From the NCBI GenBank assembly GCA_947463915.1, contig CANHVO010000009.1, forward strand, positions 1 to 52,102: a stretch of 52,102 bases of DNA. Direction: 5' to 3'. Source of the stretch: Planctomycetaceae bacterium (GTDB lineage Bacteria > Planctomycetota > Planctomycetia > Pirellulales > Pirellulaceae). Of the stretch, positions 1 to 52,102 are shown piece after piece (within the stretch, counting starts at the first letter, position 1; each line of letters starts with the position of its first letter). The translations under genes and the position numbers were made by a program. The notes beneath the pieces are model-generated. The model saw only the letters and a list, made by a program, of their open reading frames with translations, was not told the DNA's origin and ran no database searches.

Positions 1-44
1 AGGAAAAGAAAAGAGCGGGATGAACGATTCCGTTCATCCCGCTC
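1..44 (-). terminator. Intrinsic terminator of clpX
   Basis: A perfect 14-bp stem (13-26 with 31-44) with a 4-nt loop lies just past the clpX stop. Read on the minus strand it is followed by a T-rich run (TTTTCTTTTCC, positions 12 to 2). The plus-strand side also runs into TTTTTCTTT, so it could work in both directions. Confidence 0.85.
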
Positions 45-78
45 CTTGGGTTTTTCTTTAGAGATAAGGCGTTGCTGA

Positions 79-1383
79 CTATGCACTTTCTTTGCGTTGC
101 GGAACACTCTTGAAGTGTCGGAGTTTTCCGTCGTTGGCATCGATATCGATCGTGTAAACCGTTCCCGCTTCTTGATCGGGCAGCTCGAACATGATGTCCA
201 TCATCACGTCTTCGATGATTCCTCGAAGACCGCGGGCACCGACGTTTTTGATGTGGGCTTTTTGTGCAACGCCCTTCAGTGCGGCCTCGGTCAGGTGCAG
301 TTCGCAATTCTCCATTCCAAAGAGGGCTTGGTATTGCTTGAGCAACGCGTTCTTGGGTTCACTGAGGACTTTGATCAAGCCAGGAACATCGAGCGGCAAC
401 AGGGACGTGACGACAGGCAAACGTCCAACCAACTCAGGAATCATGCCGAATTCCAGAATGTCATCCGATTGAACTTGAGCGAGTAGCGAAGCGACGTCTC
501 CCTCTTCACGTGTGCTGGAGCCTGGTCCGAAACCGAGTGATTTCTTGCCCAGACGCTTGCGGATAATGTCGTCGATGCCGACAAACGTACCGCCGCAGAT
601 AAAGAGGATGTTCGTGGTGTCAAGTTGAATATACTGTTGTTCAGGGTGCTTTCGGCCACCCTGAGGAGGCACGTTGGCAACGGTCCCTTCGAGCATTTTG
701 AGAAGAGCTTGCTGGACACCTTCTCCGGAGACGTCACGGGTGATCGAGACGTTTTGGCTCGTTTTGCCGATCTTGTCGATTTCGTCGATGTAGAGGATTC
801 CTCGCTGAGCGGCCTCGATGTCGAAATCGGCAGCATGCAGCAATTTCAATAGCAAGTTCTCGACGTCCTCACCTACATAACCAGCTTCGGTTAGAGTCGT
901 GGCGTCACCGATGGCGAACGGTACATTGAGCATTTTGGCCAATGTCCTGGCCATCAACGTTTTGCCGCTACCGGTTGGTCCAACAAGGAGGATGTTCGAT
1001 TTTTCAATTTCGATGTCTGAACCATTCCAACCGGCGGTCAGGCGTTTGTAGTGGTTGTGGACAGCAACGGCCAGAGCTCGCTTGGTGGGCACTTGACCAA
1101 TGACATATTGGTCGAGGTGCTCGACGATATCGCGTGGTGTCGGCGTTTCACTGAACAACTTCTTGGATGATGGGCGGCGTCGTTGCTCTTGATCCAAGAT
1201 CGATTGGCACAGCTCGATGCACTCGCCACAAATGTAGACGTCCCCTGGGCCTTCAACGAGAGGTCCAACGTCTCGGTAGCTCTTGCGACAGAACGAACAG
1301 AATGCGTTCTTTTTAGTAGTACTACCGCTGGTTCCGCCGGCGTTATTTCGGCGGCTAGCCATGACATCCTTACTCGAGGGCAT
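79..1383 (-). CDS. clpX: ATP-dependent Clp protease ATP-binding subunit ClpX
   Basis: AAA+ unfoldase that recognises tagged proteins and feeds them to ClpP in the cytoplasm. The 434-aa product has the N-terminal C4 zinc-binding domain (Cys29, Cys32, Cys52, Cys55), Walker A GPTGSGKT at about 135-142, the substrate-gripping pore loop GYVG at about 168-171 and Walker B ILYIDEID at about 196-203. Length is normal for ClpX. The frame stays open upstream to 1635, but those 84 extra residues resemble nothing in ClpX. The ATG at 1383 has AAGGAGT 6 nt upstream and places the zinc finger as usual, so I start there. No clpP is in the window. A clear intrinsic terminator follows. Confidence 0.97.
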
Positions 1384-1667
1384 ATTCGACTCCTTAAACT
1401 TATTGGCCAAACGTCGTGTCTTTGGAGAAAGTCTCCGACACTCTTGGATGGCTGCGGATTGGACATTTTCTATGTGGAAGCTCGATTGGTTTTTCTCAAA
1501 ACCTCGCAATAGCCAAAGTTTTGAATCGAACCGGGCATCCTTGTCCACAGTTTCGAGCCGATTAATTATCTTTTCATTCTGCAAGGCGAATTTGCCCTTG
1601 CCTGCTCGGCCTCCCAGACCGACTGATTCATGCATTTATTAAAGTCTAGCACACACGAACGACAGAT

Positions 1668-2000
1668 TCAGGTGTTTTTTCCGGTACTCTTGGCAACGAT
1701 CGAGTCGCTAGCTGGGTTTTCAATTGAGGAAGAGTTCCGACGAGGTTTCTCTTCTAACAACGATGTAATGTTTCGGAATTCTGTTTCGCTGATCTCACCT
1801 CCACTTCGCATTTCCTCGAAATTCTTTCGCAGCAGATCGTCTAGTGGCACGTCTTGCCTGTTGGAATCGCGCAATCTTGCCATGACATAAAATGCCACCC
1901 AACACACAGCCAACACAATCAGAACGCCAAGTGCAGCCTGGAAAGTTGAACTGGATAGCAATTTCCAAATTCCAACCGGAGGATTTTGTGCAGTATTCAT
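1668..2000 (-). CDS. Small single-pass membrane protein with SHOCT-like tail
   Basis: A 110-aa protein with one predicted membrane helix at about 21-42 (GVLIVLAVCWVAFYVMARL). A short amphipathic segment at about 57-82 (LLRKNFEEMRSGGEISETEF) resembles SHOCT domains, short helices often found at the C-termini of small membrane proteins. The last 25 residues are polar and probably disordered. It lies about 285 nt upstream of clpX on the same strand, too far to claim an operon. The start codon lacks a clear Shine-Dalgarno. Function unknown; the SHOCT resemblance is judged by eye. Confidence 0.7.
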   Translation of the reverse strand: MNTAQNPPVGIWKLLSSSTFQAALGVLIVLAVCWVAFYVMARLRDSNRQDVPLDDLLRKNFEEMRSGGEISETEFRNITSLLEEKPRRNSSSIENPASDSIVAKSTGKNT

Positions 2001-2221
2001 TGCGGTGAAAAATCAAGCAGGAGAAGTGATTTCCAAAGTGACTTGATGTCTGGTTTGCTTGATTCGTCCCGAGATCCCTTCTCGCTTGCACGGACGTATC
2101 GTACGCATCAGACATCCCCTGAGTCTAGGTTTTTTAACGCCAAAATTCAATATTTTTCAGGCACCTTAGCATGCAATGTCGCAATGGATGTAAATACTAG
2201 CGAGTGGGCATGGTAGTCGTG

Positions 2222-2998
2222 CTACGGTAGGTTTTTCTTTAACGCTTCCTTGAGGAGGCCAGACCAAATGGCGTAGCCGTCTTTGTTTTGATGCAACATG
2301 TCTTTAACAAACAACTCGGGGATGGGCACTCCCTTTGCATCCATGTATTTGGATTCGGTAGCGACAAAGTAGGTTTTGGACTCCGGTGTGCAAAGCTTTT
2401 CAAGCGATTGGTTGGCCATCGCGATGGTTGGCCAGGACGGGAATCGCGAAGGGCAAGGAGTGATCGCAATGAGAAAAACAGGAGCCGTCGGATTCTCTTT
2501 TCGAACAGCATCGATCACGATTTTTGCAAGTCGAGCGACTTCCTCTGGACTCTTGTCTTTTTCTTTGCCCACGATGTCGTTTGCTACAAAAATCATGGCC
2601 GCTCGGAATCGAAGCCCTTCGATCAATTTCGGCGCATGAATCGCAAGGTCGCAGAACTTTGCGCCGCCATAGGCGCGACGAACAACCGAGAATGGGGCCA
2701 TGTCGTCCGAAATCGAATCCCAAAGGCGGAAACTGGAGCTGCCCATGCAAAGGATCGTCTCTGGACCTCCTTGGGTTGTGTTGCCGGCGGATAACTTAGT
2801 AACGTCTTGATCCCATTTGGCGGCATCCTCGGAGTACTTTGTTAGATCAAGTTTTGCGATTCGCTCGGTTGAAGCAATCTTGCTCGCTGGCTTTTCCTGC
2901 GCTAAAGCAGTTCCAAGGATCCCTAAAGCAAAAAGCAGCAACCCTCCCATAAAATAAAGTGGAATAACTCGAAACTTCAGCAATAAACGGATTCTCAT
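2222..2998 (-). CDS. Secreted SGNH/GDSL-type hydrolase
   Basis: A 258-aa protein with an N-terminal hydrophobic export signal (about 10-33, ending ALAQ). The SGNH esterase blocks follow in order: GSSS at 86-89 (nucleophile Ser), YGG at 110-112 (Gly oxyanion residue), FVAND at 137-141 (Asn) and KDMLHQNKDG at about 232-241 carrying the Asp-x-x-His pair. The family comprises esterases, lipases and carbohydrate deacetylases, and the substrate cannot be inferred. Its ATG overlaps the stop of cysC upstream (ATGA), so the two are probably translationally coupled. The TAG stop is the edge of a small GTAG-CACGA-CTAC dyad. Confidence 0.85.
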   Translation of the reverse strand: MRIRLLLKFRVIPLYFMGGLLLFALGILGTALAQEKPASKIASTERIAKLDLTKYSEDAAKWDQDVTKLSAGNTTQGGPETILCMGSSSFRLWDSISDDMAPFSVVRRAYGGAKFCDLAIHAPKLIEGLRFRAAMIFVANDIVGKEKDKSPEEVARLAKIVIDAVRKENPTAPVFLIAITPCPSRFPSWPTIAMANQSLEKLCTPESKTYFVATESKYMDAKGVPIPELFVKDMLHQNKDGYAIWSGLLKEALKKNLP

Positions 2999-3663
2999 GG
3001 TGTGATTACTTTTCTTTCAATGAGCATTTCAATGACTTGCTCGGCCAAAACATTAGGCGGGTGGGATGCACCAGCGAGCACAAGTTCTGCCGATTCCGGT
3101 GGTTCGTAGGGATCGCTAATTCCGGTAAAGTTCTTGATTTTACCCTGCAGTGCAAGCTGATACAGCCCCTTAGGATCGCGCTCGATGCACGTCTCAAGAG
3201 GTGTATTGACAAAGACCTCTAAGAAATCCCCTTTCTCACCTTGCGATTCGACCCACTGACGGACACGATTTCGGTCGATTCGATAGGGGCTGACGAAGGC
3301 GGTCAAGCAAATTAGCCCAGCGGAAGCAAAAAGCTCCGTGATCGCCCCAACGCGTCGAATATTCTCTTCGCGATCCTGCTGTCCAAATCCGAGTCCAAAG
3401 CGAGCTGCAAACTCTTTGCCATGAACTGGCTCCAGTAGGTTGGGGCCAGCGCACAATCCGTGGCGAACATTGTCGCCATCCAACAAAAAGGTCTGCGCCC
3501 CCCGCTCAAACAACTTTTGTTCGACGCTGTTCGCAACGGTGCTTTTCCCTGAACCGCTTAGTCCGGTGAACCAAACGACACACCCTCGATGTCGATGGCG
3601 ATCCATGCGTTGCTGCTTGGTAATGGACTGGTCATGCCAAACAACGTGCGGGTCTTGAGTCAT
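2995..3663 (-). CDS. cysC: Adenylylsulfate (APS) kinase
   Basis: Phosphorylates APS with ATP to give PAPS, the donor for sulfotransferases and for assimilatory reduction. The 222-aa product starts with the family's WHDQSITKQQR segment, which supports the ATG at 3663 although it has no Shine-Dalgarno. It has P-loop GLSGSGKST (34-42), DGDNVRHGL (62-70), NIRRVG (101-106), the FVSPYR active-site segment (about 123-128) and KNFTGISDPYEPP (177-189). Compared with the usual family pattern there are about 20 extra residues after HGLC (about 72-93). No sulfate adenylyltransferase (sat or cysDN) or sulfotransferase is in the window. The stop overlaps the start of the SGNH hydrolase by ATGA. Confidence 0.95.
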   Translation of the reverse strand: MTQDPHVVWHDQSITKQQRMDRHRHRGCVVWFTGLSGSGKSTVANSVEQKLFERGAQTFLLDGDNVRHGLCAGPNLLEPVHGKEFAARFGLGFGQQDREENIRRVGAITELFASAGLICLTAFVSPYRIDRNRVRQWVESQGEKGDFLEVFVNTPLETCIERDPKGLYQLALQGKIKNFTGISDPYEPPESAELVLAGASHPPNVLAEQVIEMLIERKVITP

Positions 3664-3974
3664 GGAGGAATCTCGAAAACGCTAAGAATGCGTGCAAGTA
3701 TTTTCAGTGAAGGTTAGGGATTGCAGGAAACCTTAGCCATCCTAACCATAAATTGCAGTAACGAAATAGCCAGGATCGTTGTCCCAGCTAGAAACTTTTA
3801 GAGAAGTAAGGCAACGCCCTTGTGAAGCAAGCATCGGCCTGCTTAGGTACTCGCCCTCTGGCTCCGTCTGGGGACGCAATGCACCGGAGGCTCCTGCCTC
3901 CAGTTGTAAAAGCATGGCTAACGCGAGGCAGAGCATCGAAGGCAGTGCGTTCCAAGCCATAGCCTTGGAATGAG

Positions 3975-4043
3975 TCGTTTAACGGTCAGCCGTAGGCGTA
4001 CCGCGCTCTTTGGACAGTACGCCTACGGCCGACTGTTAAACGA
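3975..4043. repeat. Family-1 palindromic repeat, copy A
   Basis: Arms 3975-4001 and 4017-4043 are complementary over 27 bp with one mismatch, around a 15-nt loop. Arms begin TCGTTTAACGGTCAGCCGTA. Four more copies are in the window (near 9574, 15672, 19883 and 50178). Confidence 0.9.
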
Positions 4044-4051
4044 AGTCTCGG

Positions 4052-4081
4052 CTGCGGCACATGGGATATGCCTGCTACTTT
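4052..4081. repeat. Short dispersed repeat (GTAGCAGGC type), copy 1
   Basis: On the minus strand it reads AAAGTAGCAGGC, then a variable CATAT, then CCATGTGCCGCAG. It lies 16 nt past the stop of the surface-protein gene. A near-identical copy at 37927-37956 contains the stop codon of a kinase gene. Confidence 0.7.
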
Positions 4082-4096
4082 AGACGCTTGACCACT

Positions 4097-7000
4097 TTAG
4101 ACGCTTGAGGCCAAAAACAGTCGCTTCGAGAATATCGGCACGCCGGTGTGGGTGCTCGGATCGGTATCTGATGGGGCCGTTAGACCGACGATGGTCGTAC
4201 CAGTCGGGTCCACTGGAGTTCCCGTAACCGTAGCCAAATTGGTGTACAAACCGGTGGTGACTGTTCGAGTCGCTTGGTAAGTCCACGTTTCATTGGTATC
4301 TAGCCGACCGTTGTTGTTCGCATCTCCACTGACAAACGTAGCATTAAAGTCGTCTGCGGTGTTGTTGGTCGTGCCGTTGTCATCTCGCACCGATACCGTA
4401 GTAAGAGCCGAATTGCCGGTATTGGTTACAGCATAAGTAAAGGTTGCCGTGCTGCCGACGGTCAACGATGGACCAGGGCCTGCGTTTGCATCGACTCCGT
4501 TCGTCGATTTGACAACATTGATTCCTGCCGTCGCACCAAAGTGATTGCTTGGGTCGGTATCTGTCACGGCTGTTGCTCCCGCGATTGCTGCACCCGTCGA
4601 GTCAACCGGATTGGCGGACACTCGACCGATGTTGGAGTATTGACCTGCTGTTACGGCGCGTGTGGCTTGGTATGTCCAAGTTTCATTGGTGTCAAGTCTG
4701 CCATTGCTGTTCGCGTCCCCACTCTGCAAGGATGGGACAAGGTCATCTGTGGTTACTGTTGGCGTCCCGTTATCATCACCGACCACGACCGTTCCAAGCG
4801 GAGTTGAACCGGTGTTCGTCACAACGAAAGTGAAAGTCGCATTCGCTCCCACCGCAAGAACCGGCCCTGTGGCAGTGTTCGCGTCCTGTCCATTCGTGGA
4901 CTTCACAATGTTGATGCCCGCCGTCACACCAAAGTAATTGGCTGGGTCGGTGTCGGTCACTGCGGTGAGCCCTACGATGGCAGTACCCGTGCTGTCAACC
5001 GGCGTCCCCGTGACAGTCCCGATGTTGGAGTATTGGCCAGCAACAACGGGTCGAGTTGCCTGGAAAGTCCACGTTTCGGTGGTTTCCATTCTGCCGTTGT
5101 TGTTCGCATCGCCGCTTTGCAGTGTTGCGGTGAAGTCGTCAGCCGTATTTCCCGTAGTGCCGTTGTCATCTCTGACTCCGACCGTGCCTAACGCTGTACC
5201 GCCAGTGTTGGTTACCACATAGGTAAAGGTTGCGGTCGAACCAACCACAAGACTTGGTCCAGTTGTTGTGTTTGCATCCTGGCTGTTCACGGACTTAACG
5301 ACGTTGACATTTGCCGTTACACCGATGTAGTTTGCTGGGTCCGTGTCGGTCACTTGAAGGAAGCCGGCGATTGCAGCTCCAGCAGCATCAACAGGGGTAC
5401 CTGTGACAGAGCCAATGTTCGTGTATTGCCCGGCGATTACAGGTCGAGTCGCTTGAAACGTCCACGTTTCGCCTGTGTCGAGACGACTGTTGGAATTCGT
5501 ATCTCCCGACTGAATCGCTGGGCTGAAGTCGTCGGCCGTGTTTCCCGTCGTACCGTTGTCGTCGCGAACGACTATTGTTCCAAGCGCAACATTACCCGTA
5601 TTGGTCAACACATAAGTAAAGGTGGCGTTGGCGCCGACCCCCAACGTGGGCCCCGTTGTAGTGTTCGCATCCTGAGTATTCACGGACTTGACCAAGTTGA
5701 TGCCGGTTGTGACACCAAAGTGATTGCTAGGATCCGTATCCGTTGGAGCTGTGATCGAAGGAATCGCAGTACCTGTGGAATCCACAGGGGTTCCAGTAAC
5801 CGTGGCGATATTGGCGTACTGACCAGCGGTGACCACGCGAGTCGCTTGATAGGTCCAAGTCTCAGTTGTATCCAGTCTACCGTTGGAGTTGGCGTCGCCT
5901 GACTGAAGTGTTGCATTAAAATCGTCCGCGGTGTTTCCGGTTGTACCGTTATCATCTCGAACGACCACTGTCCCCAAGGCTACGTTTCCTGTGTTGGTCA
6001 CAACGTAGGTAAATGTCGCTGTAGCCCCAACAGCGAGCAATGGTCCTGTGGCTGTGTTGGCGTCTTGGCCATTGGTTGACTTAACAACATTGACGCCAGC
6101 AGTGACCCCAAAATGGTTGCTAGGGTCGGTATCGGTAACTGAATTCGTCGATGGGTCCAAAGCGGTGACTGTACCGATGTTGGTGTACTGCCCTGCGGTT
6201 ACAACGCTCGTTGCAGAATAAGTCCAAGTTTCCGTGGTTTCCAGAATGTTGTTCGAATTGGCATCTCCACCCGTCCGCGTCACTGTAAAGTCGTCCGCAG
6301 TGTTGCCTGTCGTTCCATTGTCGTCACGAACCACTACGGTAGAAAGTGCAACTCCACCTGTGTTGGTGACAACATAAGTGAAGGTGGCAGTCGATCCTAC
6401 AGCCAACAATGGCCCGGTAGTCGTGTTGGCATCTTGGCCGTTCGTTGACTTGACAACCTGAATGCTTGCCGTTGTGTTCTGCACGTTTGCCGTAATGGTG
6501 GTTGGACGCAAGCTTTGAACCACAGTGACGGTTGCTTGAAGTTCAACGACGCCATTGATGAGAACCTCGATAGCACCCACCGAATTAAAATCAGCGGCGG
6601 CTGCAGCACCTACGCCAGTGGTGAACGAGGAGAATGGAACGAAGATTGGTTCTGGAGTCGTTTGTGCAGGTATGTTAACGGTGGAGGTCGAGAAATTCGT
6701 GGCGCTGGTATAAACTCTTACAACCGCAGTACCGCCGGCATTGTCGCCACGTGTCGAAAGTTGGATCCCTGCGCGCGAATCGGTCCCATTTAACGTTATT
6801 CCACCAAGACCGGTCGCGTTCAAGGTCCCCGTTCCGTCGACACCGTCATACTGCAAAAGTACGTTTCCTAAAACTTGCAAGTTAGAGCTAAACGACAACG
6901 TTGAAATCGAAGGGATAATATCAAGTTGGACGTCCTGGATTCCACTTGTGTAGGTTAGCCTAACATCTCGTTCGCCACCAACAATCGACGCGTTGGATGC

Positions 7001-7546
7001 TGAGCCGTTTACAACGGGGGTCACGCTGTCGGCGGAGAGACTTTGGGCTCCGCCGGTAAACGGATCGATGACTCGCACTGGAGTTCCATTTCGATCTCCC
7101 GAAGAAACGGTGACCAGAGTGGGAGTTGACGGTGGATTGAAGCTTGCAATCGGCAATTGCCTTACGAAATAGTTGCCTGCCGTGAGAGTGTTTGCGGCCA
7201 ATGTGCCACCCGCGCTAGTGCTTGCAAAACTGTACACACCGGTCGTCGAGTTAGTCGTTGCCGTTCCAAGCAATACGTCTGTTCCCGATTCAAACGTGCC
7301 GTTCGTATTAGAATCGCGAAACAGCTGCACCGTTGCCCCGCCCACGCGAGTGTCATCGCCAGTCAGTCCGTTGCTTGTCAGATCCACGAACGACGTACCA
7401 CTGATGACAGCAAGGTCGATTGCCATCAAAGATCGACCTTCGAGTGTTTCGAGTTGGAGAGCGCGGCGATTACGCTCGCGTGCGCGCTCGTTGTTTCGTT
7501 TGTTGAGTCTTAGACTATCCAACACACTCTTTAGAAAGCTCGCCAT
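4097..7546 (-). CDS. Large surface protein: LEPR-XLL-like N-terminus, SdrD-B-like domain, six DUF11-like repeats
   Basis: A 1149-aa protein probably displayed on the cell surface. The basic N-terminus carries QLETLEGRSLMA (31-42), close to the LEPR-XLL motif that starts many planctomycete exported proteins. An SdrD B-like/Cna-B-like fold follows (about 50-130, with RDSNTNGTFESGTDVLL), then a beta-rich segment. The rest is six repeats of about 125-135 residues, each opening with VVKSTNGQDANTTTGP or a variant and carrying a DDNGTTGNTADDF stretch. Each also has a loop such as GDANSNGRLDTTETW, which matches a calcium-binding EF-hand-like pattern. It ends FSKRLFLASSV. The frame is open to a GTG at 7555, but the ATG at 7546 has GGAG 8 nt upstream. 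Role in adhesion or envelope structure is inference. Confidence 0.85.
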   Translation of the reverse strand: MASFLKSVLDSLRLNKRNNERARERNRRALQLETLEGRSLMAIDLAVISGTSFVDLTSNGLTGDDTRVGGATVQLFRDSNTNGTFESGTDVLLGTATTNSTTGVYSFASTSAGGTLAANTLTAGNYFVRQLPIASFNPPSTPTLVTVSSGDRNGTPVRVIDPFTGGAQSLSADSVTPVVNGSASNASIVGGERDVRLTYTSGIQDVQLDIIPSISTLSFSSNLQVLGNVLLQYDGVDGTGTLNATGLGGITLNGTDSRAGIQLSTRGDNAGGTAVVRVYTSATNFSTSTVNIPAQTTPEPIFVPFSSFTTGVGAAAAADFNSVGAIEVLINGVVELQATVTVVQSLRPTTITANVQNTTASIQVVKSTNGQDANTTTGPLLAVGSTATFTYVVTNTGGVALSTVVVRDDNGTTGNTADDFTVTRTGGDANSNNILETTETWTYSATSVVTAGQYTNIGTVTALDPSTNSVTDTDPSNHFGVTAGVNVVKSTNGQDANTATGPLLAVGATATFTYVVTNTGNVALGTVVVRDDNGTTGNTADDFNATLQSGDANSNGRLDTTETWTYQATRVVTAGQYANIATVTGTPVDSTGTAIPSITAPTDTDPSNHFGVTTGINLVKSVNTQDANTTTGPTLGVGANATFTYVLTNTGNVALGTIVVRDDNGTTGNTADDFSPAIQSGDTNSNSRLDTGETWTFQATRPVIAGQYTNIGSVTGTPVDAAGAAIAGFLQVTDTDPANYIGVTANVNVVKSVNSQDANTTTGPSLVVGSTATFTYVVTNTGGTALGTVGVRDDNGTTGNTADDFTATLQSGDANNNGRMETTETWTFQATRPVVAGQYSNIGTVTGTPVDSTGTAIVGLTAVTDTDPANYFGVTAGINIVKSTNGQDANTATGPVLAVGANATFTFVVTNTGSTPLGTVVVGDDNGTPTVTTDDLVPSLQSGDANSNGRLDTNETWTYQATRAVTAGQYSNIGRVSANPVDSTGAAIAGATAVTDTDPSNHFGATAGINVVKSTNGVDANAGPGPSLTVGSTATFTYAVTNTGNSALTTVSVRDDNGTTNNTADDFNATFVSGDANNNGRLDTNETWTYQATRTVTTGLYTNLATVTGTPVDPTGTTIVGLTAPSDTDPSTHTGVPIFSKRLFLASSV
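4115..6470 (-). repeat. Six in-gene tandem repeats of about 390 bp
   Basis: DNA encoding the six repeats of the surface protein. Units are recognisable at nucleotide level (recurring GACGACTTTA-type and TGGACGTACC-type blocks), with enough divergence to suggest old duplication plus selection rather than very recent expansion. Boundaries are approximate. Confidence 0.75.
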
Positions 7547-7746
7547 GATCCCCACTCCATCAAATTGTTAGCATAACCAGTCTCAAAGAGTCTGGCTCTA
7601 TCCAGTTGATCGGACGTTCTGGCTTGAATCTTGGATCAAGTAGTCAGACAAAATGGATTGTGTTTGAATCTCTTGGTAAGTCAGGTAAGCTCTTCCACTT
7701 GAGTAGACCAAGCAACTCGCGTTCAAAATAGAAGCAAACAAGCCTA

Positions 7747-7780
7747 TCAAAAAGAAAAGCGGCACTGATGTGTGCCGCTT
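7747..7780 (-). terminator. Intrinsic terminator of the BBP7 gene
   Basis: Stem AAGCGGCAC (7757-7765) pairs with GTGCCGCTT (7772-7780) around a 6-nt loop. On the minus strand it is followed by TTTTCTTTTTGA, starting about 35 nt after the stop codon. Confidence 0.85.
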
Positions 7781-7814
7781 GATCGAATCAATGTCTGGCG
7801 ATGTTTGCCAGCGT

Positions 7815-9335
7815 TTACCACCGATACTCGCCGCCTAGGCTCAAGCCTTGAACCCAGTAATCCGAATCCTGGAACGCGAAGCGAGGATTCAGGCGTGATG
7901 TTTGAATCGGATTCTCCGGCGGTAGCAAGTTTGGATTGACCGTCGTATCAACTTGGTCTCCTGGGCGAACAACGTTGCTCCAGTAGATAAAGGAGTAGCC
8001 AGCTGTCAATCGCATGCGTTGGGTCCATTGATAGCCAAGCGTTGCACCCAACTCTGGCACGACTCCAAATTGATTTCTCACAAAGGTACCGCTATTGGTT
8101 CGTTGTGCTAGCAAACCGCCATTGTTGTTTGTCGTCACGCCGTTCTGTGTAATCAGCGTTGTTCCGTTGATCCCCACTTCTTGGCGGGTGTTGCCCAGGC
8201 CCAATCTCATCAGCGTATCGAGCGACCAATATCCTCGTCGGCCCATCCAATGTACGCCGATTTCGGCGCCGTTGAATTGATTGCGTGTTCGGAAGTTATC
8301 GTTGATGACGAAGCTTCCTTGGTTGTTTGTGAGCGAGGTCAGGTCTTCTTGAATACCGAGGGTTTCTTTAAGTTGCAAAAATCTCCAACCTAGGGTCGCA
8401 TCGATACGTGATTGGGAAGGGACAGGACCACAGGTGAGGGGGGAGAATCCGCAACCACTGCTGCAGCATAGCAACCTGCGGAATCGAACCGCGCCACCGT
8501 CCATTTTCGAGGTGGCAGTGGAGCGAATTCGTCCCGAGACGACTCCGGGATACGATATCAATTCAGAATCTTCGAGGCCGGTGACATCGTTGTAAAAGGG
8601 GCGAGCCAAAATCGAGGCACCGTTGGATTGTCGGTCAAAGTTTTCCGTCTTTGTTCCGAAACCGAAGTACTCACCTTCGACACCCAGGTTTGGATTGTTC
8701 GCAAACCACCAGCCGAATCGGACTCGCGTTCCGCTCATGCGATCATCGAGGATGTTATTATCGCCACCGTAAAGTGTGCTTGTCGTTGAAAGCCCTAGCA
8801 CACCTGCTTGTGCTTGAGGTGTTGTCGCTGGCGTTGAGGTAGTTACCAAAGCAGGAGTGTTCATCCCGTTTTGAAGCCAACTCAGATATTCAACGCTAAC
8901 CCAACCGTGCGAAGGAAGTCCGATGCACAATTGTCGTCCACCCAAGCCCCCTGGATTGCACAGGTCGAATCCCATGTCCGAGCCACAGGTGTCGCCAAAT
9001 GTGTCGCCGCAGCTGCTGCAGCCGCCGCCTCCACAGCTCGCACAACCGCCACCGATTTCTGCAAGTCCTTCGTTGGGATCATAAGATTCACCGAGTACCA
9101 CGCTTTCCGGCGATTCTTCGTAAATCATTTCGCCAGCGTCTTGAATTACATTTTGCTGGGCTACGAGTTTACCAACCGGCCGCGATGGTCGTGGAACTGC
9201 AGATGATCTTGCAGGTACCACTGGCGATTGCGCTACCCGAACGGCGGGATTGCCCGAACGTCCTTGGTTTTGGCCGAAGGCGTTGCTACCTGCGACGGAA
9301 GTCCCAATGAGTAAGAGGAGGGTGAAGCGGTTCAC
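7815..9335 (-). CDS. BBP7-family outer-membrane beta-barrel protein
   Basis: A secreted barrel-type protein, typical of planctomycetes. It has a signal peptide (MNRFTLLLLIGTSVAG...AFGQ), a low-complexity linker, then a Cys/Gly-rich segment (GGGCASCGGGGCSSCG). The long body is rich in alternating aromatic and polar strands and contains the family-like GWVSVEYLSWLQNGM and GTRVRFGWWF blocks. It ends with a C-terminal strand GLSLGGEYRW closing on Trp, as outer-membrane barrels do. I chose GTG 9335 because GGAAG sits 8 nt upstream and it gives a compact signal peptide. ATG 9350 and an earlier start at 9371 are in frame alternatives. Ligand unknown. Confidence 0.85.
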   Translation of the reverse strand: MNRFTLLLLIGTSVAGSNAFGQNQGRSGNPAVRVAQSPVVPARSSAVPRPSRPVGKLVAQQNVIQDAGEMIYEESPESVVLGESYDPNEGLAEIGGGCASCGGGGCSSCGDTFGDTCGSDMGFDLCNPGGLGGRQLCIGLPSHGWVSVEYLSWLQNGMNTPALVTTSTPATTPQAQAGVLGLSTTSTLYGGDNNILDDRMSGTRVRFGWWFANNPNLGVEGEYFGFGTKTENFDRQSNGASILARPFYNDVTGLEDSELISYPGVVSGRIRSTATSKMDGGAVRFRRLLCCSSGCGFSPLTCGPVPSQSRIDATLGWRFLQLKETLGIQEDLTSLTNNQGSFVINDNFRTRNQFNGAEIGVHWMGRRGYWSLDTLMRLGLGNTRQEVGINGTTLITQNGVTTNNNGGLLAQRTNSGTFVRNQFGVVPELGATLGYQWTQRMRLTAGYSFIYWSNVVRPGDQVDTTVNPNLLPPENPIQTSRLNPRFAFQDSDYWVQGLSLGGEYRW

Positions 9336-9553
9336 GACTGTATCTTCCATGTTTTGAGGCCGGATACTCACGCCAGACGTGCCTGTCGACGTAAGTGAAA
9401 TTCTTTACCTAAGCGGAAAACTTTCCCGCTTGATCAGGTATCGAACCGTTGGCCCGGAATATTTAGCCTGTTCCGGAAATTTCCCCGAGAAAGAAATGTT
9501 GATGCAAACAGCCTATTTTGCCTGGACAGCCAGATTGTCCCAGTCGACGTATT

Positions 9554-9694
9554 CTCGTTTAACAGTTAGCCTTCTCGTTTAACAGTTAGCGGGAGGCGTA
9601 CTGATTAAGTGGTATAGGCTTCTCGCCTGTGTCAGAGCGTTCACACAGGCTGGAAGCCAATGCCACTGAGTACGCCTGCGGCTGACGGTTAAAC
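9554..9694. repeat. Family-1 palindromic repeat, copy B (long, nested)
   Basis: The left GTTTAAC end is duplicated in tandem (TCTCGTTTAACAGTTAGC at 9553-9570 and 9573-9590). The right arm (9669-9694) reads GAGTACGCCTGCGGCTGACG then GTTAAAC. Instead of a 15-nt loop there is a 65-nt insert with its own hairpin (GGCTTC...CCTGTGT / ACACAGG...GAAGCC). The right end supplies the stop codon of the minus-strand Trm112-like gene. Confidence 0.85.
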
Positions 9695-9949
9695 AATCGC
9701 CAAAGGGGCCAACTCGATTGCTTCATCAGCCAGGAGAACCGCAATTTCATCATTCACGATGTAGAACCAACGGCCCTCTTCACTAACTAGACCTTGCGTT
9801 GGAACTTGGGAAATAGTACGACCCAATATTGTGACGAGTGTGGAATTGCGCGCACGCTCCGCAACTGCATCCAAAACCGCTTGAGAAGCTTGCAAAAGTT
9901 TCGCTCCCGACTGCGGGCAACGCAAATATCCAAGGATCCAATCCGGCAA
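9689..9949 (-). CDS. Trm112-like (UPF0434/YcaR-type) small protein
   Basis: An 86-aa protein resembling Trm112/YcaR: WILGYLRCPQSGAKLL near the N-terminus and EEGRWFYIVNDEIAVLL then ADEAIEL near the C-terminus. In eukaryotes Trm112 activates methyltransferases; the bacterial role is unclear. Only one Cys of the zinc site is kept (CPQSG where CPxC is usual), as in some bacterial members. I chose a TTG start at 9949: it places the first Cys at residue 11 as in YcaR and has GGGAGA 8 nt upstream. ATGs at 9985 and 10021 are alternatives that would overlap the divergent gene head-on. The TAA stop lies in the end of a family-1 repeat. Confidence 0.75.
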   Translation of the reverse strand: MPDWILGYLRCPQSGAKLLQASQAVLDAVAERARNSTLVTILGRTISQVPTQGLVSEEGRWFYIVNDEIAVLLADEAIELAPLAIV

Positions 9950-9953
9950 GACT

Positions 9954-11279
9954 ATGTCTCCCAAAAGCTTCGCTGTATTTTCCATTTGCTTTGCCACTAA
10001 CCTATTCCTTCTCAGTTCCATCGCGTTTGGAGTCCAGGATCCCGCCCAAGGGTTAAATGCAAATCCTGGCCTCAATCCTAATCCAGCGCCAAACAAAGTC
10101 GACGGGTTTACTGCGGTGGCCCCCGGCATGCCGTTTATCGATCCCAACAGCGGCCAAGCGTACGGACGTTATGTCACGACCGAAACCGTTCAGGATGTCG
10201 CCTATTCTTACCAATGGGTTAAGGATCGAGTTCACCGTCCCAAGCAAGTAACCGAAAACAGGACCGTGACGGAGGTCAAGTATACTCCGATTCAGTCGTA
10301 TCAGTTGCAGCTCCGAAATGTACCTGGTTGGAATCCTTTTGCTTCACCTCAGCAGGTTTGGCAGTATGTTCCCATTGTTCAATTCCAGCCCAACTATGAA
10401 TCGGTATCTAAGCCAATAACGTACTGGAAATGGGTGGAGGAGGATGTCAATGTTCCTATCCCTGTCTTAGAGTCGGCGCCCAAACAAGTTCAGAAATTTG
10501 TGGATCGACCGCTTGGTCCAACCCCGAATGGTGGGAACACGATTGCGGCTGCGGCCCCGAACAACTTGGGCGTCCCAAATTTCAACAATCAAAATGTCAT
10601 TCAGAACGCGGCTCAGATCGCAGAAGCAAATCGAAATACACCTCGCTATGCAACGCGATCTATCGACAATCCCGCTTACTACTACCCTGGCTTCCCAAGC
10701 AGAAACCTAGTCGCCCAAGCTCCAGCTCCCTATTACCCCAATCCTGCGATGGCACCTGGCACCAACCCAACCAATCCCATGCTTGCTAGCGCAGGGGCTG
10801 GCACTCCGCCACCAAGCAACATCATGCCACCGAGCAACATCACGCCATCGACTCCATTGCGTCCGAATATGTTACCCGTACCGAACACCATGGCGAGCAA
10901 TAACGGCTACCCTGCAGGACTTTACCCACCTGCCAACAATCCCTACTACCCATCAACTCCTTATCAAGCGAATCCTTATCAACCGAATCCCTACGTGAGC
11001 ACCGCCTCTCGACCGTTTATCAACTTGCCCGCCTTTGCGACTGGAACAGGTAGCCTTTTTGGGAACAGTCTGTTTACCAACAATCGCAACGCGAGTTACG
11101 TGGCTTCGAACACCCAGGTTTCACAGCCGTACTTGTGGGGCAACAGCGCCTCCAGCGGACCGACCTTTCGACCTGTATCGAGCCCGTACACGGCGCCACA
11201 ACCTAGCTGGGGTGTTTCGCCGGGCAACAGCAGCCGCGATCCAATGCAGGGTGGTATGCCCGCTACTGTGCTTCGATGA
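9954..11279 (+). CDS. Secreted Pro/Asn-rich protein of unknown function
   Basis: A 441-aa protein with a convincing signal peptide (KSFAVFSICFATNLFLLSSIAFG), which fixes the start although no good Shine-Dalgarno is visible. Residues about 55-175 form a structured part with repeated Tyr/Trp/Val blocks (YSYQWVKDRVHRPKQVTENR, WQYVPIVQFQPNYESVSKP, YWKWVEEDVNVPIPV). After about 175 the chain is low complexity, rich in Pro, Asn, Ala and Tyr, with NPYYPSTPYQANPYQPNPY-type repeats. I do not recognise a family. It is probably an envelope or extracellular protein. The start codon is only 4 nt from the proposed TTG of the divergent Trm112-like gene. Confidence 0.8.
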   Translation: MSPKSFAVFSICFATNLFLLSSIAFGVQDPAQGLNANPGLNPNPAPNKVDGFTAVAPGMPFIDPNSGQAYGRYVTTETVQDVAYSYQWVKDRVHRPKQVTENRTVTEVKYTPIQSYQLQLRNVPGWNPFASPQQVWQYVPIVQFQPNYESVSKPITYWKWVEEDVNVPIPVLESAPKQVQKFVDRPLGPTPNGGNTIAAAAPNNLGVPNFNNQNVIQNAAQIAEANRNTPRYATRSIDNPAYYYPGFPSRNLVAQAPAPYYPNPAMAPGTNPTNPMLASAGAGTPPPSNIMPPSNITPSTPLRPNMLPVPNTMASNNGYPAGLYPPANNPYYPSTPYQANPYQPNPYVSTASRPFINLPAFATGTGSLFGNSLFTNNRNASYVASNTQVSQPYLWGNSASSGPTFRPVSSPYTAPQPSWGVSPGNSSRDPMQGGMPATVLR

Positions 11280-11437
11280 GTTAAACGGCTTGTCTCAATC
11301 GCTTTTTCGGTACTTTGCCGTGCGGGAAACGATTGAGGACAATCGTTTTACATTCCTTCGGCAGCTTTCTTTATGTGATACTTTGGTCATACTGGGATTT
11401 CGATATCGAAGTTGACCATCCACATTTAGGGCCAAGC

Positions 11438-12748
11438 ATGCACATTTTACCAATCATTGCGTTGGTACTTTTCGTCGGTATGTTGACTGGCGCTAACTTG
11501 TTTGCGTTGGGAGCTTGCTCGCTCCTAATCATTTTTCAACTCGCTCGGTTCTTCGCCGATCGATGGGCAGGAAGTCTATCGGTCGAAAGGCAAGTTACCC
11601 GTTCGGAGCTTGAAATCGGCGAGAGTTTGGCTGTCGGACTTCGGCTCAACAACAAATCTGGTTACTTCATTCCGTGGCTCTTTGCTGAGGACCTACTGTC
11701 CAAGCGAGTAACATCGCAACCGAATCGTGCACTGGAGGTAACTGGCTATCCTGCAAAACTCTATTTCTTTCGGTCCAAGCAGAACTCGTTGATGACCTAT
11801 CAGATCAAAGCGGTTCGAAGAGGCTACTTTCAGTTGGGACCGACCATTCTTGAAACGGGTGATCTGCTCGGTTTGCATCGCAATTATCGTGTGGCTTCGG
11901 AGCCGCAGTTTATTCTCGTCCTGCCAAAGCTAATCACGCTTCAAGGGATGAATATCGCGAGTCGGCGTCCCATGGGGGATTTGCATGTCAATGATCGAGT
12001 GATGGAGGACCCGACTCAAATGGTTGGAATCCGCGAGTATCGCGCTGGCGACTCGCTCAATCGAATCCACTGGCGTGCAACCGCGCGTACAGGGAAACTG
12101 CACACGCGTATCTTCCAACCGACTTGCATTCAAGGAGCGATGCTTGTTCTGGACATGCATACCGCGACCAATCCCGATCGCAATGAGCCCGTGCGGACGG
12201 ACCTTGCGGTCACCATGGCCGCTTCTTTGGCTCACACTCTGTACCTCATGAACCAGCCTTTCGGACTGATCAGCAATGGACGCGATGCAGCAGATCGCGT
12301 TAGGCAGATGCGGCTTGAGAAGGATTTTTCCGACCGGGATTCGGTACGAGCCGATGTGGAGATGAATGCCAAGAGCACTCGGTTGAGGCCTGTCGTGGTC
12401 GATGCAAGAAGTGGGCCAGAACAATTTGCCGAGGTGCACCGAACCCTCGCGAGACTTGAGCGGACGGATGGACTTCGCTTGGCAGACCTTTTGATGGAGA
12501 CACAAAATCGGCTTTCGAGACAGCTCTCAGTGCTTGTTTTCGTGCAGCAGGTGGACGACGAGATGGCATTGACCTTGGGGTTGCTACGGCGACGAGGCTA
12601 TGCTGTTTCCGCCATCGTAAACCAACATGATTTGGACGGTTTGCAAGATTCCGCCGCGAAGCTTGTGGCCTATCACATTCCTGTTTTTGCGTTGCCCAAT
12701 GAGCAAGCAATTCCGACTGTTTGCCGGGATATGCTGCTTGCGGGTTGA
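11438..12748 (+). CDS. DUF58 domain-containing membrane protein
   Basis: A 436-aa protein with two N-terminal membrane helices (about 3-17 and 20-38), a soluble beta domain, and the DUF58 signature GIREYRAGDSLNRIHWRATA at about 197-216. A VWA-like segment (AMLVLDMHTATNPD) follows. DUF58 proteins usually sit beside MoxR ATPases and transglutaminases; neither is here, so it is an isolated member. The frame is open to 11315, but ATG 11438 starts directly before the first membrane helix with AGGG 6-7 nt upstream. Biochemical role unknown. Confidence 0.88.
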   Translation: MHILPIIALVLFVGMLTGANLFALGACSLLIIFQLARFFADRWAGSLSVERQVTRSELEIGESLAVGLRLNNKSGYFIPWLFAEDLLSKRVTSQPNRALEVTGYPAKLYFFRSKQNSLMTYQIKAVRRGYFQLGPTILETGDLLGLHRNYRVASEPQFILVLPKLITLQGMNIASRRPMGDLHVNDRVMEDPTQMVGIREYRAGDSLNRIHWRATARTGKLHTRIFQPTCIQGAMLVLDMHTATNPDRNEPVRTDLAVTMAASLAHTLYLMNQPFGLISNGRDAADRVRQMRLEKDFSDRDSVRADVEMNAKSTRLRPVVVDARSGPEQFAEVHRTLARLERTDGLRLADLLMETQNRLSRQLSVLVFVQQVDDEMALTLGLLRRRGYAVSAIVNQHDLDGLQDSAAKLVAYHIPVFALPNEQAIPTVCRDMLLAG

Positions 12749-12824
12749 TCAACCCGTTGGAATGACTTAGGATCGATGCCTATCTTATCGTCGAACTTCG
12801 CGGGCTTAACTAATTGAACTAACT

Positions 12825-13943
12825 TTGACTTCCCTATTAGAACCCAATAGCAACACCGCCTCAAACTCGAAAAGCGGTACTGAAAATGCGGCACTCTATC
12901 GCCCGCTTAAGATCGGAAATGTGGCAGTCGGTTTTCCTGTCGTTCAAGCCGCGCTCAGTGGCTACAGTGACTGGCCCATGCGAGTGATCGCACGTCGCCA
13001 TGGCGCGTCGTATAGTTTGTGCGAAGTGATGCTCGACAAATTTTTGGTTGAGCTCAAGGATCGAAAACGGACACAGCACTTCTTGCACAATACGCCGGAA
13101 GAGCAGCCGGTCGCGGGCCAGCTTATGGGGGCGGAGCCAGAGCAATTTGCTTTGGGGGCAAAGAAACTTGTCGAGGCCGGCTTTGCGGTCATCGATATCA
13201 ATTTTGGATGTCCTGTGAAAAAAGTGCTCGGCCGATGTCGAGGCGGATTTCATTTGAGCCAGCCCGCAGTCGCCCTTGAAATTGTAAGGCAGACGCGTGA
13301 CATCGTCCCTGCGCATATTCCTGTTACGATCAAAATGCGCCGCGGACTGGACGACTCGCAGGAGAGTCGCGATCGTTTTTTTGAGATTCTCGATGGGGCA
13401 TTCGGGTACGGAATCGACGCCATAACCGTCCACGGCCGAACCGTGGTTCAGCGCTATATTGGCCCCAGCCGTTGGTCTTTTTTAAAGGAAGTCAAACAGC
13501 ATGTTGGCCCCAATCGAATGATCCTCGGTAGTGGAGATCTTTTTACGGCAGATGACTGTTTGAGAATGATGCAGGAGACAGGAATTGACGGCGTTACTGT
13601 CGCGCGCGGTTGCATTGGCAACCCCTGGATTTTTGAGCAATGCCAAGCGATTTTTCATGGCAAGCCGCTTCCACCTCCCCCGTCCCTCTACCGACAACGG
13701 GACGTTATTTTGGAGCATTTTAAACTGGCGGAAGAACTTTACGGTCAAGACAAAGCGGGGGTGCCGATGCGCAAGTTCGGTATCAAATATTCCGCCCTCC
13801 ATCCTCAATCGCTTGAGGTACGTGAAAGTTTCGCGCGGGTCAAAAATTTGCTGGAGTGGTCTGCTGCCTTGGATCGCTGGTACAGCGTAGATGGTCCTGG
13901 CGTCTACCCAAGTGCGGCGCATACCGAGCAAGAATGTGAGTAG
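12825..13943 (+). CDS. dus: tRNA-dihydrouridine synthase
   Basis: FMN-dependent reductase that converts uridine to dihydrouridine in tRNA D-loops. The 372-aa product is a TIM barrel with QAALSGYSDWPMR (family MaGvTD-like first strand), DINFGCPVKKV at about 124-134 (Cys129 as catalytic acid), KMRRG, TVHGRT and the FMN-phosphate segment GVTVARGCIGNPWIF. Subfamily is unclear. The only upstream start is a TTG at 12825 without a Shine-Dalgarno; the first about 25 residues are polar and may not all be translated. The stop overlaps the GTG of the next gene by 8 nt, suggesting an operon with the following two genes. Confidence 0.92.
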   Translation: MTSLLEPNSNTASNSKSGTENAALYRPLKIGNVAVGFPVVQAALSGYSDWPMRVIARRHGASYSLCEVMLDKFLVELKDRKRTQHFLHNTPEEQPVAGQLMGAEPEQFALGAKKLVEAGFAVIDINFGCPVKKVLGRCRGGFHLSQPAVALEIVRQTRDIVPAHIPVTIKMRRGLDDSQESRDRFFEILDGAFGYGIDAITVHGRTVVQRYIGPSRWSFLKEVKQHVGPNRMILGSGDLFTADDCLRMMQETGIDGVTVARGCIGNPWIFEQCQAIFHGKPLPPPPSLYRQRDVILEHFKLAEELYGQDKAGVPMRKFGIKYSALHPQSLEVRESFARVKNLLEWSAALDRWYSVDGPGVYPSAAHTEQECE

Positions 13944-14304
13944 TCCACACCGAATTTCGCTGCGGACCCACTGGAAAGTGGAGCAAAGAATTCCGTCCGA
14001 CCCCTCTGGCGAGGCCGAGTTTTTGGCGTTTCGAGTGTTTCACTGCCCGACAGGTATTTCGCGTTTGCAGCACGTTTGCTTCTGTTTTGAGCCATTCGAG
14101 GTGAGGCAGGCATTTTTCTTGAACGGAATCGAAATTCCCTGGAATATAATCGATGGTCTGGCGACGGTACCGATCACCAGTATGATGGAACCGAAGAATC
14201 GCGTGGAACTTCGATGGCGCGGTACCCCACAGGAAACTCCTTATTTACCTGAGCATTTCAAAGCATGGCTAGAAATTTCGAACGACTCTCAAATCGATCT
14301 TTAG
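13936..14304 (+). CDS. Hypothetical protein, 122 aa
   Basis: No recognisable family. The product is a soluble, probably beta-rich protein with a Cys-containing core (RLQHVCFCFEPFEVRQAFFL) and no signal peptide or membrane helix. The GTG at 13936 overlaps the dus stop by 8 nt. An earlier ATG at 13891 would overlap dus further. The 3' end overlaps the next gene by 40 nt. These overlaps on both sides, rather than any motif, are the main evidence that it is a real gene in a three-gene operon. Confidence 0.6.
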   Translation: MSSPHRISLRTHWKVEQRIPSDPSGEAEFLAFRVFHCPTGISRLQHVCFCFEPFEVRQAFFLNGIEIPWNIIDGLATVPITSMMEPKNRVELRWRGTPQETPYLPEHFKAWLEISNDSQIDL

Positions 14305-15632
14305 TGGTCCTCGCGTTTCTTTTGGTCGGGTCGGTTTATGCATTTGCGTCGGGGTGCGATAGCTCAATCCCGCCTGCAACGGAACCTCAAAAACCGAAGT
14401 CCAGTTCGTCGGGCAACGCTCAGGAACCCGCGGACGCAAAACCGGTTGAAAAAACTTCTTCGAAACCGGTGGCACCTGCCGCCGACGCCAAACCCGAAGA
14501 ATTGCCCCTCGATCCGTCGGTCGATGTCGACAAGCTCTTGGCTGCTCGCCTGCCTGCGGACGAACTGAGTGTCGGCTGGATTCGGCTGTTTGATGGCCAG
14601 TCCATGGCGGGTTGGCGAAACGCGGGAAATGCAAATTGGAGAGTCGAAGATGGCGTTTTGGTCGCTACCGAAGGTGAAGCTGGTCTGCTTTGTACCTCAG
14701 TTCGTTTTTCGGATTTCGAGTTGACGCTTGAGTTCAAGGGAACGGACAAGACAAACAGCGGCGTTTTTCTTAGAACACCAGCAGTTCCAGCCGACCCTGC
14801 CAAGGATTGCTTCGAGCTCAATATTGCGCCTCCTGACAATCCGTTTCCAACGGGATCACTTGTCGGACGGGCTAAGGTAAACGAACAAGTTGATGAACCC
14901 GAGGCAGGTGAATGGCATACCATGCATGCCATGGTGGATCGAGAGCATATTCAAACTTGGGTCAATGGACAGCTATCTACAGACTACATGGACACGACCG
15001 GTTTGACCGCTGGTTTGATTGGGTTGCAATTCCGCGAGGGAACGATTCGATTTCGAAACATCAAAGTCCGGCCGATTACTTACGCCGTGCTTCCCGCGAA
15101 AGATCTCAAGGATTTCAATACGCCTGCTGGCAAAGTCAGCGCGGAGCTCACCAGCGAGGGAGCATTGACACTCACCGGTGGCAAAGGTCATATCGAATTG
15201 CTTCAGCCACATGCCAACTGTTGCTTGCAGTTCGCTGCCCAGACTCTCGCTGAGAATGTCAATTCAGGCTTGTTTTTTCGGTGTATTCCAGGCGAAGACA
15301 TGAACGGCTATGAGTGCCAGGTACATCATGGTTTCAAGGAGGACCGTCGCAGGCCGGTCGATGCAGGCATGGGCGCTATTTTCCGTCGCCAAAATGCAAA
15401 GGCTGTTCTGTCGGATTCCGCAGAGAAAACGTTCGTCACCGTGATCGCCGATGGACCGCTGATGAGCACTTGGGTGAATGGGGTCCAAGTCGTTGATTTC
15501 AAGGATACACGCGAGCCGAACGAGAACCCTCGCAAGGGACTGCGGACCGAAGCGGGAACGATCATGTTGCAAGCCCACGATCCAGAATGCAAGATTCGAT
15601 TCGACAGTTTGAGTATCTGCCCACTGCCTTAG
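14265..15632 (+). CDS. Lipoprotein with two DUF1080 (3-keto-disaccharide hydrolase-like) domains
   Basis: A 455-aa exported protein: hydrophobic N-terminus then AFASGC (approximate lipobox, Cys31), followed by an Ala/Pro/Lys-rich linker to about 95. The first DUF1080 concanavalin-like domain spans about 103-272 (WIRLFDGQSMAGWRNAG, NWRVEDGVLVATEGEAGLL, NSGVFLRTPAVP, FRNIKVRPI). A second, more divergent one spans about 280-452 (NSGLFFRCIPGEDMNGYECQ, FDSLSICPL). DUF1080 proteins are abundant in planctomycetes, and some members act on 3-keto-glycosides. It overlaps the preceding small gene by 40 nt. Enzymatic activity here is inference. Confidence 0.88.
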   Translation: MARNFERLSNRSLVVLAFLLVGSVYAFASGCDSSIPPATEPQKPKSSSSGNAQEPADAKPVEKTSSKPVAPAADAKPEELPLDPSVDVDKLLAARLPADELSVGWIRLFDGQSMAGWRNAGNANWRVEDGVLVATEGEAGLLCTSVRFSDFELTLEFKGTDKTNSGVFLRTPAVPADPAKDCFELNIAPPDNPFPTGSLVGRAKVNEQVDEPEAGEWHTMHAMVDREHIQTWVNGQLSTDYMDTTGLTAGLIGLQFREGTIRFRNIKVRPITYAVLPAKDLKDFNTPAGKVSAELTSEGALTLTGGKGHIELLQPHANCCLQFAAQTLAENVNSGLFFRCIPGEDMNGYECQVHHGFKEDRRRPVDAGMGAIFRRQNAKAVLSDSAEKTFVTVIADGPLMSTWVNGVQVVDFKDTREPNENPRKGLRTEAGTIMLQAHDPECKIRFDSLSICPLP

Positions 15633-15671
15633 GGTGGATGCCGTTGCGTCCCAACGGGCTTGTTGATGCCT

Positions 15672-15742
15672 TCGTTTAACAGTCAGCTGTAGGCGTACTT
15701 AGTTACAATCACAGTACGCCTCCGGCTGACTGTTAATTAAAC
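15672..15742. repeat. Family-1 palindromic repeat, copy C
   Basis: Left arm from 15672 reads TCGTTTAACAGTCAGCTGTA and the right arm ends at 15742 with ...CTGACTGTTAATTAAAC. It fills most of the gap between the DUF1080 and DUF1501 genes. Confidence 0.9.
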
Positions 15743-15799
15743 AAAAGGCATTTGAATGCTTACTGAATCAACAATCCCTCAGCTCACCTGGAGATCTAA

Positions 15800-17284
15800 A
15801 TGCAAAACGATTGGAACAGCTTGCTCGCTCAACCAGCCCGACGAGATTTTTTGAGGAGAGCTGGGGGCGGCTTTGGACTGCTTGGCCTCGCCTCGCTGTT
15901 GGATGAAGCCGGGCTGTTGACTTCAAACCTCCGAGCGAACTCCAACGATGGGCTCGTGGATCGTTCGCTCGCACCGATGGCACCTCGTCCGCCGCATTTT
16001 CCGGCCAAGGCCAAAAGCGTCATTTGGCTCTTCATGAATGGCGGCCAAAGCCAAGTTGATACTTGGGACTACAAGCCCGAACTGGAAAAACGCGACGGAA
16101 AGACGCTTGAGGGATTCGACAACAAAACGGGATTCTTTGTGGATGCCGTCGGTGGGTTGATGAAGTCGCCGTTTCAATTCAAGCAGTATGGCCAAAGCGG
16201 TACTTGGGTCAGTGAGATTTTTCCAGCGTTGTCCAAGCATGTGGACGACATGGCCTTTATTCATAGTTGTTTTACCGAGACGAATAACCACGCGCCTGCC
16301 TTGTTTCAAATGAACACAGGAATGAGCCGTATGGGCTTTCCCGGGGTCGGTTCCTGGGTAACCTACGGTTTGGGCAGCGAAAGCCAAAACTTGCCCGGAT
16401 ACGTGGTCATGTGCGATACCAAAGGTCGAGGTTTACCCAAGGGGCACGCAACCAATTGGGGGGCAGGCTTTTTGCCAGGTGTCTATCAAGGAACTTTCTT
16501 AGCAGCGCAAGGGGACCCGATCGCCAATCTCTCGCGTTTGCCTCACATGACAACGGCCGTACAGCGTCGCCAGTTGGACTTGATTGCTCGGCTCAATCAA
16601 AAGCATCAAGAGCAAAGTCCAGAGGAAGCGGAGTTGGCGGCTCGCATTGAGAGCTTCGAGCTCGCTTATCGAATGCAAACTGCTGCCCCGGAAGCATTTG
16701 ATATTGAAAGCGAATCGGCCGACACGAAGAAACTCTATGGGCTGGACAACGACAAGTGCTCGCATTTTGGCAAGCAAGCGTTGATGGCACGGCGATTAGT
16801 GGAACGCGGAACGCGATACATCCAGATATTCTCAGGTGGCATGGACAATCAGTTGTCGTGGGATGGCCACGTCGACATCGACGGAAACCACCGTCAATTC
16901 GCAGAGGAGACCGATGTACCTATCGCGGGGCTGATCACTGACCTCAAGCAGCGGGGGCTATTGGAAAGCACCCTCATCATCTGCGCCGGAGAGTTCGGTC
17001 GATTGCCGCTTGCTCAGAAAGGTGCGAAGCCAGGTCGCGATCACAATCCCAACGCGTTTACGGCCTGGTTCGCTGGTGGCGGAGTCAAGGGTGGAACGCA
17101 CTACGGCGAGACAGACGAAATCGGCCACAAAGCCAGCGTGAATCGAGTCAGCATCAACGACTTGCACGCAACGATCTTGGCGTTGCTGGGCATGGACCAT
17201 ACCAAGCTCACCTATTTTTTCAACGGCCGCAATTACCGGCTGACCGACGTCGCAGGTGAAATCGTAAAGGGAATCATCGCCTAA
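15800..17284 (+). CDS. DUF1501 domain-containing Tat-exported protein
   Basis: A 494-aa protein with a twin-arginine signal (ARRDFLRRAGGGFGLLGLAS, RR at 14-15) followed by the DUF1501 sulfatase/phosphatase-like fold. Recognisable parts are IWLFMNGGQSQVDTWDYKP, HVDDMAFIHS and CAGEFGRLPLAQKG...GRDHNPNAFTAWFAGGGVKGG near the C-terminus. The family usually has GEFGRTP; here it is GRLP. DUF1501 genes are commonly paired with a DUF1549/DUF1553 cytochrome-like gene in planctomycetes, which is absent here. The ATG has GGAG 6 nt upstream. Substrate unknown. Confidence 0.93.
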   Translation: MQNDWNSLLAQPARRDFLRRAGGGFGLLGLASLLDEAGLLTSNLRANSNDGLVDRSLAPMAPRPPHFPAKAKSVIWLFMNGGQSQVDTWDYKPELEKRDGKTLEGFDNKTGFFVDAVGGLMKSPFQFKQYGQSGTWVSEIFPALSKHVDDMAFIHSCFTETNNHAPALFQMNTGMSRMGFPGVGSWVTYGLGSESQNLPGYVVMCDTKGRGLPKGHATNWGAGFLPGVYQGTFLAAQGDPIANLSRLPHMTTAVQRRQLDLIARLNQKHQEQSPEEAELAARIESFELAYRMQTAAPEAFDIESESADTKKLYGLDNDKCSHFGKQALMARRLVERGTRYIQIFSGGMDNQLSWDGHVDIDGNHRQFAEETDVPIAGLITDLKQRGLLESTLIICAGEFGRLPLAQKGAKPGRDHNPNAFTAWFAGGGVKGGTHYGETDEIGHKASVNRVSINDLHATILALLGMDHTKLTYFFNGRNYRLTDVAGEIVKGIIA

Positions 17285-17296
17285 GCAAAAAAAGAA

Positions 17297-17328
17297 CCTG
17301 GGCTTGCAGATAAATCTGCAAGCCCAGG
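17297..17328. terminator. Hairpin terminator, strongest on the minus strand
   Basis: A perfect 14-bp stem CCTGGGCTTGCAGA / TCTGCAAGCCCAGG with a TAAA loop, 13 nt after the DUF1501 stop. The plus-strand side has no T-run; the minus-strand side continues TTCTTTTTTTGC. It therefore looks like a terminator for a minus-strand transcript coming from about 17570, possibly shared. Confidence 0.8.
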
Positions 17329-17425
17329 CCGGGACTAAAAACCGCTCGCCAATTCCGAGGAGTCGCTCCGTCGGGTTGATGCGAGTAGGGTTGAGGCTGC
17401 TTGTCCTACGCAGCCCGCCGGCATG

Positions 17426-17467
17426 CTAGGACGCCTCACCCCTTTGGCCAGTACAGAATGATTTCAC
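17426..17467 (-). CDS. 13-codon mini-ORF with very strong ribosome site
   Basis: GTG start at 17467, preceded by AAAGGAGGTG (minus strand, plus positions 17473-17482) at ideal spacing. The frame reads MKSFCTGQRGEAS then TAG. An in-frame TGA upstream rules out a longer ORF. The stop codon lies inside a hairpin whose arms run 17403-17432 (GTCCTA...TAGGAC with GC-rich inner pairs). The combination suggests a translated leader peptide or a small protein; no downstream gene on this strand explains a leader. Confidence 0.4.
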   Translation of the reverse strand: MKSFCTGQRGEAS

Positions 17468-17576
17468 TGATACACCTCCTTTCGATAAAAGCCAGACCGT
17501 TGCCGCCGCTCAGCCAAGAACAGGGCGGCATCGATACTGAAACAGTCGCCACGACGCGTTTCGCAGCACTCCTTCC

Positions 17577-17606
17577 AGTGTACGCAGGCGTCAACAGGAA
17601 AATCAA
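17577..17606 (-). promoter_or_regulatory. Candidate sigma-70 promoter for the small transcript
   Basis: On the minus strand TTGATT (17606-17601) is followed after 18 nt by TACACT (17582-17577). The match is fair but spacing is one above optimal, and such pairs arise by chance, so this stands mainly on the features downstream. Confidence 0.3.
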
Positions 17607-18014
17607 TTGGGGGATCGCATGTGCAGCTCAAGAAATTGGAGATAGGGTCAAATCTCGTCGCACACCCGCAGGACAGAAAAAATCGCGGTTGGTGCTCGCT
17701 ACCAGGCTGGATTCCTGGAATGAGGGGTTGTCTTCATCACTTGTTCAGCGAACTCTGGTCAAGCTGTTTGAATAAGTTCGTCAAATGGTATTGTTTTGCG
17801 GGATGCAGCCAGGAAAAGCCCTGTGTGGCTTTAGGCGACCCAAACATAGCGCAATGATGGTTGAAATCGCCTTGATAGGGAGGACGCTCAAAACGTGTGC
17901 GATTGTGCTCTGGTTGCGTATTCTCCAAGCAACCGCAGCGATTGCGGGGCTCCAATCTATGGTTCGCAAAAACTAAATGATTTTTTGATCAATTAATAAT
18001 CTGGAATTCGTTGG

Positions 18015-18033
18015 ACATTTGGTAACCAATGAA
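18015..18033. promoter_or_regulatory. Dyad upstream of the amtB promoter
   Basis: CATTTGGTAACCAATG is a near-perfect dyad (ATTTGGT/ACCAAT) about 20 nt upstream of the candidate sigma-54 promoter. It could be an activator or repressor site; it does not match the NtrC consensus. Confidence 0.3.
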
Positions 18034-18047
18034 AACCCACCGCTCCC

Positions 18048-18064
18048 TTGGCCTAGTATTTGCT
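18048..18064 (+). promoter_or_regulatory. Candidate sigma-54 promoter of amtB
   Basis: TTGGCCTAGTATTTGCT has the invariant GG (18050-18051) and GC (18062-18063) elements separated by exactly 10 nt, plus the TTGG and TTGCT context of -24/-12 promoters. It lies about 100 nt before the amtB start, and amtB is classically RpoN-dependent. A sigma-54 activator gene is present at 22650-24692, though nothing links it specifically to this promoter. Confidence 0.55.
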
Positions 18065-18167
18065 AGCGGATCAACCGTGGTCAACAGTGCGCAATCTCTC
18101 CGCACTGCAGCCCACAGACATCTACTAACCAAGGTTTGAGAGAAAGAACTTCGAGGCGGAGTTGGAT

Positions 18168-19634
18168 ATGATTAGAACGGCGTGTTATTCGTTTTTCTTA
18201 TTGGCCTTAATGTGTACGGGCTTAATCGCCCAAGAGGACGCGGGAGCGGTTGCACCGCCACCTGCTGCGATGTCGGCACCGGGAGGCGAGGTGGCTGCGG
18301 CTCCACCGCCATCTACACTTGTGGGTGCTGACCAAGCCTGGTTGTTGATGAGCGCGGCTTTGGTTTTGTTTATGACGCCTGGTTTGGCTTTCTTTTATGG
18401 CGGCTTGGTTGGGCGGAAAAACGTTCTGAGTATTTTGATGCAGTGCTTTATGTGCATGGCATTGGTTTCGCTGATTTGGGTGACGGTAGGCTACAGTTTG
18501 GCTTTTTCAGGTGCGAATCCAAGTACGGTCGTAGCGGGTGCGCCAGCAGACGAGATTCTTGGTGGATTCGCCGGAAATCCAATGAAACACTTCATGCTTA
18601 ACGGGATAGGTTTTGACGACTCGTTTGAACCTGTGAAGGATGTCAAGCTGGGGATTAGTCAGCAACTGTTCATGGTCTTTCAGATGATGTTTGCGATCAT
18701 CACTCCTGCACTGATCATTGGAGCGTTTGCGGAACGGATGAAGTTCCTTGCCTTCCTCGTATTCATTGGATTGTGGAGCTTGATTGTCTACAGCCCGATT
18801 TGCCACTGGGTGTGGTATGGACCGGTGCATCCGCTGTTTGGTCTTGGCGCATTTGATGAAAAGAATAATCCAGTCGGCGCGCTTGACTTTGCAGGCGGTA
18901 CTGTGGTTCACATTAATGCAGGGATTGCAGCTCTTGTTTGCTGCTTGGTGATTGGCCCACGTCGAGGCTTCCCGAAGCAGATTATGCCGCCTCACAATCT
19001 TCCATTTGCTGTTCTTGGAGCGGGAATCTTGTGGTTCGGATGGTTTGGATTTAACGGTGGTAGCGCATTCGGTGCGACTTCGCAAGCAGTTAGAGCATTC
19101 GTTACCACGCAAGTTGCTGCGGCAACAGCGGGCCTACTGTGGTCGCTGATCGAAATCGTTCGCAATGGCAAGCCGACCGCTTTAGGGATGATCACCGGAG
19201 CCGTTGCTGGCTTGGTTGGTATTACGCCGGCTGCAGGCTTTGTGGAAGTTTGGGCAGCGATTGTTATCGGTGCTGGTGCAACCATTGTGAGTTACCTTTT
19301 TGTTGCCTTCGTCAAGCCGGCGCTCAAGTACGACGATTCGTTGGACGTGTTTGGTGTTCACGGGATGGCGGGAATCTGGGGAGCTTTAGCGACTGGGATT
19401 TTTGCAATTCCAAATTATGGCTTCGAACTAAAGGGTGGGGCATTTTACGGCAACACCGCTCAGCTCATGCTTCAATTCAAAGCTGTCGGGGTTACGCTCG
19501 TTTATTCGGGTGTCGTTTCCTTTATTTTGCTCAAGCTGATCGATTTCACGATCGGGCTTCGAGCGAGTGAAGATGGCGAAAAGATGGGGCTCGATCTAAG
19601 CGATCACGCTGAAACAGCTTATACCGTCTCATAA
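18168..19634 (+). CDS. amtB: Ammonium transporter
   Basis: Inner-membrane channel for ammonium/ammonia. The 488-aa product has a cleavable signal (ending LIAQ), a Pro/Ala-rich periplasmic linker to about 50, then 11 membrane helices. They begin AWLLMSAALVLFMTPGLAFFYGGLVGRKNVL. The two pore histidines are in GGTVVHINAG and VFGVHGMAGIWG. The C-terminal tail (LRASEDGEKMGLDLSDHAE) is the part that contacts PII proteins in relatives. ATG 18168 has GGAG 6 nt upstream; a TTG two codons earlier is less likely. No glnK/glnB gene adjoins it, unlike in many bacteria. A sigma-54-type promoter precedes it and an intrinsic terminator follows. Confidence 0.96.
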   Translation: MIRTACYSFFLLALMCTGLIAQEDAGAVAPPPAAMSAPGGEVAAAPPPSTLVGADQAWLLMSAALVLFMTPGLAFFYGGLVGRKNVLSILMQCFMCMALVSLIWVTVGYSLAFSGANPSTVVAGAPADEILGGFAGNPMKHFMLNGIGFDDSFEPVKDVKLGISQQLFMVFQMMFAIITPALIIGAFAERMKFLAFLVFIGLWSLIVYSPICHWVWYGPVHPLFGLGAFDEKNNPVGALDFAGGTVVHINAGIAALVCCLVIGPRRGFPKQIMPPHNLPFAVLGAGILWFGWFGFNGGSAFGATSQAVRAFVTTQVAAATAGLLWSLIEIVRNGKPTALGMITGAVAGLVGITPAAGFVEVWAAIVIGAGATIVSYLFVAFVKPALKYDDSLDVFGVHGMAGIWGALATGIFAIPNYGFELKGGAFYGNTAQLMLQFKAVGVTLVYSGVVSFILLKLIDFTIGLRASEDGEKMGLDLSDHAETAYTVS

Positions 19635-19664
19635 TTGATTTCGAAAAGCTTTTTGTCTTGAAGG

Positions 19665-19697
19665 AGAGCCTCGACTTGTGTCGGGGCTCTTTTCGTT
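19665..19697 (+). terminator. Intrinsic terminator of amtB
   Basis: Stem AGAGCCTCGAC / GTCGGGGCTCT with a TTGT loop followed by TTTCGTTT, starting 30 nt after the amtB stop. One G-T pair in the stem. Confidence 0.85.
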
Positions 19698-20224
19698 TGC
19701 AGACCAGAGTGCTTGGAAGCCGCGATAGAGGCGACATTGACTATGGCTCAGCGGTTCGCCAGCGGGGCTTAGGTCGATCAATGCAAGGGCCGTGAAACGG
19801 CGTCGTGGGGCAGTGACGCCGTTCCGCAGTTCGGCGATGTATCTGGCGCTCTAACTGCGGTACGAGGGGGCTATTGATTTATTTGTTTAACAGTCAGCCG
19901 TAGGCGTACTGTCAAAGAAGCAAAGTACGCCTTCGGCTGACAGTTAAACGAATAACTAAAGAGTGATGCGGCCAAGTGCCGTTACCCCGCTGAGCACGTC
20001 TAGTCGACGCTCGCCGATGCATTGTCGTGCTACACTCGAAACAGCCTGCAAAGTCCGCGGCAATGAGCAAGGTTTTCCCAGGCAAACGCTCTGTCACTAT
20101 TGTGGTACAATTCTCTGTCTTTCCACCACCTTCCATTCCAGTTTTTGACTTTTAGCGTGCTAAGGTTGGGCTGCCTAGTCAACTAACCCGCCCATCCTGG
20201 ACTGGAAAGGACACTCAACGTCAC
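19698..20224. other. Intergenic region between amtB and glgX
   Basis: No credible gene. It contains an AACGGCGTC/GACGCCGTT hairpin (19796-19823) and a family-1 palindrome (19883-19952). A 74-codon minus-strand ORF has no supporting signal. A GGAAAGGA stretch at about 20202-20210 may be the distant ribosome site for glgX. Confidence 0.6.
19883..19952. repeat. Family-1 palindromic repeat, copy D
   Basis: Arms begin TTGTTTAACAGTCAGCCGTA and end GCTGACAGTTAAACGAA, with a 14-nt variable loop. One of five copies in the window. Confidence 0.9.
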
Positions 20225-22312
20225 ATGCTCATGCGGCATCCGCTACCTGAATTACAATTTGCTTATCGATTGCCCTACGGAGCGAACGTTACCGAACGGG
20301 GCGTTCAATTTACGATCTTTAGTCGCTCAGCGACCGCCATGCGGCTTTTGCTGTACAAGCACGTAGACGATCGCGAGCCTTCCGAAGTCATCGAATTTGA
20401 TCGACGCAATGATCGCTGGGGAGACGTGTGGAGCATTTGTGTTCCACATCTACAACCCGGCCAACTTTATCACTTGCAAGCTAACGGGCCATTCGACCCC
20501 GAAGCCGGTCAGTGGTTTGACAGCAACGCTCGCTTGGTCGATCCCTACGCCAAAGCGTTGGCTGGTTGCTGTCAACACACGACCGACGGTGTGATTCGAC
20601 CACCTAAGTGCGTCGTCGTCGATGATGCATTTGATTGGGAAGGAGATCGGCATGTCCGTCGCTCCCTCAGCGATAGCATCATCTACGAAATGCATGTCAA
20701 AGGCTTTACGCAAAGCAAGACGTCCAACGTAGAAAACCCAGGTACCTACTTGGGCGTGATCGAAAAGATACCTTACCTCAAGAGTCTCGGAGTAACCGCC
20801 GTCGAATTGATGCCGGTTCACGAGTTTCCGATTTTGGACGTTCACGGCAATTCGCCGGAGCGGCCCAATTATTGGGGCTATGACCCGATGGCTTTCTTCG
20901 CCCCGCACCGAGGCTACGCGTCATCGAAAGAACCAGGCGCACAGGTTCTTGAGTTCAAGCAAATGGTCAAGGCGTTGCACCAAGCCGGCATCGAAGTCAT
21001 TCTGGATGTGGTCTTTAATCACACATGTGAGGGCAACGAGCGCGGTCCTGTGTTGACCTTTAAGGGGCTTGAGAATCAAGTCTACTACATCCTCAATTCG
21101 GGCGGAGCACACTACAGCAACTACACCGGTTGCGGTAATACGTTTAACGGAAACCATCCGATTTGCCGCGAGCTCATATTCCATTGCTTGCGACATTGGG
21201 TTCACAATTACCACATCGACGGTTTCCGTTTCGATTTGGCGAGTATTCTCTCGCGAGATCGTTATGGCAACCTCATGCCTCACCCGCCGTTGGTGGATTT
21301 GATCGCTGAGGATCCGATGTTGGCCGATACCAAAATTATTGCAGAAGCTTGGGATGCGGCTGGTGCTTATCAAGTCGGTTCGTTTGGTGATTTGCGTTGG
21401 GCAGAATGGAACGGTCGCTATCGCGATGACGTAAGACGTTATTGGCGCGGCGATCCTGGCATGGTTGGTGCCATGGCTACGCGACTTAGCGGCTCCTCGG
21501 ATCTGTATGAGCAATCCGGTCGTGCTCCCTATTGCAGCATCAACTTTGTAACGTCCCATGATGGATTCACCATGAATGACCTGGTGAGTTACAAAGACAA
21601 GCACAATGATGCGAATGGAGAAGGGAACCGGGACGGGGACAACAATAACTGTAGCGACAACTACGGAGTCGAAGGTCCAACGAAAAAGAAGGGCATAGAA
21701 GCGATTCGTGTTCGTCAGGTAAAGAATATGCTTTCGTCGTTGCTCTTAAGCCAAGGGGTGCCGATGCTGTTGATGGGGGACGAAGTGCGTCGGACTCAAC
21801 GGGGTAACAACAATGCTTACTGCCAAGACAACGATATCTCCTGGTTCAACTGGTCCAATTTGGAAGCTCATCCAGATATCTTCCGGTTCACGCAGGCGCT
21901 TATTGAGTTTCGAAAGTTGCAACCGTCGTTGAGACGCGATCGGTTCCTAACTGGACGACCACAGGATCACCGCGGAGTGCCTGACGTTAGCTGGTTTGAA
22001 TCGACAGGAAAGCCGATTCATTGGGACGCGCCTGACGGAACATTGATCTGCTGGTTGGGCCGGCCGGCTTTGGTTGACGATCCAGACGGTTTCGGTCGGG
22101 ATATCCTGATCATGCTCAACGGAACGCCTGAGTCCAAAGTGTTTGCGATCCCACCTCAGACACGAGGTATCCGATGGCGAATGTTTTTGGATACGTCCAA
22201 AGAGTCGCCCAAGGATGTCTACCCAGATTTAGACGGTCCTTTTGCGCCAGCGAATAGACAGATTGAGTTGATGTATCGATCGACCGTAGTTTGGGTTGGC
22301 GAAGATAAATAG
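20225..22312 (+). CDS. glgX: Glycogen debranching enzyme (GlgX/isoamylase type, GH13)
   Basis: Hydrolyses alpha-1,6 branches of glycogen or limit dextrins in the cytoplasm. The 695-aa product has an N-terminal CBM48-like domain (about 10-100) and a GH13 barrel: YEMHVKGFT, LMPVHEF, NYWGYDPMAFFAPH, VILDVVFNHT, DGFRFDLAS (catalytic Asp), IIAEAWDAAG (acid Glu) and NFVTSHDGFTMNDLVSY (transition-state Asp). GNRDGDNNNCSDNYGVEGPT-like sequence follows, as in GlgX. Length matches the family. MLMRHP could also start at the second ATG (20231). It stands alone here; no other glycogen gene adjoins it. A family-2 repeat with terminator-like hairpin begins 17 nt after the stop. Confidence 0.95.
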   Translation: MLMRHPLPELQFAYRLPYGANVTERGVQFTIFSRSATAMRLLLYKHVDDREPSEVIEFDRRNDRWGDVWSICVPHLQPGQLYHLQANGPFDPEAGQWFDSNARLVDPYAKALAGCCQHTTDGVIRPPKCVVVDDAFDWEGDRHVRRSLSDSIIYEMHVKGFTQSKTSNVENPGTYLGVIEKIPYLKSLGVTAVELMPVHEFPILDVHGNSPERPNYWGYDPMAFFAPHRGYASSKEPGAQVLEFKQMVKALHQAGIEVILDVVFNHTCEGNERGPVLTFKGLENQVYYILNSGGAHYSNYTGCGNTFNGNHPICRELIFHCLRHWVHNYHIDGFRFDLASILSRDRYGNLMPHPPLVDLIAEDPMLADTKIIAEAWDAAGAYQVGSFGDLRWAEWNGRYRDDVRRYWRGDPGMVGAMATRLSGSSDLYEQSGRAPYCSINFVTSHDGFTMNDLVSYKDKHNDANGEGNRDGDNNNCSDNYGVEGPTKKKGIEAIRVRQVKNMLSSLLLSQGVPMLLMGDEVRRTQRGNNNAYCQDNDISWFNWSNLEAHPDIFRFTQALIEFRKLQPSLRRDRFLTGRPQDHRGVPDVSWFESTGKPIHWDAPDGTLICWLGRPALVDDPDGFGRDILIMLNGTPESKVFAIPPQTRGIRWRMFLDTSKESPKDVYPDLDGPFAPANRQIELMYRSTVVWVGEDK

Positions 22313-22329
22313 TTTAATGAGGGCCAAAG

Positions 22330-22584
22330 AATCCCACAGGTTTACCCTGTGGGAGTTTAGGTTTTCAGCTACAAAGCACATCGCCGAGTGTTTTATTGGT
22401 CAATTAGCCGGTGGGCGCTAGCCCCGGTTTTCAAAGGTGCTCGACATTCGTCGAGAACCGCGGCTGGCGCCGATCGGCTAATTAGCTCATTTCACCCAAG
22501 GACTCCTGCCGGCCAGGCGAACGAGGGTAGTTTTTAGGTAGTAGCGAAAAAACTAACGATCCGCAGGGCAAGCCTTCGGGATTT
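22330..22584. repeat. Family-2 palindromic element, copy 1 (255 bp)
   Basis: The left end has a CCCACAGG/CCTGTGGG hairpin followed by GTTTAGGTTTTCAGCTAC. The right end, read on the minus strand, is AAATCCCGAAGGCTTGCCCT, then GCGGATCGTTAGTTTTTTCG, then CTAC. The core is a separate inverted repeat (AATTAGCCGGTGGGCGC...GGCGCCGATCGGCTAATT). It lies between the convergent glgX and sigma-54-activator genes. Confidence 0.85.
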
Positions 22585-22612
22585 GATTCGCCACTTCGTG
22601 ATGCGAACCAGT

Positions 22613-22631
22613 CACGGCTCGGAGAGCCGTG
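22613..22631 (-). terminator. Hairpin at the 3' end of the sigma-54 activator gene
   Basis: CACGGCTC GGA GAGCCGTG, an 8-bp perfect stem 18 nt past the stop. It lacks a T-run, so termination is uncertain; it begins GTAGCACGG on the minus strand like other GTAGC-type palindromes here. Confidence 0.45.
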
Positions 22632-22649
22632 CTACACTTGCCGACTTCA

Positions 22650-24692
22650 CTATTGCCCTTGAAACTTTTTGAGTTTTCGATCGAGCGTTGAGCGTTCGAT
22701 TCCGAGTATCGATGCGGCTCGATTCTTTTGGCCTTGGGTGTATTCGAGAGTGGCTTCGATGTGTTGTTGCTCTAGCTCCTCGATCGTTTTCTCTTGATAG
22801 GGGCCGGCAAAGGAATGAACAAAAGTAGTGGTGGCTTGTCCTGGTAACTGCAGATGCGAGAGAGCTAGATCCTCCGGTTCCGCGAGTGGTCCGTTGGCTA
22901 GTACGAAGGCTCGTTCGACGCAATTGCGAAGCTCCCGGACATTGCCGGGCCATTGGTATTTTTGCATCGCATATTTGGCTCTCTCGCTAAAGCCAGTTGG
23001 ACCATATCCGGACCGAGAGACAAACTGGCTCAAAAAGTATTCCGCGAGTGGCATGATATCGTCGGGGCGCTGTCGAAGCGGCGGTACGATCAATTCGATA
23101 ACGCGAAGTCGGAAATAAAGATCCGATCGGAATTGACCATCTCGGACAGCTTGTTCCAAGTCGCGATTGGTTGCTGCTATAACGCGCACGTCGACTTGGA
23201 TGGGTTTGCTGCCGCCGACCCGCTCGAACGCTTTGCCCTCCAACACACGTAGAAACTTGGCTTGAATCTCGGAGCTCATTTCACCGAGTTCATCGAGCAT
23301 GATCGTTCCGCCGCTGGCTTGTTCGAATTTTCCAAGCTTGCGGTCGGTCGCTCCGGTGAAGGCACCTTTTTCGTGACCGAACAGTTCGCTTTCGAGAAGA
23401 GTTGGGGTGAGTGCAGCGCAGTTGATTGCAACAAATGGGCCGGTGACACGTTGGCTCATATCGTGGATGGCACGTGCGACCAATTCTTTGCCAGCACCGC
23501 TTTCGCCGCGGATGAGGACTGTTGCATTGGTTGGTCCAACGCGCTGCGCTTGTTCGCGAATTTGCTTCAGTGCGGCGGATGGGCCGATCCATTCGGCGGC
23601 TTTACCGAGTTGTTGTTCCAGCTCGGAGATACGGTTACGCGATGATTTGAGTTTCTGCTCAAGCGAATGTTGCCGCATGAGGTTGTCGATCGATACAGCA
23701 AGCACGTCGGCAACAGCCAAGGTGATTTCCAAGTGATCAGGGGTCAAGTCTGGTTCGTCGTGGCGCGAGTAAAGGTGAATCAGGCCCAGCAATTGATTAC
23801 CAATACGCATCGGTGCGACGATCAGGCTGTTGGTGGTCAAGACATGACTTGCTTGAGTCGACATCGAGGATGTTATCGCGGGCTTACCACCGATGAGATG
23901 TCCGTCAGCGCTGATGTTCCTTGCTAGGATTGCAGTATTGTCCCGACGTACACTGGCAACGAGTGTGTCCGAGACGGGATGGTATGCTTTGCTCTGTCGC
24001 TGCAACGCCGCCAAAACGGTCAGCTGTGGTTCCGAGGATTTGAGCGGTTCTTTGCTTGTCGGCTCTAATTTAAGGACTCCTCCGGATTGGCAACCGGTTG
24101 AGAGCATCAGTCGATTCAAAGCAAGTTCACACGCAGAGGCGACGGACTGTTCGCGAGCTAAGTCGAACGCCAGTTGGAGTAGTTCTGTGGCGATGACGGG
24201 AACAGGATGATGTTGTGGCGGGGGGGCGTTTTGCGGAGATTTGGAATCGAGCTTTAGCGACTCGGGATCCAAAATGGAAGATTTGGATTGACGGTGAGTG
24301 ATTGAGGGGATTTCGCTCTGGGTTTGGGCGGTCGATTGGGGGGAGCTTTCTTCGAATTCCAGAGGTGGAACGACTTCGTCCAGAGAGCTTGCAAAAGTCA
24401 ATCGGCAGGAGCCGACTGTGATTTGGTTGCCAGGGACAAGGGATTTGGCTTGTTCCAGTTTCTGTCCATCGAGGAAAGTACCATTTCTTGACCCAAGGTC
24501 GCGGACTTTCCATTCCCCAGATTCGAAAAAGATTTCGGCGTGTCGGCGGCTCGATCTTTCGTCGGCGACCGGGATTTCGTTGGACGAAGCCCGGCCAATG
24601 ACGAGCGGATGCCTGGGTTCCAGGCGAAAAACGTCTGTCCAGCGGTGCCCCTGGCGAATAATGAGGTATGCCGAAGAATTGTTTGGTTGCAT
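22650..24692 (-). CDS. Sigma-54-dependent transcriptional activator with FHA and GAF domains
   Basis: An enhancer-binding protein of 680 aa. It has an FHA domain that binds phosphothreonine (about 25-95: [31 protein letters not shown]), then a Ser/Pro-rich linker and a GAF domain (about 165-340). The AAA+ sigma-54 module follows with Walker A GESGAGKE (396-403), the RpoN-contacting loop GAFTGA (443-448) and Walker [10 protein letters not shown] (463-471). A Fis-type HTH closes it (about 640-677: [20 protein letters not shown]). The FHA input suggests control by Ser/Thr phosphorylation rather than by a response-regulator receiver domain. It is transcribed divergently from the DUF1598 gene. Target promoters are not evident. 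Confidence 0.95.
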
Positions 24693-24866
24693 CGCGGGGT
24701 CGCAGAAATTACTCTTAGAGGTGAGATTTTGTCTGATTGGATGGTTATAGACTAGAATTCCGGTTCAAGTATCCCAACAATAGGATACAGTTGGGTTGGT
24801 ACCTATTCATCCGATCACGTTTGTTTCTCGTCAAAAATGTCACCTCTTTCTTTTGGAGTTTCGATT

Positions 24867-26297
24867 ATGGTTTTTCGAAGTTTGAGCAAGCACGGATCGA
24901 TTGCGTACTGTGCCCGACTAAAACTGTCGATCGGCCTGATTGTTGCGGCCGGAACCCTTGGTTTTGGTACCCATGTTTCGGCCCAAAATAACGGTGGTAA
25001 CAACAACAATAATAATAATGGGTTTGGATTCCAGGCTCGCGTTGTGGGGGGAGTTACCATCCGCCCGGATGGCGTGCTTCAGACGGCCACAGAGGTCGAG
25101 CAAACGCAAGCTCTTGCAGACCTGCGGGCCAGATTGGTTGGACCAAAAGGTGAACTTAATCAGGCCACGGATCGCCGACTGATTTCGTTGAAGAATCTCA
25201 AGAAAGTGGTTCTCGCCAGCATCGAACAAAATCAACCGCTTCCCGAAGAAGTACTTTATCTGGGCGGTTTGACTCGTGTCGAAAACGTGTTTGTCTATCC
25301 AGAGCGACAGGACATTGTGCTTTCAGGACCTGCCGAACCGTGGAAGATCGGTGCCAATGGTACTGTGGTTGGTGCCAAGAGCGGCCGGCCGGTACTTTAC
25401 CTGGATGACTTGCTTTGTGCGTTCCGCACTGTTCAAGATGCCCGAAAGTCTGGCATCTCGGTGTCCATCGAACCAACCAAAGAAGGGGTGATGAAGCTGG
25501 AGCAACTCCTCAAGCGGTCCTTGCAAAGCTACAGAAACAACCCTAAAGCTCTCGAGCCAAACATGGTCGAAGCTTTTGGGCCACAGCAAATCAAATTGGA
25601 TGGCCTGCCTTCCGACAGCCACATGGCTCGGGTTATCTTGGCTGCCGATTACCGCATGAAGCTGTACGGTATGAACCTTGCCAAACCGCCAGTGGCCGGT
25701 TTGCCAAGCTACATCGAAATGGTGAGTCAACAATCGAATGTGGGGCAGCTTCAATCGCGATGGTGGATGGCTTGCGATTACTCTGCGATCGAGCACAGCA
25801 AAGATCGCATGGCTTGGAAGATTTCGGGGCAAGGCATCAAGACGCTTACCGAAGAAGAGCAAGTTGCAGCCGATGGCTCATTCAAGCAATCAGGCAAGAC
25901 CGATCGCATTGCCAAGAAATGGGCTGACTTGTTTACCAAAAAATTGGATGAACTGGCAACCAAGGACACCGTGTTCGGGGATCTACGAAACGTTATGGAT
26001 ATGTGCATTGTCGCTGCTTTGATCGAATCGCAAGAACTTCAGTCCTTGTCTCACTGCGATCTAACGGGATTGATGGGCAAGACCGCGAATGTGGAATTGG
26101 CGAAATTCGAGGTTCCTGCTTCGATCGATCCACAATGCAGTTTTATCCAAACGGTTCAGGGGTGGGTGGTTACCGCAAGTGGTGGAGTGATGGTAGACTC
26201 ATGGCAAATCGTGAGCCATCTCCAAGCCAACGATGCAGTTGCCAGTGCATTGTCATCCGGTGCAACTTGGAATAAAGAAGACAGCGTTTGGCAGTAA
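24867..26297 (+). CDS. DUF1598 domain-containing secreted protein
   Basis: A 476-aa planctomycete-type protein with an N-terminal export signal (LKLSIGLIVAAGTLGFGTHVSAQ) and then an Asn/Gly run (NNGGNNNNNNNG). The DUF1598 body includes RRLISLKNLKKVVLASIEQN, EEVLYLGGLTRVENVFVYPE, SGISVSIEPTKEGV and RVILAADYRMKLYGM. The C-terminal part (WWMACDYSAIEHSKDRMAWK; CDLTGLMG) is also typical. ATG 24867 has GGAG 8 nt upstream; the frame is open to 24837. Only 3 nt separate its stop from the RluA-type gene, so the two may be cotranscribed. Function unknown. Confidence 0.9.
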   Translation: MVFRSLSKHGSIAYCARLKLSIGLIVAAGTLGFGTHVSAQNNGGNNNNNNNGFGFQARVVGGVTIRPDGVLQTATEVEQTQALADLRARLVGPKGELNQATDRRLISLKNLKKVVLASIEQNQPLPEEVLYLGGLTRVENVFVYPERQDIVLSGPAEPWKIGANGTVVGAKSGRPVLYLDDLLCAFRTVQDARKSGISVSIEPTKEGVMKLEQLLKRSLQSYRNNPKALEPNMVEAFGPQQIKLDGLPSDSHMARVILAADYRMKLYGMNLAKPPVAGLPSYIEMVSQQSNVGQLQSRWWMACDYSAIEHSKDRMAWKISGQGIKTLTEEEQVAADGSFKQSGKTDRIAKKWADLFTKKLDELATKDTVFGDLRNVMDMCIVAALIESQELQSLSHCDLTGLMGKTANVELAKFEVPASIDPQCSFIQTVQGWVVTASGGVMVDSWQIVSHLQANDAVASALSSGATWNKEDSVWQ

Positions 26298-26300
26298 TCA

Positions 26301-27389
26301 ATGCCCTCTATGTCTAAAGAAAAACCAGCTCCATTTCAACTGTTCCACCTGAGTGATGAAGACAATGGCCAAACACTTGGTGCCGCAATCAAAAAGCGGA
26401 TGAGTGGTTGGAGCTGGGGGCAAACACGCGAAGCGATTCTCAAACGCCGCGTGCAAGTCAACGGAAACCTCTGTCTCGATCAGGCTCGCAAGGTCACGGA
26501 AAAAGACGTGATCAAGCTCTGGAACGAGTCCTTGCCGAAGCCGGTTCAGCCCTCCAACGTAAAGATCGTTTACGTTGATGACTTCATTGTTGTCGTCGAG
26601 AAACCGCCCGGCATTACATCGACGAGACATTTTGAAGAGCGATTGCTGAAAGAAAAGCGGAAGCAATTGCAACCTACGTTAGAAGAGCTCCTACCGTTGT
26701 CCTTGGAAGCTCACTTTCAATCTCGATCATTACCGGTAAAGCGAGACGATGGAAAGAGTTCGCAACGTCCAAAAAAAGGACGGTTGTCCGCTCAGGATGA
26801 ACAACGTCAGCGAATGCTCCAGTTAAAGAAGTTCGCTGTTATCGCGGTTCACCGACTCGACCGAGACACGAGCGGCTTAATGGTGTTCGCGCGAACCCCA
26901 TCTGTTGCACAGATGCTCGGCGTGGTTTTTCGGAAACACGAAGTGACTCGCAAGTACCATGCCGTGGTGCACGGTCATCCCAAGACTCAGACTTTCGACA
27001 CCATTTTGGTTCGAGACCGTGGTGATGGTCGAAGAGGCACGAAACCTGCCGACCGCCAAGAGGATCCGACTGCGCAGCGTGCCGTAACGCACATTCGTCC
27101 GGTGGAGACCATCGGCGAATACTCTATGATCGAGTGCGAATTGGAAACGGGAAGAACGCACCAAATTCGAATTCATTTGTCGGAAGCTGGGCATCTCTTG
27201 TGCGGGGACCCAGTTTACAATCGGTCAGCGAGTGGCGACGTCATTGAGGATCGAAGCAACGCACCGCGCCAAGCGCTTCATTCCGCGAGCTTGGAGCTAA
27301 AGCACCCTATGACGGATGAGCCGTTGTCGTTTCGGATGCCATGGCCCGCCGATCTTTTCAAATGGCTGAAAGAGCTTCGAAGTCGGTAG
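26301..27389 (+). CDS. RluA-family pseudouridine synthase with internal insertion
   Basis: Isomerises uridine in rRNA or tRNA. The 362-aa product has an S4-like RNA-binding region (about 22-80: REAILKRRVQVNGNL), then VEKPPGITSTRH and the catalytic block HRLDRDTSG (about 184-192, Asp187). ETGRTHQIRIHLSEAGHLLCGDPVYN follows in pieces typical of RluA. Between strand VEKPPG and the catalytic block there are about 70 Lys/Arg/Gln-rich residues (about 108-178), which most RluA proteins lack. The target nucleotide cannot be inferred. It starts 3 nt after the DUF1598 stop; a second ATG at 26310 is possible. A family-2 repeat begins 20 nt downstream and could terminate transcription. Confidence 0.93.
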   Translation: MPSMSKEKPAPFQLFHLSDEDNGQTLGAAIKKRMSGWSWGQTREAILKRRVQVNGNLCLDQARKVTEKDVIKLWNESLPKPVQPSNVKIVYVDDFIVVVEKPPGITSTRHFEERLLKEKRKQLQPTLEELLPLSLEAHFQSRSLPVKRDDGKSSQRPKKGRLSAQDEQRQRMLQLKKFAVIAVHRLDRDTSGLMVFARTPSVAQMLGVVFRKHEVTRKYHAVVHGHPKTQTFDTILVRDRGDGRRGTKPADRQEDPTAQRAVTHIRPVETIGEYSMIECELETGRTHQIRIHLSEAGHLLCGDPVYNRSASGDVIEDRSNAPRQALHSASLELKHPMTDEPLSFRMPWPADLFKWLKELRSR

Positions 27390-27409
27390 CCTGGCGAAAC
27401 CAAGAAAGG

Positions 27410-27582
27410 AATCCCACAGGTTTACCCTGTGGAAGTTTAGTTTTTTCGCTAAGACATCGATTCTTCGCGACTGTCGCTTGGCCGCCTGATTTGCCGAAGG
27501 CAAATCAGGCGGCCAAGCGAATGAGGGAGGCGATCCGAGTAGCGGAAAACCAAACGATCCGCAGGACAAGCCTGCGGGATTT
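27410..27582. repeat. Family-2 palindromic element, copy 2 (173 bp)
   Basis: Left end: CCCACAGG hairpin then GTTTAGTTTTTTCGCTA. Right end on the minus strand: AAATCCCGCAGGCTTGTCCT, then GCGGATCGTTTGGTTTTCCG, then CTAC. The core is a perfect 21-bp stem (27475-27495 with 27499-27519, starting CGCTTGGCCGCCTGATTTGC). Confidence 0.9.
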
Positions 27583-27773
27583 GATGCGCCGACATAGACA
27601 AAACGGTGGCATTCGCCGAGAAGTTTCAGAAAGGCTCTGCGATTTGCGCTCTCTTTGTATTTTTGTGGCTAGAACTTGAAGATTTTTGTACGGATCGGAA
27701 CGGTCGATGTCACTACCATTCTGACGTCGCGGATGATCGCGGCGGTTACGGTGACTTTTATTTGGCAGATACG

Positions 27774-29945
27774 ATGAGACTGACATTACGAACTCTTCTG
27801 GCTTACCGCGACGGTGTACTGGATCCTAAGGATGCTGCGGTCTTGGAAGCCAAAATCATGGACAGTTCGACCGCCCAGCAGATATCGCAGCGTATCACCG
27901 ATGAAATGAAGAACCGCAAGCTTGCACCGATTCCAGTCGATGCTCGTGAGTTTGGTTTCGAAGCGAACATGGTTGCCGAGTTTTTGGATGACACGATCCC
28001 GATGGAGACGTTACCAGAAATGGAGCGTAAGTGCCTAGAGAACAATACGCTTCTGAGTGAAATCGGCAGTTGCCACCAAATCCTCTCACGCGCTTTGTCG
28101 ATTCCTGCTCCAATTTCGTCAGCTCTTCGGCAGCGCATTCACGATCTGCCTAATAACCCAACCGCGAGAATTTTTTCGGATGCAGGTGGACGCATTCGAC
28201 GCTTCGATGCCGGAACTGCGGCAACGAAAAGCGCATCGCAAAACGGAGCTGACTCGCTGAAACCATCGATAGCGATTCCCATCAACAAGGCAGTCCGCAA
28301 GTCAAATGGTGAGCTCCGCGGATCTGGGATTGAACTGAATGATGGATTAGGGCGGCAAGTACCTGAGTACTTGATTGGGAATGATCGAGGCTGGCTAAAG
28401 ACGGCCTTGTTGGGGCTCGTACTGTTGTCCTCGTTGGTCGTTGTTGGAGCGATTGCGATCGGACCGCTTGATCGTGTACAGAATTTGCTCCGCAAGTCGG
28501 ATATTGCAAAAGTAGTACCAGAGGAGAATGCAGAAGAAGCGGTCACGAAGGAGAAGGAACTGGCAGCTAAGCTACCACCTCAAAAGGAAAAGGCTGCCGT
28601 TGATAGTGAGACTGCAGAAAAGAACCTAGATATTGTTGAATCGTCGGTCGGTCCACCAGCTCCTATTTCTCCGTCCCCCAGCGTTCCGGACAAGCTCAAG
28701 CCTAATCTGGCTGATGCATCCAAGAGTACGATGCCTATGGTTTCCGAATCGAGTACAACACCGCCAGTTCTTGTAGCCAACAATCGTATTCAGTGGTTGC
28801 CGGAAACGAAGGAATCTTCAGAAATGATTGTGTTGAAGCTTGGTGCTGCGGCGAGCAGTGCACCTTTTTGGCAACGAATGCATACCGGTGAGTACGTTGC
28901 CGTTGGTGAGCGAATCGTAGTGCCGCCGACTCAACGCACCGAGATGAGAGTCGAACCAGGGATTCGATTTCTGTGTGCGGGGGAAAACGATTTTGAGCAG
29001 TCAAAGGGCGGAGCAGTTCCAAGTGTAACGATTCGCTCCGGGCTTTTCTTTCTCTTTGCGACACCGGATGCAAAAGAGATCAACCTGGATTGCAATGGGT
29101 TGGTGCTCACGGTCCGATTTGCTTCGACAGACGGCGGATGCGCGTTGGAAATTCAAAATGAATGGTCCTCGTCTACCGACGAGATGGCAAAGGCCGGAAT
29201 GCTTGCAAGCTCATCGGTGGTTCGGCTGATTGGTGTGAAGGGAGAGATCGATTTCGCCACGAAAGAAGTTGTCGGGGAGAGCAAAGGAACATTGAGTGTG
29301 GGGCAAGTTACTCGATGGAAGGATAGGAAATCGAGCGGAGTCTCTGAGCTTGCCGAAGAACCTTGGTGGTTTAGGACAAGCGTCACGCGTCCTATCGACC
29401 AACTCGCTTCGAAAGCACTGCAACGAGCCATCAGCGGTAGGGAACCAGGTGTGATCGAATCAGAACTTAAAGAACACATGAGTCCTCTTCGAGTATATGA
29501 GTTAACGGTCTCGCTCGCAGTCCGAACGCGAATCATGCTGGGACGATACGACGGACTTTTTGATTCGGAGGGCGTTTTCAATCGAGGGAATTTGCACATT
29601 CACTGGGCATCTTTGTTTTCGCAGGTCGCCCAATCGATGGGGCGCGACGAGAATCGATTAGCCCTTGTGGACGCGATCCGCCAAGCAGCCCCAGATCGAG
29701 CGAGCACTCTTTTTTCGCTTTTGGTATTACCGACACAAGAGCAATTGGCGGCTGGTTCGGATAAACTATTGGTTGATTCGCTTTCGAGTCCACAAATGGA
29801 CGAGCGAGTTATTGCGTTTCAACAATTGAATCAGATTACCGGGAAAACTCTCACGTATCATCCTGATAAGAACCCTGGTGCCCAGCTGTGGCGAAAGTTG
29901 CTCGCCAAGAATGAAGTCCGATACCCTGAACCCTCCAAGCCCTAG
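27774..29945 (+). CDS. Anti-sigma-factor-like membrane protein with FecR-like C-terminal region
   Basis: A 723-aa protein opening MRLTLRTLLAYRDGVLDPKD, a start typical of planctomycete proteins whose N-terminus resembles anti-sigma domains. A central membrane helix lies at about 206-228 (WLKTALLGLVLLSSLVVVGA), followed by a charged Pro/Lys/Glu linker. The large extracytoplasmic part includes a FecR-like stretch (about 340-450: EYVAVGERIVVPPTQRTEM, TIRSGLFFLF, LSVGQVTRW). No sigma factor gene adjoins it. The frame is open to 27606, but the family start is ATG 27774. The next gene begins 21 nt after the stop, so the two are probably one operon. The assignment is by resemblance; no zinc motif is visible. 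Confidence 0.75.
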   Translation: MRLTLRTLLAYRDGVLDPKDAAVLEAKIMDSSTAQQISQRITDEMKNRKLAPIPVDAREFGFEANMVAEFLDDTIPMETLPEMERKCLENNTLLSEIGSCHQILSRALSIPAPISSALRQRIHDLPNNPTARIFSDAGGRIRRFDAGTAATKSASQNGADSLKPSIAIPINKAVRKSNGELRGSGIELNDGLGRQVPEYLIGNDRGWLKTALLGLVLLSSLVVVGAIAIGPLDRVQNLLRKSDIAKVVPEENAEEAVTKEKELAAKLPPQKEKAAVDSETAEKNLDIVESSVGPPAPISPSPSVPDKLKPNLADASKSTMPMVSESSTTPPVLVANNRIQWLPETKESSEMIVLKLGAAASSAPFWQRMHTGEYVAVGERIVVPPTQRTEMRVEPGIRFLCAGENDFEQSKGGAVPSVTIRSGLFFLFATPDAKEINLDCNGLVLTVRFASTDGGCALEIQNEWSSSTDEMAKAGMLASSSVVRLIGVKGEIDFATKEVVGESKGTLSVGQVTRWKDRKSSGVSELAEEPWWFRTSVTRPIDQLASKALQRAISGREPGVIESELKEHMSPLRVYELTVSLAVRTRIMLGRYDGLFDSEGVFNRGNLHIHWASLFSQVAQSMGRDENRLALVDAIRQAAPDRASTLFSLLVLPTQEQLAAGSDKLLVDSLSSPQMDERVIAFQQLNQITGKTLTYHPDKNPGAQLWRKLLAKNEVRYPEPSKP

Positions 29946-29966
29946 TCCTATTTTGGAACCACCACA

Positions 29967-32900
29967 ATGAGAACGCCCACTTCTCCTATTCAATTGAATT
30001 GCTTTGCATTGGCTGTGTCGTGCTTGTTTGGTTTGACACCGGACTCTATTTGCCAAGAGCCTGACGTTCAGATCCGCAAGGAAAGACGGGGTGGACCACC
30101 TGGCGCAAATCCAGTCGCTCCAGCCCTTGCTCCGGGCCAGAATGCACCAACGACGCCAGGCGCTCCAGGTGAGGTAAAGCCTGATGTGAAGCCAGGCGAA
30201 GAAAAACCAACAGAGAAAGCCCCGGCAGAGTCAGTCAAGCGAAAAAGCGAACCCCCCGAAGCGCCAAACAAACGGGAGTTTGACATTCGTCCCGATGACC
30301 AAGGAATGGTGCAATTCCAGTTTCGCAATCAAGCTTGGCCCGATCTGATGCGTTGGCTGTCCGAAGTATCGGGGATGTCGTTGGACTGGCAAGAGCTGCC
30401 CGGCGACTATATCAATCTAGCGACTCAGCGAAAATACTCCCTTGAGGAAACGCGAGATATTGTCAATCGACATCTGCTCGCCCGTGGTTTTACGATGCTA
30501 GAGTCCGACGGAATCATTCAGGTAGTTAAGACCAAGGGAATCAATACCGCGCAGGTTCCCAAAGTCGAGCCATCGAAACTTGAATCGCTACCGCCACATC
30601 GTTTCGTTCGCGTCTCTTTCTCTCTGAGCACATTGGTTGCCACGGAGGTAGTGGCAGAACTCAAGTCGTTGATCAGCGTAAACGGAGAGCTCAATGCGTT
30701 GGCTGCCACCAATCGATTGGAGGCGATGGATACTGTTGCGAATCTGTCGGAACTGAATCGAGTCCTGAACGAAGAGCAATCGCAGGCGACACAAGAAGGC
30801 CTCGCAAGAGAATTTGTATTGGAGTTTGTTCGCGCCAATGACGCCAAAGACCAACTGAGGCAGTTTTTGGGACTGGAAACGCCGAAACGAACGGCGCCGA
30901 TGTCCCCTGAAGAACAGCAGGCCGCTGCGATGCAACAGCAAATGATGATGCAGCAACAGCAACAAAGGCAGCAACAGGGAATGCCTGCGCCACCAAAATC
31001 GAAAGACAAAGGGGATATCTATCTGGTCGCCAACTTGAGACGCAATAGCGTTATCGCTTCGGCGCCACCCGACAAAATGGCCATCATCGCCGCATTCGTA
31101 AAGCGTATCGATGTTCCCAACGAAAACGCCGATTCCATGCAGATGCTGGAGTCTAGGATCAAGGTCTATCGACTTAGTTCGTTGGATCCCAAGCAGTTGG
31201 TCACGTCTCTTTTGTCCATGGATGTTCTTGAACCGACAACGCGACTGGAAGTAGACGAAAAGAACAAGTCGGTCATTGCCCACGCGTCCATCGCTGATCA
31301 ATTCGCGATCCAGCAAACGATCAAACGATTGGATGGTTCCGCGCGCGATGTTGACGTGATCCAGCTTCGGCGACTGCGAGCGGAGGACGTGGTTGGTACG
31401 ATTAAGTTTTTGATGGGGAATGAAGAAAAGAAAGAAGACAACAATTCACGTCGCAACTGGGGATACGATCCCTGGGGCAGCAATACCAAGAAAGAAACGT
31501 CCACAGATGCATTCAGGGTTGCAGCCAACTCTCAAGACAATCAAGTCCTGATCTGGGCAAACGAGATTGAGCGTTCCGAGGTACAAAAGCTCTTGATCAA
31601 ATTAGGGGAATTGCCGCCAACGGGTGGCAATGCGAGTCGAGTACGGGTCATCGATGCGAACCGCTCACGGGACACGAAAGAGTACTTGGAGCGTTTGCAA
31701 AAAGCTTGGGGCAAGGTCTCGCCGACACCATTGGTTCTCCCAAGCGAAGAACAATTTGAACCTGCCGATGCAAAAAAATCCCCGGCTGCAGAAGCTCCAA
31801 TCAAGGATGCTGAAAAGGCAAAATCGCCACGCGATCCGAAAGTAAACGCAAAAGACGTGACGATGCAAGACTCGTCGTCGGACATCGGAGTTCCGTCTGG
31901 TTACTTGTCCGGTATGTTTCAAATCCCCGCGGACCAAATTCCTACGGATGACGAGAAAACAATCGTAAACCCTGCAAGGCAATCCAGCGGGAAGACGGCG
32001 GTCAATCCGGGGGCCACGGTTGACCAAGCAACCGAAACTCCAAAGAGTTCCACTTCGCCAATTCAAATTTCGTTTGACGAACGAGGGAATCTTGTGCTCA
32101 CAGGAGACGACACCGAGGCGTTGAGCCGGCTTGAGCAAATGATGATTTCCAATCAACCTCCCCAGAGGAGTCACGAGGTCTATTACATTAAAAATACAAG
32201 ACCTAGCTGGATCGAAATGAATCTTCGAGACTACTACAAAGAGGAAAAAAAGAACGACTCCAACGACGCCTTCCGTTGGATTTTTGGGTTCGATGGCCCT
32301 TCCGACAAAAAGAATGAAGACCCTCAATTAGGAAAAAAACGGCAGCTCAAGTTTCTATCGGACAACGATACCAGTTCCTTGATCGTGATCGGAGCCGACG
32401 ACGTGCAGCTCAAGACCATCGAAGAGCTCATTCGAGTATGGGACGTTCCGGAGAAGGCGAACAAGAATCGTTTTCGATACACAAAGCTAATGCATATCGA
32501 GTACTCAAGCCCAGAGGGCATTGTCGAGGCGATCAAAGAGGCTTATCGCGATCTGCTAAGTTCGACGGACAAGACGTTTGAAAAAGAAAAGTCAAGCAGC
32601 GGCCCAGGAGGAGTAACCGAAGCGAAACGCGGTGCATCGTCGGATTCCATTGCCGACGGCGCCATGAACTTTACCTTCAACGGTCGATTGTCGATGGGGG
32701 TCGATAAGATCACGAAGACGATCATCGTCACCGCGGAAGGTGAGGACTTATTGAAATTGGTCTGCGAAATGATTACGCAGTTAGACGAGGCCGCTAAGCC
32801 CACCGGTTCGATCGAGGTCATAAAACTGGATGGTGCCAACGGTGCCGCGATGGAAAAGGCGCTCATGGCTTTGGCAAAAGCCAACGGCAAGGAAGTCCAG

Positions 32901-33020
32901 AACGGCGACCCAAACCAACAGCAACAAAATCAACAACAACAGCAGCAAATGCAAAACCAGCAACAGCAGAACGGCAACGGCCAATCACCTAATTCGTCCC
33001 GCAACGTACGAAAAAGGTAG
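29967..33020 (+). CDS. Secreted protein with repeated secretin-N-like domains and poly-Gln tracts
   Basis: A 1017-aa protein with an N-terminal signal (FALAVSCLFGLTPDSICQ) and a Pro-rich linker. It then has several copies of a small alpha/beta unit resembling the N-domains of secretins: RFVRVSFSLSTLVATEVVAE, KVYRLSSLDPKQLVTSLLSM, VIQLRRLRAEDVVGTIKFLM, VYYIKNTRPSWIEMNLRDYY and LMHIEYSSPEGIVEAIKEAY. Each is followed by LxxDExxxSVIA-type strands. There are Gln/Met runs at about 310-335 and Gln/Asn runs at the C-terminus. No C-terminal secretin barrel is present, so it is not a complete GspD/PilQ. It may be a periplasmic ring or scaffold partner; that is inference. It follows the anti-sigma-like gene by 21 nt. 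Confidence 0.8.
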   Translation: MRTPTSPIQLNCFALAVSCLFGLTPDSICQEPDVQIRKERRGGPPGANPVAPALAPGQNAPTTPGAPGEVKPDVKPGEEKPTEKAPAESVKRKSEPPEAPNKREFDIRPDDQGMVQFQFRNQAWPDLMRWLSEVSGMSLDWQELPGDYINLATQRKYSLEETRDIVNRHLLARGFTMLESDGIIQVVKTKGINTAQVPKVEPSKLESLPPHRFVRVSFSLSTLVATEVVAELKSLISVNGELNALAATNRLEAMDTVANLSELNRVLNEEQSQATQEGLAREFVLEFVRANDAKDQLRQFLGLETPKRTAPMSPEEQQAAAMQQQMMMQQQQQRQQQGMPAPPKSKDKGDIYLVANLRRNSVIASAPPDKMAIIAAFVKRIDVPNENADSMQMLESRIKVYRLSSLDPKQLVTSLLSMDVLEPTTRLEVDEKNKSVIAHASIADQFAIQQTIKRLDGSARDVDVIQLRRLRAEDVVGTIKFLMGNEEKKEDNNSRRNWGYDPWGSNTKKETSTDAFRVAANSQDNQVLIWANEIERSEVQKLLIKLGELPPTGGNASRVRVIDANRSRDTKEYLERLQKAWGKVSPTPLVLPSEEQFEPADAKKSPAAEAPIKDAEKAKSPRDPKVNAKDVTMQDSSSDIGVPSGYLSGMFQIPADQIPTDDEKTIVNPARQSSGKTAVNPGATVDQATETPKSSTSPIQISFDERGNLVLTGDDTEALSRLEQMMISNQPPQRSHEVYYIKNTRPSWIEMNLRDYYKEEKKNDSNDAFRWIFGFDGPSDKKNEDPQLGKKRQLKFLSDNDTSSLIVIGADDVQLKTIEELIRVWDVPEKANKNRFRYTKLMHIEYSSPEGIVEAIKEAYRDLLSSTDKTFEKEKSSSGPGGVTEAKRGASSDSIADGAMNFTFNGRLSMGVDKITKTIIVTAEGEDLLKLVCEMITQLDEAAKPTGSIEVIKLDGANGAAMEKALMALAKANGKEVQNGDPNQQQQNQQQQQQMQNQQQQNGNGQSPNSSRNVRKR

Positions 33021-33051
33021 TGTGGCAATAAAATAACTTCTGCTGCGCAGA

Positions 33052-33169
33052 TTAGGCGAGCGGACAGGAAAAACATACCATCAGTCGTAGCTGGATTCGC
33101 CAGAATTCAGTAGGGGCTGAATTCTGGCGAATCCAGCTACGGTAGTTTTCGTTCCGCTACTCGCCAAAC
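33052..33169. repeat. Family-3 nested palindrome between convergent genes
   Basis: Outer ends TTAGGCGAGCGG (33052) and, inverted, CCGCTACTCGCCAA (to 33169). Inner arms 33087-33110 and 33117-33140 form a perfect 24-bp stem starting GTAGCTGGATTCGCCAGAAT. No T-run. It separates the convergent secretin-like and flotillin-like genes. Confidence 0.9.
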
Positions 33170-33171
33170 GG

Positions 33172-35334
33172 TTATTCGCGTCCGGCCATCGACTCATCGC
33201 GAGTGAGCGTTGATGAGATGCTATCCAGTGCACTCTTGCTCATGCGTTCCGAAAATTGTCGTAACGTGTCTAGTTCCGCATGGTCGCCGGTCGCCCATCC
33301 GGTCTTCTCGGCGACTAGCAGTTCCAAAAGCGTTCCAAACATTCCTGACGCAATCGAAGTACCATCGGCTCCTTGTGCTCCCGACACAAAGAGTCTATCT
33401 GGCACGAGCGGTTGCTGGCTATTGGATAGTTTGGCTGCAACTTCTTGCAAAGCATACAATCGTGGATCCCCGAAGGAACCAATTTTCTTTAGTAGGACCG
33501 CGGCTTCAGACAAACCGATTTGCATGATCTTCTGACTTTCACCTCGGCCGGCCAGCATGCGTTGTTGGCTGTCTGCTTCGGCCAAAAGAACGGTTTGTTC
33601 TGCTTCACGTCTGGAGCGTTCTAATTCCGCATCGGCCATCACAATCGTTTGCTGCGCGGATTTGCGAGCTCGCGCCAAGATCGCTTCACCTTCGCTGTCG
33701 GCGATGCGTGCCTGGACTTCAGCGTTGGTGAGGGCTGTTTGACGTTCGGCTTGAGCCTCGGCAGCGTTCAGTTCCTGGAGCTTTTGTGCTGCCAGCTTGC
33801 GCCGTTCGAAGGTTTCGAGTTGCTCGCTGGACAACTGGCGTTGTCGCAACTGCTCAAGTAGTGTTTCAATCTTGTCGTCGCCGGGGGCATGGACCGGTTT
33901 GCCGATCAAAACATCAACGCATTCGATATCGAAGGCTCGAAACTTGTCTCGCAGTTCTTCTCTGGCTTCTCTTTGGATTTGGTCTCGCTCGTGAAGCAAG
34001 CCAAGCATGGTCTTGGTGTGCGCGACGTCACGAAAGAAAGCGCTAAGCATCGGATCGATGGTTTGCGTAATCAGTTTCTTAACGTCGCCGAATCGCTGGA
34101 TGACACTCGGAGCTCGTTCGTAGTCGATGTGAACGACCACGCTCAATGGCAAAAGCGGTTCATAAGCATCTTTGGTTACCAAGTCGATGGAGCGAAGGCT
34201 TTCATCGTATTTGTGCGACTCCGATCGACCGGTTATCCAGTGGAGAACAAAATTAGTCGTTGGGACAGCGATGATACTGCCTGCATAGCGATTGAAAGCG
34301 TACTTGCCCGGACCGAGAGTCTTTTTCCAAACCCCTTTTTCCCCAGGAGCCACTTGTTCGCCGTGACGAAAACCTGCACCGGAGACGTCATCACCGCAAC
34401 GTCCGACATAGCTAACCACAACCCCAACGTAGCCGATTGGGATGACGGTTTTCGGATTCATTTCGACGGTCGCAAACCATCGGTTGATGAAATAAGTACC
34501 GTCGGTCAAAGTTAGGTACTGACGACCTCGTCGCCCGCCTGCAAGCAAGAAGGCTTCCGCGTCTTGGAAGTTATTGTGGAAGTGTTCTGAGCTAGAATCG
34601 CTGCCAACAATCGGCGCGATGATTTCATCCGGTGGTAATGACGGTCCGTCGTGAACTGTAATGACACCAATCGAGTCCACCGAAGTCGGATGGTCTGGCT
34701 CGGGAGCGTCATCGCTCTGCATCAGTGAACCAATGACGATCGGCACGAAGCCTCCGATATCCGCCAATTCATCACGGTATTGCTCAAGTGTCTCAATCTC
34801 TTTTCGCGATTGGATCGCGTGGAGCGAGTAGACTTTCTCGTCGGTGATGACGACGAACAAGGCCGGGTTGATCGCATAGACACCTTCTCGCAAAATGGCT
34901 CGTTGTCGACCCCTTTGACCTGATGCAAGAAACAAACGCGCATCTTGGAACGAGTTGCATTCAACGCTGCGTCCAAGCGTTTGACTGGATGCAAGCGGTT
35001 GGCCGTCTCGTGCGTACACGTATCCAATCTTGCCTTGCGAAATGGTGACAAGCGGTGCGCGATGAACGCGATATTGCCATCTCCAATAGCCGAAGTGAAC
35101 ACCACCACGAAGCAGTTCGGATTGAAAGCCTGCTTCATTCTGTAGTGAGATGATTCCACCTTCGGGAATGGAACCAGTGCTTGACCATAGTTTTTCGACG
35201 ACCCCAACGGAGTTGTTGGGTATGTAGCGAAAGCTGAGCCAGGCAGCAAAGAGGACGATGGCCTTCAAAACGAGAATCGTGAAGACCGAAAACGCAAACC
35301 AACTGGTTTGCCCGAACAAGACGTACATAGCCAT
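33172..35334 (-). CDS. Flotillin-like SPFH/band-7 membrane protein
   Basis: A 720-aa membrane-anchored scaffold of the SPFH superfamily. It has an N-terminal membrane helix (about 12-36: FAFSVFTILVLKAIVLFAAW), then a beta-rich SPFH part interrupted by two similar segments (CNSFQDARLFLASGQRGRQR and NNFQDAEAFLLAGGRRGRQY), suggesting an internal duplication. The band-7 core includes ELRDKFRAFDIECVDVLIGK. A long Ala/Glu/Arg coiled coil (about 510-630) follows, and a C-terminal tail with an Ala/Gly patch. Flotillins organise membrane microdomains. ATG 35334 has GGAGG 6 nt upstream. No NfeD partner gene adjoins it. Confidence 0.88.
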   Translation of the reverse strand: MAMYVLFGQTSWFAFSVFTILVLKAIVLFAAWLSFRYIPNNSVGVVEKLWSSTGSIPEGGIISLQNEAGFQSELLRGGVHFGYWRWQYRVHRAPLVTISQGKIGYVYARDGQPLASSQTLGRSVECNSFQDARLFLASGQRGRQRAILREGVYAINPALFVVITDEKVYSLHAIQSRKEIETLEQYRDELADIGGFVPIVIGSLMQSDDAPEPDHPTSVDSIGVITVHDGPSLPPDEIIAPIVGSDSSSEHFHNNFQDAEAFLLAGGRRGRQYLTLTDGTYFINRWFATVEMNPKTVIPIGYVGVVVSYVGRCGDDVSGAGFRHGEQVAPGEKGVWKKTLGPGKYAFNRYAGSIIAVPTTNFVLHWITGRSESHKYDESLRSIDLVTKDAYEPLLPLSVVVHIDYERAPSVIQRFGDVKKLITQTIDPMLSAFFRDVAHTKTMLGLLHERDQIQREAREELRDKFRAFDIECVDVLIGKPVHAPGDDKIETLLEQLRQRQLSSEQLETFERRKLAAQKLQELNAAEAQAERQTALTNAEVQARIADSEGEAILARARKSAQQTIVMADAELERSRREAEQTVLLAEADSQQRMLAGRGESQKIMQIGLSEAAVLLKKIGSFGDPRLYALQEVAAKLSNSQQPLVPDRLFVSGAQGADGTSIASGMFGTLLELLVAEKTGWATGDHAELDTLRQFSERMSKSALDSISSTLTRDESMAGRE

Positions 35335-35860
35335 GGGCTACCTCCAATAGGGAGCAGCTCGGTGCGCACAGCAATAGAAACACCCTAAGAACCAAGAATG
35401 TGGTATCGCGCGAAATCAGATAGATAGAATAGAACTGAATTCGAGCGTTAGCATTCCTGCACTCAGCTCGAATCAAAATTGCGTGTTCATCGAAACAGCT
35501 CAACGATGATGCACTAGCTTGTTCCGTAGAACTGCTTTCCATGATTGCAAGAACATCTTGCGATCGGCCGACGAGGTTAGCTGACGGGCTGGGATCGGAA
35601 TAATCCTGGCGTCGCAATCGACACCTAAGCCCCTGTGCGTACCATTGAACCGAAATTCAACGCCGCACTATTGGTTCCCCCGCACGATTCTTTGGTGTTT
35701 ACCATCGAATCGACTAGGCTGTGCACATAAGAATAACTCTACACGCTATTTGGCGTTCGACAAGTCGAGCGCTGAGCAACGTGAACGTAAGCCGCTAGGC
35801 AGCAATGAGTTGCGATATTTTGGAATTCTTGTTTTTCGGCAACGCAATTGCCGCATCTTT

Positions 35861-35925
35861 AACTGCGGAGCAGTGGCAATTGATAGCCACGGACAACTGC
35901 GGAGCAGTGGAATTAGATAGCCACG
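35861..35925. repeat. Tandem direct repeat of about 33 bp
   Basis: Two adjacent units start AACTGCGGAGCAGTGG (35861 and 35895) and both end ATAGCCACGGA. They run directly into the CCACGGAT/ATCCGTGG hairpin at 35921-35939. Confidence 0.85.
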
Positions 35926-36088
35926 GATGAAATCCGTGGTAGGCAGCGAATGGATTGTCTGAGAGTCGCAAAGCGACGGCATTTCTGCATAGACTACTTA
36001 TCCTGATTAGCAACATGGCCTTGGGGTGAAGTATGATTCACAGCCAATGCCGCTCCTTCAGAGCTCTGCGGCACTTGGGGCGTGATAC

Positions 36089-36124
36089 CTGGGGTTTCGT
36101 TCGCGGTGCGAACTTACCCCAGGC
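36089..36124. repeat. Imperfect hairpin CCTGGGG/CCCCAGG
   Basis: CCTGGGGTTTCGTTCGC pairs with GCGAACTTACCCCAGG around GGT, with one bulge and a mismatch. No T-run follows. It lies about 150 bp past the end of the coiled-coil protein gene. Confidence 0.6.
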
Positions 36125-36269
36125 TTAAAAATGTCATCGCATTCGCGATTTAGTCGCAGGATTTTCCCTCGCATCGCTTTGGTTTGCACTTTCAAGCGAG
36201 CACATGGCCACAACTACACTGTACTAACCTGCCTCTTGGAAACCGGTCGACTATCATTCTTTTTCTTCA

Positions 36270-37838
36270 TTAGGACCCTACAAGCGGTGAGGCTTCGGGC
36301 ACGGCAACGGCACTTGGCGGGCTAATCGGTTTTTCCTTAAAGAAATTCTCCATCCAGTCGATCGATTTTTTGATGGTGGTCATGCGAGATCGAAGTTGGA
36401 GCAATTGACGTTCAACTTCGGACTTTGAAACTTCCGCTTTGGAGAAATTTAGTTGTGCGTCGGCTGAGGTGCCCGCATTTACCCTGGCTTGTTGAATGTC
36501 CACCTGTTGTATCGCCTGTACAAGCTGCTTCGTTACGAGTTGGTATTCGGACTCGGCCGACTCTAGCTCAGACTCCAAACTAGACTTTTCAAACTCCCAA
36601 ACGGCCTTCGTTTCCTCGATCTCGCTCTTTACTTTTGTGGCGCCCTTGATGGATTGTTCTCCCTCCAATTGCCGCATTAGCCCTTTGAGCTTGAATCCAA
36701 TGTTCATGAAGGAACGTTGCGATTCCAGGGTTATGCTGGCAGGATTGTTGCTTGCTGGTGAATTTGAGGGAGGGCCTAATTCCAAGGGCGCGTTGACAGG
36801 ATTGTTGCTCGATGGGCTTGCGTTGAATGGGAGAGATGTCGGTGTTGGATTGGGATTTGCACTTGGAGTTGGCAAAGATTCATCAACATTTAAATCGCTC
36901 GCTCGAATCGTTTGACTTAGGGCATTGTCAATGACAGGCGATGTCGGAGGAAACGAAACAGGCGAAGACGAAGGGTAGTTGTCTGACGGTGTTGTAGACG
37001 GAATCGGATAAGATGGCGCTTGATGTAGAGTTCCAGCCATTGGGACCGTGCTGTTTGTTCGAGCGTCGTATGCGGATGTTTGAATTGGGGGCTGAAGTGG
37101 ATTATTCTCGTAGCGAGGTGAACTTGGGTTTGCGACGGGCACTGAGGCATTCCAACTCAGTTCGTCTTGCTGGCCAGTCAGCTCCTTGACGCGTCTCTCG
37201 ATGATTTTTGATTTGTTCTGCAAGCGTTTGTCGAGCAATTCTTGCGTTTGTTGGACTTCCGCTTTAAGTGCTTCGACGCGTGACGATTGAGCCTTTTGAC
37301 GGGCATCAAAGAGTTCGGTTAAAAAATGTGTCAACGCTTGGCTCATGCTTTCCTTCTTCCCCAGCTCCGCACTTCGATACTGAAGTGCTATTTGTTGAAT
37401 CCGGGACTCCAATTGGGATTCATGTGCGTCGTATGTGTTGCTGCCGATAAATGGAGTAGGTGAGGAGCTTGGATATAGCTGGGCGTTTTGGTACGAAGAT
37501 AATTGTTGACCGTTGAAGGTGCTTGGATAAAAGGTGCTGGGAGCCGAAGCGCTATAGGGCACACCGTTAGGTTTTGGGAAGTAGACCGGTTGCGCTTGCC
37601 CGTATCTTGCGTCAATTGGTGGCACGATTGAATTTTGTAGAGGCTGACCAGCTGCAACTGCCTGAGCCCGCGCAATCGCTAATGCGCGAGACTCAGACAT
37701 CTGCCATGCAAAAAATGAAACTAAGGCGAGCAAACAAAATCCGGTGACAACCCACAAAAGTCGTTTACGAACGGGTCTTCGGCCCTGAGGGGGTGAGCCA
37801 GCAAGTTGATCAGTGCTTGGGTTCGCGTTGTTTTCCAT
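36270..37838 (-). CDS. Membrane-anchored coiled-coil protein, Pro/Ser/Asn-rich
   Basis: A 522-aa protein with a short basic cytoplasmic N-terminus (RRPVRKR) and one membrane helix (about 28-45: LLWVVTGFCLLALVSFFAW). Two coiled-coil regions (about 140-225 and 395-505, e.g. KSSLESELESAESEYQLVTK) flank a long Pro/Ser/Asn-rich linker. No enzymatic motif. It follows the sigma-kinase pair on the same strand, 111 nt after the kinase stop, so it may be part of that unit. The frame opens at 37901; ATG 37838 (MENNANPSTD) puts the basic patch and helix near the N-terminus but has only a weak ribosome site. Function unknown. Confidence 0.7.
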   Translation of the reverse strand: MENNANPSTDQLAGSPPQGRRPVRKRLLWVVTGFCLLALVSFFAWQMSESRALAIARAQAVAAGQPLQNSIVPPIDARYGQAQPVYFPKPNGVPYSASAPSTFYPSTFNGQQLSSYQNAQLYPSSSPTPFIGSNTYDAHESQLESRIQQIALQYRSAELGKKESMSQALTHFLTELFDARQKAQSSRVEALKAEVQQTQELLDKRLQNKSKIIERRVKELTGQQDELSWNASVPVANPSSPRYENNPLQPPIQTSAYDARTNSTVPMAGTLHQAPSYPIPSTTPSDNYPSSSPVSFPPTSPVIDNALSQTIRASDLNVDESLPTPSANPNPTPTSLPFNASPSSNNPVNAPLELGPPSNSPASNNPASITLESQRSFMNIGFKLKGLMRQLEGEQSIKGATKVKSEIEETKAVWEFEKSSLESELESAESEYQLVTKQLVQAIQQVDIQQARVNAGTSADAQLNFSKAEVSKSEVERQLLQLRSRMTTIKKSIDWMENFFKEKPISPPSAVAVPEASPLVGS

Positions 37839-37926
37839 GATGGTTAAATGCCTTTCAAAAAGTTGATTTCGTTGTGATCGGTTGTGGCTTAGGAAGTCCA
37901 CTATTCGAAAACGCTTGGTTTATGGA

Positions 37927-37956
37927 CTACGGTACATGGAATGCGCCTGCTACTTT
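37927..37956. repeat. Short dispersed repeat (GTAGCAGGC type), copy 2
   Basis: On the minus strand: AAAGTAGCAGGC, then GCATT, then CCATGTACCGTAG. The TAG in AAAGTAGC is the stop codon of the Ser/Thr kinase gene. Copy 1 is at 4052-4081, just past the end of another minus-strand gene. Confidence 0.7.
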
Positions 37957-39353
37957 GGAATACTCTCACGAATTGCTTGCAGTTTGGATTCGAGCTCGTT
38001 TAGGCGAGTTGGAATATCTGAGTCAAAGGACATTTCGTCCTTGGCGGTGAATTGGTTGTTGCTTATTTTGTTGTAGTGTTTTTGACTGCTAACCGTTGCT
38101 ACTTTTTCGGTTGATGGCTTGGTTGGCCAAGAAACGTAACCGACAACTAGCATTGCAGCCAATAGTCCAACGGCAAGAATTCTCCTTGAAAGTGATGAAC
38201 GTGATGGAGTCTGAAGTTCTTTGACGAGCGGATTTCGAACAGGCGCCCGCACATGGGCCAATGACGATCGCAGCAACTCGACTGCGTCTAACGCACTCGC
38301 GATTCGCAACTCCACTTTCTTTTCCAGAAAGCGTTGGATCAAACGATCCAGCCATAGCGGCATGGTCTCGTTGATCTCATAGACCGGAATGGGTTGGTCT
38401 TCGCCGACTCGCCGCAACACAGCCAAAGTCGAATCGCCGCGCACTGGCGGACGGCCAGTTGCCATCGCGTAGAGCACCGCTCCTAAGCTGTACAAGTCCG
38501 AACGATGGTCGATCGACATTCCTCGAGCTTGTTCTGGGCTCATGTACTGCGGAGTGCCAGCTACCATCCCACTGTTGGTCAGTGACGCGTCATCAATAGT
38601 TCGAGCCAATCCGAAGTCGCTTAACAAGACTCGGTGTCCACCATCATCCAGCAGAATGTTTGCTGGTTTGATATCGCGATGAACGAGACCAAAGCGATGC
38701 GCGGCTACCAGGGCCTCAGCAATCTGCACGCCGACTGATAGAACTTCTGTTAGCGGCAGTGGCCCCTCGCGATCAATTCGTTGTTGCAGATTCCCCCCGG
38801 CTACGAACGGCATAACCAAATAGGGCAAAACACTTTCGGTGGCTACCGTATAAATTGGGACGATGTTGGGATGCACAACGGCCGCTGCTGCTTGGGCTTC
38901 TCGAAAGAATCGCTGACGCGATGCTCCGCTGCTAGCCAGCATCGGCGAAAGCAATTTCACTGCCAGCGGTCGATGTAGCTCCTCGTCCCATACCTTCACA
39001 ACGACCCCCATGCCTCCTTGACCGATCACTTCGCGGACCGGCCAATGGTCGAGCATGCCAATTGCATTGATGTTTGTTGCTGGCTTGAGAAGGTTCACTA
39101 CCCAAGCCACTGCATTGTCGATCGGTTGGCTTGGTGCGATCTCAACCGGGGTCGCAAGCGAATCTGAATCCTTCAAGATGGATTGGGTATCTTGCCACCA
39201 AGCGTCGGGAGCTGTGAGCTGATCCAGTTCTTGCCGACATGCTGCACAGCGTTCGAGGTGGATGGTTACTTGCTCCTCCTCGACACGATCCAGTCGAGCA
39301 TGTAGCAACTCAACCAGCAACTGCGAATCGCATTCATCACGGTAAGCGATCAC
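37950..39353 (-). CDS. Transmembrane Ser/Thr protein kinase with N-terminal zinc-finger (anti-sigma-like) domain
   Basis: A 467-aa Hanks-type kinase. The first about 50 residues carry HARLDRVEEEQVTIHLERCAACRQEL in pieces, with the H-x3-C-x2-C pattern of zinc-binding anti-sigma domains. The kinase domain (about 105-365) has IGQGGMGVVVKVWD, AVKLL, HRDIKPANILL, SDFGLART, and SPEQ, all catalytic residues present. One membrane helix follows (about 395-415: ILAVGLLAAMLVVGYVSW) and a short extracytoplasmic coil ends in ESIPK. The GTG at 39353 overlaps the sigma factor stop (GTGA) and has GGAGGAGG upstream, so translation is coupled. The zinc finger plus coupling suggest the kinase itself binds the sigma factor. 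Confidence 0.93.
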   Translation of the reverse strand: MIAYRDECDSQLLVELLHARLDRVEEEQVTIHLERCAACRQELDQLTAPDAWWQDTQSILKDSDSLATPVEIAPSQPIDNAVAWVVNLLKPATNINAIGMLDHWPVREVIGQGGMGVVVKVWDEELHRPLAVKLLSPMLASSGASRQRFFREAQAAAAVVHPNIVPIYTVATESVLPYLVMPFVAGGNLQQRIDREGPLPLTEVLSVGVQIAEALVAAHRFGLVHRDIKPANILLDDGGHRVLLSDFGLARTIDDASLTNSGMVAGTPQYMSPEQARGMSIDHRSDLYSLGAVLYAMATGRPPVRGDSTLAVLRRVGEDQPIPVYEINETMPLWLDRLIQRFLEKKVELRIASALDAVELLRSSLAHVRAPVRNPLVKELQTPSRSSLSRRILAVGLLAAMLVVGYVSWPTKPSTEKVATVSSQKHYNKISNNQFTAKDEMSFDSDIPTRLNELESKLQAIRESIPK

Positions 39354-39943
39354 GATGCGTCCTCCTCCAAGAAAGGTTCGATTAAGCTTTTGATGCGAGC
39401 TAGAGTACGACACCTAGCAACGTAGACCGAACCGACGTTCATACCAAGCTTGTGTGCGACATCCGTTGCAGGCAAATTTTCGACTGCTGTGAGCCAGAAC
39501 GCTTGCCAAGTCATGGGTTGACTCGATTGTCTTATTTGTTCGGCCGCCCAGTGAAACTGCTGATGGCGAGCTTCCTGTAGAAATGCTTGCGATGGCTCCA
39601 AATCGAATGCGGGGACTACCGAGAGGAGCCAAAAAATGTCGCTCCCTCCGGTTGGTCGTTCTCGCCGCTTTCTGAGCAAGTCAACGGCGGCGTTGCGAGC
39701 TAGCTTCGATAGCCAACCTCGAAAGCGGCCGTTTGCGAGCGTATCGAAGGATTCCACTTTTCGGCTGACAGTCAGGAGGACTTCCTGGGATACTTCGCGA
39801 GCGTCTGCGTCTTGAAGGTTAAATCGCTTGGCAAATCGATAGATGACCGGCTCGTAGACCGTGCAAAACTCCGACCACGCGGACGCATCTGCTCGATCGA
39901 CCAATCGTCGAATCAATGAGTGTCGTGTGTCGGGAATCGCCAT
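39350..39943 (-). CDS. ECF-family RNA polymerase sigma factor
   Basis: A 197-aa sigma-70-family factor of the extracytoplasmic-function type. Region 2 spans about 20-95 (FCTVYEPVIYRFAKRFNL, DADAREVSQEVLLTV, RGWLSKLARNAAVDLLRKRR) and region 4 about 140-190 (TWQAFWLTAVENLPATDVAHKLG, NVGSVYVARCRTLARIKSL, in pieces). It directs RNA polymerase to a regulon that cannot be predicted here. The ATG has AGGAGGT at ideal spacing. It is coupled to the downstream kinase gene through a GTGA overlap, an arrangement known for planctomycete sigma-kinase pairs. Confidence 0.94.
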   Translation of the reverse strand: MAIPDTRHSLIRRLVDRADASAWSEFCTVYEPVIYRFAKRFNLQDADAREVSQEVLLTVSRKVESFDTLANGRFRGWLSKLARNAAVDLLRKRRERPTGGSDIFWLLSVVPAFDLEPSQAFLQEARHQQFHWAAEQIRQSSQPMTWQAFWLTAVENLPATDVAHKLGMNVGSVYVARCRTLARIKSLIEPFLEEDAS

Positions 39944-40539
39944 CGGTACCTCCTGGGGAAAGCTGCATTCTGTCAGTTACACGGTTGTTGATGCAATTCC
40001 TTACACCTGCATTTGGCAAATTAAAGGGATTTTCCGACACTCGTCGTGATCGCTAGTATTTTGTCTATGGCGATATCAAATCCCCGCAGGCTTGCCCTGC
40101 GGATCTTTAGGTTTTCCGCTACACCCTTAACGCCTCCCTCGTTCGCTTTGCCGCCGGATTTGCCTGCGGCAAATCCGGCGGCAAAGCGAGGATCATGATG
40201 CGACATTTTGTCAGCGGAAAACCCAAGCGTCCACAGGGTAAACCTGTGGGATTCTCTGGGCTAGGCAACACAATTGGTGGAGCTCAGCGCAATGTGTCGA
40301 TTTCCCTTCCATTTTCGCGCCCGGATTTCACTGCGGTGTCGGCTAAAGGGTAGTTGTCACAGACTGGCTCAAGGGTTCGGTTTTTCCAAGATCGGAAGTT
40401 CTGTTTCGAATAGCCGTCGCGTAATACGAGCGGCCTCCTCACGCCTGGGCCAATTTCGTATACCTACCACACCTGGAATCGAAAAACCTATTTTGAACGC
40501 TTTTTCTCATCCCGAAAACACTTTTCCTTTGAGCTGCTT
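39944..40539. other. Divergent intergenic region between sigma factor and ABC genes
   Basis: No credible gene; a 92-codon plus-strand ORF ending at the ABC start has no supporting features. A family-2 element occupies 40078-40252. Promoters for both flanking genes must lie here, but I could not single out convincing boxes. Confidence 0.6.
40078..40252. repeat. Family-2 palindromic element, copy 3 (175 bp)
   Basis: Left end AAATCCCCGCAGGCTTGCCC, then TGCGGATCTTTAGGTTTTCC, then GCTAC. Right end inverted: CCCACAGGTTTACCCTGTGG, then ACGCTTGGGTTTTCCGCTGA. The core is a perfect 21-bp stem (40144-40164 with 40168-40188, starting CGCTTTGCCGCCGGATTTGC). It is the only family-2 copy between divergent genes. 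Confidence 0.9.
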
Positions 40540-41424
40540 ATGCAACTGGTAATCAAGAATTTGTCCAAGACCTATCCAGGCGGGGTTCGAGCGCTTGACA
40601 ATGTCTCGATGACGATTCCGACCGGCATGTTCGGTTTGTTGGGGCCTAATGGGGCCGGGAAGTCGACTCTAATGCGGACATTAGCGACTTTGCAAACCGC
40701 TGACTCTGGCAGTGCCATGCTCGGTACGCTCGACGTGCTCAACAACAAAAGAGAAGTTCGAGAGCTTCTTGGGTATCTACCTCAGGAATTCGGTGTTTAC
40801 CCTCGCACGAGCGCGACCGTACTTTTAACGCACCTTGCGACGCTCAAGGGAGTTGGACGCAACTCAGTAGAACGACGCGAAATCGTGGCAGGACTGCTTG
40901 AGCGAGTTAATTTGTACAACGTTCGTAGTAAGTCGGTAGCAAACTACTCAGGAGGAATGCGTCAGAGATTTGGAATTGCACAGGCCCTTTTGGGTGATCC
41001 GAAACTGTTGATCGTTGATGAGCCGACAGCAGGACTTGATCCGGGGGAGCGCAATCGCTTTTACAATTTGCTTTCCGAAGTTGGGGAAAGCGTGGTCGTG
41101 ATCTTGTCGACGCACATTGTGGAAGACGTCAAAGAACTCTGCACGAACATGTCGATTATCAATAACGGTCGCGTTCTCTTTGCGGGGTCGCCAAGCCAAG
41201 CAGAAGTCTCTTTGGAAGGACGTATTTGGGCCAAGTCGATGTCGAAGGAAGAGCTTCGAAAGTGTCAATCGGAGATGGATGTCATCTCGAACAAGCTCAT
41301 TGAGGGACGCCCAGTTGTGCATGTGTATAGTGAGACCAATCCAGGAAATGGATTCGCCGCTGTCGCCCCCAATCTCGAGGATGTTTTCTTTAGCCAAATC
41401 AAGCATTGCTCTCGAGTCGCCTAA
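40540..41424 (+). CDS. ABC transporter ATP-binding protein
   Basis: A 294-aa ATPase subunit. It has Walker A GPNGAGKS (about 35-42), Q-loop YLPQEFGVYP, signature YSGGMRQRFGIAQ, Walker B LLIVDEPTAGLDPGER and the switch His in LSTHIVEDV. The C-terminal extension of about 80 residues is typical of ATPases of ABC-2-type exporters. The next gene, 50 nt downstream, encodes the matching permease fused to a peptidase, so the two form one system. Substrate unknown. Confidence 0.95.
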   Translation: MQLVIKNLSKTYPGGVRALDNVSMTIPTGMFGLLGPNGAGKSTLMRTLATLQTADSGSAMLGTLDVLNNKREVRELLGYLPQEFGVYPRTSATVLLTHLATLKGVGRNSVERREIVAGLLERVNLYNVRSKSVANYSGGMRQRFGIAQALLGDPKLLIVDEPTAGLDPGERNRFYNLLSEVGESVVVILSTHIVEDVKELCTNMSIINNGRVLFAGSPSQAEVSLEGRIWAKSMSKEELRKCQSEMDVISNKLIEGRPVVHVYSETNPGNGFAAVAPNLEDVFFSQIKHCSRVA

Positions 41425-41474
41425 CTCGCGTGCAGCCCTCCTGATTCATTCCCTAGCTCAGCGATACAACACAA

Positions 41475-44400
41475 ATGGAATTCTTTAAGTTCGAACTGCG
41501 TTTCTGGACACGCGGTTTTATGGTCTATATTTTTCTCGGGATCGTCGCGTTGCTCTTCGGCTTTGCGACCGGATCCGACAATGTGCAAGTAGGTGCTGCA
41601 ATTGGAAATACGCACCGCAATGCGCCGTTTGTCATTATGCAATATTATGTCGCAGCCGGATTGCTAGCGGCATTGATGGTATCCGCGATCTACGATTCTG
41701 CGGCTTCTCGTGACTTTGCAACTAAGTTTTCCGATGTATTGTTCAGTAAGCCGATTGGGAAATGGAATTATCTCGTCGGGCGTTTCGTTGCAGCGACCTT
41801 GATCGCATTGATTCCATCGTTGGGCATTTCTGTTGGGATGATTATTGCGGGGGCTATGCCGAACATCGATGCCGAGCGTTGGGGGCCGATTCGTTGGGAT
41901 GCACACGCTCTCGGAATGCTTGTTTTCGCACTTCCGAATACTCTGCTCGTCGGTTCCGTTGTATTCGCCATCGCGGCTTGGACACGCAACACAATGTACT
42001 CGTTCCTCGGTGTATTGATGTTGATGGTTGCTTATGGCATTTCGCAAGCAATACTTAGTGATATCAACAACGAAACCATCGCGATGCTGGTCGATCCATT
42101 GGGAGGTGCTCCGTATTCCGTGCTGACCAAGTATTGGACCGTCGATCAACGCAACCATTGGGTGCTTCCGGTGAGTGGTATCCTGATTCTGAATCGCGTC
42201 ATTTGGCTGATAGCGGCGCTTCTCATTTTTGCTTTCGCTGGCTGGCGATTTTCGTTCGAAACTGGACGAGTACGGGGCCGAAAATCGACCGAGTTAAGTG
42301 GTGACTTGAAATTGGATAAAAGTTCTGTTTTGGGAGAATGGCCAAAGGTAAAGCCTCACACGAGTTGGTTGGCACAGCTGCGCTCGTGCACACGGTTGGA
42401 TGTGTTCGCGGTGATGCGAACTCCTGCCTTCATTGTCATTTTGCTCGCAGCCATGCTCAACACAAGTGTAGGGTTGTTTATGAGCGCTACCGAAGGGTAC
42501 GGACTCAGTTCCTTCCCTGTGACGTATAAGATGGTCGACATTGTTCGAGGGGCTTTGTTTGGATTTCTGATTCCGGTGATCATTTACTTTGTTGGAGTTC
42601 TTGTATGGCGTGATCGTGACAGCAAGATTCAAGAGATTATTGGTGCGACTCCCGTACCGAACAGCGTGTTTGTCGTGTCGCGGCTGATTTCCTTGCTAAC
42701 CCTCGTCTTGTCCATTTTGACGGTGACCATTCTGCTCAGTTGTTCCGTCCAGCTTTTCTATGGCTTCAATCGATTGCAGCCTGGGGTGTACGCGTTTGAG
42801 CTTGTTTTAATCGAGACGTTGCGATTCGGTTTCTTCATCGTTCTGGCCATGCTTGCGCATACGTTTTCGCCCAATAAGTATGTCGGCTACTTTGCATTCA
42901 TCGTAATCTTGATTCTCAATGCATTTGTTTGGGAATGGATGCGTATCGATTCCATTATGGTTCGGTTCGGACGCCTGCCGACCTATGTCTACTCGGATAT
43001 GTTCGGTGTCGCTCCCTATGTTTCTGGACTGGTAGCCCACTCGCTATATTGGATAGCAGGCGCAGCGATCGTGTTGTGGATTTGCTCGATTGCGATGCAT
43101 CGTGGTGTTCCCAAGTCGATTCGGTCGAGGCTCGCCGAAGGTGTCAAGTCGACTTCTACAGCGTCAAAAGCATTCGCGGGAGTTTCTGTACTTGCTATGT
43201 TTGCGCAAGGTGCTTGGCTGGTCTACAACACGCAGTTCCTAAATTCGTTTGTTGGAAGCGTCGAGCAGGAAAAAAGGCTAGTTCGTTACGAAAACGAATA
43301 TTCGAAATTCGAGAACGTACCTCAACCCAAAGTGACGAGCGTTCGATACGAGATCGACATCTATCCTGAAACCCGAAGCATGAGGATGTCCGGCCAGCAA
43401 TCGATATTGAACAAGTCGGATACGGCAATCGACACGCTTTATGTCAATCTAGCTCCCACTTATGAGACGACCCTTGAGATCCCGAATGCGAAGTTAGAAC
43501 GAGACGACAAACAACTTGCGTGCCAAACGTATCGGCTCCAGCCTGCATTAGAACCAGGTCAGTCGATTGACATGAGTTTTGTGGTGCAGAGCAAATCTCG
43601 CGGGATCGAGAATCAAGTGAGCAATCAGGAAATTGTTCAGAACGGGTCCTTTTTTAACAATTCGATCGCTCCTCATTTTGGTTACGACCCGGACCGACGA
43701 ATCATGGACCCAAACAAACGAAAAGAATACAAGCTGGAGCCCGCCGAAAGCGTGCCGACTCTTACTCGGGAATGTGGCGTCGCTTGTCAGTCTCACTATG
43801 TGGGGCAAGATGCGGATTGGGTAAACGTAGAAACGACCATCAGCACTTCGGGGGACCAAATTGCAGTTGCCCCAGGCTCTCTCATCGAGAAATGGAATAA
43901 GGATGGTCGGAACTATTTTAAATACAAGTTGGATCACCCGTCCCTCAACTTCTACTCCTTCATCTCTGCTCGTTACGAAGTAGAGCGTTCCAAGTCCGGA
44001 GATATCGATGTGGAAGTTTACTATCATCCTGAACACGCGTGGAATGTCCCTAGAATGTCGCAGTCGATCAAGGCGGCACTGGACTATTGCGGAACGGAGT
44101 TTGGCCCCTACCGACACAAGCAAGCACGGATCATTGAATTTCCGCGTGTGGCTTCGTTTGCTCAAGCGTTTCCAGGAACCATGCCGTATTCTGAGAGTAT
44201 CGGATTTATCGCTCGACTGAACAAACCGGACGATATCGATATGGTTTTTTATGTTGTTGCCCATGAGATGGCGCACCAGTGGTGGGCGCACCAGGTCGTT
44301 GGCGCGAGGATGCAAGGGGCAACGTTGCTTTCCGAAACGCTGGCTCAATACACAGCCTTGATGATCATGCGAAAAGAATACGGACCTGACATGATGCATA

Positions 44401-45050
44401 AGTTTCTAAAGTATGAAATGGATTCCTATCTTCGATCAAGAGGCGCTGAGCGACTCAAGGAACGTCCTTTGATTTCGGTTGACCCAAGTCAAGGATACAT
44501 TCACTACCGAAAAGGGAGCGTGGCACTCTATTACCTTGCTGAAATGATCGGAGAAAAGCGAATCAATGCCGCGCTCAAGGACATTATCGAGGCGTACGCC
44601 TACCAAGGTCCGCCCTACCCTACGTCGCACGCATTGGTCGACCGACTTCGCAAGCAAACACCGGAAGAGCTACAGTATTTGATCAAGGACCTCTTCGAGG
44701 ATATCACTATCTTTGCCAATCGAACCATCGATGCCAAGGCGACGAAACAGGATGATGGGAAATATTTGGTGCAGATCGAAGTCGAGTGCAGCAAGTTCAA
44801 GGCAGACGAAAAAGGGCTGGAAACCGAGACGGAGATGAACGACTGGATGGAAATTGGCGCTTTTGCCAAACCAGACGCAGGCAAGCGATATGGTGAACTG
44901 CTCCATCGCGAACGCGTTCAACTAACGTCGGGCAAACACAAGCTTGAATTCACCGTCGATTCCAAACCGTTTCAAGCTGGAATCGATCCGAGGAATTTTT
45001 TGATCGACAGAATGCCGGACGACAACATGAAGAAGATTATTGTCGAATAG
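41475..45050 (+). CDS. ABC-2-type permease fused to M1-family aminopeptidase
   Basis: A 1191-aa fusion. The N-terminal half holds two blocks of about six membrane helices each (about 1-265 and 305-550) of the ABC-2 permease type. A final helix (about 575-595) leads into an M1-type domain (about 620-1191). Zinc-site residues are in VVAHEMAHQWW (His930, Glu931, His934), and SETLAQY supplies the third ligand (Glu953) 18 residues later, the correct spacing. The substrate-anchoring GAMEN motif of M1 enzymes is replaced by GTMPYSES (about 898-905). The peptidase is probably extracytoplasmic. Such permease-peptidase fusions occur in Bacteroidetes and planctomycetes; cargo is unknown. It pairs with the ATPase 50 nt upstream. 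Confidence 0.92.
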   Translation: MEFFKFELRFWTRGFMVYIFLGIVALLFGFATGSDNVQVGAAIGNTHRNAPFVIMQYYVAAGLLAALMVSAIYDSAASRDFATKFSDVLFSKPIGKWNYLVGRFVAATLIALIPSLGISVGMIIAGAMPNIDAERWGPIRWDAHALGMLVFALPNTLLVGSVVFAIAAWTRNTMYSFLGVLMLMVAYGISQAILSDINNETIAMLVDPLGGAPYSVLTKYWTVDQRNHWVLPVSGILILNRVIWLIAALLIFAFAGWRFSFETGRVRGRKSTELSGDLKLDKSSVLGEWPKVKPHTSWLAQLRSCTRLDVFAVMRTPAFIVILLAAMLNTSVGLFMSATEGYGLSSFPVTYKMVDIVRGALFGFLIPVIIYFVGVLVWRDRDSKIQEIIGATPVPNSVFVVSRLISLLTLVLSILTVTILLSCSVQLFYGFNRLQPGVYAFELVLIETLRFGFFIVLAMLAHTFSPNKYVGYFAFIVILILNAFVWEWMRIDSIMVRFGRLPTYVYSDMFGVAPYVSGLVAHSLYWIAGAAIVLWICSIAMHRGVPKSIRSRLAEGVKSTSTASKAFAGVSVLAMFAQGAWLVYNTQFLNSFVGSVEQEKRLVRYENEYSKFENVPQPKVTSVRYEIDIYPETRSMRMSGQQSILNKSDTAIDTLYVNLAPTYETTLEIPNAKLERDDKQLACQTYRLQPALEPGQSIDMSFVVQSKSRGIENQVSNQEIVQNGSFFNNSIAPHFGYDPDRRIMDPNKRKEYKLEPAESVPTLTRECGVACQSHYVGQDADWVNVETTISTSGDQIAVAPGSLIEKWNKDGRNYFKYKLDHPSLNFYSFISARYEVERSKSGDIDVEVYYHPEHAWNVPRMSQSIKAALDYCGTEFGPYRHKQARIIEFPRVASFAQAFPGTMPYSESIGFIARLNKPDDIDMVFYVVAHEMAHQWWAHQVVGARMQGATLLSETLAQYTALMIMRKEYGPDMMHKFLKYEMDSYLRSRGAERLKERPLISVDPSQGYIHYRKGSVALYYLAEMIGEKRINAALKDIIEAYAYQGPPYPTSHALVDRLRKQTPEELQYLIKDLFEDITIFANRTIDAKATKQDDGKYLVQIEVECSKFKADEKGLETETEMNDWMEIGAFAKPDAGKRYGELLHRERVQLTSGKHKLEFTVDSKPFQAGIDPRNFLIDRMPDDNMKKIIVE

Positions 45051-45053
45051 TGT

Positions 45054-45476
45054 TTACGACTCTTCGCTGATTTCGTGCCTTACAATGATCACGCCAACTT
45101 CGAAGCAAAAGGGACCTAGTTTACGTGTTCTTGCTACGCGAGTTGACAGCGTCGCAGTCGGCATTTGTACCTCTAACGCTTGTTCGGGGTACCATTGCTG
45201 ATGCGTAATTATTCCTACTCCCTTGCGTGACAAATCTTGTATGATCGCCCTGGATTCCAATTCTTGTCCAGGCATTCGGAAAGTGGTGTCTGCGACTCGC
45301 GTGATGCACTCACCATGGCAAGGAAACCGAGTCGAAGCTCTTAGCTCAAAGAGGTTGGTTCGAGCCACACTGCGTTCGGACCCGAACAACTCCATCAGCG
45401 AGTCCGTTAACTGGATACGCATCTCAAGCGATGCAATTAGTTGCCCAAACGACTGCTGACGATCGTTTTCCAACAT
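45054..45476 (-). CDS. PilZ-domain protein
   Basis: A 140-aa probable c-di-GMP receptor. The two PilZ signature elements are present: RASTR at 46-50 (RxxxR) and DLSRKG at 81-86 (D/NxSxxG), followed by beta strands. A short N-terminal helical segment (about 1-40) precedes the domain. The ATG at 45476 has AAGGAGGTG at close to ideal spacing. The gene overlaps the end of the upstream HD-GYP gene by 40 nt, which couples a c-di-GMP receptor to a c-di-GMP phosphodiesterase. Its stop is 3 nt from that of the convergent M1-fusion gene. Confidence 0.85.
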   Translation of the reverse strand: MLENDRQQSFGQLIASLEMRIQLTDSLMELFGSERSVARTNLFELRASTRFPCHGECITRVADTTFRMPGQELESRAIIQDLSRKGVGIITHQQWYPEQALEVQMPTATLSTRVARTRKLGPFCFEVGVIIVRHEISEES

Positions 45477-46396
45477 TCGAACACCTCCTTGTCAAAAGCT
45501 TGAGTTACACTTTCGGTCATGATTTCAAGGGTCTGTTTATGGGACAGTGCACCTCGATAGGGGCGATTGCTAGTCATCGCCTCGAATACGTCTGCGACCG
45601 AGCATATGCGGCTCGCGATGTGAATTTCATCACCGCCGATTCCTACGGGATACCCTTTACCATCGATTCGCTCATGATGTTGGTATGTCATGAGTAGTTG
45701 TATCCGTGTGGCTTCATTAACCTTAGTGAGCCTGCGAAATCCCCCCAGCGGATGCTCTTTGATGATGCGAAATTCGAATTCGTCAAGCTTGCCGGGTTTG
45801 TTTAAAACTCGTTCGTCGATATCGAGTTTTCCGAGATCATGGAGAAGACCACCTGTGGCGATTTCCGCAAGCTCCTCGTTCGCGTATCCCAATTCGGCGG
45901 CTAACAATGAGCAATAGAAGGCAACGTTGCCGGAATGGGTAAAAGTTCCATAGTCATGATGAAGGATTTGGCAAAGCTCAGCACCCGTCAATGATTTCTC
46001 CGTAGCAAGCCTTGCGATATGAACACCGAGTTGTTTCGTAGCGTCGACGATACTGTTGGTGTCGTTTCGAGTAAACTCATCGGAAAGAACATTTCGAATA
46101 ACTTCCGATAGCATTGCGGCTTTGTTTTTGGCCGGTACCGCATCATTCTCAAACCACAAATCAAAATTATCTCGAAGGTGTTTTTGAAACTTCTGGCATT
46201 CGGTTTGACTTATGAAGAGCTTGATGTCTTTCGATACTGCAAGCAGCTCTAATGCTTCCTCTGTCGCAATCTGGTCGGCAGCCAAAAAAAGCATCGCCTC
46301 TTTTGCACCTTTTGGCCGCAAATAAACATCTGTACCAACAGGGAAAAGGCTAGAAAGGGTAAGGTGACTGATGGGAATCAAAGGAATGCCAAGCAT
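45437..46396 (-). CDS. HD-GYP domain protein, probable cyclic-di-GMP phosphodiesterase
   Basis: A 319-aa protein. The N-terminal about 130 residues are an unidentified domain, and the C-terminal HD-GYP domain degrades c-di-GMP in characterised members. Metal and substrate residues are intact: LLHDLGKLD (HD at 186-187), EHPLGG (about 214-219), YQHHERIDGKGYP (240-250, carrying GYP) and SVADVFEAMTSNRPYR. No receiver domain or membrane helix, so the input signal is not obvious. ATG 46396 has AGGAAG 4 nt upstream. It is followed, with 40 nt overlap, by a PilZ gene. Confidence 0.93.
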   Translation of the reverse strand: MLGIPLIPISHLTLSSLFPVGTDVYLRPKGAKEAMLFLAADQIATEEALELLAVSKDIKLFISQTECQKFQKHLRDNFDLWFENDAVPAKNKAAMLSEVIRNVLSDEFTRNDTNSIVDATKQLGVHIARLATEKSLTGAELCQILHHDYGTFTHSGNVAFYCSLLAAELGYANEELAEIATGGLLHDLGKLDIDERVLNKPGKLDEFEFRIIKEHPLGGFRRLTKVNEATRIQLLMTYQHHERIDGKGYPVGIGGDEIHIASRICSVADVFEAMTSNRPYRGALSHKQTLEIMTESVTQAFDKEVFECWKTIVSSRLGN

Positions 46397-46645
46397 GAGT
46401 CTTCCTAGGTGGACGAGATGACGAACCGCAACTCGATACTATTGCTTGCAATCGCACGTACCAAAAAAGAGCTGTCTGGAAATTCACTGGTTATTTAGAC
46501 GGAATAAAGTGAAAATCGCCACAATCGGCATTATCGGAAAACATCAACTTGTTTCGGAGACGGGAAAACTTCGTCACGTGTTCAGTTTGCGTTTCTTGCA
46601 CGTCAAAAATGGTCGAAGCACATCGATCTACTTCGAAAGAGCAGG

Positions 46646-47380
46646 TTAGTTGTCGCTAAACGGCGGTGGAAAGCTCTTGCTGCTTTGCGGAGATTGCGTG
46701 GGATGTAATGAATCGATTGCTGTATTGGAGGAACCGTCTAGCAGCGGCTCGAGATGGTCCATTAGCGTCTCAAATCGGATTTGGACGTTGGCCTCCCCCA
46801 GCAGCAATTGCTTGATCGCGATCGGCAAGTTGACCGCATACGCAATAATGTCGGTCAGAATTCCTAAGGGCAATTGTTGAGTCAGCAAGTCGGCAAATGT
46901 TTTGGAATTCGCCGCATCCTGAGGGATCATGGCGCGAAATACGCTCAACAAGGTCTTTCGATGTTCTTCCGCTGACTCGCGAAACTCGTCCGGTACGATA
47001 TCGGGAATCAGCTCGACTCGGGCTTGTCGGAAACTCGTATCCACATCCAATTCCTCGATGATCCGTGCCCGTTGAATGCCGGCCATCAGGATGTTGTGGC
47101 GACCATCATCGGTAGGGGTATGCGAAATGATACGGCCGATGCAAACGGTATTTCCGAGATTCGGTTTCCCTTGAAACTGACTTTCCCAGCCTGGAACCAA
47201 AAGGGCAATTGTGATCAAGTGGTCGGATTCAAGGGCTTCGGAAAGCATCTCGCAATAACGTGGCTCAAAAATATGAAGGGCTTGGATAACGTGCGGAAAT
47301 AGAACCAAATTGGGTAGTGGAAACAGCCTCACCACGCCGTCAAAGTCGTCCGGAATCCCTGCACTTTCCCAATGTCCCAT
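46646..47380 (-). CDS. LON peptidase substrate-binding-domain protein
   Basis: A 244-aa protein consisting of the Lon N-terminal (LON_substr_bdg) domain without ATPase or protease parts. Typical segments are VVRLFPLPNLVLFPHVIQALHI in pieces, FEPRYCEML, IGRIISHTPTDDGRHNILMAG and a helical C-terminal half (LLTQQLPLGILTDIIAYAV). The last about 30 residues are Ser/Pro-rich. Stand-alone members are common; their role is unclear. It starts at ATG 47380 with no strong Shine-Dalgarno. The 249-bp gap to the HD-GYP gene shows nothing convincing. Confidence 0.88.
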   Translation of the reverse strand: MGHWESAGIPDDFDGVVRLFPLPNLVLFPHVIQALHIFEPRYCEMLSEALESDHLITIALLVPGWESQFQGKPNLGNTVCIGRIISHTPTDDGRHNILMAGIQRARIIEELDVDTSFRQARVELIPDIVPDEFRESAEEHRKTLLSVFRAMIPQDAANSKTFADLLTQQLPLGILTDIIAYAVNLPIAIKQLLLGEANVQIRFETLMDHLEPLLDGSSNTAIDSLHPTQSPQSSKSFPPPFSDN

Positions 47381-47440
47381 TCGTTACCCTGTCTCGAATC
47401 ATAATTTCAGTTTTTGAGTCGCTGCCGTGCAACAAGCTAG

Positions 47441-47485
47441 GCCGGCTGAAGCCGGTGCCCCAACTTGCCGCCGGCTGAAGCCGGT
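47441..47485. repeat. Two short hairpins GCCGGCTGAAGCCGGT in tandem
   Basis: The 16-nt palindromic unit occurs at 47441-47456 and 47470-47485, separated by 13 nt, within the gap between two minus-strand genes. Flanks share CAACTTGC/CAACATGC. Confidence 0.85.
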
Positions 47486-47593
47486 ACACCAACATGCTAG
47501 CCTGGAAGTATACACCGCGGACCACCCCACCTACAAAGAACCAAGGCGTTCGTCGCAAAAATTCCGAGTTCTGGCAACGCATTGCCCTCGCAA

Positions 47594-48427
47594 CTAAGGG
47601 TGCAGAAACAAATAATGTGTTTCGACCTCCTTTAAGATCGAGGGGATTGAGATTTTTTGCTTCACAAATTCTCGCATGGATGGCGTTAGCGCGTATTTGC
47701 ACTTTTCTATACCCTCGATCGAATAGAGCCCCTGGAAGAAGGATTTCCTTGCCTCAATTTCTGCCGTGCCTTGCGATGACTCCAGGTCTAACATGTCATA
47801 TTGCGTCTGAACGAGTTTTTCTAACGCACTGACCTCCGTTGTGATCGATTCCAAAATGGCGATCCGAATATCTTGTTCCGAAGGGGAATTTGGCTGTACC
47901 CATTTCCCCGTCCATTCGCGACGCTGCTGCAAAACACGCTTCATGATTTTCAACATGCGAGGGTCACTGCTGATTGCGACGTGGTCAAACTCATGACGGA
48001 GCAATCTGGATTCCCAAGGGGATGCTGGCTGAAAGTCTGATTTCAGACATATCTTATGTTCGATCTTGATTTTGGGCTGGTCCATCCAGGCCTCAATCTT
48101 GGACTGCCAAGTATTGGTCTCCGGATCGTAACCGAGTGTTTGATGTCGATACTTGAAATCGTAGGCGACGACGAATTTGAACAGGGTTAACGCTTGTTTG
48201 CCGGCCTTTTTCACGAGATCATCATCTACGACAATCCTAACATTCCCTCGATCGATTAACCGAACAAACTCCCCAGGCGCTTCGGCCACCCACGGTAGCG
48301 GTTTGAGCGTCTGGGCTGCCACTGGGGGTGAGATCAATAGCACTAAGCTCAAGGTCGTGAGAAGCAGCCGGCAAAGATAATCTCGGAGAAAGTTCGCTTT
48401 CTTCATGGTCGGATTGTTCTTGTTCAC
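47594..48427 (-). CDS. Secreted protein with HExxH-like motif (possible metalloprotease)
   Basis: A 277-aa exported protein with a signal peptide (about 18-38: CRLLLTTLSLVLLISPPVAA). The body has LLRHEFDHVAI (His145, Glu146, His149), the pattern of zincin metalloproteases. A third zinc ligand is not obvious; conserved-looking acidic residues follow (SITTEVSALE). DUF922-type secreted Zn proteases are a possible relative, judged by eye. The GTG at 48427 has GGAG 5 nt upstream, partly created by a tandem repeat; ATG 48406 is the alternative. Activity is inference. Confidence 0.7.
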   Translation of the reverse strand: MNKNNPTMKKANFLRDYLCRLLLTTLSLVLLISPPVAAQTLKPLPWVAEAPGEFVRLIDRGNVRIVVDDDLVKKAGKQALTLFKFVVAYDFKYRHQTLGYDPETNTWQSKIEAWMDQPKIKIEHKICLKSDFQPASPWESRLLRHEFDHVAISSDPRMLKIMKRVLQQRREWTGKWVQPNSPSEQDIRIAILESITTEVSALEKLVQTQYDMLDLESSQGTAEIEARKSFFQGLYSIEGIEKCKYALTPSMREFVKQKISIPSILKEVETHYLFLHP

Positions 48428-48463
48428 TCGTACTCCATCGGTAGCGAAACTCGTACTCCATCG

Positions 48464-48774
48464 GTAGCGAAACTCGTCAAGAGTTTCGGTTGTTAGGCGA
48501 GCGGCAAGCTAAAACATAGCTTAGCACGACGCGCAAGCTAGTGAATTGGATAGCAAATTCACTAGCTTGCGCTTTTTGAAGTTGCACACTTGCGATTTCG
48601 TAGCAGAATTCGTGAGAATTCTGGCCTCGCCTTAATTGCAAAATGTCTGAATTCTCACGAATTCAGCTACATTTCTCAATACAGTGCAACTTCAAAACTT
48701 GCGCGTCGTGCTCGGAATAAAGGCCCCGTCGCTCGTCCTACAGAATCGCCGAAAGTCTTGACGACTTTCGCTAC
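48464..48774. repeat. Family-3 nested palindromic cluster (311 bp)
   Basis: Several palindromes sit inside one another. Outermost: GTAGCGAAACTCGTCAAGAG (48464) matches inverted 48749-48774 (ending TTTCGCTAC). Inside: GCACGACGCGCAAG (48524-48537) with its complement 48698-48711; a 15-bp stem 48533-48547/48556-48570; GAAGTTGCAC (48578-48587) with 48684-48693; and TAGCAGAATTCGTGAGAATTC (48601-48621) with 48649-48669. TTAGGCGAGCGG also occurs (48493). No gene fits within. A 23-bp unit is tandemly duplicated just left of it. Confidence 0.85.
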
Positions 48775-48784
48775 GTAATCAATT

Positions 48785-48815
48785 GTAGCCGCAGACAATT
48801 GTGTCCGCAGACTAC
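48785..48815. repeat. GTAGCCGCAGACAATTGTG-type palindrome at a stop codon
   Basis: An imperfect palindrome centred on CAATTG (GTAGCCGCAGACAATTGTG then TCCGCAGACTAC). Its right GTAG edge, read on the minus strand, contains the TAG stop of the sulfatase gene. Confidence 0.7.
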
Positions 48816-50110
48816 AGATTCGGACCCCACCAGCTATCCAATTTCTTTCTTAGCTCCAACACAGTCTCGCTCTGAATGCCTGCCAAGTTGCTAACTTCCG
48901 TCGGATCGGAATCCAATTGATAAAGTTCCGTTTCCGCTTTGGATTCAACCGAGACATTTGGAACAATCAACTTCTTGTTGCCCTCGATCATCCAACGCCA
49001 TCGCAAACTTTTCTCAGGTCGGTCCAAATCATTGGAATTGTGGGTGAAGCACTCGCCAAAAATCGCCTTTCGCGATGCAACCGCTTTTTCATCCAGCAGG
49101 TTAATCCCAGGCAACGATGCGTCGACCGCTAGTCCTAGGGCGCTACGTAAGGTCGGAAGCAAGTCGATCGATTGCGCCAATTCGTCGGACATTTTCGCTG
49201 CAATTCTCTTGGGCCAATGAATCATGATGGGGGTTCTGACTCCGCCATCGTACTGCGATTGTTTGGACTTCGGCGCATAACGAGGATTGTCTGGACTCTG
49301 TATCCAACCGTTGTCCGCAATGTAAACCACGATCGTGTTTTCTAGCTGTCCTCGTTCCTTGAGACCATCCATCAATTGTCCTACGGATTCGTCAAACCAC
49401 TCGATCATGGCCCAGTATCTCGCGATGTGAATCGAATCGGTCTTGACTTTGTACTTTTCTAACAATCGGTCTGGTGGCGTATGCGGATCGTGGGGCAGCA
49501 AAGGTGCGTACCAGACCATGAAAGGGCTCTTGGCCGCGACACACTTGTCCATGAAGGAAGTGATAGGCTCCATCGTTTTGCGTCCGATGATTAGCCCATC
49601 ATCGCCATGCCGACCACCTTTAGTCATGCCGTCGGTGAAACCGCCACGTGTGTAATCGCCTTGCCACCATTTCCCTGTTTGCAAGGATTGATAACCATTT
49701 TCTTTGAGAAGTCTGGGAAGAGTAACACATGCCTCCATGTGTTTGTTCATTCGTTCGCGACCTTCCTGAAAGAGTGGGGAGCGATTGAACTCGGCGTTAG
49801 TCATTCCTGCTGGAATGGGTGGATCGTTTGAGGTGATTTTGTGTTGATGCGGATACTTTCCCGTGATGATGCTGGCCAGACTCGGGCAGCATAGGCTACT
49901 GGTCACGTATCCCCGTCGAAAAGTAAGACCGCTTTTTGCCAAGCGATCGATGTTTGGCGTTTGAACAACCTTGTGCCCCATAAAGCCGTAGTCGGTCCAG
50001 GCGTGGTCGTCAGAGATGATCATCACAACGTTGGGTCGATCGTCAGCGTTGCCGAATGAGCTTCCCAAGCATAACAGACAAAAGGCAAATACTTGGGTAA
50101 GCGTTTTCAT
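48812..50110 (-). CDS. Secreted sulfatase-family protein with atypical active-site motif
   Basis: A 432-aa type-I sulfatase relative. It has a signal peptide (about 1-22), metal-binding PNVVMIISDDHAW (Asp34, Asp35), TPNIDRLAKSGLTF, the active-site region SSLCCPSLASIITGKYPH (71-88), TGKWWQGDY, WYAPLLPHDPH and VVYIADNG, QYDGGVRTPIMIHWP near the C-terminus. Canonical sulfatases read C-x-P-S-R, where Cys becomes formylglycine; here Cys74 is followed by Cys-Pro-Ser-Leu, so the Arg is missing. Substrate unknown; sulfated polysaccharides are the usual targets in planctomycetes. No Shine-Dalgarno is clear at 50110. An FGE-like gene lies 1.8 kb upstream on the same strand. Confidence 0.93.
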   Translation of the reverse strand: MKTLTQVFAFCLLCLGSSFGNADDRPNVVMIISDDHAWTDYGFMGHKVVQTPNIDRLAKSGLTFRRGYVTSSLCCPSLASIITGKYPHQHKITSNDPPIPAGMTNAEFNRSPLFQEGRERMNKHMEACVTLPRLLKENGYQSLQTGKWWQGDYTRGGFTDGMTKGGRHGDDGLIIGRKTMEPITSFMDKCVAAKSPFMVWYAPLLPHDPHTPPDRLLEKYKVKTDSIHIARYWAMIEWFDESVGQLMDGLKERGQLENTIVVYIADNGWIQSPDNPRYAPKSKQSQYDGGVRTPIMIHWPKRIAAKMSDELAQSIDLLPTLRSALGLAVDASLPGINLLDEKAVASRKAIFGECFTHNSNDLDRPEKSLRWRWMIEGNKKLIVPNVSVESKAETELYQLDSDPTEVSNLAGIQSETVLELRKKLDSWWGPNL

Positions 50111-50177
50111 GGGATTTCAATAGAGTGAATTGGTGATGTGAGATTTGGTAACCCGACGCGTGAGCGAGGAGCACTTT

Positions 50178-50244
50178 GTTTAACAGTCAGCCGTAGGCGT
50201 ACTTTCTAATAAGCACAGTACGCCTACGGCTGACTGTTCAACGA
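50178..50244. repeat. Family-1 palindromic repeat, copy E
   Basis: Arms begin GTTTAACAGTCAGCCGTAGG and end CTGACTGTTCAACGAG. One base in the right arm (TTCAAC for TTAAAC) breaks the usual end. It lies between the sulfatase start and the oxidoreductase terminator. Confidence 0.9.
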
Positions 50245-50278
50245 GTAAATCAACAAGCCGTTACGGGGGCAAGTTACC

Positions 50279-50308
50279 AAAATAGCAGCCACGCGTGGCT
50301 GCTATTTT
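50279..50308. terminator. Perfect 30-bp palindrome, terminator-like
   Basis: AAAATAGCAGCCACG / CGTGGCTGCTATTTT, symmetric with no loop. Both sides end in TTTT, so it can act in both directions. It lies 43 nt past the stop of the oxidoreductase gene on the minus strand. A second hairpin CGGCAC TAA GTGCCG (50327-50341) lies between them. Confidence 0.75.
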
Positions 50309-50350
50309 GTATGGTATCGAAAATCACGGCACTAAGTGCCGAGCTAGGAT

Positions 50351-51742
50351 TTACGCGTTCTCAGCGTATTCGCGATCGGTAATGATACCTGGTTGTGGGA
50401 CCGGATACTTCCCGTTCTTGTCCGCCAAAACTGGGGCTGGACTGTTGTAAGTCATGTTCTCAATGCCAGGTGCGAACTCATGCGGGCAATTCAGCATCTG
50501 GTTGTAAGTGACCTCCACTCCTGTATGAGCAGCCATACGGCCCATGCTGGTTACCACTGATGCCTGCACGCCGCGTTCCACTTCGTTGTACGGCTCGTTG
50601 TCGCGGATGGCAGCAATGAGATGGTTCCATTCCAACTGGTAAGGGCTTGGCTCGTTCGGCGGATACTGCCATTGCAAATTCGCTTTGGTCATCAACTGGC
50701 CGCTGTAGATCTTGCACTTGGCAGGCGAGTGGGAAGCGGTCGAAATAACCGCCGATCCCTTGGTGCCGTGCGCGTAGCTCGCAAACTCGTCTTTGCAACC
50801 AGGAATGGTCCGGCCATTGACCATCAGCTTTGCACCGTCCTCGAATGTGTATTCGATAGAATAGGTGTCGAAGTTTTGATCCACGCATTCGTTGCGATAG
50901 TGACGACCACCGCTCGCCTGAGCCTTGATTGGCCATGCGTCCTTCATCCAGCAGCATTCATCGATGTTGTGGATCAAGAAGTCGCTGACAGCTCCGCCGC
51001 TTGCCCACAGGAAGCCGTGGAAGCGATTGATTTGGTACATCAATTCACTCATGTCATCCGGCTTTTTCTCCGTGGCCGCTGAGCCGGTTGGTCCTGCCAT
51101 ACGATAAGCTCGCATCAACATGATGTCGCCGATTTCACCACCCTTGATTCGGCGATACAGTTCACCGCGCGCATCGCAGTGACGGCACATCAGGCCGATA
51201 CCCACCTTCAAGTTCTTTTCAACAGAAAGCTTTCCGAGTTCAAGCATCTTTCGGCTTGAAGGGCCGTCTGCTGTGACTGGCTTTTCCATGAAGACATTCA
51301 GGCCTTTGGAAATGGCGTATTCAAATTGAACCCATCGGAAAGCACACGGAGTTGCCATGACAACGATGTCGCCAGGTCGCAAGCAATCCATGGCCTTTTT
51401 GTAACCATCAAAATCAACGAACTGCTTATCTGGCGATACTTTGACTTTGTCTGGGAACTGGGCCTTGAGACTTTCGTAGCAAGCCTTGAGCTTATAGTCG
51501 AAGACGTCAGCCATCGCGACCAATTCGACAGGTCCGTTGTTGACGGTCAATGCATTAGCCGCAGCTCCGGAGCCACGTCCGCCGCAGCCAACGAGAGCAA
51601 TACGGATCGTGTTGTCTTCACCTGCGTGAACGCTTCGCGAAAGATTCGATGCCATTACGCCGGCTGTCGCGGCAACACTGGTGCTTTTCAAAAAGGAACG
51701 ACGACTCGCGTCATTCGAAGAGACTGTTTCTTGGTGGGTCAT
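50351..51742 (-). CDS. Gfo/Idh/MocA-family oxidoreductase, Tat-exported
   Basis: A 463-aa NAD(P)-dependent sugar-type dehydrogenase relative. It has a twin-arginine signal (SRRSFLKSTSVAATAGVMAS, RR at 14-15), then a Rossmann fold with IRIALVGCGGRGSG (about 46-59), VMATPCAFRW, NVFMEKPVTAD (EKP Lys) and a C-terminal beta-sheet domain (GGAVSDFLIHNIDECCWMKD: catalytic-type Asp and His). Exported members are common in planctomycetes and act on sugars in the periplasm; the substrate is unknown. ATG 51742 has AGGAGC 6 nt upstream. The C-terminus (QPGIITDREYAENA) is shared with planctomycete paralogues as far as I recall. Confidence 0.93.
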   Translation of the reverse strand: MTHQETVSSNDASRRSFLKSTSVAATAGVMASNLSRSVHAGEDNTIRIALVGCGGRGSGAAANALTVNNGPVELVAMADVFDYKLKACYESLKAQFPDKVKVSPDKQFVDFDGYKKAMDCLRPGDIVVMATPCAFRWVQFEYAISKGLNVFMEKPVTADGPSSRKMLELGKLSVEKNLKVGIGLMCRHCDARGELYRRIKGGEIGDIMLMRAYRMAGPTGSAATEKKPDDMSELMYQINRFHGFLWASGGAVSDFLIHNIDECCWMKDAWPIKAQASGGRHYRNECVDQNFDTYSIEYTFEDGAKLMVNGRTIPGCKDEFASYAHGTKGSAVISTASHSPAKCKIYSGQLMTKANLQWQYPPNEPSPYQLEWNHLIAAIRDNEPYNEVERGVQASVVTSMGRMAAHTGVEVTYNQMLNCPHEFAPGIENMTYNSPAPVLADKNGKYPVPQPGIITDREYAENA

Positions 51743-51842
51743 TGATTAGCTCCTGGAATTAGAACATGGAAAGGAAGGAAGGGGGGAGTGATTCGTTTGT
51801 TGGCGTATGTATTTTGAGGCGATTGGCAGACCTAGATCTACT

Positions 51843-51935
51843 GTAGGATGGAACCATTGTCCCGTCCGTTTATTCGTTCGGGACAATGGTCCCAAACTAC
51901 AACTGGTAGTTTTCGTCCTGCCGCTCGCCTAACGC
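51843..51935. repeat. GTAG-ended palindrome plus family-3 end
   Basis: GTAGGATGGAACCATTGTCC (51843) pairs inverted with GGACAATGGTCCCAAACTAC (to 51900). It is followed by GGTAGTTTTCGTCCTGCCGC then TCGCCTAACG, which matches the right end of the element at 33052-33169. The CTA of CGCCTAACG is the stop codon of the next minus-strand gene. Confidence 0.8.
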
Positions 51936-52102
51936 TCGAGCGGGACTGGTCGTTCTTTCATGATGGGCAACGACGCTTCCCAGTAGGCTTTTTTCTCTTC
52001 GTCGCTAGGTTCTTGCAACGGGCGGACGACACGAAAACCGACATGCAATGCATCGGTCAAGTACCAAATGCTTACTGGGATCTGCGGGTCTTGTTGGATC
52101 CA
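51929..52102 (-). CDS. C-terminal fragment of a formylglycine-generating-enzyme-like (SUMF1) protein
   Basis: The last 57 residues of a gene running off the window's right edge (5' end beyond 52102). The visible part reads [20 protein letters not shown] then [14 protein letters not shown]. The SxWYLTDA, then VGFRVVRPL pattern is the C-terminal strand of FGE/SUMF1-type domains, which in bacteria include true sulfatase activators and many unrelated secreted proteins. Whether this one modifies sulfatases cannot be told from the tail. The TAG stop belongs to the edge of a family-3 repeat (TTAGGCGAGCGG). Confidence 0.75.

Follow-up and report, generated by a model that had tools for sequence, protein, structure and literature searches.

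Palindromes nested within palindromes in a planctomycete genome, a probable stack of selfish elements that target repeated palindromes

Results

A stack of mobile-element layers in one intergenic region

A cluster of nested palindromes between two genes of a planctomycete is a stack of mobile-element layers, in which a REP dimer (A) holds an element (BC) in its loop, an arm of BC is interrupted by a 124-bp MITE (E), and E contains a further REP pair (D) as a fixed part. Very probably, the stack was built by selfish elements that target REPs, E being the non-autonomous partner of a family of insertion sequences (IS) encoding a DDE transposase. The cluster lies in a window (the whole stretch of DNA analyzed) of 52,102 nucleotides from a draft genome of 7.6 Mb in 618 contigs. 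It is flanked by a gene that is sulfatase-like on a reading of the sequence alone, not by a family search (50110-48812, minus strand), and by a gene encoding a 277-aa protein (48427-47594, minus strand). Among named sequences, those closest to the sulfatase-like protein come from Planctomycetota and Pirellula MAGs, with Verrucomicrobiota and others ranking lower.

A first-pass annotation of this DNA had listed five inverted pairs between 48464 and 48774, all of which were recovered in an inverted-repeat check (length and percent match in brackets). These are, from the outside, 48464-48489/48749-48774 (26 nt, 92%), the GCACGACGCGCAAG pair at 48523-48537/48698-48712 (15 nt, 100%), 48574-48587/48684-48697 (14 nt, 100%), and the two halves of D (22 nt, 95%), with a side stem at 48531-48547/48556-48572 (17 nt, 100%). 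A sixth, weaker pair absent from that list (48491-48503/48730-48742, 77%) lies between the first and the second. The predicted DNA fold of 48440-48830 is exceptionally stable, at -110.3 kcal/mol versus -51.7 +/- 4.2 for 100 shuffled sequences, none of which folded as low (z = -13.9). The palindrome near 48785 is a separate small hairpin (CAATTGT..ACAATTG, 48780-48801), which was not seen by eye in the orthologous sequence of the closest sampled relative, G023. On the other side, a 23-bp tandem duplication at 48426-48471 (ACTCGTACTCCATCGGTAGCGAA twice, by eye) adjoins the outermost REP, the first bases of which it repeats.

Not all of these pairs are layers. When E and one 8-bp copy of its target are taken out of the window, a single palindrome, C, is restored, and the side stem and the GCACGACGCGCAAG pair, previously counted as separate layers, are thus two parts of one hairpin that is split by the 124-bp element. 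The features of the stack are listed in Table 1.

Table 1. Layers of the stack and their positions in the window
Feature	Positions	Strand	Basis
A, left half, GTAG-tagged REP (GTAGCGAAACTCGTCAAGAGTTTCG), outermost	48464..48488	+	half-site search, own genome
BC element, ~116 bp without E and one target copy	48493..48740	.	B-arm census; G023 ortholog
B arms (BC = B arms, linkers and central C palindrome)	48493-48505 and 48728-48740
C, left arm TAGCACGACGCGCAAGCTAGTGAAT; left side of GCACGACGCGCAAG pair and of side stem	48522..48546	+	half-site search
C, right arm, proximal part, cut from distal part (48698-48712) by E	48559..48572	-	pairs, duplication, ortholog
Left 8-bp target copy (CTTGCGCT), one mismatch to right copy	48566..48573	.
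E, 124-bp MITE, terminal inverted repeats TTTTGAAGTTGCAC / GTGCAACTTCAAAA	48574..48697	+	own-genome copies; duplication
D, inverted pair of GTAG-tagged REPs inside E	48600..48670 (48600-48621 / 48649-48670)	.
Right 8-bp target copy (CTTGCGCG)	48698..48705	.
C, right arm, distal part (CTTGCGCGTCGTGCT)	48698..48712	-	inverted pair; uninterrupted in G023
A, right half, inverted REP (CGAAAGTCTTGACGACTTTCGCTAC), same REP dimer (REPIN)	48750..48774	-	pair detection and half-site search

E is a multicopy MITE with a built-in REP pair

E displays the features of a MITE. It is short (124 bp, with 14-bp ends), non-coding, and multicopy, with 34 further copies (one cut by a contig end) in the own-genome loci that were fetched, i.e. 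at least 35 including the window, which is a lower bound with 40 of 627 candidates scored. It is flanked by a target duplication of constant length (8 bp), and there are candidate parental IS with the same ends: those of a complete IS present in the genus, in genome G011 (TTTTGAAGTTGCGC), match E at 13/14 positions, and those of IS in G023 have TTTTGAAGTTGCACACTT in common with it. D is found inside E in all 34 other copies read (again counting the one cut by a contig end) and is consequently a fixed part of E. REPs of the D type also occur outside E in the same genome (L065, L030, and others), and G028, a member of another family, has 21 half-sites. Other non-autonomous elements of 191-327 bp (L224, L226, L228, L229, L231, L234, and L253) have the ends and the target of E around different interiors.

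E recognizes a sequence in the arm of C

To characterize the targets, we scored 42 paired elements with E-type ends in the own-genome loci that had been fetched, one of 43 rows having been removed as a false pair. Of these elements, 31 have the length of E and 11 other lengths. The 8-bp flanks differ by at most one mismatch in 30/42 and by at most two in 34/42, versus 0.5% of random pairs at the latter cut-off; the other eight elements show three or more mismatches. A site resembling the C arm (at least 14/25) is present at 35/42 elements, compared with 74 of 48,000 window positions, some of the 35 being a sister palindrome of GTAACCCGACGCGTAAGCGAGG type (L020, L039, L227). Among the seven elements scoring below 14, two (L012 and L045) are within C but have a shifted end, as judged by eye, and L017:812, L024, L026, L029, and L235 cannot be placed in C with certainty. 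Relative to the arm, E can point either way (13 versus 9 of 22).

The first-pass annotation had suggested that loops are preferred targets, which finds no support in the case of E. A partner arm is present within 70 nt of 20/30 occupied arms (scoring at least 17/25) and 37/50 unoccupied arms (at least 20/25, with 9 of the 59 background arms excluded because a transposon end lay nearby), with a Fisher p value of 0.61. Because partnered arms are hit no more often than single ones, a palindrome is unnecessary for targeting by E, and we rejected hairpin-dependent targeting. The common factor of E targets is the arm sequence around the 8-bp CGCGCAAG, not a loop, and it is hit with or without a partner arm.

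A related IS family shares the ends and the target of E

The left end of an IS is matched at seven places in G023, of which six are at ends of contigs. All 12 of the G023 IS ends that were read (seven left and five right) lie in C arms. Together with the 35/42 elements above, this corresponds to the hallmark of REP-targeting IS, a fixed insertion point in a repeated palindrome. The complete related IS in G011 (1,505 bp, with TTTTGAAGTTGCGC ends) is flanked by an 8-bp duplication, CGCGTCAG, in a sister palindrome. Its 474-aa frame contains the DDE_Tnp_1 domain (PF01609, 63 bits versus a cut-off of 23, E = 4.1e-17), as is characteristic of the IS4 family. Its best NCBIfam scores were 87.3 of 150 for IS701 and 59.3 of 115 for IS4_1, both below the curated cut-offs, and we therefore file it in neither IS4 nor IS701. 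No solved structure resembles this transposase by sequence, and Pfam gave no match for a partial transposase from G009.

A right IS end in G023 encodes a C terminus like that of the G011 transposase (66% identity over 35 aa), and similar C termini are found at five places in that genome. In the genome that contains the window, no relative of the G011 transposase was found, which means that the helper of E is absent there, lost, or unassembled. L271 and L274, from G035 (another family of the order), have the same TTTTGAAGTTGCGC ends and carry a CGACGCGCAAG-type palindrome inside.

The locus in the closest sampled relative lacks E

The initial proposal was that small palindromes had repeatedly inserted into the loops of earlier ones. 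It was to be checked by looking for intermediates with fewer layers in close relatives and for layers occurring as separate units, and it would be at odds with relatives that carry the whole cluster as one unit, with no layer occurring alone. The compared genomes are mostly draft assemblies. The two flanking genes were found at one junction in none of the searched loci (L087-L128) except the window's own; L097 and L099 have the 277-aa gene beside only a distant sulfatase (24-25% identical). The G023 locus was therefore pieced together from the ends of two contigs. Contig C29 stops within the left half of A and, in the orientation of the window, displays A, the B arms, an uninterrupted C, and A, with no E. 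Contig C117, coming from the other gene, displays A, a B arm, and the left arm of C, followed at CGCGCAAG by a different element with the ends of E, which starts with TTTTGAAGTTGCACACTTTTCG. The two ends have 58 identical bases in common, which suggests two G023 alleles. The simplest reading of these sequences is a single locus that exists in the sampled population as two alleles, one empty and one occupied. From the two insertion positions, the window and G023 would have been hit independently, in different arms.

An intermediate with fewer layers thus exists, in that E is missing from a G023 locus that retains A and BC. The cluster is not carried as one unit, and each of its units can be found away from the others at other places. 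Layered insertion holds up for two steps, namely E, which has both the 8-bp duplication and an empty site, and BC into A. The same cannot be said of four or five separate events, which we rejected on account of the near-fixed length of the B arms with C and the presence of D inside other copies of E.

The outer layers A and BC

A is highly repeated, with 652 half-sites in the genome at up to two mismatches and none for a reversed-pattern control. Both A and D have the properties of GTAG-tagged REP dimers or REPINs (a GTAG end, a stem-loop, inverted pairs, and many copies). The A loop is 19 nt in 37/40 distinct own-genome pairs from the fetched loci; the others are 18, 32, and, in the window, 261 nt. 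The locus census behind these lengths includes loci chosen for holding E, and its figures for C are biased towards occupied sites. The same 19-nt loop was found in 10/10 A pairs in an own-genome sample of 20 stretches (400,000 bases, ~5% of the genome), which is non-random, 19 of the stretches being contig starts. The window has the usual pairing of a C-variant with a G-variant half, and the orientation of the loop relative to the arms is kept in 36/37 pairs with distinct arms. A was found at 2/14 Y1_Tnp loci (12/14 over the Pfam cut-off, 41 kb fetched), versus ~1.8 expected from its density, and RAYT genes beside A were not taken as evidence of an association.

The C arm TAGCACGACGCGCAAGCTAGTGAAT has 276 half-sites in the genome at up to three mismatches, again with none for the reversed-pattern control. 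For both C and A, the 30 loci examined were the first among the roughly 100 places listed. C ends with TAGCAC/GTGCTA, and its CGTC is internal instead of terminal as in CGTC-tagged REPs. B arms were paired (at most two mismatches) in 23 own-genome rows, two of which are the same place and none of which is the window's own copy. Twenty of these enclose a palindrome (12 C, six D only, and two of the sister type), and the other three, which enclose none, resemble chance matches. Spacing between the B arms is 87-91 nt in 9/13 of the C-only or D-only rows (five C and four D), the rest holding extra sequence. Because the B arms flank either C or D at a near-fixed distance, BC looks like one element.

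BC appears to have come to lie in the loop of A. Neither a target duplication of BC in A nor, among the relatives compared, one with A and without BC was found. In a second G023 locus, L257, BC is enclosed by A, with E absent, and in L276 A is followed by TTAG, a C arm, an IS, and then the contig end.

Opposite orientation of the C loop in the window and G023

The 14-nt loop of C (48545-48558 in the window) is inverted relative to that of G023 (L112), with 13/14 identical positions when inverted and 9/14 in direct comparison. The linkers of C outside the loop keep their orientation. Among 31 C palindromes listed from this genome and its relatives, 15 were readable in both loop and linkers, and their loops are oriented 7 versus 8 relative to the linkers, numbers that are small and come from loose matching of short, nearly symmetric loops. 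As far as such sequences go, this is suggestive of arm-mediated loop inversion, a possible hairpin-mediated sign.

Discussion

The history that we propose begins with the REP dimer A, which would have sat between the sulfatase-like gene and its neighbor. The ~116-bp BC would then have come to lie in the loop of A, a step read from the present arrangement, as an empty site was not seen. Next, E would have inserted in the right arm of C and duplicated CTTGCGCG, probably once the lineage had diverged from that of its closest sampled relative; that it did insert is established by the 8-bp duplication together with the empty site of the relative. A DDE IS family with nearly the same ends would select CGCGCAAG in C arms, the shared ends and target being directly visible, and may have mobilized E in trans. 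Because the target is widespread in palindromic repeats across the genome, insertions are probably harmless, and palindromes would accumulate inside palindromes, with the large fold as a by-product of stacking. Selfish stacking is favored by the presence of E in at least 35 places, its 8-bp flanks in the same genome, the G023 empty site, and the IS ends in C arms. Against it count the missing own-genome transposase, the mismatch in the left target copy, the eight elements with poorly matching flanks, the 7/42 low scorers, the missing duplication and empty site for BC, and the mostly draft state of the compared assemblies, the two G023 alleles being deduced from contig ends.

Palindromes lie inside palindromes repeatedly in this genome, and the order of nesting varies. 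Further own-genome stacks, in other orders, are present at L316, L328, L369:13901-14260, and L374:19541-19820. Such arrangements could suggest that the loops themselves, as hairpins or cruciforms, attract insertions. Palindromes are indeed found in the loops of others in several orders, with A around BC (the window and L257), C around a BD element (L056/L374), and C around another inverted element as judged by eye (L328, with A inside, and L070, without A). In print, section 7 of PMC3733652 describes REP dimers within palindromes, and parts of PMC1525189 place ISPsy8 and ISRm22 at the symmetry axis of REPs. However, E and its relatives enter an arm at one 8-bp sequence, and the presence of a partner arm makes no detectable difference; moreover, the A loops are overwhelmingly plain, both in the fetched loci and in the 400-kb sample. 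We therefore regard loop attraction as unlikely. A broader version, in which each family provides the landing site for the next in its loops and arms and hairpins extrude in vivo, would also explain the inversion of the C loop. We consider such a self-feeding system doubtful, if possible. Loop inversion, if it occurs, would open hairpin formation in vivo to testing.

Two other explanations fare considerably worse than selfish stacking. An assembly chimera of repeats as the source of the inner layers comes to mind with a draft genome of 618 contigs and with repeats that coincide with contig ends in G023. The target duplication at the exact border of E speaks against this, as do the G023 contig ends, which reproduce the outer layers with locus-specific linkers beside the same two genes, and we find a chimera very improbable. 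It is hardly credible that the cluster spreads or is kept in its entirety as a single composite element, or as a structured RNA or DNA signal. Such a unit would fit the strong overall fold and the recurrence of BC with E as a partial combination (e.g. L009 and L011), but individual layers are found apart, the same locus in G023 holds the outer ones without E, and E lies in either arm. No other A-BC-E stack was present among the 104 own-genome matches listed (40 of 627 candidates scored). In the window scan, no Rfam family reached the gathering threshold in the nested region, and we rejected a structured RNA at the site, the sole window match at that threshold being a riboswitch elsewhere. This is a c-di-AMP (ydaO/yuaA) riboswitch at 35552-35730 on the minus strand (48.7 bits versus a cut-off of 38).

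The components of the stack resemble known systems. REPs are established targets of IS that enter them at a fixed position, with ISRm22, ISPsy8, ISPpu9/10, and IS1397 among those named by Tobes and Pareja (2006, PMC1525189), where ISRm22 is an IS4-family element with nine copies. Like these, the copies described here share one fixed point of insertion within a repeated palindrome. In contrast to what that source describes, the cut is in an arm, with an 8-bp duplication, in a planctomycete host, and most of the own-genome copies read are non-autonomous 124-bp MITEs. GTAG-tagged REPs have been reported from Planctomycetes, with several REP families in R. baltica, and REP dimers have been reported inside palindromes (portions of PMC3733652). 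A and D are like these REPs in their GTAG end, short stem-loop, and inverted pairing, but differ in that neither could be linked to a particular RAYT gene. BC differs from the GTAG-tagged REPs of the same source (Di Nocera 2013, PMC3733652) in having neither a terminal GTAG nor a terminal CGTC. Another parallel is QMITE2 of Coxiella, which, according to parts of PMC10969869, is a MITE with a GTAG REP that is hit by IS1111. Both cases combine a MITE containing a REP with a REP-targeting IS. However, whereas in Coxiella the REP within the MITE receives the IS, here a MITE with an internal REP dimer enters another palindrome. A literature search with partial coverage (titles and the starts of abstracts) returned no description of this stack and no such REP-targeting IS or MITE for planctomycetes.

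The stack is a clear case of insertion layers that can be removed one after another, and it comes with a relative whose site is empty and with another hit in the C palindrome. It also points to a family of REP-targeting IS and MITEs in the planctomycete phylum, which may explain why assemblies of such genomes break at intergenic palindromes.
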